Of a stretch of DNA of 29,578 nucleotides, positions 1 to 29,578 are shown one piece after another (position 1 is the stretch's first letter; each line of letters opens with the position of its first letter). Source of the stretch: a virus. The stretch lies in IMG/VR virus record IMGVR_UViG_3300043446_002609, positions 1 through 29,578 of that record. One strand, given 5' to 3'. The notes under the pieces were generated by a model. That model saw only the letters and a list, made by a program, of their open reading frames with translations. It was not told where the DNA came from and searched no databases. The position numbers and the translations under genes were made by a program.

Positions 1-45
1 CTGGGGCGGTGATTAGTCGCTTCGTCATAATATGGTAAATTGAAT

Positions 46-151
46 TAGCGCGGCAGGATTTGAACCTGCAAGTTGGTTTCCGTTGTTTATTCGTCGGGAC
101 ACTTTGGATTTATCCGACATAGGTTGCGTCTTTACATTCCGCCACGCGCTA
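46..151 (-). tRNA. Degenerate tRNA-Leu-like element, no assignable anticodon
   Basis: On the minus strand a perfect 7-bp acceptor stem can be drawn (TAGCGCG at 151-145 with CGCGCTA at 52-46). It is followed by U8, a three-pair D stem GCG/CGC (142-140 with 128-126) of the class II Leu type, and a perfect 5-bp T arm GCAGG-TTCAAAT-CCTGC (69-53). No CCA is encoded. The part between D and T arms is about 55 nt, against roughly 32 expected for tRNA-Leu, and no 5-bp anticodon stem sits where it should. The only stem there is GTCGG/CCGAC (118-114 with 97-93), closing a 16-nt loop. The D loop also lacks the usual GG pair. It may be a tRNA with an insertion, a small intron, or a decayed gene. I am confident of the outer arms and not of function. 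Confidence 0.55.
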
Positions 152-159
152 AAATCTAC

Positions 160-348
160 TTATTCAAAAATAAACAGGTAAATCAGCATACCCATTCCAA
201 TTGCAGCCATTGCCCATACACACGTCGTGGCTATCAGAAAACTGTCTACTCTGCCCTGCCGTGAATAGTATTCTGTATAAACCATGTCATCAGCTTGCTT
301 TTGCGATTTCGATTTACGTCTAGTGGGTATTTTAGTTGTCTTTTTCAT
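160..348 (-). CDS. Small single-span membrane protein, unknown function
   Basis: This encodes about 62 aa. The first third is strongly basic (KKTTKIPTRRKSKSQKQ) and the last about 25 residues form one hydrophobic stretch (FLIATTCVWAMAAIGMG and on) that runs to the C terminus. This suggests a small inner-membrane protein with a cytoplasmic basic head. The ATG at 348 is preferred over an in-frame TTG at 363, which has no support. It lies just upstream of the tRNA-like element and far from its upstream neighbour, so it may be a separate unit. I do not recognise a family. A holin-like role cannot be excluded, but there is only one segment and no lysis context. Confidence 0.5.
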   Translation of the reverse strand: MKKTTKIPTRRKSKSQKQADDMVYTEYYSRQGRVDSFLIATTCVWAMAAIGMGMLIYLFIFE

Positions 349-410
349 ACTTATTAAAATCAATTAATGCCGATTGACACTGCAATCGACATTTTACTTA
401 ATGGCCACTC

Positions 411-438
411 TTGACAAAGTGTTTGGTATTGTTATGAT
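411..438 (+). promoter_or_regulatory. Sigma70-type promoter candidate on the plus strand
   Basis: A perfect -35 hexamer TTGACA (411-416) is followed, 16 nt later, by TATGAT (433-438), which carries an extended -10 TG dinucleotide at 430-431. It points right, into the antisense strand of the methyltransferase gene at 547-1059, whereas all genes here are read leftwards. The -35 is also half of an inverted repeat, TTGACA with TGTCAA at 445-450. No plausible plus-strand coding sequence follows. It could give an antisense or noncoding RNA, or be chance in AT-rich DNA. Confidence 0.35.
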
Positions 439-546
439 TATCGCTGTCAAGCAATAATCTTTTTGACCGCCACCGTTAAGAATATATTAACACATAATCC
501 GAGGAAGTACACGACTAAATTACGATATCATAGTAAAAATTTCAAT

Positions 547-1059
547 CTACTTCAACCAATACCAAACGTCATGCTGCGCTGTCATTATATTTCGATTGAC
601 CGAAAATGCAAACTCATTGACTGCTTTATTCACTGCAGGAATGGTATTATAGTCGTGTCCTGAAAATAATCCACCAGGTTTAATTTTTGAATAGTAATTT
701 TCACAGTCTTTCTTTACCTGCTCATAGGTATGAAGACCATCAATAAAGATAAAGTCTAATGATTCATTTTCGAATTGTGATATTGCATTATCAGAATAAT
801 CTCGAATCAATACAAATCTATTCGAATATGAAGATAGTCTTTCTTTAGTTTTATGAAAAAGATTTGGTCGATCATTCAATTGATTGCCATTCCAATCCAA
901 GTATTCCACATAAGGATCTATTGATATCAATCTAAGATTAGGATTCGAAGATAGTAAAAATATAGATGTATCTCCTTCACTGCATCCTATTTCCAATCCT
1001 ACAGGATTGATTTTATCTTTTAATAATTCGGCCAACCCATATCCTGAGCAATTTATCAT
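547..1059 (-). CDS. Class I SAM-dependent methyltransferase
   Basis: This 170-aa protein has a Rossmann methyltransferase signature: motif I GLEIGCSEGDTS (about residues 21-32), an acidic end of strand 2 (SIDPY, about 46-50), FIFIDGLHTYE (about 100-110) and a post-motif KPGGLFSGHDY. This is the Methyltransf_24-like pattern seen in small methyltransferases of glycan clusters in bacteria and phages. The acceptor is unknown; a sugar or glycan is likely from the neighbouring glycosyltransferases. Its ATG follows the stop of the upstream gene by 1 nt, so the two are probably translationally coupled. No Shine-Dalgarno sequence is visible. Confidence 0.8.
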   Translation of the reverse strand: MINCSGYGLAELLKDKINPVGLEIGCSEGDTSIFLLSSNPNLRLISIDPYVEYLDWNGNQLNDRPNLFHKTKERLSSYSNRFVLIRDYSDNAISQFENESLDFIFIDGLHTYEQVKKDCENYYSKIKPGGLFSGHDYNTIPAVNKAVNEFAFSVNRNIMTAQHDVWYWLK

Positions 1060-1060
1060 A

Positions 1061-1735
1061 TCAATAGTATTCTATTTTTCCATGACCAGCTACAAATCCA
1101 TATCCACCCAACGTGTCAAGCTCAATTAGATATTCTTTATTCATATTGACGAAATGCGCATGTTCAGCATCTAATCCAGAATTGAATGAATTAAAGTTTT
1201 TTATCAATATTTCCATATAATCATCGACTAAAGATACACACATTGAATAGAATCGTGTTGTTAAAGAATAAGATGCATCTAAAATAGGTGGTGACATCCA
1301 TGTTGGAACTCTTTTAGCAAAGACGTATTTTCCTTTTTTCTCATGCGCATTTATATTAAACTCATCGGTTAACATAGATCGACAAGACATTTTGAAAATA
1401 CGATCATATTCAGACAATACGAGATTATTTTTTACAAATATCAAAGCTTTATGCAGCATTAAAGTTTCGGCATGACTTTTTAGACCTGCAGATGATAATT
1501 TTTTCATATCATCATCGTTACTCAAATCCATAAAAAAGTGACAGCGTTTTCGAACTTGTTCTAATTCAGAAAATGAATTTTCTGATAATGACATATCACA
1601 CACCATAATAGTGGCATTAGGAACTCTATATAATAAACAGTCTAGGCATGCAATTGTTTGTTCATACCTTTCCAAAAAACTATATGCGCCAATTTTTGGC
1701 TTAAGTGCAGATGTTACGATAAAAAGAGAACGCAT
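1061..1735 (-). CDS. Putative glycosyltransferase-like protein of the glycan cluster
   Basis: This 224-aa protein is not clearly recognised. The N terminus (RSLFIVTSALKP) looks like the first strand of a nucleotide-sugar fold. The segment YDRIFKMSCRSMLTDEF (about residues 109-125) resembles the K-(I/M)-SGRY-L-D type motif of a group of viral and bacterial glycosyltransferase-like proteins, but here the GRY core is CRS. There is no obvious DxD metal site. It sits between the HtrL/YibB-like gene (4-nt gap) and the methyltransferase (1-nt gap), which supports a role in the same glycan pathway. It is AT-rich compared with the head genes. The function is inferred mainly from context. Confidence 0.5.
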   Translation of the reverse strand: MRSLFIVTSALKPKIGAYSFLERYEQTIACLDCLLYRVPNATIMVCDMSLSENSFSELEQVRKRCHFFMDLSNDDDMKKLSSAGLKSHAETLMLHKALIFVKNNLVLSEYDRIFKMSCRSMLTDEFNINAHEKKGKYVFAKRVPTWMSPPILDASYSLTTRFYSMCVSLVDDYMEILIKNFNSFNSGLDAEHAHFVNMNKEYLIELDTLGGYGFVAGHGKIEYY

Positions 1736-1739
1736 TTTA

Positions 1740-2504
1740 TCAAATTTGATTTAATTGTTCAAACCAATTTCCAAGCTTCAGTTTGAATAGATTTGGCTCA
1801 ATAAGATATGCCATATTATATATGGTCTGATCATCATCGATTAGATTCATATTCAATGACTTATCGATGACGTCGGATACCAATTGTTTGAATTCGCAAA
1901 TCGACTTCTTGGTACCTATAAAAGTGCTTCCTGTTATGAATACTTCATTACTAAAATATGACCATGGATGATATAGCATTTCAGGAATCGGATACCGTAA
2001 GCATCCCATATACAGCTTATCACCTTGAGTCATATCCTTAAGCATTGACTCCATATCACCGGATATATCTATCTTTCCATGACCAAACCCAAAATCGATC
2101 CATCCATATAGCGAAGTATTAAAATACTGTATAGAATCGACGACGAATGCGGCTTTATTAAAGTTAATGATATTATATTCAGGGAAAATCATTTCTGGTA
2201 TATGATGATGAATGATTTGGCGTCTAAATGCATCACTCATCATTACAGACTTCGTTCGATCGAAAAATGTTTTATGGTATTCAAGTTGTTCGAATGGTAT
2301 AGTGATAATATGAGTTTTCTTATTATTTGATCTAATTCGTGAGATTATCTCTTTATGCGCTTGATCACAATAGATAACCATATTACCTTGAAATTTGGAA
2401 ATCTTTTCAAAGTAATGCATATAGTCTTCAATTGTGCGCTTAAATGAAGGCCATCGACCACGACCTATGTCATAGAATGCGGTTGCTAGGGTGATGTCAT
2501 TCAT
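1740..2504 (-). CDS. HtrL/YibB-like (WlaTC-type) protein, putative glycosyltransferase
   Basis: This 254-aa protein opens with TLATAFYDIGRGRWPSF, the characteristic start of the HtrL/YibB family (also called WlaTC/HtrL). Later it has YGWIDFGFGH and a downstream DDDQTIYN segment, which fit the family's conserved W-I-D and D-Q positions. Members occur in LPS and capsule loci and in T4-like phage glycan clusters, and are thought to act as sugar transferases, though the reaction is not established. It overlaps the end of the upstream glycosyltransferase gene by 8 nt. Of two close ATGs the first is used; the second lies two codons on. Confidence 0.75.
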   Translation of the reverse strand: MNDITLATAFYDIGRGRWPSFKRTIEDYMHYFEKISKFQGNMVIYCDQAHKEIISRIRSNNKKTHIITIPFEQLEYHKTFFDRTKSVMMSDAFRRQIIHHHIPEMIFPEYNIINFNKAAFVVDSIQYFNTSLYGWIDFGFGHGKIDISGDMESMLKDMTQGDKLYMGCLRYPIPEMLYHPWSYFSNEVFITGSTFIGTKKSICEFKQLVSDVIDKSLNMNLIDDDQTIYNMAYLIEPNLFKLKLGNWFEQLNQI

Positions 2505-3288
2505 ATATCAAAGCTTTGATCCGATCGATCCTATCATATTGATGAATAATGGGTATCACGACATCGTCAATCATAGGAAGACCATTTTCATCCCATGTAG
2601 GCTTCTCGGTCAACTTATTCCTAAACTTTTGAACGCCGACCGTACCAAGGTGAACCATTAGTCCATCGGAAGGTCGAGTCGTGACTATCCTTTCATTGCC
2701 AAATGTCGTACCCATCAGTATGTTGAACGACGACTGATCCGATACACTGGCCGGATTGTGATAGCACATCGTGAATAGCATCAGACATAGTTCGGCTATC
2801 GACTTTACATCTCCACAGAGGACTCCGACGTTGCATATCTCATGGGCTTTATACTCTTCATAGACGTATGAGAAGCCTTCCATCAAATTACCATTGCCCC
2901 ATGATTCATCCTGATATGCAATGCACTCACTCCCACAGACGATACTCTTACCATGCTTTTGCATCAAGAGTTCGATCAAAGGGAATGGATCCGAATGAAA
3001 ATATACATCCTTACTATCCGTAAGAACGACATGCGAATACCTATCGACAATCGACATAAGGTACTTATATTGTAGTAGGAATCTAAGATTATGTGGTGGC
3101 TTATTTGTATTCTGTATGGAGTATGACACATAGTCCACACCATTAGATGCACACGAATCAATCAAAGTCTTGGTCGGATTCATGAAGATATTACAGACGT
3201 CATGACCGGTTTTCTTGGCCGATAGGTTCCATGATTTCACATGATCCCACTCATAGCCGGCCGAGGATGATAAGAATAGTTTCTTCAT
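2497..3288 (-). CDS. Glycosyltransferase-like protein (GT-A type)
   Basis: This 263-aa protein shows features of nucleotide-diphospho-sugar transferases: KYLMSIVDRYSHVVLTDSKDVYF (shown in parts: VVLTDSKDVYF, about residues 86-96) has a D-x-x-D metal-binding look. NVGVLCGD (about 153-160) and SDQSSFN (about 183-189) match the N-x-G and D-Q-x-x-x-N positions of GT-A enzymes that transfer sugars to glycans. The start ATG overlaps the TGA of a 34-codon reading frame upstream (ATGA). Donor and acceptor are unknown. The likely role is modification of the phage surface or the host envelope, but that is inference. Confidence 0.65.
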   Translation of the reverse strand: MKKLFLSSSAGYEWDHVKSWNLSAKKTGHDVCNIFMNPTKTLIDSCASNGVDYVSYSIQNTNKPPHNLRFLLQYKYLMSIVDRYSHVVLTDSKDVYFHSDPFPLIELLMQKHGKSIVCGSECIAYQDESWGNGNLMEGFSYVYEEYKAHEICNVGVLCGDVKSIAELCLMLFTMCYHNPASVSDQSSFNILMGTTFGNERIVTTRPSDGLMVHLGTVGVQKFRNKLTEKPTWDENGLPMIDDVVIPIIHQYDRIDRIKALIYE

Positions 3289-3389
3289 TTGGTTTCAATA
3301 TAATTCATAATAAAGTCTTTGACGATTTGCTTTCCATTCTTTATCCATACATCTGATTTGAATCCTGTGAATGGATCAATATCTATCAT
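3285..3389 (-). CDS. Very short reading frame (34 aa), small gene or remnant
   Basis: ATG at 3389 opens 34 codons (MIDIDPFTGFKSDVWIKNGK and on, ending in IETK). The TGA overlaps the ATG of the next gene as ATGA, the kind of coupling seen elsewhere in this cluster. Protein-like composition and the perfect junction favour a real product or the intact C-terminal end of a decayed gene. The same frame stays open upstream into the end of the 3406-4101 glycosyltransferase, so it could also be the tail of a frame-disrupted gene. No family is recognised. Confidence 0.4.
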   Translation of the reverse strand: MIDIDPFTGFKSDVWIKNGKQIVKDFIMNYIETK

Positions 3390-3405
3390 ACTTTGTCGAA
3401 GATTA

Positions 3406-4101
3406 TCATTTATAGTACTTCTCAGCAACCGGTAATCCATCCGGGCCGTTCACAAATTGAATAGCTTCCGGTGGAGGAATCTTACCATATCCAAGATAGT
3501 GAACCGCAAATTTAGTCATATAATTAAGGGTCGGTTTCTCAGATCGTGCTATGTGTTGCTTAGGTAGATTTGCCCAAAATATTCGATCTCCAATAATGCC
3601 ATACTTACGCTCTTTGAATGTCCACACTCCTATGAATTGAAAGGCTGGTCGTGCAATTAGGTAACAGTTCGTATCACAAAAGCTAATACCATCGGATTCC
3701 AGATCATCGGCGATGAATTCCCCTTGTAGATCTCTAAGCTTTCGAGCTGTCGTAACGATGGGAGTTTGATCCGTAACCTTGCTTAAAGCTTGCTCGATAT
3801 GATCAGCTTCATACCAGCAATCCGCGTCAAGAAAGCAAATGGCATCGAATCCATTAGCCGAAGCTACGGCGGAACCGATGGCTCGAGGAGTATCCCCATA
3901 GTCTCCACAGTTGGGAATCTTAAAATGCCAAATCTTTCCAGACTTCACGTCCGGATGATTTAACACATAGTCAGAAGGAAATCCATCAGAAACCAAAATA
4001 TGCGTAATATTTGTGTATGTTTGTTTGGCTACGGAGTCTATGCATCTTTTGAGAAGATAACGGCCTTCACTATAGTACGGTGTTATGACTGCAACTTTCA
4101 T
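3406..4101 (-). CDS. Family 2 glycosyltransferase
   Basis: This product of about 231 aa begins KVAVITPYYSEGRYLLKRC, the N-terminal strand and helix of GT2 (GT-A fold) enzymes, followed by SVAKQTYTN and ILVSDG. The metal-binding motif is in FLDADCWYE (D-A-D, about residues 111-119). It should transfer a sugar from a nucleotide donor. The ATG at 4101 is preferred over an in-frame GTG at 4116, which would overlap the upstream PrimPol-like gene; with it the intergenic gap is 4 nt. The gene marks the right end of the glycan cluster, next to replication genes. Confidence 0.8.
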   Translation of the reverse strand: MKVAVITPYYSEGRYLLKRCIDSVAKQTYTNITHILVSDGFPSDYVLNHPDVKSGKIWHFKIPNCGDYGDTPRAIGSAVASANGFDAICFLDADCWYEADHIEQALSKVTDQTPIVTTARKLRDLQGEFIADDLESDGISFCDTNCYLIARPAFQFIGVWTFKERKYGIIGDRIFWANLPKQHIARSEKPTLNYMTKFAVHYLGYGKIPPPEAIQFVNGPDGLPVAEKYYK

Positions 4102-4105
4102 AATT

Positions 4106-5056
4106 TTATTTACCACTTCTTAAAGTAAAAGTTATAGCACGCGCAGCTTCGGTTTCCATTTCACGATTTTTATACCATGATCCAGTGTCTCGATCAAGCT
4201 CTCGGCAAAGATTTGCGATCTCTTGAGCCGTAATCGGATATCCTTTGCGTATTGCACTCGCCGCAATTGAGACCATAATCTGATACATCTTGTTATACCA
4301 TCCGGTCGACGATATCATTCTATATTCATTTATCAGATGTCTTTTGATAAATGGACAATTGCGATATGAGTTCCAAGAATACTTATGCTTGTTGGTAAGT
4401 TGACTCTTTTGATACTTCTCAATAGACTTTTGCACATGCTCTGGTAAATTTGCCAGAATACCAGTATTGACTTTCTCAACGTATGGATGTTTTGACATCA
4501 ACTCAATCGGATTCAGAATTGGCGCATCTTGATGCGAGAAGATGAAGTTATATGCATCTGGATATTGAGCCGGAACATAATACATACGAGAAAGATCTTT
4601 GGTCTGAGGATCAGCCAATGACTTGAATTCTTTGTTCAAAGCATACCAGAAATGGCGAATCTTCTCGGCAGGTACAGAACACGTAAGAGGAAGGACCACT
4701 CGAAACTTTGGATGTTCTTTCTTCGAAGAAGCCGATGAGTAGCAAACATGCCGATATGATCGAAAGATAGCCTTGGCATCTTCAAATCCTCCTATCGGAT
4801 AATCGTCGACATCGATCGCGGCCCATCCAGCCCAGCATTCTACATTTGCATTAGCCCGCGTTGTCTGACTTTTGAATGTAGCCGGTGTGATAAGAGGAGA
4901 AGCCTTGGAATTATACTTCTCATCCTTTTTGGGCTTATATCCCGGGACTTTAGATAACTGAAACAGCAATGCTTCAAATTGATCAAATGAATCAAACTCC
5001 ATTCGACGATGTGTCTTATTATCGAATATGGATTTGAATATAGTTCCGGCAATCAT
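4106..5056 (-). CDS. PrimPol-type (archaeo-eukaryotic primase superfamily) protein
   Basis: This 316-aa protein carries the signature of the AEP/PrimPol nucleotidyltransferase fold. AAIDVDDYP (residues 79-87) supplies the acidic metal pair (D82, D84). SSASSKKEHPKFRVVLPL (about 107-124) matches the S...H-P-x-x-R region of phage and plasmid primase-polymerases, and DLSRMYYVPA (154-163) matches their D-x-S-R...P motif. The C-terminal part (about 190-316) is helical and has no helicase Walker motifs, so this is a stand-alone form. T4 itself primes with the DnaG-type gp61, so this would be an additional or alternative primase. The neighbours are the MazG-like gene and, across 4 nt, a glycosyltransferase. 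Confidence 0.7.
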   Translation of the reverse strand: MIAGTIFKSIFDNKTHRRMEFDSFDQFEALLFQLSKVPGYKPKKDEKYNSKASPLITPATFKSQTTRANANVECWAGWAAIDVDDYPIGGFEDAKAIFRSYRHVCYSSASSKKEHPKFRVVLPLTCSVPAEKIRHFWYALNKEFKSLADPQTKDLSRMYYVPAQYPDAYNFIFSHQDAPILNPIELMSKHPYVEKVNTGILANLPEHVQKSIEKYQKSQLTNKHKYSWNSYRNCPFIKRHLINEYRMISSTGWYNKMYQIMVSIAASAIRKGYPITAQEIANLCRELDRDTGSWYKNREMETEAARAITFTLRSGK

Positions 5057-5063
5057 GATGTAG

Positions 5064-5090
5064 ATTCAGCATCATATCAAGAAGCTGAAT
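5064..5090 (-). other. Inverted repeat before the PrimPol-like gene
   Basis: A 7-bp stem ATTCAGC/GCTGAAT with a 13-nt loop lies between the MazG-like stop and the PrimPol-like start, only 8 nt upstream of that ATG. No U tract follows on the minus strand, so it is not a typical terminator; it may influence translation of the PrimPol gene. Confidence 0.3.
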
Positions 5091-5101
5091 GAAGTACACG
5101 T

Positions 5102-5515
5102 TTATTCTTCAAAGGCTTTGGAAATGATTCCATGATTTCCGGCATGAGATGGAGCTTGCCATCCATCCGGCTTAATCAGATCTGGCAAGCCAAATGGATT
5201 TGGCCGTGAAGCCTTGATTCCTACTCGCTTATTCATATTGGCCTTGAGCACTTCATCCCAGGCTTTTTGTGCGTCGATTCCATAAGCATCCAATGTACCG
5301 ATAGCTACGACACAAAGGTCAATCAGCGAGTCAACGATCTCTTCTGAATTGCGATCTACAATAGCATTCTTTCCTTCGTTCAATTCTTCTTGCAAGAAGT
5401 TGAAACGAAAGATTAGATATGCTTTTAGTTTTTCAGCATCCAGTTTACTTACGGCTTCTTTGACGCCATAATGCTGATGCATATCAGCAATGTCTTGATT
5501 CCAGTTTAGGCTCAT
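5102..5515 (-). CDS. MazG-like all-alpha nucleotide pyrophosphohydrolase
   Basis: This 137-aa protein fits the all-alpha NTP pyrophosphohydrolase superfamily (MazG, dUTPase and PRA-PH-like). FRFNFLQEELNEG (about 37-49) gives the first E-E-x-x-E helix and EEIVDSLIDLCVVAIGTL (about 58-75) gives the second metal-binding helix with the E/D-x-x-D pattern. The DEVLKANMNK segment is also typical of phage members. Such enzymes hydrolyse nucleoside triphosphates to monophosphates and PPi; the substrate here cannot be read from sequence. Aquatic T4-like phages often carry a MazG. It is 4 nt from the next gene upstream and lies in the polymerase neighbourhood. Confidence 0.75.
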   Translation of the reverse strand: MSLNWNQDIADMHQHYGVKEAVSKLDAEKLKAYLIFRFNFLQEELNEGKNAIVDRNSEEIVDSLIDLCVVAIGTLDAYGIDAQKAWDEVLKANMNKRVGIKASRPNPFGLPDLIKPDGWQAPSHAGNHGIISKAFEE

Positions 5516-5519
5516 AATA

Positions 5520-5747
5520 TTATTCAGTAATATCTAGGTTGTTCTCTTCACAGAGTGAATGAAGCAGTTCACGAATATTAGATATTTCGCGCAAAGCTTC
5601 AGGTGTATAATCGTCCGAATTGTATTTCAAACGGTTTCTCAGTTCCGTATCCAATTTAGATACAACGTATTTCCAATCAAATGCCCGTGTTGCGGCTTTG
5701 AATTGAGACTCTTCTTCGGGCAGATTAAATTCAAGTATTCCTTTCAT
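5520..5747 (-). CDS. Small conserved-type phage protein, unknown function
   Basis: This 75-aa acidic, mostly helical protein begins MKGILEFNLPEEESQFKAA. That opening, with an F-D-W segment soon after (AFDWKYVVSKLDTELRNRL), is a pattern I associate with a small protein found in many unrelated tailed phages, usually near nucleotide metabolism or replication genes. No catalytic motif is visible. It lies 4 nt upstream of the MazG-like gene and 2 nt downstream of the 77-aa gene, so it is in the same operon. The start has no Shine-Dalgarno sequence. Confidence 0.6.
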   Translation of the reverse strand: MKGILEFNLPEEESQFKAATRAFDWKYVVSKLDTELRNRLKYNSDDYTPEALREISNIRELLHSLCEENNLDITE

Positions 5748-5749
5748 AG

Positions 5750-5983
5750 CTATTCAATTGTTCCAATCAATTTATCATCTTTAGATGTTACGGTGACGTT
5801 TATGCATTTTCCTTTCATGACACATCGAGGTTGAACTTTTCTGTGATGAGTATAGCAAGGAACATTGCATATGATATGATCGACAATATAACATGCATTA
5901 TTCCAATGAATAGACATCTTAGATGTGCCACTTCTTTGAGATGCAGGTTTATTATAGTGAAAGAAAAAGATTTTAGTTTTCAT
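5750..5983 (-). CDS. Small Cys/His-containing phage protein, unknown function
   Basis: This 77-aa protein starts KTKIFFFHYNKPASQ and contains CYIVDHIICNVPCYTHHRK, with conserved-looking cysteines and histidines but no spaced CxxC pairs of a standard zinc ribbon. Similar small proteins (FFFHYNKPAS opening, then an H-x-N and IVD segment) recur in phage genomes without assigned function. The ATG overlaps the gp43 stop codon (ATGA), so it is probably translated by coupling to the polymerase. I do not assign a role. Confidence 0.6.
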   Translation of the reverse strand: MKTKIFFFHYNKPASQRSGTSKMSIHWNNACYIVDHIICNVPCYTHHRKVQPRCVMKGKCINVTVTSKDDKLIGTIE

Positions 5984-8541
5984 GAGAAAAAGCTTTCAAG
6001 CGAGCCAACATCCTCTGTTGTCCAACCAATAGATTTGATAATTATGTCTAAGGGCTCCAGAAATGTTTTTTGAAATTGAGTATCATAATCAACATAATTA
6101 TGCAATTCGAATTCCACTGGTAGATCAGATGCGGCCGGAAACGATATCACGTTTTCTTGAATTGGATTTGGTTTCTTAAGATAGATAAAACGAATCTTAT
6201 CACCAGATTGAATCTGTTTGTATTTTGATTGAAGACCTTTGGTTTCAATTATATGATTATATAGCAACGCGCCCCGTGAATGAATTGGTGTGCCTTTCTG
6301 ATAAATGGTCGGCTTAGAGCTCCATCCATCGACATCCGTCACGCCACGAGGAAAGGCGACTTCACGTGGATTTAGGCTTGAGAATCGCAAACGGAATTCC
6401 TCGATTGCCTGCTGAGTCTTGATCTTATCACCAGTCATGATGATCTTGAACATGCGCTTCATCTCTGATCTGCATACGGCCGGAGTTGAAGACTTGATAG
6501 CCTCAATACCCATCATCTTAAGTTTAGGTTCCGAGTATCGAACGCCCTCATTGTCGAGTACGTTTAGAATATACCGTTTCTTGGCCGTCCATACGGCGCG
6601 ATCGGCGATAGCCTCACGCTTCATTACCATGCGATTCACATAGGCATAGGTCGTTTTGGCAAGCTTATCAAATGCCGCATTAAGCTCAAGACCAATGCCT
6701 TTTTCATAGAACTCATCGAGGAAAGCAATTGTATCCTTGGGCTTAAACTTATCCACGATATCCTTCAGGCATACATACACGGAATCCGTATCAACCGCCA
6801 GCACTCGATCCTTGATCTCCGATTCGCCGACCATCTTGGACACATAACGATTCACGGTCGCTTCGGCCAGACGTATGGCCGTCTGACCGGATAAAGTCAC
6901 GGCTTCAGCAACTTGAAGATTAAAGAAGCGGAAATATTTGTTGCCACAAGCCCCATAGAGACTATTGAGCAAGATCTTTACGGCCATCTGTTCCGTGTCG
7001 AGCTTGGCGATCGTCTTCTCGACCATGATGCGTTCAGCAGAATCCTTTGATAGTGACTCGAGCTTCTTCTTATGAGTACCAGCCTGCTTTTTCACCTTCA
7101 CGCGGCGTTCATACAGCTCTTCGACCAGCTGAGGAATAATGCCTTTAATGTCCTTACGAAAGCAAGCACCATTCGCGGCCACGCATACCTCTGGATCCTG
7201 ATCAAAGAGAGGCTGATTATTCAGCACTCGATCAATGATCAAATCAGGATTCACGTCCATGCTCATACGATCGATGTACGTCTCCGGTGACATGTTATAT
7301 TGCACGATAAGGTTTGGATACTCCGAATTGACATCCGATGAGAGCACCCACTCATGCATACCTTCCTGAACCTCCTTGACATAACCACCGGCGAATTGAG
7401 GAACATGTGATGGAGGTTCCGATTGAAATGGAACAATTGTGTTCTTATTCGACAGCTTGCGAAAGATGATCGAATCCCAGATTGCCGTGGTTCCAAGAGT
7501 GTCCGTATAGTTCACGCCACCCATATAAGCCATCATAAGGACGAGCTGAATCAATCCAAGCTTTTCCTCCAGACGATCTACAAGTTCCACGTCACGGATA
7601 TTATAGTCAATGAACTTTTGATGATCTACATAGTATAGATCATCGAGCGTACCATCGTACTCCACCTTGCCCTCATCGAGGACGACCTTGGCAATGTGAT
7701 CGAGCGTGTACTGTTCTTGTGCTCCATATGTGTAACCAAACTTCTGAAAAAGATCCATGTAGTCGAGCTGCTGAATACCAACAAGCTCGTACATTGTCTG
7801 CATTCTACCTTTGAGCTTGACCTCTTTGGATTCAATGATGTTCCATGGACTCAGAACTCGAGAAGCTTCCTCACCGCCTAACTTGATCAGACGATTGATC
7901 AAATATGGAATATCAAAGGCTCGAGTGTTCCAGCCAGTGATGATGTCCGGTGAATTGTCCGGATGAATCCACCAGCGCAGAAAATCCTCGAGCATCTGAC
8001 CCTCGGTCTTAAACTGACGATAGTCAATCGTATATCGACTCGTAAGAGCGATCGAGGGATCATATGGCTTAAGCCCCCATGTATGGCATGTGTTGTCGGT
8101 CGAACACTTGACCGTTATTGCGATGATAGGATTCTTAGCTTCGGAAGCATCTGAATATCCCCATGCTTCTTTGCGGATTTCAATATCGAGTGTGCATATT
8201 CGAATCAATGATTGCTGATATTGAATTGAAAGAGGAAACTGTGAGTAGATGAATGCTGGAATATGCCGATCATTGCCATAGATCTTAAATGAAGGAACAT
8301 CTTTATATGTCTCTACGAATTTACGAGAGTCCGACATAGAGTCAAACACCATAGGTTCAACCGGAGTACCATCGAGTCCCTTGAATTTGGCCTTTGACGA
8401 ATCTTTGGCTTCCAGATAGAATGTAGGGCGATATCTGATCTTTTCTTGAATACGCTGACCATTCCGATCATATCCTCTTACGAGGAGCATATTCATATTC
8501 CTAGCAATGCTGGTGTAAAAAGCTAAATTCAGTTTGGCCAT
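5980..8541 (-). CDS. 43: DNA polymerase gp43, family B with 3'-5' exonuclease
   Basis: This protein of about 853 aa is the replicative polymerase. Exonuclease motifs are present: Exo I TLDIEIRKEA (about residue 115), Exo II GWNTRAFDIPYL and Exo III YNIRDVELVDRL. Polymerase motif A is SDVNSEYPNLI (about 400), motif B KILLNSLYGACGN (about 525) and motif C AVDTDSVYV (about 584), all with their acidic or aromatic key residues. Motif A reads SEYP where T4 and RB69 have SLYP. The ATG at 8541 (MAKLNLAFYTSI) is chosen over an in-frame TTG 6 codons upstream, because T4-type polymerases begin here. Length is close to T4 gp43 (898 aa). A strong terminator separates it from hsp20 upstream, so it needs its own promoter, which I could not identify. 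Confidence 0.97.
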   Translation of the reverse strand: MAKLNLAFYTSIARNMNMLLVRGYDRNGQRIQEKIRYRPTFYLEAKDSSKAKFKGLDGTPVEPMVFDSMSDSRKFVETYKDVPSFKIYGNDRHIPAFIYSQFPLSIQYQQSLIRICTLDIEIRKEAWGYSDASEAKNPIIAITVKCSTDNTCHTWGLKPYDPSIALTSRYTIDYRQFKTEGQMLEDFLRWWIHPDNSPDIITGWNTRAFDIPYLINRLIKLGGEEASRVLSPWNIIESKEVKLKGRMQTMYELVGIQQLDYMDLFQKFGYTYGAQEQYTLDHIAKVVLDEGKVEYDGTLDDLYYVDHQKFIDYNIRDVELVDRLEEKLGLIQLVLMMAYMGGVNYTDTLGTTAIWDSIIFRKLSNKNTIVPFQSEPPSHVPQFAGGYVKEVQEGMHEWVLSSDVNSEYPNLIVQYNMSPETYIDRMSMDVNPDLIIDRVLNNQPLFDQDPEVCVAANGACFRKDIKGIIPQLVEELYERRVKVKKQAGTHKKKLESLSKDSAERIMVEKTIAKLDTEQMAVKILLNSLYGACGNKYFRFFNLQVAEAVTLSGQTAIRLAEATVNRYVSKMVGESEIKDRVLAVDTDSVYVCLKDIVDKFKPKDTIAFLDEFYEKGIGLELNAAFDKLAKTTYAYVNRMVMKREAIADRAVWTAKKRYILNVLDNEGVRYSEPKLKMMGIEAIKSSTPAVCRSEMKRMFKIIMTGDKIKTQQAIEEFRLRFSSLNPREVAFPRGVTDVDGWSSKPTIYQKGTPIHSRGALLYNHIIETKGLQSKYKQIQSGDKIRFIYLKKPNPIQENVISFPAASDLPVEFELHNYVDYDTQFQKTFLEPLDIIIKSIGWTTEDVGSLESFFS

Positions 8542-8562
8542 GTCATGATAATATATCAAAAG

Positions 8563-8602
8563 GGCTCGGTCAAAGACATCAAAAAGAATCTTTGACCGAG
8601 CC
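8563..8602 (-). terminator. Factor-independent terminator after hsp20
   Basis: A perfect 14-bp stem (GGCTCGGTCAAAGA at 8563-8576 with TCTTTGACCGAGCC at 8589-8602) is followed on the minus strand by CCCTTTTGATAT. It lies 28 nt past the hsp20 stop and 21 nt before the gp43 ATG, and should stop late hsp20 transcripts before the polymerase gene. Confidence 0.88.
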
Positions 8603-8629
8603 TTAATTACGAAGCGTACTTAGAATATC

Positions 8630-9070
8630 TTAATCCTTAAGGCATTGCTTATCCGCATTGATCGCAATCTTCTTGGGCTTAAGCGCCTCAGGAATATTGT
8701 GAACGAGCTTGATGCGAAGAATGCCATCAATCAAGTCCGCTGATTTTACTTCAACATTCTCAGCCAGAATAAACTTACGACAGAAGTCGCGAGTCGAGAT
8801 TCCTTTATGAAGCTGCGTTGATGCCGTAAGGGCCGTCTTAGTACCCGAAATAAGAAGCTCACCCTTTTGAACTTCAATATCCAGCTCATTTTGTTTCCAA
8901 CCAGCAAGGGCCAGTTCGATCTCATAATCAACATCCGAGACCTTAAGAATGTTGTATGGAGGATATCCCTCTGAATGAGCCGATGAGTTTTTCCATGGTT
9001 CCTGTTCAATGAGATCAAAGATGTCATTGAATCCGATGAAGTGCCGACGAGGCAGTGCTAATGATAGCAT
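8630..9070 (-). CDS. hsp20: Small heat shock protein Hsp20 (alpha-crystallin family)
   Basis: This 146-aa protein has an alpha-crystallin domain: YEIELALAGWKQNELDIEV (about 49-67) and GELLISG, followed by ISTRDFCRKFILAENVEV and a DGILRIKLVHNIPE strand. The C-terminal tail has an I-x-I-type motif (KKIAI) used for oligomer assembly. It should hold unfolding proteins in an ATP-independent way. Hsp20 is a common gene of T4-like cyanophages. It is preceded by a CATAAATA late octamer and a structured leader of about 100 nt, and is the only gene here with a clear Shine-Dalgarno sequence (AAAGGA, 6 nt from ATG). A strong terminator follows. Confidence 0.93.
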   Translation of the reverse strand: MLSLALPRRHFIGFNDIFDLIEQEPWKNSSAHSEGYPPYNILKVSDVDYEIELALAGWKQNELDIEVQKGELLISGTKTALTASTQLHKGISTRDFCRKFILAENVEVKSADLIDGILRIKLVHNIPEALKPKKIAINADKQCLKD

Positions 9071-9076
9071 ACTATT

Positions 9077-9082
9077 TCCTTT
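9077..9082 (-). promoter_or_regulatory. Ribosome binding site of hsp20
   Basis: AAAGGA lies 6 nt before the hsp20 ATG. It is recorded because a recognisable Shine-Dalgarno sequence is nearly absent from the other starts in this window. Confidence 0.7.
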
Positions 9083-9119
9083 CTTGCTTCCAATTAAGCG
9101 AAGCGATTGTTATATTATT

Positions 9120-9162
9120 CATTGAATCCCCTAAGGCAATTCAATGATTGAGCCCGTCATTG
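9120..9162 (-). promoter_or_regulatory. Overlapping hairpins in the hsp20 leader
   Basis: Two stems share bases: CATTGAAT/ATTCAATG (9120-9127 with 9139-9146) and CAATGA/TCATTG (9142-9147 with 9157-9162). Only one can form fully at a time. They lie between the late octamer at 9172-9179 and the hsp20 start. They do not directly cover the AAAGGA site, so a simple RNA thermometer is not evident. Confidence 0.4.
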
Positions 9163-9171
9163 GACTCATAT

Positions 9172-9179
9172 TATTTATG
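9172..9179 (-). promoter_or_regulatory. Late promoter octamer (CATAAATA) for hsp20
   Basis: On the minus strand this is CATAAATA, one base from the T4 late consensus TATAAATA. It lies just before the stop of the HAD-lysozyme gene and about 100 nt before the hsp20 ATG, giving a predicted 5' leader of roughly 95 nt. Confidence 0.5.
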
Positions 9180-9181
9180 CA

Positions 9182-10423
9182 TCAGGTAGGCGACGTACCA
9201 CTACTTTTTTTCGAAACATTAGAGTCTAATTGCTTGCCATACGTAGCAAAGGCATTCGAATTATCCTGCATTCGCTTTACAACTCCAAGATTCTCTCCAC
9301 TCTTAAATTCATCATGATTGAGATATTCTTTAGATGCTTCAATCCACTTATTAGCCTTCATCAATCGAATAGTTTTTGGAGAAGCCGTAGGACCTAAATC
9401 ACCGCGGTACCATCCGGACATGATAGCATTCTTAAGATATTGAGGATAGCTATTATAGCTAGGAAGTGCTTTTTGTATCTGCAATTCACGTTTGCTAATA
9501 TCTTGACGAAGCAAAGCTATAGCCTCTTGATCCGTAATTCCCTTCGAAAAATCTTCTCCAGCCTGAAGCTTATGACCATAGGCTATCGTATCCGTGCCAC
9601 CTTCAAGGCTCTTATGAGGATACCATTTCTTCACTTTAGAGTCATATCCACCCTTAGGATTGTCCTTGGAGTTCTCATATGACATTAATAGCTGTTCCAT
9701 AGATACGTTAGAAATAGTCTGAGGCTTAGCCTCCGGTTTAATCTGATAATCTGCGGCCGTACGTATCACCTTGGTCAAAGGAACCTTGATATCTGCTTTT
9801 GAGGCTGCCATACCCTTCATGGTGGCCAAACCCATCATTCCAGCCGTGGCCAGTGATCTCCAGTCCTCTTCCAGCGCGTTTTCATCTTCAAGAGGGGTAA
9901 TATATTGCTTTAGCTGTTCAATGGTCTGATCCGCATTCCTGTGAAGGATTCCAATCCCTCCTGCATCTCTCCAGGCCTTAATATTGTCTTTTAGATCATC
10001 TATAAGAATCCGATTAGGCGCAGACCATCTATCTTTATCTGGCCCTTTATTGGCCATGATAACCTCAATAGATGGACCAAGTTCTCTCTTGCACCAAAGC
10101 TGTTTACCTATAACGGCCTTGTCGCCAATCAAAGAAGTAGCCGCGGCCGTAAGAATTTTAGGATTTTTATCTTCAATGAAATTCCAAAGCTTTTTGCCAT
10201 CAGAAAGCCATTTAAGATTAGCCCACCATTCCAATCCTTCCATGCCAATTCGACGCCAGACTTCCTTTAAGCCATAATGCTCAACGGCCGCATCATATAA
10301 TCGGCCATCCGTGAGTTCTTTGAAAGAAGTATTGAAGTCGACAAGAACACCATCCATGTCACAGTAGATCTCTACTCTAGAAATAGCAGGTGAATTGACA
10401 GTACTCTTCTTATCCGAATGCAT
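9182..10423 (-). CDS. HAD-family domain fused to a lysozyme (muramidase) domain
   Basis: This 413-aa protein has two domains. Residues about 15-175 are a HAD phosphatase of the 5'(3')-deoxyribonucleotidase type: motif I YCDMDGVLVDF (D22, D24), a LTAAAT segment (91-96) and the acidic motif IV ILIDDLKDN (D142, D143). Residues about 240-400 resemble phage lysozymes: a catalytic-type glutamate in MSYENS (E250), KKWYPHKSLEGG, and DTIAYGHKL (278-286), which matches the T-I-G-Y-G-H box of GH24-like enzymes. An Ala/Met-rich linker (about 190-215) joins them. A late octamer 9 nt upstream of the ATG points to late expression, fitting a virion or lysis function for the second domain. The HAD role and the substrates are unknown. 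Confidence 0.78.
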   Translation of the reverse strand: MHSDKKSTVNSPAISRVEIYCDMDGVLVDFNTSFKELTDGRLYDAAVEHYGLKEVWRRIGMEGLEWWANLKWLSDGKKLWNFIEDKNPKILTAAATSLIGDKAVIGKQLWCKRELGPSIEVIMANKGPDKDRWSAPNRILIDDLKDNIKAWRDAGGIGILHRNADQTIEQLKQYITPLEDENALEEDWRSLATAGMMGLATMKGMAASKADIKVPLTKVIRTAADYQIKPEAKPQTISNVSMEQLLMSYENSKDNPKGGYDSKVKKWYPHKSLEGGTDTIAYGHKLQAGEDFSKGITDQEAIALLRQDISKRELQIQKALPSYNSYPQYLKNAIMSGWYRGDLGPTASPKTIRLMKANKWIEASKEYLNHDEFKSGENLGVVKRMQDNSNAFATYGKQLDSNVSKKSSGTSPT

Positions 10424-10432
10424 TACAAATTC

Positions 10433-10440
10433 TATTTATA
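10433..10440 (-). promoter_or_regulatory. Late promoter octamer (TATAAATA) for HAD-lysozyme gene
   Basis: A perfect TATAAATA stands 9 nt before the ATG at 10423 and overlaps the C-terminal codons region just past the regA stop. With a T4-type spacing the mRNA would have a leader of only about 4 nt. Confidence 0.7.
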
Positions 10441-10447
10441 TCGAAGC

Positions 10448-10915
10448 CTATTTGGATTTTTTAATATTCCCGATCTGATATTTTGGAATCAACTTCCATT
10501 GATTCTTATCTTTATGGGAAATGATCTTGATGTTTTTGAGAGACGATTTTGCGGTAATTGAAGCCGGCTTTACTATATGCAAAAGACCCCAATCAGAAAG
10601 CAATTGAGCAATCGTATTACGCCGGCCAAGATCATCCATTGAAAAATCAGAAGGCTTTCCATCGAGCATAAACATCTCTTTGAAATGCACGATAAAATAA
10701 TATCCGCGCTTATGAAGTAGATGACAAGATTGATATAGTGTATTGACTTCCTTCTTGGAAGCCACACCTATACGAGTCAGCGTTTCACGGACTTTAAGAA
10801 AATCATCGGGCTCATTTAGAGTGATCTCGAGCATGTCCTGAGGGGACCATGGCGCAAGAGTTTGCGACGAATTGCCGTTAGGGTCAGAAGGATGAAATGT
10901 ATTTGAATTGATCAT
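10448..10915 (-). CDS. regA: RegA translational repressor
   Basis: From residue 28 the protein follows T4 RegA closely: MLEITLNEPDDFLKVRETL, then TLYQSCHLLHKRGYYFIVHF, a KEMFMLDG segment, RRNTIAQLLSDWGLLHIV and WKLIPKYQIGN at the end. RegA binds the initiation regions of early phage mRNAs and represses their translation, including its own in T4. This copy (155 aa, T4 has 122) has a 27-residue extension rich in N, S and P. The ATG at 10915 is kept because the frame is open and a late octamer lies just upstream; the internal ATG at 10834 would give the standard length. Neither has a good Shine-Dalgarno sequence. Confidence 0.93.
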   Translation of the reverse strand: MINSNTFHPSDPNGNSSQTLAPWSPQDMLEITLNEPDDFLKVRETLTRIGVASKKEVNTLYQSCHLLHKRGYYFIVHFKEMFMLDGKPSDFSMDDLGRRNTIAQLLSDWGLLHIVKPASITAKSSLKNIKIISHKDKNQWKLIPKYQIGNIKKSK

Positions 10916-10943
10916 AACGAATGGTGTTCATTCTATATGATCA

Positions 10944-10951
10944 TATTTATA
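10944..10951 (-). promoter_or_regulatory. Late promoter octamer (TATAAATA) before regA
   Basis: A perfect TATAAATA lies between the gp62 stop and the regA ATG, 28 nt upstream of it. It marks the start of a three-gene stretch (regA, HAD-lysozyme, hsp20) in which each gene has its own late octamer. Confidence 0.65.
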
Positions 10952-10957
10952 CGAGTA

Positions 10958-11365
10958 TCAATCTCGACCACCGTATTCCAGTCGATCTTGCAGAGCCTTT
11001 AGCTGCTCCTCGGTCAGAAGAGGAAGCACCTGACGAGCCTTCTCGGTCGAGTAGCCATATACGGCCTTAATCAAATCGATCGAGTCAGGACGTTCATTCT
11101 TGAGCCACTTCGAGAATCTTTTACGTGGACGAATGGACTTGCGAAGAAACTCATATTGAGCACGCACAGGTATATCATACCTACGATTCATCTCGTTGGC
11201 AAACAATACCGTATCCGAAAACCAGCTTAAGCCCCTATTGACCATAAAGGGCAAATAAAACTTCTCCTCAAACGAGGGATCCGCAAACATATCCTTGCCG
11301 CGGGCTCCCTCGTTGATAGAGTTCAGACAGTCGAAGAATGACGGCTTTTTGGGTTTTATTTCCAT
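10958..11365 (-). CDS. 62: Clamp loader small subunit gp62
   Basis: This product of about 135 aa lies directly after gp44, the invariant position of gene 62, and has segments such as FADPSFEEKFYLPFMVNRGL, the SWFSDTVLFANEMNRRY helix and RKRFSKWLKN that fit gp62 of T4-like phages (KFMVNxxLS, and YGKWAK in T4). With gp44 it loads the gp45 clamp onto DNA. The ATG at 11365 overlaps the gp44 stop by 10 nt, which suits coupled translation; an alternative ATG at 11395 would add 10 residues and a 40-nt overlap. It is shorter than T4 gp62 (187 aa). Confidence 0.82.
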   Translation of the reverse strand: MEIKPKKPSFFDCLNSINEGARGKDMFADPSFEEKFYLPFMVNRGLSWFSDTVLFANEMNRRYDIPVRAQYEFLRKSIRPRKRFSKWLKNERPDSIDLIKAVYGYSTEKARQVLPLLTEEQLKALQDRLEYGGRD

Positions 11366-12315
11366 TCGATATTGCACATGAGCTCGGTCAGACAAGCCAC
11401 AGTGTTTAATTCTTTATCAGCCACAAACGAATTCTTATATTGATAGTCGGCCAATGTAACGATGGCCTGCGGCACGGATTGAGGTTGAGCGATATCCGTG
11501 ATGCAGTCATAGATCGATCTATAGATCTGTGCCGGATCGACATCATTACTTGAGACCACCCATGCCCGCATAGCACGGAAATCTTTTTCCTTTAACGTTT
11601 TGATTAGAGCCTGTACTCCGGAATCAGACAGTCCGACAATGGCATTCGCCGTGATTTCACCAGAAGACGAATGCCGTTGACATTCATTGATGACACGCCG
11701 CCAGTCCGGTGCATGCTTAATAATCAATTCGGCAAGAACCTGATCTGTATATTTGATCTTCTCAATATCCAGAATCTTCTTGAGTCGTGTATGAAACTGA
11801 CCAGCCAGACCAACCAGCTCCTTCTTTGAAGCATTGAACTCCACAACCGCGAGCCGAGAATGGAGCGGCTCAATGATACGATTTTTGAAGTTACATGTCA
11901 GAATAAATCGACAATTGGCCGAGAACTCCTCAATGAATGCACGAAGTGCCGGTTGTGTGGACTGAGCATTCAAATAATCGGCTTCATCAAGAATGACAAC
12001 CTTATACGATCCTGTACCATCCAGAGATATAGTCGAAGCGAATTGCTTGATCTTATTTCGAAGCACATCGATACCAGATTCCTCTGAACCGTTGATCAAA
12101 ATATGATCAAGCTTAAGCATCGAGCATAATGCTCTGGCAACAGTAGTCTTGCCTAAACCGGCCGTGCCGGTAAAAAGCATATTCTGCAGTTGACCGGTTT
12201 TTACAATCTCAGTCAATGTTTTCTTCAAAGAGACTGGAAGAATGCATTCGTCAATAGTCTGTGGACGGTACTTCTCGACAAATAAAAATTCTTTATTGTT
12301 GGGATGTATGTTCAT
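11356..12315 (-). CDS. 44: Clamp loader large subunit gp44 (AAA+ ATPase)
   Basis: This 319-aa protein has the same length as T4 gp44. It starts with FLFVEKYRPQTIDECILP, the usual clamp loader opening (EKYRPxT). Walker A is in FTGTAGLGKTTVARAL (about 49-64) and Walker B in VVILDEADYL (about 106-115). The arginine-finger region reads HSRLAVVEF (the SRC box, with L for C). Four copies with one gp62 form the ATP-driven loader of gp45. A Lar-like gene lies 11 nt upstream, and gp62 overlaps the end. No Shine-Dalgarno sequence precedes the ATG (context TCGAATGAAC). Confidence 0.95.
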   Translation of the reverse strand: MNIHPNNKEFLFVEKYRPQTIDECILPVSLKKTLTEIVKTGQLQNMLFTGTAGLGKTTVARALCSMLKLDHILINGSEESGIDVLRNKIKQFASTISLDGTGSYKVVILDEADYLNAQSTQPALRAFIEEFSANCRFILTCNFKNRIIEPLHSRLAVVEFNASKKELVGLAGQFHTRLKKILDIEKIKYTDQVLAELIIKHAPDWRRVINECQRHSSSGEITANAIVGLSDSGVQALIKTLKEKDFRAMRAWVVSSNDVDPAQIYRSIYDCITDIAQPQSVPQAIVTLADYQYKNSFVADKELNTVACLTELMCNIEWK

Positions 12316-12326
12316 TCGATTTGATT

Positions 12327-12560
12327 TTACTTCTTATCAATATGATGTCGTAATGCTTTATTCCATTCCGCAATAGCATCTTCTTTCGAGTCAGCTAATG
12401 GACCATTTGCTCCGCACCAATGGCATTGTACCAAAAAACAACCACCGGACAAACCACCATAACTCGTTAGAGAAACGGCAAATTGATTGTCATGCATATC
12501 TTTGTCGGACTTGCCGCAAAAAGGACAACACATCAATTTTAGATTTTCACCATTTGACAT
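12327..12560 (-). CDS. Lar-like zinc ribbon protein
   Basis: This 77-aa protein has a CCPFCGKSD knuckle near the N terminus (about 11-19) and VQCHWCGANGP (about 44-54), the two Cys pairs of a treble-clef or ribbon, followed by EDAIAEWNKA (about 60-69). This C..CG ... C..CG ... A-x-x-x-W-N arrangement is that of the Lar (restriction alleviation) family. The Rac prophage Lar protein modulates type I restriction; whether this phage homologue does so is unknown. It sits 3 nt after the GroES-like gene and 11 nt before gp44, in the clamp/loader operon. Confidence 0.75.
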   Translation of the reverse strand: MSNGENLKLMCCPFCGKSDKDMHDNQFAVSLTSYGGLSGGCFLVQCHWCGANGPLADSKEDAIAEWNKALRHHIDKK

Positions 12561-12563
12561 ATT

Positions 12564-12818
12564 CTATTTTGCAGTATACACTGCTATAATATCGTCCTCA
12601 GATATCATAAACAGTTGTTTGTTGTCAAATGTGCCAATCGTTTTAGGAGATGAAGATGGAATAACAATGCGATCTCCAATCTTGAGAGACTCGACTTTCG
12701 GGCCAATTGCCTCGACCATCCATGCTACCTCAGGCTCAACGGTTTGAATAATACTGCTTCTTTGAGAAGCGTATGTGTTTTGTTTACGAAAGATGATATT
12801 ATTTCCAAGTGGTGTCAT
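12564..12818 (-). CDS. GroES-like co-chaperonin (gp31 analogue)
   Basis: This 84-aa protein aligns by eye along GroES/Cpn10: TPLGNNIIFRKQ for the first strand (GroES RPLHDRVIVKR); a flexible segment TYASQRSSIIQT (15-26) in the mobile-loop place with the hydrophobic SIIQ edge that would contact GroEL; VEAIGP then LKIGDRIVI (GroES VAVG...VKVGDIVIF); and QLFMISEDDIIAVY (GroES VLIMSESDILAIV). The roof-loop hairpin between VEAIGP and LKIGD is largely missing, making it shorter than GroES (97 aa) and T4 gp31 (111 aa). In T4, gp31 replaces GroES to fold gp23, which is the likely role here. It lies between gp45 and gp44 with 3-4 nt gaps. Confidence 0.78.
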   Translation of the reverse strand: MTPLGNNIIFRKQNTYASQRSSIIQTVEPEVAWMVEAIGPKVESLKIGDRIVIPSSSPKTIGTFDNKQLFMISEDDIIAVYTAK

Positions 12819-12822
12819 ATGA

Positions 12823-13494
12823 TTAAATCGTTGAACTTTTTTCCAATGCTATAAAATAGGTTAATGCAAATTCCGCATGTGTCCATTGAGATATCAATTT
12901 AGAAGAGATCTCAACATTATAGTTTCCAGAAAACAACTTAAGATTGTCAATCAAAAACTCGAGTGAGAACTCTTTGTTTAGTGTATGCTTTTCTGAAAGC
13001 TCTATGTTATATGTATTAGCCGAAGCGTCTTTCGGGTCTAAAACCGACAAACTTAAATTACCATCAGCCGTACCCTTTAGAGCCATGACCGAATGACCAA
13101 GGACGGAAGCGGCTTTGCGGATTTGATTCAGTGTGTTGCTGGTGATAGCAAGTTTGATATCCGTCGATGGCATCTTAATCTCCTTCTGAGGAGTAGTAAG
13201 CACGGAAGGATTGGCAAAACGGTATTTGACCTTTGCCGAATCCGTCGATAGCACGGCCATATCATCGAGCAATTCAATATTGGCATCTTCCAAAAGGCCC
13301 ATGGCGGAAATGAATTCATTCAGATCATATACGCCAAATGTCTTCGAAAACGTTTCAGGCACTTGAACCGTAGCCATGATATTCTTGGCTTCGGCGATTG
13401 TAGAAAACGTCGAGCCTTCTTTGATGACCAGATTAGGATTGATTGACGCAAAATTTTTCAATACGTCAACCGTGAATTTAGATAGTTTAAGCAT
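12823..13494 (-). CDS. 45: Sliding clamp gp45
   Basis: This 223-aa protein (T4 gp45: 228 aa) starts KLSKFTVDVLKNFASINPNL, the typical gp45 opening, and keeps VPETFSKTFGVYDLNEFIS and the EFSLEFLIDNLKLFSGNYNVEIS region near the C terminus. It forms a trimeric ring that tethers gp43 and, in T4, also acts with gp55 and gp33 as the coactivator of late transcription. The next genes downstream are the GroES-like, Lar-like, gp44 and gp62 genes with very short gaps, so a single operon is likely. No Shine-Dalgarno sequence is visible. Confidence 0.94.
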   Translation of the reverse strand: MLKLSKFTVDVLKNFASINPNLVIKEGSTFSTIAEAKNIMATVQVPETFSKTFGVYDLNEFISAMGLLEDANIELLDDMAVLSTDSAKVKYRFANPSVLTTPQKEIKMPSTDIKLAITSNTLNQIRKAASVLGHSVMALKGTADGNLSLSVLDPKDASANTYNIELSEKHTLNKEFSLEFLIDNLKLFSGNYNVEISSKLISQWTHAEFALTYFIALEKSSTI

Positions 13495-13515
13495 AAGTAT
13501 TATTTGTGTAGATTG

Positions 13516-13815
13516 TTATTGTTGTTGTTGCCGTTGATCTTTTTCAGCAAAATTCAGATAAGCTCGAGCATCAATGAAATTGTCAGCATGATATACCAAA
13601 GCTGAGCGTTGAATCTTGAAAGCCGCCATCATCAATTCCACCATCCAACACGGCAAAGGATGGTCCAATTTGATTTGATAGTGCTGCTGAATCAATGCCG
13701 TCCAAGTCAATCCAATATTCTCATGCGAGAGACTGGCATCGCCATAGACTTTAGCACGTTCAGCTATGACCCTTTTCAGGACATCATCAGAGGATGTATC
13801 TAATTCAGATGACAT
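13516..13815 (-). CDS. DUF6378-like phage protein
   Basis: This 99-aa helical protein has the pattern I know from DUF6378: RAKVYGDASLSHENIGLTW near the N terminus (ERxxxYGD...NF), then CWMVELMMAAFKIQRSAL and HADNFIDARAYLNFAE (KIxR...DxxxDxAGY type). The function of the family is unknown; the conserved helices with acidic residues resemble the all-alpha nucleotide pyrophosphohydrolase style, but that is only an impression. The C terminus ends in RQQQQ from a run of TTG-type triplets on the plus strand. A strong terminator lies just upstream, so it should have its own promoter or start the gp45 operon. Confidence 0.65.
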   Translation of the reverse strand: MSSELDTSSDDVLKRVIAERAKVYGDASLSHENIGLTWTALIQQHYQIKLDHPLPCWMVELMMAAFKIQRSALVYHADNFIDARAYLNFAEKDQRQQQQ

Positions 13816-13828
13816 ATAAAAAACTCAA

Positions 13829-13865
13829 GGTGCCGAGCCTAACGTGATTGAATAGGCTCGGCACC
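13829..13865 (-). terminator. Factor-independent terminator after the winged-helix gene
   Basis: A perfect 12-bp stem GGTGCCGAGCCT/AGGCTCGGCACC with a 13-nt loop is followed on the minus strand by TTGAGTTTTTTATAT. It lies 18 nt past the stop codon of the 80-aa gene and before the DUF6378-like gene. Confidence 0.88.
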
Positions 13866-13883
13866 AGAGTCGTGGTATGACTA

Positions 13884-14126
13884 TTACTTGTTGATACGAT
13901 AACGATTCACCGTACCCCACTCAGTCTTACGAGCATTCGAATAGATCTTGAAGCCATGATCGAGACGAAGTGCACTAACGACGGCCGTAGGATTGGCAAT
14001 GCCAGCCTTGCGCGCGTCGCAGACCGAGAACTCAGTGCCAGCACTAAGCGTTTCGAGGATCGCGCCCTTCTGAGTGCCAGTGGCTTTGTAGTTCTTAGTC
14101 AGTTGTTTGATAGCATTCTTGCTCAT
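13884..14126 (-). CDS. Small winged-helix DNA-binding protein (HTH_39-like)
   Basis: This 80-aa basic protein reads TQKGAILETLSAGTEFSV then CDARKAGIANPTAVVSALR and GFKIYSNARKTEWG. This is the layout of the short phage winged-helix domain (helix, helix-turn-helix with NPTAVVSALR as recognition helix, then a beta wing), as in the HTH_39 family. It probably binds DNA and may regulate phage or host genes; targets are unknown. It is flanked by the AAA+ gene upstream (135-nt gap) and a strong terminator downstream, so it may be an independent, abundant transcript. Confidence 0.72.
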   Translation of the reverse strand: MSKNAIKQLTKNYKATGTQKGAILETLSAGTEFSVCDARKAGIANPTAVVSALRLDHGFKIYSNARKTEWGTVNRYRINK

Positions 14127-14261
14127 TTTATTTGTTTTCTTTCAATGACTGATTTGTGTTGTTGTCTGATGATGATACCTCAGTCAAAATATCACCACCA
14201 GAATTGTTGACTATAATAAACCATGTTGCATAATTTGTACACAACATTGTTTCCTGCAGGC

Positions 14262-15509
14262 TTAGAATGTAGGTTCGTTCGCAGAAGAAGTCGAATACGC
14301 CGCAGGAGGGGTCGGTGCAGCAATGTCCACTTTGGATTCAGCCGGAACAATCGACGGATCGATTTTCGAATATAGGTCCAAGAAGGCATTCTTGGTGTCC
14401 GTGTCAAATCTCGAGATGCACAAATTGATGGCTCGAGAACGATCGCCATAGATTGCAAACGACTTGGCAATATGACACAACCGACGAGTTGAGATGACTT
14501 CCTCGATAGCTTCCTGCTCGAAAGTCTTACGAATGACTTCAGACCAATCTACAAGCTTCGTAGCAAAGTCCTCGTCGATGCGGCCAAACTTCTCCATGTG
14601 CTTCATGATGATCTTGCGTTCAGTGCCTTTGGGAGCATACGGTTGCTCAATAGTAGCTACGAACCGCTCGAGGAATGCCTCGTCGATGATCGTAGCCGCC
14701 GCAAAGCGGCCATCATCAGAGCCGCGGCCTTTAGTGTTCGCCGTAGCAATCACATTAAAGCCTCTGGCTGGCTGAATGACTTGACCGGTCTTTTTGATTA
14801 GAACTGGATTGCCTTCGAGCACGCCTTGAAGACACATAATTTTATTCGAGCCGCGATCGATTTCGTCAATCAGAAGCAGGCAGCCACGTTCCATTGCTTT
14901 AATCACTGGGCCCTTGCAAAAGACCGTCTCACCGGCAATCAGGCGAAAGCCGCCGATCAAATCATCCTCATCCGTCTCAGGTGAAATCTGGACTCGAATA
15001 TACTCACGCTTGAGCTTGGCACAGCATTGCTCGACCATCTTAGTCTTGCCGTTGCCGGACAGACCGGAGATAAAGATCGGAAAGAAGTGCTCGGAAGCCA
15101 CGGCTTGAAGCACCGTGTCGTATTCACCCCAGCGAACATAAGTCGGGTCGATCTCGGGCACGTAAATCTCGTCATTGGCGAGCGACTGAATTGCTTGAGC
15201 GAGTTTGAAAGTCGCCGTAGGAGCCGGCGTGGCCGTGACGGAGTGAGTGGATGCCGGCGCGGTCGTGACGTCTGAAGTGGATGCTACCACCGAATTAGAT
15301 AGGCTAGCTTCGATAGCATTCAGGTCGTACATGCCACGGCCGGACCGGAATCGCGCGTTGGTGATGTTTTCGTTGATGACGGTCCAAGACACATCGAGCT
15401 TACGAGCCACATCGACAAGAATGTCGCGATGGAGAGAGGTTTGACCGGGATATTTTGCACGAGTTGAATCGAGCACCTGTTTCACTGACTGTTTAATCAC
15501 GTTTTGCAT
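14262..15509 (-). CDS. cobS: MoxR/CobS-type AAA+ ATPase
   Basis: This 415-aa protein has three parts. Residues 1-70 look like a small helical domain (SWTVINENITNARF). Residues about 71-100 are a Thr/Ala/Ser/Pro-rich linker. From about 105 it is an AAA+ module: Walker A GLSGNGKT (149-156), a CobS-like SPETDEDDLIGGFRL segment, Walker B LLLIDEID (211-218), sensor 1 VIATANTKGRG and an arginine-finger region DEAFLERFVATIE. CobS homologues are core genes of T4-like cyanophages, where their role is not settled. Here it stands directly downstream of a VWA-domain gene, the usual MoxR-VWA pairing. The pair probably remodels a protein complex; cobalt insertion is not implied. Confidence 0.88.
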   Translation of the reverse strand: MQNVIKQSVKQVLDSTRAKYPGQTSLHRDILVDVARKLDVSWTVINENITNARFRSGRGMYDLNAIEASLSNSVVASTSDVTTAPASTHSVTATPAPTATFKLAQAIQSLANDEIYVPEIDPTYVRWGEYDTVLQAVASEHFFPIFISGLSGNGKTKMVEQCCAKLKREYIRVQISPETDEDDLIGGFRLIAGETVFCKGPVIKAMERGCLLLIDEIDRGSNKIMCLQGVLEGNPVLIKKTGQVIQPARGFNVIATANTKGRGSDDGRFAAATIIDEAFLERFVATIEQPYAPKGTERKIIMKHMEKFGRIDEDFATKLVDWSEVIRKTFEQEAIEEVISTRRLCHIAKSFAIYGDRSRAINLCISRFDTDTKNAFLDLYSKIDPSIVPAESKVDIAAPTPPAAYSTSSANEPTF

Positions 15510-15600
15510 AATTTATTCTGAGACCATTTTACCAAGTAACTGTCAATTGTACATGTTTATTTACAAGAGAATCTTCTTGAAAATCAACTACTTGCATAAG

Positions 15601-17811
15601 TTACGCTATTTTCGCAGCGAACTTATTGAGAAGAACACGGCTTTCATTCTTATTGCTATTGAATTTCACAAAAGCCGTAGTGAGTTTGTTGACCGTTATC
15701 TTGACATCATTGTCAAATTCAGGATCGAAAGATTCATCCTCATCGATAGCCAAGTCGCTTGGAACACCAAGCACATAGTATGCATCAAAGCCATAGCCAC
15801 CGGCAATTTCGACAAGACCGTTTTTCTTGTAGCTGGTATAGTTGGCCAGATTTTTAGTATAGTTGACTTGGCCGCTCTTTTTATCTATGAGTGATTGATT
15901 GATCTTTTTCTGTGCGGCCTTATTGTTGCATGGAATAAAGAAACTCACGGTAGTGCAATCACATGTTTTGGCCAGATTTTCAATCATGATCGGATACATT
16001 GTATCAAAACTGCAGTCAGGCAATGAAAGCTTCCGGCCGTTTAGCACACCAATCGTTTCATTGGCATACCGGTGTGTCATATGTTTATGTGCTTCTTGCT
16101 TTTCAATTAACGAAAGTCTACCACCATCACCATCCGTAAGAAACATGACGGTCATTTTTTGAACCGGATTATTTTTGCGAAAATTTTTGACGATTATGTG
16201 CGCCGCAACAGCCGTTTCAGCAAGTGGAGTTCCATCGAGTGTTTCGTATTCACTTAAGATAGTGGGACGAATGTAATTCGACGCTGAAGAAGCACCAAGA
16301 GTACGGTTCTTGTACCATGCGCTCTGAGCGCAAACTTGATCGACTGCTTCGGAAAATTCACTCTTGCTCATATCACTTGAGAAGATTTCAATCAGCTTAA
16401 GATAAGCAAGGCACAATTCATCATTTGCCGCATTTTTGTAATAAGTGTTCGATACGTTCAGATCATGCTGAGTAGTAAAGCCATACACTCGAAATGGAAT
16501 GTTGAGATTCCTGCAAAACATAACCAGATTGACGGTTTGCTCGAGCACGGCCGACATGGCATAATTCATCGAGGAGGAATAGTCAACAAAGAAGATCATG
16601 CCATGGTTCTTCGCGTCGGCCAGCTTCGTGATCGACTTGAAAATATCATCTTCAAACTTGTATGAGTGAAGGCGATTCACGTTCAGCGTACCGGTAGACG
16701 ACTGGCTCGAGCGAGAGTATTGGTATGCCGCTTTACGTCTATTGAATTCGTTTGAAAGAGTGCTCACGTACTTCTTGGAGCGATTGCGTATGTCCGCGAT
16801 AGCCTTGACAACATCCGGATTTGTCATCAATTCAGTATATTTAGCGACAGATTTTTTGCGAGCACTAAGAATTGTCTTGTATGGGATGATGATCGAATCG
16901 ATCTGAGAATCACTAGGCTGGCAAAAAAACTTCTTACTATGATCGACTACGGCCATGTTCTTGACGCATTCTTCGAAGGCACTCAAAGTTTGAGCTTGCA
17001 ATTCCGGATTAGACGATGGAATATTCGAAGCACTCGAAGAAGTCGTGGTCTGCTCGGTTTGCTCGGTTTGCTCGGTCATATCCTGAGTCTGAGACTCAGT
17101 GGCATTAGAATTTGAATCATCAGAGTCAGAACTTTCCTGACTACCCATAGAATCATCATTGTCCGGAGTCTCATCCTGATTGTCCGTAGACTTCTCATCC
17201 AATACAGGCTTTTGCTGCTTTTCTTCCTGCTTCTTATTAGCCAGAGCCGCAATGTCCTTGCAGACTTCGAGCACTTCATTAAAATCCTTGGTCATATAAG
17301 CGCGTTTATACAAAGCCATCTCCTCGTCCGAGAGAGGAACCGGAATGATGCCGCGAGTCTTGGCATGGATGTTAAAGCGATCGAGCATGGAGAGCTTAGC
17401 TAACTCTTTGCCTTTGACACCGAAGAAATTGTCCGCAGCCAGCTTAGAATAAGCTTGGCGGAAAGAAACGCTCAGGCCCGGATACGAGTCCTGAATCATG
17501 CGTTCGATGCGGACATCCTCAACGACATTGCATACGTCGAAGGGAACACCAGGGCAGGCCTGATGAAAAAGTTCGTGGCCATTGGCCGGCGTGAAGAGGG
17601 CATGACCGACTTCATGCCCACACAGAAGATCATAGACCGCTTTGCCTTTGTCTTCCCAGACCGGAAGACCAAGGACGCGAGCCTTGACATCAAAGAAAGC
17701 CGTCCTGTAATTGCCATGCTGCACGCGGAGATTTTCCTTTGCGAGGAGCTTGGCGAGCATACCTTGCTGCTCGAGATTTACCGACTTAATATTGTTATTG
17801 ACTTGTTCCAT
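15601..17811 (-). CDS. VWA-domain protein with N-terminal HExxH metallopeptidase-like region
   Basis: This 736-aa protein is the partner of the CobS-type ATPase. Near the N terminus is a zinc peptidase-type motif, LLCGHEVGHALFTP (HEVGH at 66-70), followed by CNVVEDVRIERM, whose glutamates could supply the third ligand. Residues about 190-280 are an acidic, Gln/Ser/Thr-rich low-complexity region including three TEQ repeats (DNA at 17051-17077). The VWA domain has the MIDAS DxSxS in FFVDYSSSMNYA (about residue 400) and a later VMFLTDGDGG. The layout recalls CobT and DUF2201-type proteins paired with MoxR ATPases. The work of the complex in phage is unknown. The ATG context (CTCAGAATGG) lacks a Shine-Dalgarno sequence. 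Confidence 0.82.
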   Translation of the reverse strand: MEQVNNNIKSVNLEQQGMLAKLLAKENLRVQHGNYRTAFFDVKARVLGLPVWEDKGKAVYDLLCGHEVGHALFTPANGHELFHQACPGVPFDVCNVVEDVRIERMIQDSYPGLSVSFRQAYSKLAADNFFGVKGKELAKLSMLDRFNIHAKTRGIIPVPLSDEEMALYKRAYMTKDFNEVLEVCKDIAALANKKQEEKQQKPVLDEKSTDNQDETPDNDDSMGSQESSDSDDSNSNATESQTQDMTEQTEQTEQTTTSSSASNIPSSNPELQAQTLSAFEECVKNMAVVDHSKKFFCQPSDSQIDSIIIPYKTILSARKKSVAKYTELMTNPDVVKAIADIRNRSKKYVSTLSNEFNRRKAAYQYSRSSQSSTGTLNVNRLHSYKFEDDIFKSITKLADAKNHGMIFFVDYSSSMNYAMSAVLEQTVNLVMFCRNLNIPFRVYGFTTQHDLNVSNTYYKNAANDELCLAYLKLIEIFSSDMSKSEFSEAVDQVCAQSAWYKNRTLGASSASNYIRPTILSEYETLDGTPLAETAVAAHIIVKNFRKNNPVQKMTVMFLTDGDGGRLSLIEKQEAHKHMTHRYANETIGVLNGRKLSLPDCSFDTMYPIMIENLAKTCDCTTVSFFIPCNNKAAQKKINQSLIDKKSGQVNYTKNLANYTSYKKNGLVEIAGGYGFDAYYVLGVPSDLAIDEDESFDPEFDNDVKITVNKLTTAFVKFNSNKNESRVLLNKFAAKIA

Positions 17812-17938
17812 TCTGAGATAATAATACCATAGAATCTTAGTTTGTAAACAAGAAAATGAAAGAAAATCAGGCTGATAATCAGCTACTTACACACGGACCA
17901 TAAAATAGCCCAAAAGGTAGCTCAATTGATAGAAAGAA

Positions 17939-19660
17939 TCAAAGCACATCTTCTTCGGTATAAGCCGAAAAGTTATTGCTTTTGGTAAACTTAATCATTC
18001 TATCGAACTTGCCAACATGCATATCAGGCCTGTGAGATATGATAAAGACATTCGTATTGGTCAAGGTTTTGATAATCTTGAAAAGATTGTCGACACCATC
18101 CGCATCCAATGATGAATCCAACACTTCATCTAAAATAAGCAAGTTAGTTGAATTATGATTCTTCAACTTGGCAATTTGCCTCCATGCAAATAAGATAGCC
18201 AAATTCAATCTTCCCTTCTCTCCTTCAGAAAATGAGGAATATGAAAAATCATCGCGATGCCGGGATCGGATCGATTCATTAAATGATTCGTCTAGCGTAA
18301 ATGATACAAAAAAATCTAGGACATTCAGGTATTGATTGATAAGCTTGTTCATGATTGGAACATATTGCTTGATCACTTTAGCCTTGATACCTGTATCTCG
18401 AAGCATCTCCTGCACAATATCCAAGTAAGCGCGTTCTTCTACCTGATTACTTTTAAGTTCAGATAGACGTGCCAAATCAGCCTGACTCTGCGATAGTTCC
18501 GTTTCGGCTTGACGAGTATCAGTCACGGTCGACGACTGAAGCTTTTGCTTTAGATTGTTAATCTGACCATTAAGAGAATCAATTGAAGCCTGAATGCCAG
18601 TACTAGCCATGTGCAGCTTTTTGAGTTCAGCCATGGAATTCTTGGCATCATTCAGAATATTCTGATTGTTTTCTCGGGACTGCGCCAATTGCTTCAGACC
18701 TTCTGAGAATTCATTTAGCCTGCTGAGCGTGGAATTCAAACGATTGGTTTTCAAATCCGACGAAATGATTTGTTCACATGTAGGACAGTTATCATTACGA
18801 GAATAGAAATCATGCTCTTTCTGTACACGCTTTTGATTCTGCACAATCTGAGCATGAAATCCATCTAGCTGCAGTTGTTTTTTAGAAGATGCATTTAACT
18901 CATCTTCGACCCTTTGAAACTTAAGATTGTATTCTTCTTCAAATTTAATCAGCTGATTTTTCTTTTGAGATATATCCAATTCAATTGCTAAGATCTCATT
19001 CTGAATAGAGCGTTCATGTTCACCTTCGATCTGTTTTAGATCATTCAGATGCTTGATCTGGAGTGTGACCTTTCCTTTGGCAATGGCCAACTGATTCTCA
19101 ACATCTTTGATATTATCTCGAGACTTGGCTAGCTTCTCTTTGATTAGTGTGTTCATGTCCGAGAAGATTGAGATATCGAGCAAATCTTCAATCACACCAC
19201 GCCGGTCCCAAATCGGCATTTGCATAAATGGCACAAAGTTGCCAGAACCAAGGACAACAATCTGATTAAAAGACTTCTTGTTCAACTTCAATATTGAATT
19301 CTCCAGAATCTTCTGATAGTCTCGAGAATGCGATTCCTGATTGAGCAGAACAGAATTTTTCCAGATCTCAAATATAGACGGCTTATATCCACGGACAATT
19401 CGATACTTATCCTGTCCGATAGAAAAATTGATTTGAACCTCACAATTCTTTCCATTGACAGAATTGATAAGCTGAGGATTTTTGATATCACGATGAGGTT
19501 TGCCAAACAAACCAAATGAAAGAGCATCAAGCAAAGTAGATTTACCGGCTCCATTAGAACCTATGATAAGTGACGTTGCGCTCTTATCCAAGCAGATCGT
19601 CACAGGCGAATCTCCGGATGATAAGAAATTCTTATATGTTACAGAATGAAAAGTTATCAT
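17939..19660 (-). CDS. 46: Recombination endonuclease subunit gp46 (Rad50-like)
   Basis: This 573-aa protein (T4 gp46: 560 aa) is an SMC/Rad50-type ATPase. It has Walker A IIGSNGAGKSTLLDAL (about 32-47), long coiled-coil segments on either side of a zinc hook CPTC (about 291-294), the ABC signature FSEGEKGRLNLAI and Walker B LLILDEVLDSSLDADG (about 506-521). With gp47 it resects DNA ends for recombination-dependent replication. Its ATG overlaps the gp47 stop by 4 nt (ATGA), so the two are coupled. A 127-nt gap without a clear terminator separates it from the VWA gene. Confidence 0.96.
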   Translation of the reverse strand: MITFHSVTYKNFLSSGDSPVTICLDKSATSLIIGSNGAGKSTLLDALSFGLFGKPHRDIKNPQLINSVNGKNCEVQINFSIGQDKYRIVRGYKPSIFEIWKNSVLLNQESHSRDYQKILENSILKLNKKSFNQIVVLGSGNFVPFMQMPIWDRRGVIEDLLDISIFSDMNTLIKEKLAKSRDNIKDVENQLAIAKGKVTLQIKHLNDLKQIEGEHERSIQNEILAIELDISQKKNQLIKFEEEYNLKFQRVEDELNASSKKQLQLDGFHAQIVQNQKRVQKEHDFYSRNDNCPTCEQIISSDLKTNRLNSTLSRLNEFSEGLKQLAQSRENNQNILNDAKNSMAELKKLHMASTGIQASIDSLNGQINNLKQKLQSSTVTDTRQAETELSQSQADLARLSELKSNQVEERAYLDIVQEMLRDTGIKAKVIKQYVPIMNKLINQYLNVLDFFVSFTLDESFNESIRSRHRDDFSYSSFSEGEKGRLNLAILFAWRQIAKLKNHNSTNLLILDEVLDSSLDADGVDNLFKIIKTLTNTNVFIISHRPDMHVGKFDRMIKFTKSNNFSAYTEEDVL

Positions 19661-20721
19661 GATTCAATTGACTGAGCTTCAACGTACAATTCTTGCATCA
19701 TTGTCTTCAGACGTTCTTTATTCAAGCTAGTCTCAACTCCATCGATATATGAATGCAAAAGCTTTCCAGTGTCTTCCAGATTGATCTGCTGATCTTCAAC
19801 TTGATTGGATGTAAATTCTTCAAATGACTCGATGATGCGTGGAGGTTCTATTGGTCCGGCATCTTGTACCTGTTCAACAAACTTGTCAAACTTGATCGGA
19901 TCACTCTTCTTGGCAACCACGATCTTCACATATTTTCCAGAGACTTTGGAAGGATCAAAATATGTCAGGCCATTCTGATCATTATACACCAATCGCTCAA
20001 ACAAAGTAAATGGATTTTTTACCTGTGTCAGTTCGCGAGTCGATGTATCAAGCACATGGAAATACTTGGGATCGTCACAATCGGCCCAAGTCTGCTCAAA
20101 CTGAGTTCCAAGATAATGAATATTATCACGAGTCGATTTGGTATGATAATGTCCAGATAACACCATCTCAAATCTTTTGAATAGAGAAGCATCCATGCCA
20201 TGATCAGAAGCTGGCTGTCCTTTCATCATTTCAAATCCAGCCAGTTCCAAATGCCCAATAAGTATTGGTGCCGAGACCGTAGATATAAATTTTATAGACT
20301 CATCGTAATTGTCTGGTGCAATCCATGGAAGAAATGCCAGATTCAAGCCATCAATCTGCTTCATGGTCGGCTTCATGATGATCTCGACATTCTCGATAAA
20401 GTAACCAAGGACCTCGCGCAGACCACAGAGCTCGTTCGTATTCTTATAAGCAACATCATGATTGCCTGGAATGATTATCATGTTCATACCATTTTCGGTC
20501 AATGGTTCTAAAAATGATTTACGTGTACGATAAAGAGCCTTGAAGCTCACATACTTGCGATGATCTAGATAATCACCTCCATGAATCACGGTCTTGATGC
20601 CATGTTCTTTGCAATAAGGAAAGAAAATATCGCGATAGAACTTGTCCGAATAGTCCAGAAAAACATCAGAAGCATTTCTCTGACCGGCATGTGTGTCGTT
20701 GATGATAGCTATCTTACTCAT
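19657..20721 (-). CDS. 47: Recombination endonuclease subunit gp47 (Mre11-like)
   Basis: This 354-aa protein (T4 gp47: 339 aa) has all metallophosphoesterase motifs in order: AIINDTHAGQRN, VIHGGDYLDH, IIIPGNHDVAY, LIGHLELAG and VLSGHYHTKS. It is the nuclease partner of gp46. The ATG shares one base with the gp55 stop (TAATG), and a weak GAG lies 6 nt upstream. Genes 55, 47 and 46 therefore form a tightly coupled group in the T4 order. Confidence 0.96.
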   Translation of the reverse strand: MSKIAIINDTHAGQRNASDVFLDYSDKFYRDIFFPYCKEHGIKTVIHGGDYLDHRKYVSFKALYRTRKSFLEPLTENGMNMIIIPGNHDVAYKNTNELCGLREVLGYFIENVEIIMKPTMKQIDGLNLAFLPWIAPDNYDESIKFISTVSAPILIGHLELAGFEMMKGQPASDHGMDASLFKRFEMVLSGHYHTKSTRDNIHYLGTQFEQTWADCDDPKYFHVLDTSTRELTQVKNPFTLFERLVYNDQNGLTYFDPSKVSGKYVKIVVAKKSDPIKFDKFVEQVQDAGPIEPPRIIESFEEFTSNQVEDQQINLEDTGKLLHSYIDGVETSLNKERLKTMMQELYVEAQSIES

Positions 20722-21380
20722 TATTTCTCGGTGATAAACAATTCCAATTCAACAGAAGTGCCTTTAGACTTCTTAGGTTGTTTATTCTTGCTCTTCAGTT
20801 GTTTGCCGAATTCCTTTATTTTCTTATCGCGATCATGCAGATTCTCCGTCTTATGACGAATGCGTTCAACAATGCTTTCTCCATTCATAGAACCTTCAGA
20901 TGCATCACCAAAGCTAGCGAAACTTTCAATTCCAGCATGTTCCATGTATAGCAACTTTATATCTTGGCATTTCTTTTCCTTTTGAATCCTGCGGATAAAA
21001 GCAAAATAGCAGATCTGAGTGAAATAAGCAAATGCGTTTGGAAGACCTGTACGAGTACCGGCATTCACATTAAAATTACTTACGGCTCGCAAACAATTCT
21101 CAACCGCATCCATGACCATGTCTTCGCGGTATGTGTATCGAATAAAGTTAGGCTTATGAGAAAGACCTTCGGCAATCTTAAGCAAGCATTCTCCAATATA
21201 TTCTGTGATTGGCGGTTCAGCTTGTTTCAGCTTCTTGGCTTTCTTGATAGATTTGATATAATCAACTACGGCCTGAGAAAAATTAGCATTATTCACGTAA
21301 TGCGGTCGCTCTGAAGGTTTTATCTTTTTGGCCGGACTATCGATAAGTGTTTCGCTCATATTCTGAATACTATATTTCAT
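20721..21380 (-). CDS. 55: Late-transcription sigma factor gp55
   Basis: This protein of up to 219 aa (T4: 185) matches gp55: YVNNANFSQAVVDYIKS, ITEYIGECLLKIAEGLSHKP with a YREDMVMDAVENCLRAVSNF helix, and NAFAYFTQICYFAFIRRIQKE, which corresponds to T4 [21 protein letters not shown]. This is the divergent sigma region 2 that recognises the TATAAATA late -10 element, and nine such octamers occur in this window. The ATG at 21359 (MSETL) is an alternative start that removes 7 residues. No Shine-Dalgarno sequence is present at either. Confidence 0.94.
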   Translation of the reverse strand: MKYSIQNMSETLIDSPAKKIKPSERPHYVNNANFSQAVVDYIKSIKKAKKLKQAEPPITEYIGECLLKIAEGLSHKPNFIRYTYREDMVMDAVENCLRAVSNFNVNAGTRTGLPNAFAYFTQICYFAFIRRIQKEKKCQDIKLLYMEHAGIESFASFGDASEGSMNGESIVERIRHKTENLHDRDKKIKEFGKQLKSKNKQPKKSKGTSVELELFITEK

Positions 21381-21544
21381 TTTTATTAAAAGTACAATGA
21401 TATTTTACTATATCGTAAAAAACAATTGTAATTATATGCTGTACATAATTTAAGCTCACCAGTACAATTGGTCCAGACCTCAGGCAGTTATCAGGGATTA
21501 TCAAGGTGCGATAATTGAAGATAGAAGAAGACAGAGATCAACAG

Positions 21545-21579
21545 AAGCTAATAGAATAATACTGCGAGAGTATTAGCTT
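21545..21579 (-). other. Competing hairpins downstream of the 150-aa gene
   Basis: AAGCTAATA/TATTAGCTT (21545-21553 with 21571-21579) and AATACT/AGTATT (21558-21563 with 21569-21574) share bases, so only one can form. They start just after the stop at 21581 on the transcribed strand. No U tract follows, so termination is doubtful. The surrounding noncoding stretch (21381-21580) is AT-rich and otherwise empty as far as I can see. Confidence 0.35.
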
Positions 21580-21580
21580 A

Positions 21581-22033
21581 TCAATTCAAATTAAAGCGCT
21601 TCTGCTTTTGCAAAGCATGCTTCAATTTTGAAGAACCAGCAGGCAAGTCATACTCATGATTGTCCGATATATCATTATCGACATAATCATGCATGATTTC
21701 GTTAAACTCTTCAGACGTCAGATTGTTCTTAAGATGCTGAATCAAATAATACCTTGAGTAAGCAAACTTCTGAGAAAAATCCGCATCAGCTTCAACTATG
21801 ACATTATCCAAGTTAAGACGAATATGTTCTTGTGAACCAGGAATCCAGGGAATGTAAATTGTTTTAATTGAATTCTCAACAAAGATCTGAGCAACTTGCA
21901 GAGGCCGTTGAACAACGATATACCGATCAACTTCATCTCGATGCTGTATCTGCACCAGAATCAAAGAACCATCAACCATTTTCAATAGCTGTATATCCAG
22001 CGATTCGATATACTTTTTAAGATCATTGGTCAT
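21581..22033 (-). CDS. Conserved-type phage protein with possible Sm-like fold
   Basis: This 150-aa protein is not firmly recognised. Residues about 12-65 read like an LSm-type beta barrel: IQLLKMVDGSLILVQIQ, then RYIVVQRPLQVAQIF and TIYIPWIPG, with the LLKxxDGS... and NPLxV-like pattern common in small proteins of T4-like phages. The C-terminal third is helical and charged and ends in KHALQKQKRFNLN. It lies 8 nt downstream of uvsW, and a CATAAATA octamer overlaps the end of uvsW with the predicted transcription start at the ATG itself. The function is unknown; the Sm-like call is a fold impression only. Confidence 0.6.
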   Translation of the reverse strand: MTNDLKKYIESLDIQLLKMVDGSLILVQIQHRDEVDRYIVVQRPLQVAQIFVENSIKTIYIPWIPGSQEHIRLNLDNVIVEADADFSQKFAYSRYYLIQHLKNNLTSEEFNEIMHDYVDNDISDNHEYDLPAGSSKLKHALQKQKRFNLN

Positions 22034-22038
22034 AAAAT

Positions 22039-22046
22039 TATTTATG
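22039..22046 (-). promoter_or_regulatory. Late promoter octamer (CATAAATA) before the 150-aa gene
   Basis: CATAAATA ends 5 nt before the ATG at 22033 and overlaps the uvsW stop region. A T4-type start 6 nt from the octamer would fall on the A of the ATG. Confidence 0.5.
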
Positions 22047-23559
22047 ATATTGGAACTTCATGCACTTCAAAGTCAAATTTCTCTTTTGAATAAATCTTAG
22101 CCCGCTCAATGCCATGTTGCAGAGTATAATTTTTATTTCCCTTTCTGGATAGATCATCAGCAATGTCATATACGGTCGTTGGCCGTTCATCCTTAGTTTT
22201 TCGAAGACCACGGCCAATTGATTGCAATACTCTGACTTGAGATTTGGTCGGAGAAGCAAAAATGATATTATGCAAGTTGCGTATATTGATTCCGGTAGAG
22301 AATGTGCCAAATGAAGCAATGATGATCGAGCCGGTTTCCTTTTCGATCAATTCACGGATTTTTTCCCGTTCTTCGGCCGTCACATCTCCGGACACAAAAT
22401 ACACTTTTCGCTTAGTATCGGCCAGTTTTTTCTTCATGGCTTCAAACAAAGGTTCACCGTGCTTTTCGACAAATTGATACAATATCAGAGTATTCCCCTT
22501 TTGATCCGCGGCCAGATTTGTCAGAAAGCGATTGCGAGAATCATATGATGTCAAGAACTCGAGTTCATCTTGATATTCCAGATCTCCATATTGCTTGCGC
22601 AAGGCTTCTGGATATTTCAGAACAAGCATATGAATTTTCAATTGAGCCAGAATATCCGTATCAATAAGCTCGTGTGTGGTGACTACCTGATATACCGGTC
22701 CAAAGCAACCTTCTAGCACAAGCTTATTGACCTTGGCATCTTCTCCTCCTGGAAGTGTACCGGTCGTTCCAATACGAAACCAGGCATTCTTGAGCCAGCT
22801 CATGATCTTGGTCAGAGATGCGGCTTTGAAGAGATGTGCTTCATCACCGAATACGGCTCCAAATTGTTCAAACCATTTCGGGCCCATGGTTATGGCTGAT
22901 TGCCATGTAGTGATAATCACTGGAGCATCAGATTCTTTTTCCTGACCGGAATAGATCATATGAGTCAGCTTTTCAGCATCAAATGAATCATCCTTGGCCG
23001 AATACTCCGCAATGTCTTTATGCATTTGCTCGACCAATGAAGTGGTCGGAACAATGACAATGGCCTTCTTACTGGACCCCTTAAGATTATCGCGATACCA
23101 TCTCAGAAGCTGATAAATGATCATCGACTTGCCAGAACCAGTAGGTGATACCAGCAGCACTTTATGATTGTCTATAGCATGATCTATAGCTTTCTGCTGG
23201 TAATCTCGTATCTCCAGTTCTTTACCATCCGAATCCGTAACTGGATAGATGGCTGCCGGTGCAGCGGATTCAGCTTCTGACAGCTTTGGAAGAGTTAGCC
23301 CTGGTGCCAGTTCAAGCTTGCAATTCCGTGATTTGCAGAACTCGGAAAGATGATATAGAAGCCCAGCTGGTAAAGTCTGATTTCTCAGATTCAACAGCCT
23401 GATTTTGCCATCCCAATGCCTGGCTTTATAGGCCGGAGAGAACTTATATCCGGCCGCAAAGAATGAGAAGAACTCAGATAACTCCTGTAGAACACCAGAA
23501 TCATCACAGGTCACTCTCAGATGAGCCTGATCTATTGGATTAACATATATTGTGGCCAT
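22042..23559 (-). CDS. uvsW: UvsW-type SF2 helicase
   Basis: This 505-aa protein (T4 UvsW: 503 aa) has a small N-terminal region with YKARHWDGKIRLLN (about 44-57), typical of UvsW, then the helicase core: LEIRDYQQKAI (Q-motif type), Walker A VSPTGSGKSMI (137-147), FGDEAHLF (motif II), TGTLPGG (motif III) and QSIGRGLRKTKDE (motif VI). UvsW unwinds R-loops and branched recombination intermediates and helps switch from origin to recombination-dependent replication. In T4 it is a late gene, and here a CATAAATA octamer ends 4 nt before its ATG. It follows uvsY, 7 nt away. Confidence 0.96.
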   Translation of the reverse strand: MATIYVNPIDQAHLRVTCDDSGVLQELSEFFSFFAAGYKFSPAYKARHWDGKIRLLNLRNQTLPAGLLYHLSEFCKSRNCKLELAPGLTLPKLSEAESAAPAAIYPVTDSDGKELEIRDYQQKAIDHAIDNHKVLLVSPTGSGKSMIIYQLLRWYRDNLKGSSKKAIVIVPTTSLVEQMHKDIAEYSAKDDSFDAEKLTHMIYSGQEKESDAPVIITTWQSAITMGPKWFEQFGAVFGDEAHLFKAASLTKIMSWLKNAWFRIGTTGTLPGGEDAKVNKLVLEGCFGPVYQVVTTHELIDTDILAQLKIHMLVLKYPEALRKQYGDLEYQDELEFLTSYDSRNRFLTNLAADQKGNTLILYQFVEKHGEPLFEAMKKKLADTKRKVYFVSGDVTAEEREKIRELIEKETGSIIIASFGTFSTGINIRNLHNIIFASPTKSQVRVLQSIGRGLRKTKDERPTTVYDIADDLSRKGNKNYTLQHGIERAKIYSKEKFDFEVHEVPIS

Positions 23560-23563
23560 GAAT

Positions 23564-23571
23564 TATTTATG
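23564..23571 (-). promoter_or_regulatory. Late promoter octamer (CATAAATA) for uvsW
   Basis: CATAAATA, one base off consensus, ends 4 nt before the uvsW ATG and overlaps the uvsY stop region. The predicted transcript would start at about the start codon. Confidence 0.5.
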
Positions 23572-24019
23572 CTCCAGAAGTGAATCTGCGCCAATCTATG
23601 CAATTCTTGACATGTGCATGACGCCAACGTAATGTATCCAGAATCTCGGTAAGGGCATCTACACCGGTCTGAAAGTATGTTTTTTTATCTATCAGAATGC
23701 GAAGTTCCGCATCCGAATCTACGTATGTATCAAGGTCCGAACGCAATGGCTTAGTGTTTCCATTGAATGGATCATACGCCCATTTGCGTTCATCCATCTC
23801 TTCTTTGGTCATCTTGCCGGTATAATACAACCATTTGGCATGTCTAATCTCAGATAACTTAGATTCGGCCATGCGAAGCTTAAGCTTAAATTCTGTCAGG
23901 TACATGATGTACTTGGCATGAATCTTAGCAAATTTGATGGAGGAATCATCTAATGCCAGAGAATCTACTTGGCAATCCGTTTCCCATTCCTTGATGATGT
24001 CTTCAATAGTTTTATTCAT
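23567..24019 (-). CDS. uvsY: UvsY recombination mediator
   Basis: This 150-aa helical protein (T4 UvsY: 137 aa) shows the UvsY pattern: KFAKIHAKYIMYLTEFKLKL, then AKWLYYTGKMTKEEMDE (T4 LDYYSGRGDGDEF region) and LDTYVDSDAELRILIDK, and it ends with IDWRRFTSG. UvsY helps load the UvsX recombinase onto gp32-coated single-stranded DNA. Its placement upstream of uvsW is a standard T4-like pairing. A perfect TATAAATA octamer fused to the preceding terminator lies 15 nt upstream of the ATG. Confidence 0.88.
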   Translation of the reverse strand: MNKTIEDIIKEWETDCQVDSLALDDSSIKFAKIHAKYIMYLTEFKLKLRMAESKLSEIRHAKWLYYTGKMTKEEMDERKWAYDPFNGNTKPLRSDLDTYVDSDAELRILIDKKTYFQTGVDALTEILDTLRWRHAHVKNCIDWRRFTSGA

Positions 24020-24034
24020 AATATAGTCTAAAAT

Positions 24035-24042
24035 TATTTATA
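24035..24042 (-). promoter_or_regulatory. Late promoter octamer (TATAAATA) for uvsY
   Basis: A perfect octamer 15 nt before the uvsY ATG. It directly follows the U tract of the terminator at 24051-24080, so termination of one late unit and initiation of the next occupy under 50 bp. Confidence 0.72.
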
Positions 24043-24050
24043 GGCAATAA

Positions 24051-24080
24051 AAAAGCTCCACCCTTTCGAGCGGGGCTTTT
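24051..24080 (-). terminator. Factor-independent terminator after the 95-aa gene
   Basis: The stem AAAAGCTCC/GGGGCTTTT (one G-U pair) with loop ACCCTTTCGAGC is followed on the minus strand by a T-rich TTTATTGCC. It sits 25 nt past the stop of the 95-aa gene. Confidence 0.82.
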
Positions 24081-24104
24081 CTATAAAAACGATGTCTGAA
24101 TGAA

Positions 24105-24392
24105 TTAAGCCGCCGCAAGCTTAAATGGGCCAACAAACTTAACGCCCTCTTTATGCTTCTGATCCTTATACGCTAAAGCGTCTTCTTTGTCTGCAAACAA
24201 CAATGGAATTGCCGCACCGTCTTCGGAAGCCTGAGTAAGGATGATATAGGGATACTTAAGAATATTAGTAGTATCGAAGAATGGAACGGCTTTATTGTGC
24301 AACGGATTGGTCTTATAGTCGCTCAGAAGCCAATTTACATCAGATTCTGAGAGAATAGATTTACTTTCTTGAATTAGAGTATTTTTGTTCAT
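24105..24392 (-). CDS. Small late protein of unknown function
   Basis: This 95-aa protein is not recognised. It has NWLLSDYKTNPLHNKAVPFF, then ILKYPYIILTQASEDGAAI and FADKEDALAYKDQKHKEGVKF with an Ala-rich end. The middle alternates strands and helices and could be a small alpha/beta domain. It has a perfect late octamer 13 nt upstream and its own terminator, so it appears to be a separately expressed late gene, which argues for a virion or assembly role. The leader contains AGAAGAAGAA, at best a weak ribosome binding site. Confidence 0.7.
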   Translation of the reverse strand: MNKNTLIQESKSILSESDVNWLLSDYKTNPLHNKAVPFFDTTNILKYPYIILTQASEDGAAIPLLFADKEDALAYKDQKHKEGVKFVGPFKLAAA

Positions 24393-24405
24393 AGTTTCTT
24401 CTTCT

Positions 24406-24413
24406 TATTTATA
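24406..24413 (-). promoter_or_regulatory. Late promoter octamer (TATAAATA) for the 95-aa gene
   Basis: A perfect octamer 13 nt upstream of the ATG at 24392, in the short gap after the tail tube gene. Confidence 0.72.
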
Positions 24414-24424
24414 TCAAGAGAGTT

Positions 24425-24898
24425 TTAACTTGGCGAAAGAGCCGTGAAGTAATTATATCTAAGAGTCATCTCACATGTGATATATTCAATTGATTGAGCT
24501 TGAGTATTGAAATTTAGTTCACCAATCGAGGTCGGAAAGGCGTCATGAAATTGATATTGACGATTGCTCGTATTTTTAGATGATAGCACGGAAAGTATCA
24601 AATCTGATCGCAATGATGTATTTTCATATGCGTTCTTTTTCATCCAATTTACGGCTTCAATATAGTTCTTCATGTCTTCATCGACCATGAACTTGATACG
24701 AAGCTGATCAAAAGAAAGAGTGTCTCCAGGAAAGTAACCTTTAGTGCCTCTATAATTCAAAGTCACTTCTGGCATGCTTAGACTTGGAAGATTGACGGCC
24801 GTGCAAAAATATTCGATGTTTGCAAAGTTATCATTACGAATGGTCAATTTCCAGTTAGTCTGCTGCAGGAAATTTCTATTGGTTGTCAGCGTATTCAT
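24425..24898 (-). CDS. Tail tube-family protein (gp19/gp54-like)
   Basis: This 157-aa protein follows the T4 gp19-type tube fold by eye: NIEYFCTAVNLPSLSMPEV (T4 gp19 has F-x-C-K-A-T-A-L-P), then GYFPGDTLSFDQLRIKFMVD with DEDMKNYIEAVNWMKK (gp19 FDDWTVTVMNDEAHDARQKFVDW), and FPTSIGELNFN (gp19 WPTNVGELQLD) with a terminal ITCEMTLRYNYF strand. It could be the tube protein or a related tube-end or baseplate protein such as gp54; cyanophage genomes annotate other tail proteins at this position after gp23. A perfect octamer ends 6 nt before the ATG, giving an almost leaderless late mRNA. Confidence 0.75.
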   Translation of the reverse strand: MNTLTTNRNFLQQTNWKLTIRNDNFANIEYFCTAVNLPSLSMPEVTLNYRGTKGYFPGDTLSFDQLRIKFMVDEDMKNYIEAVNWMKKNAYENTSLRSDLILSVLSSKNTSNRQYQFHDAFPTSIGELNFNTQAQSIEYITCEMTLRYNYFTALSPS

Positions 24899-24904
24899 CT
24901 TCTA

Positions 24905-24912
24905 TATTTATA
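24905..24912 (-). promoter_or_regulatory. Late promoter octamer (TATAAATA) for the tail tube gene
   Basis: A perfect octamer 6 nt before the ATG at 24898. It abuts the U tract of the gp23 terminator. The predicted start would leave a leader of about 1 nt. Confidence 0.75.
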
Positions 24913-24921
24913 GGCAATAAA

Positions 24922-24953
24922 AAGGGGCTCCACCCTTTCGAGCGGAGCCCCTT
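24922..24953 (-). terminator. Factor-independent terminator after gp23
   Basis: A perfect 10-bp stem AAGGGGCTCC/GGAGCCCCTT with a 12-nt loop is followed on the minus strand by TTTATTGCC. It lies about 20 nt past the capsid gene stop, where T4 also terminates. Confidence 0.92.
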
Positions 24954-24974
24954 GATTGAATCAACTATTACTGA

Positions 24975-26489
24975 TTAAACCGCCGCACCTTTAAGGCTGA
25001 TGTTACGCACATCGAACTTCCGATAGTAGAAGTTCTTACCGGCGTAGGTAGAATCATACTGACCACCGACGGCGCTAATCTGTTGCACGAACGGATTAGC
25101 CGTAACACCATAACGGGTCTTAAACGCAATACGCGGCTGGAAGGTCGCGGGATCAATCGCGCGGACCATGGTCAGCGGCACGTAAGGCGCATAGAACAAA
25201 CCAGCGTCATACGGATTGGTGCCACGATAACCGACCGTGATATAGTCCGTGAACGCATACGGATCGATATAGACCTTGATACGACCATTCAACACACCGG
25301 CAAAGGTGTTACCAGTGTCGTCAACTTCGAGCTTGGTGCTCAGAGCCGGCGCGTAGTCCAAAGAACCAGAAGCGGCCAGAGCGGAGGCAACGTTGCTCGA
25401 GCAAAGGATGAAGTTGCCTTTGCCACGGCGGGTTTCCTTGGCGATCTGATTCGCTTCGAGCTCAATGGCCATGTGCAGGCTCTTATAGCGTTCCGCGGCC
25501 CAACGACCATCAGCGTCCGTAGCGACGTTATAGACGCCAGGAGTGCTGTTAGTAGTATTCCAGCGGCAACCGGTAACAGCTTGGCTATTAACCAAACCAA
25601 TGATTTCGCGGTTGATTTCGAACAGGATCTCGGAGCTGAGGATGTTCGCCAGTTCGGATTCAGCATCCAAACCATGAACGGCTTTGAGGTCCTGAGCGAG
25701 TTCCATCGTGTAGCTAGCCTTGAGCGCGCGGGTTTGAGCGGTCACGACCGTCTTCTCGATGTCGAAGCCCATTTCACTGAACGGGGTGCTCTGTCCACCG
25801 AGTACTTCACCTTCCACAGTGGATTTCTTAGCCGCGAAGCTAGTATCAACCGGAGCGATGTTGATGAAGGTCAACACTGCGCTGGAGATGGTAGCGATAA
25901 CAGCGCTCGACAGTGAAACGGCAGTGCCATTCACCGCAGTAACCGTAGTGCCAGGAACGACGGAAGTGCTGCCGATAACCAGGTCACCAATAGAAACTTG
26001 GCTGTTTGTAGCCGTAAGAGTAAGCGTCTGGGAACCAGAAGCAATAGTACCCGTAGAGGTAGTGGTGTAGCCAAAGGTCGAGGCCGTGACAGTACTGTCA
26101 GCGGTAAGCGTAGGAGCGGAAGTGACACCGCCCAGCGCACCACCATACAGTGCATCTTGACCAGCATTAGTACCAGTCAAGAACTTAGGCTTGAGCGCGA
26201 AGATCAGACCGGTAGGACCGCTCATCGGCTGCACGCCGGCGATGTCATACGCGATCAGATTCGGCATCGCGCGGCGCACGAGGCTGATCAGGATCGGATC
26301 GAAGTTTTGGATTGCACCGGTGCCAAGATCGGCTTCGGCGAGCATCGAGCGCTCTTCTTTGAGAGCCTTCTGCTGGTTTTCGAGCAACGCGGCCGTGACG
26401 GACCGGCGGTAGTTATCCTTGAATGCAGGAGCTTCCGCATGGTCGAGCACCGCTGCCCACTTTTGTTCGGACTGTTCGGTATTAAACAT
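24975..26489 (-). CDS. 23: Major capsid protein gp23
   Basis: This 504-aa protein (T4 gp23: 521 aa) has FDPILISLVRRAMPNLIAYD (about 63-82), GVQPMSGPTGLIFALK and SEMGFDIEKTVVTAQTRALKA, with YAPYVPLTMVRA near the end, all hallmarks of T4-type HK97-fold capsids. SMLAE/ADLG gives an (L/I)-x-E protease site, so gp21 should cut after E52, matching the propeptide removal in T4. Residues about 122-212 are a Thr/Ser/Val-rich, beta-strand stretch (GTIASGSQTLTLTA, VSIGDLVIGSTSVVPGTTV) in place of or added to the T4 insertion domain. GC content is visibly higher than in the glycan cluster. No late octamer precedes it, so it is probably read from upstream. Confidence 0.97.
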   Translation of the reverse strand: MFNTEQSEQKWAAVLDHAEAPAFKDNYRRSVTAALLENQQKALKEERSMLAEADLGTGAIQNFDPILISLVRRAMPNLIAYDIAGVQPMSGPTGLIFALKPKFLTGTNAGQDALYGGALGGVTSAPTLTADSTVTASTFGYTTTSTGTIASGSQTLTLTATNSQVSIGDLVIGSTSVVPGTTVTAVNGTAVSLSSAVIATISSAVLTFINIAPVDTSFAAKKSTVEGEVLGGQSTPFSEMGFDIEKTVVTAQTRALKASYTMELAQDLKAVHGLDAESELANILSSEILFEINREIIGLVNSQAVTGCRWNTTNSTPGVYNVATDADGRWAAERYKSLHMAIELEANQIAKETRRGKGNFILCSSNVASALAASGSLDYAPALSTKLEVDDTGNTFAGVLNGRIKVYIDPYAFTDYITVGYRGTNPYDAGLFYAPYVPLTMVRAIDPATFQPRIAFKTRYGVTANPFVQQISAVGGQYDSTYAGKNFYYRKFDVRNISLKGAAV

Positions 26490-26527
26490 ACTTTTCTTTA
26501 GTTATTGGTTATGGTTTCTTGATTCTC

Positions 26528-27739
26528 TCATTTACGATTAGGATTGTTACGCTCAACGCGAGAGATGGCGCTAAGATAACGTTTCATTTCATCCGACACG
26601 TTTGCATGAGGATCTTCTTGACCTTCAATGATGACATTCGTGCCAGAATTAACGATTTTCTGCGGTTTCACGGCCGACTTTACGATAGAAGCGGCTTGAT
26701 TAGACTGAGGTGCCTTTCCAGAGAAATACGATTCTTTGATCGTATAAACTTTCTTGGAGAAAGCTTCTGCCGATTCGAACACAACGTCTTTAGTGAGATC
26801 TTTCAGACGAGAAGCCTGAGTGACAGCCAATCCCTTTGACGCTTCGGTCAAAATGTTGGTGCGCAGCAGCTTTTCATTGTCTTTCTTGATGTTCTCATTC
26901 AAGGCCGAAGATTTCTTAACTTGTTCTTGAAGTTCGACGATCCGAGAATTCAAAGATTCAACAAGGTTTTTATCAGCCTTGGGAACTTCGATATAATTCT
27001 CGGCAAACACGTTCTTCAAGGAAGTAATGAAGCTTTCGGCAATCTCCGTACGAAGGGCCGAGTCGACCGCGACTTGATTTTCCTTCATCCAGGATTCAAC
27101 CACATACATCAAGTACGAGTCGACCTGTTCGGTGACTTTGCCGAGAATCTCTTCAGCCTTCTCGTTAAGTTTTTTCTGATAGCCTTCATGGAGTTCTTTA
27201 CGAGCCGCGCGGAGCTTGCTCTTAACGGCCGCTTCGAAGATCGTCTTGGCCTTGGACTTGAAACCTTCCGTGAGGTTGGCTTCGCCGTTCATCAGCGCAT
27301 TGACGTCTTCTTCCATGTCAACTTCTTCTTCGGTTTCTTCGTTGTTTTCTTCTTCGGTTTCTTCTTCGGACGATTCATCATTGTCCTGCTCATCTTCCGA
27401 TTCATCTTCCGATTCATCTTCCTTCGAATCATCATCTTTCTTATCGGTTTCAGAAGTGCCCTCTTCGTCGCCATTCTCTTCTTTGTCGTCACCGAATTCG
27501 ATAGTCGTATCAGTTTCGTCTTCAGATTCAGGCTTCACTCCGAGTTCATCTTCCTTACCTTTAACCGGTTCAGGATCCTCTTCCGTGATGGGACCAGGAG
27601 CATGCGCAACCGGAGCCTTAGCCTTGGGGGCAGCCGCAATGGCTTTATCGACTTCAGCGACACCTTCGCCCTGTTCACCTTTAACGATCTTGTCTTCGAC
27701 AACGGTCGTTTCTTTTTTAGTTGTTTGCTTCTTAAGCAT
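26528..27739 (-). CDS. 22: Prohead core scaffold gp22
   Basis: From the ATG at 27739 the product is about 403 aa. The C-terminal two thirds match gp22: SWMKENQVAVDSALRTEIAE and FAENYIEVPK (T4 EWLAENKLAVDKGIKAELFE and VEHNVVVPE), with coiled-coil helices and several (L/I)-x-E sites for gp21. The N-terminal third is extremely acidic (runs of E, D and S, e.g. KEDESEDESEDEQDNDESSE), with a 12-bp DNA repeat at 27391-27422 (CGATTCATCTTC). T4 gp22 is 269 aa without such a region. The start at 27739 (MLKKQ, T4 MLKEQ) is preferred over ATGs at 27829 and 27790. The scaffold is assembled into the prohead core and then digested. Confidence 0.9.
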   Translation of the reverse strand: MLKKQTTKKETTVVEDKIVKGEQGEGVAEVDKAIAAAPKAKAPVAHAPGPITEEDPEPVKGKEDELGVKPESEDETDTTIEFGDDKEENGDEEGTSETDKKDDDSKEDESEDESEDEQDNDESSEEETEEENNEETEEEVDMEEDVNALMNGEANLTEGFKSKAKTIFEAAVKSKLRAARKELHEGYQKKLNEKAEEILGKVTEQVDSYLMYVVESWMKENQVAVDSALRTEIAESFITSLKNVFAENYIEVPKADKNLVESLNSRIVELQEQVKKSSALNENIKKDNEKLLRTNILTEASKGLAVTQASRLKDLTKDVVFESAEAFSKKVYTIKESYFSGKAPQSNQAASIVKSAVKPQKIVNSGTNVIIEGQEDPHANVSDEMKRYLSAISRVERNNPNRK

Positions 27740-27872
27740 TTTTACTTTTAATTTGGGAGAGGAAGTCCTGTTTACGAACCTCTGTCTCATTATATTCAAT
27801 CTTGTCTCAAACAAACAGGTTTGAATCAAGTACCCATACCGATAACTCCTCGACTAATGCCGAGAGAGATTG

Positions 27873-28535
27873 TTACACGCTGATGTCCTTAAGGAACTCC
27901 GCAAAGGCTTTAACCTGCGCTTCAGCGTAAAATTCTTTGGATTTAGTTGAACGAGCTTGTTTAAGCTGTTCATTCATCTTATCCACCTTATTGGCAACAT
28001 AGGTCTTACCATTAAAGACCCAATCAACCGATTCCATGATACCTTCAACAAAAGCAGAAGGTGCCGATGGATCTTGCACAATATCAACCGTAGCCAGACT
28101 ATAATCCGGCTTGACATATGTCTTACCACCGCGGGATTCAACGGAACCCATACCGCGGCTCGAAACACCAAGCTTGACACCACCATCAAGCAGACCTTTG
28201 ACAATCTGTCCCATCGGCGTATTAAGGATCAAAGCCTTGCCATGGACATCATTGCCATTCCATTTAAGCTCCGTGATACGATGGCTCACTTTATCCAGAT
28301 TGATGGTCGGACCATCCGGATGATTTAGCTCACCGACCGCGCGGCCAGTGGTAACCTGCTCGGCTACAAATCGGCTCACGGCATCTTGAAGAACCGCGCG
28401 AGGATAGATACGATTATTCCGATTTTGCTTTTCGGCCTGCAGAAATACACCTTCCAAGAAGTACTTCTTCTCGTTTCCAGCGTTTTCGATAAGAGGGGAC
28501 AAGCCACTCTCATTATACTCGCATATCAATTTCAT
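27873..28535 (-). CDS. 21: Prohead protease gp21
   Basis: This 220-aa protein (T4 gp21: 212 aa) has the herpesvirus-assemblin-like catalytic residues of the T4 protease: His in VGELNHPDGP (about residue 71), Ser in LGVSSRGMG (about 123-131) and an acidic VDIVQDPSAP segment. It matures the prohead by cutting gp22, gp23 and other core proteins after (L/I)-x-E. It is preceded by the small core protein gene (1-nt gap) and followed by gp22, the T4 order. No Shine-Dalgarno sequence (GAATAATATG). Confidence 0.96.
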   Translation of the reverse strand: MKLICEYNESGLSPLIENAGNEKKYFLEGVFLQAEKQNRNNRIYPRAVLQDAVSRFVAEQVTTGRAVGELNHPDGPTINLDKVSHRITELKWNGNDVHGKALILNTPMGQIVKGLLDGGVKLGVSSRGMGSVESRGGKTYVKPDYSLATVDIVQDPSAPSAFVEGIMESVDWVFNGKTYVANKVDKMNEQLKQARSTKSKEFYAEAQVKAFAEFLKDISV

Positions 28536-28536
28536 A

Positions 28537-28707
28537 TTATTCAGACTTAGCCGCAGTCTTATTAAATACTTGATCGACCAATGCCAGTTTACGAACCTCT
28601 AGAGCCGCGACTGCTTTCTCGGCCAAACCTTTATGAAAGGCTTCTGTAGCCTGTTCATTTTGACCGGCAATTACGGCATGCACAAACGTTTCGGCATGTT
28701 TATTCAT
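28537..28707 (-). CDS. Small prohead core protein (gp67/gp68-like)
   Basis: This is a 56-aa reading frame from ATG 28707 to TAA 28537, too short to be noticed easily. It reads MNKHAETFVHAVIAGQNEQA, then FHKGLAEKAVAALEVRKLAL and VDQVFNKTAAKSE. Short helical core proteins between gp20 and gp21 with a KxxxALExRKxxVAxxxF-like segment are standard in T4-like phages (T4 has gp67 and gp68 here). It would be part of the scaffold core that fixes prohead shape. A perfect TATAAATA octamer lies 11 nt upstream, so it starts a late unit that probably includes gp21, gp22 and gp23. Confidence 0.8.
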   Translation of the reverse strand: MNKHAETFVHAVIAGQNEQATEAFHKGLAEKAVAALEVRKLALVDQVFNKTAAKSE

Positions 28708-28718
28708 ATCTTAATGTT

Positions 28719-28726
28719 TATTTATA
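28719..28726 (-). promoter_or_regulatory. Late promoter octamer (TATAAATA) for the head core genes
   Basis: A perfect octamer between the gp20 stop (28740) and the core protein ATG (28707). It is the only late octamer seen upstream of gp21, gp22 and gp23 in this window. Confidence 0.75.
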
Positions 28727-28739
28727 CAATTTATTTTTT

Positions 28740-29578
28740 TCATGCGATCGGAGGCTGCTCAGGAGCCGGTGGTTCTTCGACCGGAACTTCTGCTTCAGGC
28801 TGAGCCGGTACGGCTAAGCCGCCACCTTCCAAGCCACTCTGATCAACTCCAGGAGCGCCAGCTTCTGCGCCTGCCGCGACGCCACCAGTCATATCAACGC
28901 CGGTATCTCCACCACCTTGAGCTACACTATCACCAGCATCAACCGCGATATCTCCCTTGGCCTTTTCCTGGGCAATCTCAAGATCCATCTTATCAATCTC
29001 ATCATCGGATTGCCTAAGAATGTTATTCCGAATCCATTTTTCAGAATAATACCGTCCAATGAATTCCCCTATCTTTCCAAGCATTTCCATGCGAGAATTC
29101 ATAATCTCAAAATCTTTAAGCTCTGAAAAATAGTTATCTCGTTTATAGTCGATCGAAAGCTTTTCCTTGATCTTATTCCAATCTTCTTCAACAATGATTC
29201 CCTTCAAAAGCAATTGAGTCTTCAGAAGATCAAAGAACAATGTTGCAAAACGGCGACGAAGACGATCAATGAATCGTTGAAATGCTACTTCTTCACGGTT
29301 GATCTCTGTCGATTTGCCAGCCGTCCAAAGAGACGTATTCGAATCAAAGCGAGAGAGCGGCACGTTCATGGAACGATACAGATTCTTCTTGAAGAAAAGA
29401 ATATCCTCGATCTGACCAAGGTTCTCACCGGCCGGAAGAGTCGTGATCTCAGTGCCTTTGCCACCATCACGGCGTGGAAGCCAGAAGTCTTCAAGCATCG
29501 ACATATGCCGACGATCATCGCGGACCGCACCAGAAGATGCATCATAGACCATCTTATTGCGGTATTTCGACATGATCT
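28740..29578 (-). CDS. 20: Portal vertex protein gp20 (C-terminal part)
   Basis: The frame is open to the window edge, so the N-terminal half is missing. KYRNKMVYDASSGAVRDDR, MSMLEDFWLPRRDGGKGTEI and TTLPAGENLGQIEDI are the most conserved block of T4-type portals, followed by FFKKNLYRSMNVPLSR and a helical clip/stem region. The last about 75 residues are Gly/Ala/Pro/Glu-rich and low in complexity, ending in EQPPIA, longer than expected for T4. Twelve copies form the vertex through which DNA enters. The gene ends 14 nt before the late octamer of the core protein gene. Confidence 0.97.
   Translation of the reverse strand, partial: IMSKYRNKMVYDASSGAVRDDRRHMSMLEDFWLPRRDGGKGTEITTLPAGENLGQIEDILFFKKNLYRSMNVPLSRFDSNTSLWTAGKSTEINREEVAFQRFIDRLRRRFATLFFDLLKTQLLLKGIIVEEDWNKIKEKLSIDYKRDNYFSELKDFEIMNSRMEMLGKIGEFIGRYYSEKWIRNNILRQSDDEIDKMDLEIAQEKAKGDIAVDAGDSVAQGGGDTGVDMTGGVAAGAEAGAPGVDQSGLEGGGLAVPAQPEAEVPVEEPPAPEQPPIA

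Follow-up and report, generated by a model that had tools for sequence, protein, structure and literature searches.

A deoxyribonucleotidase-type HAD domain joined to a T4-lysozyme-fold domain in a T4-like phage gene slot: a candidate small polyvalent protein

Introduction

Which role could place a phosphatase-type domain and a cell wall hydrolase on the same phage polypeptide? The question is raised by a gene of the virus record IMGVR_UViG_3300043446_002609 (IMG/VR), of which the whole stretch of 29,578 nucleotides was analysed and is called the window below. An earlier note, made from the letters alone, had described a HAD nucleotidase-like domain and a phage lysozyme domain in a single open frame, with a late octamer directly upstream, and each of these elements was recovered. 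The encoded protein is predicted from profiles and from a structural model to carry a deoxyribonucleotidase-type HAD domain, a flexible linker and a T4-lysozyme-fold domain on one chain. It may represent a small phage-type polyvalent protein that is made late, packaged in the virion and injected, with the lysozyme acting at entry and the nucleotidase in the host cytoplasm, a reading to which we give an even chance of being right.

The gene and its genomic slot

The features of the gene and of its surroundings in the window are the following.

9182..10423, minus strand: whole gene, HAD-linker-GH24 fusion, 413 aa
9896..10384, minus strand: HAD domain of 5'(3')-deoxyribonucleotidase type, residues ~14-176 (PHROG 2643, structure match, motifs)
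9707..9895, minus strand: linker, residues 177-239 (pLDDT, hydropathy, alignment of relatives)
9239..9706, minus strand: GH24 domain of T4-lysozyme fold, residues 240-395 (PF00959, VIA-align, T4 lysozyme profile, alignment)
10433..10440, minus strand: late-promoter octamer TATAAATA, 9 nt before the ATG (octamer search)
10448..10915, minus strand: regA, upstream neighbour defining the slot (PF01818, E=1.1e-45)
8630..9070, minus strand: hsp20, downstream neighbour defining the slot (PF00011, E=5.9e-15)
5980-8559: polB, T4-like replication block
10958-11395: gp62, T4-like replication block
11356-12315: gp44, T4-like replication block
12823-13494: gp45, T4-like replication block
27873..28535, minus strand: gp21-like prohead protease, a speculative candidate for processing of the linker (PF03420, E=3.8e-39)

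The frame runs without internal stop, and its GC content is even (0.42 and 0.40 in the two halves, 0.42 in the whole window). Among the relatives of the gene, designated by the L number of their contig, regA lies upstream wherever that side was read (L010, L012-L014, L153, L156, L158) and hsp20 lies downstream wherever that side was readable (L009, L010, L014, L153, L158). Farther from the fusion gene, the window encodes gp19, gp23 and the gp21-like prohead protease. Its gp23 is closest to that of Phage C48C1 (61%), followed by those of Stenotrophomonas phage DLP6, pelagiphages and cyanophages.

The octamer TATAAATA, the late-promoter element of T4-like phages, occurs at six sites in the window, all on the minus strand, for 1.6 expected, and none of 100 shuffled sequences reached six. 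The orthologous gene is likewise preceded by it, at a distance of 7-11 nt, in L009, L010, L153-155, L156 and L158; in L011-L014, the exact octamer was not found at this place. The recurrence of the octamer in front of the gene, in the window as in these relatives, suggests late synthesis. Four octamers of the window (10433-10440, 24905-24912, 24406-24413 and 24035-24042) stand only 6-15 nt before start codons, and the late messages may therefore have almost no leader.

A single gene rather than an assembly join

A domain pairing on a metagenomic contig that is found in none of the annotated phage records could result from two genes having been fused artificially during sequencing or assembly. 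This explanation, set beforehand as a test of the fusion, has a negligible probability. Indeed, a second contig (L002, IMGVR_UViG_3300046804_002797) differs by two silent bases over 3,000 aligned nt and encodes an identical fusion protein, and HAD+GH24 fusions with 55-60% identity occupy the same regA-hsp20 slot in seven further contigs (L009, L010, L014, L153-155, L156). These independent assemblies rule out a join of two genes. The relatives reach 395 aa in L010, 393 aa in L014, 736 aa in L009 and 834 aa in L153-155, the copy of L156 being cut by the contig end.

The earlier note knew of no established protein with this pairing. This still holds for the 50,697 annotated phage records, none of which has HAD and GH24 on one protein, and a HAD-lysozyme pairing was not found in literature searches either. 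The kind of protein is known, namely that of polyvalent proteins discussed below, and the same architecture does exist elsewhere, in L002 and in the seven further contigs, together with versions in which one domain is swapped. In a scan of a viral genome collection with the window protein as single query, the near-identical L002 was the only match. A bacterial genome collection gave no match in the same type of scan, nor did bacterial genomes yield a relative when scanned by alignment, so that no lead to a prophage or a host emerged. None of the defence-system profiles matched the window protein.

The HAD domain

The first half of the protein carries the motif I announced by the earlier note (D22-M-D24-G25-V26) as well as its acidic motif (I141-D142-D143). 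Residues 17-175 match PHROG 2643, a 5'-3' deoxyribonucleotidase family, with E=7e-23, and the only matches of a sequence profile search with this half were 5'(3')-deoxyribonucleotidases (best E 2e-4). An AlphaFold model, built from the window protein aligned with viral relatives (45 rows), has a mean pLDDT of 83.7 with both the HAD and lysozyme domains mostly above 90. Generic HADs came on top when the whole model was submitted to Foldseek, the informative ranking being that of VIA-align, in which the top rows for residues 14-176 are the deoxyribonucleotidases 3bwv (Z 15.1), 1mh9 and 1q92. The human mitochondrial and cytosolic deoxyribonucleotidases gave Z scores of 14.4-15.0. The window protein is not listed among the above-cut-off matches of the Pfam family NT5C (PF06941), and its relative in L010 scores 18.7 bits for a cut-off of 24.8.

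The window protein thus has in common with the NT5C/NT5M 5'(3')-deoxyribonucleotidases (PF06941; PHROG 2643; 3bwv, 1mh9) the fold (Z~15) and the HAD motifs, whereas it differs from the solved enzymes by an identity of only ~20% and by its fusion to a muralytic domain. Stand-alone homologues are encoded by the T4-like Pelagibacter phage HTVC008M and Methylophilales phage Melnitz, by Flavobacterium immuto phage outside the T4-like group, and by Phosso phage. An action on teichoic or lipid phosphate, as first proposed, is unsupported because the HAD half is nearest to deoxyribonucleoside-monophosphate nucleotidases and not to wall or lipid phosphatases.

HAD folds can lose activity, and the lysozyme is found with quite different N-terminal partners, so that the partner need not be catalytic. 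The HAD half could accordingly have a docking or structural function and position the lysozyme in the virion; a structural part had also been considered by the earlier note. This is quite improbable. Indeed, the four HAD motifs (DxDxV, T/S, K and DD) are complete in the window protein, as D22xD24, T92, K107 and D142-D143, which leaves a merely structural role unsupported. Across 25 diverse HAD relatives, the residues D22, D24, K107, D142 and D143 are invariant; in the HAD fusions, position 92 is always Thr or Ser (Thr in the window protein, Ser in some relatives). The predicted fold moreover matches active deoxyribonucleotidases, and close relatives of the domain exist as stand-alone phage proteins.

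The same HAD family was also seen at or near the C-terminus of phage proteins of 500-950 aa (L015, L016, L028, L040, L061, L075, L081, L277, L285). These carry an N-terminal nucleotidyltransferase-like GGGFKPPxxGH motif and an HExxH motif, with weak profile support only, and that of L061 gives a weak ART-PolyVal match.

The lysozyme domain

The C-terminal half was to be checked for a lysozyme fold, and this fold was found. Phage_lysozyme (PF00959) matches residues 274-383 with E=3.6e-6 and 27.8 bits, above the curated cut-off of 22.3. By VIA-align, residues 240-395 superpose onto residues 1-156 of T4 lysozyme with a Z score of 13.6 and an rmsd of 2.5 over 136 residues, and a sequence profile search with the second half retrieved T4 lysozymes (E 3e-7). 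A search for GH108 was uninformative, its control being without signal.

The E...DTIAYGH signature corresponds to E250 and D278-T-I-A-Y-G-H284. In an alignment with 19 relatives, E250 (E11 of T4 lysozyme) and T279 (T26) are invariant, the position of D20 is occupied by L273 in the window protein, and the adjoining E274 is invariant. Since the canonical position of D20 is a leucine, the domain is best regarded as an enzyme of T4-lysozyme fold in which the triad is altered or shifted. The fold and the catalytic Glu and Thr are common to T4 lysozyme and other GH24 members (PF00959), such as phage endolysins and gp5 tail lysozymes. Compared with T4 lysozyme, the domain has a longer catalytic loop (YPHKSLEGGTDTIAYGH) and is placed behind a HAD domain. 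Its nearest profiles include a baseplate hub/tail lysozyme (phrog_13211).

The linker and the endolysin alternative

Between both domains, an LEEDWR helix is followed by a weakly hydrophobic A/G/M-rich segment, LATAGMMGLATMKGMAA (residues 191-207), and then by a disordered stretch, residues 195-235 having a pLDDT below 50 in the AlphaFold model. This linker is common to the GH24 version of the gene and to versions with other domains described in the next section (SleB and InPase).

An endolysin would account for several of these features. The A/G-rich segment would then act as a signal-arrest-release (SAR) segment of a late GH24 protein, so that the lysozyme would reach the periplasm and the HAD half would stay in the cytoplasm for nucleotide salvage. 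The endolysin family PHROG 7 matches the GH24 half with E=1e-6, the SleB version matches the endolysin PHROGs 938, 15649 and 14642, the A/G-rich segment is retained across versions with different partners, and the late octamer stands upstream. The fusion is also the only GH24 found on the 95-kb contig L010 and the 118-kb contig L153. On these contigs, PF07486, SLT and M15_4 searches were empty as well, and the endolysin is kept as a possible, if distinctly less probable, explanation because no other endolysin was obtained there with these profiles and PF00959.

In SAR endolysins such as P1 Lyz and R of phage 21, GH24 lies behind an A/G-rich, weakly hydrophobic segment. However, this segment is N-terminal in those enzymes, whereas in the window protein it sits behind a folded enzyme domain of 176 residues, is interrupted by a Lys and is mostly disordered in the AlphaFold model. 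Its hydrophobic core is short (the best 17-mer has a KD of 1.04, with the Lys inside), and its acidic residues before and basic residues after give the wrong orientation for N-in. At its N-terminus the window protein has neither a signal nor a SAR segment, and the internal segment is weak. Finally, InPase and the other partners occurring in the same slot better fit injected polyvalent proteins.

Exchange of modules among relatives

The relatives of the gene differ by whole domains, of which the following could be located.

L012:3037-4149 and L013:677-1822: HAD+SleB-type version (PF07486)
L009:1963-4173: HAD+HAD+GH24 version of 736 aa, with a tandem duplication of the HAD-linker unit
L153:1672-2600 and L158:1033-1962: N-terminal domain of ~300 aa starting with MC..VK.FEK.GW.GAKNRDR, Ntn-type-hydrolase-like by eye

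L011-L013 retain HAD and the first part of the linker, and their C-terminal half is a SleB-type hydrolase (PF07486, E~1e-16), which has a different fold and the same target, the cell wall. An extra piece of ~85 aa separates the two HAD domains of L009, and in L153-155 the ~300-aa domain and this same piece precede HAD+GH24. Conversely, the linker and GH24 are kept in L158 (863 aa), where they come after the ~300-aa domain, InPase (PF18823, E=5e-41) and a different HAD. The ~300-aa domain has no support in Pfam or NCBIfam; its only matches, which are distant, come from two Chryseobacterium phages. In the regA-hsp20 slot the wall-cutting fold has been swapped while the nucleotidase was kept, and vice versa. 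That one wall-cutting fold could take the place of another with the nucleotidase unchanged speaks for selection on the pairing of HAD and wall hydrolase and against a chance association.

Away from this slot, other N-termini precede a similar linker and the GH24 half in L098, L159, L215, L223 and L185, and this half stands alone in L161, L176, L186 and L201.

Relation to polyvalent proteins

The main text of Iyer et al. 2017 (PMC5512222) applies the name of polyvalent proteins to phage and plasmid proteins in which domains with disparate activities are combined and for which delivery together with the DNA is predicted. According to that text, their parts include lysozyme, PF07486 and InPase, their wall hydrolases are supposed to help breach peptidoglycan at entry, more than 75% of them have only two or three domains, and a zincin peptidase is often present as a common theme that is not obligatory (PMC5512222).

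The window protein and its larger same-slot relatives each bring at least two disparate domains together on one phage polypeptide, and recombination with domains of the class is seen in the occurrence of InPase (PF18823) and PF07486 in the same slot. The group resembles the polyvalent proteins of the main text of PMC5512222 in its unrelated enzyme domains, its lysozyme, PF07486 and InPase modules and its mosaic exchange, as well as in the predominance there of two- and three-domain forms and in the late or virion gene context. The fusion is placed among phage polyvalent proteins because its same-slot relatives form a mosaic of interchangeable domains. It differs by its deoxyribonucleotidase-type HAD, neither HAD, a haloacid-type domain nor such a nucleotidase being mentioned in the main text of PMC5512222, and by the lack of a zincin, no peptidase domain having been found with Pfam and PHROG profiles or in the AlphaFold model. 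Since HAD is absent from that main text and the pairing from the literature searches, the partner looks new within a known class. With the fusion, the polyvalent theme would reach a core-gene slot of T4-like phages, and wall hydrolases would gain a HAD deoxyribonucleotidase among their partners.

Proposed role at entry

A virion enzyme, as suggested by the earlier note, is plausible. As a polyvalent protein, the fusion would be synthesized late, be incorporated into the new particle, probably its head, and enter the host together with the DNA, and the late octamer is compatible with such packaging. The lysozyme half would loosen peptidoglycan at entry, and the nucleotidase half would reach the cytoplasm and take phosphate off (deoxy)nucleoside monophosphates, whereby nucleotide pools might be adjusted for the first phage metabolism or nucleotide-based defence signals removed.

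The gp5 proteins of the phages of L010 and L153 (L306:1369-2313 and L307:997-1908) are complete, with 314 and 303 aa, and have an OB domain; a lysozyme domain was not found in them, and the fusion is the sole GH24 found on the contigs of both phages. The fusion lysozyme may therefore serve at entry, and the question arises whether such phages breach the wall by means of an enzyme that forms part of a multi-purpose protein. A fuller version, in which the tail-lysozyme function has moved from gp5 to a modular injected protein that pairs a swappable GH24 or SleB with a nucleotidase acting on host nucleotides, perhaps defence signals, and that is separated by the prohead protease, is unlikely.

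Packaging in the head is suggested indirectly, as stand-alone GH24 relatives and a Nudix-like protein share a peptide resembling a capsid-targeting sequence. The former start with the peptide MSIIKLKDLL...LIE/A, which ends in LxE/A and resembles a T4 capsid-targeting sequence. The latter (L232:1498-1890, Nudix-like by eye) starts with MIKLKDLLPES, in a genome that also encodes a stand-alone GH24 relative. The peptide M(S)(I)IKLKDLL..E was observed in this Nudix-like protein and in the unrelated GH24 proteins of L176, L186 and L201. The T4 internal head proteins Alt and IPI-III, with their capsid-targeting sequence and gp21 processing, suggest a delivery route for the window protein. In contrast to them, it lacks an N-terminal targeting peptide, whereas its stand-alone GH24 relatives have a similar one with the LxE/A end.

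The two halves could possibly be separated by the phage's own prohead protease at L184-E-E/D, at the HAD-linker junction, a weakly supported step. The motif L/I-x-E is that of gp21 cleavage following the T4 capsid-targeting sequence (PMC9026906), and a site of this type lies at the junction in every aligned HAD fusion. However, the idea is weakened by motif counts close to chance (two for 3.8 expected in the window protein) and by the five to seven motifs of the relatives, several of which are within domains.

Other observations

At 547-4116 of the window, genes resembling methyltransferase and glycosyltransferase types by eye lie near a MazG-like gene (5102-5515). In the genome of L215 (G105), a stand-alone SleB-type gene (104557-104892) is located ~6 kb from the linker+GH24 gene, and both types of wall hydrolase can therefore coexist in one phage.
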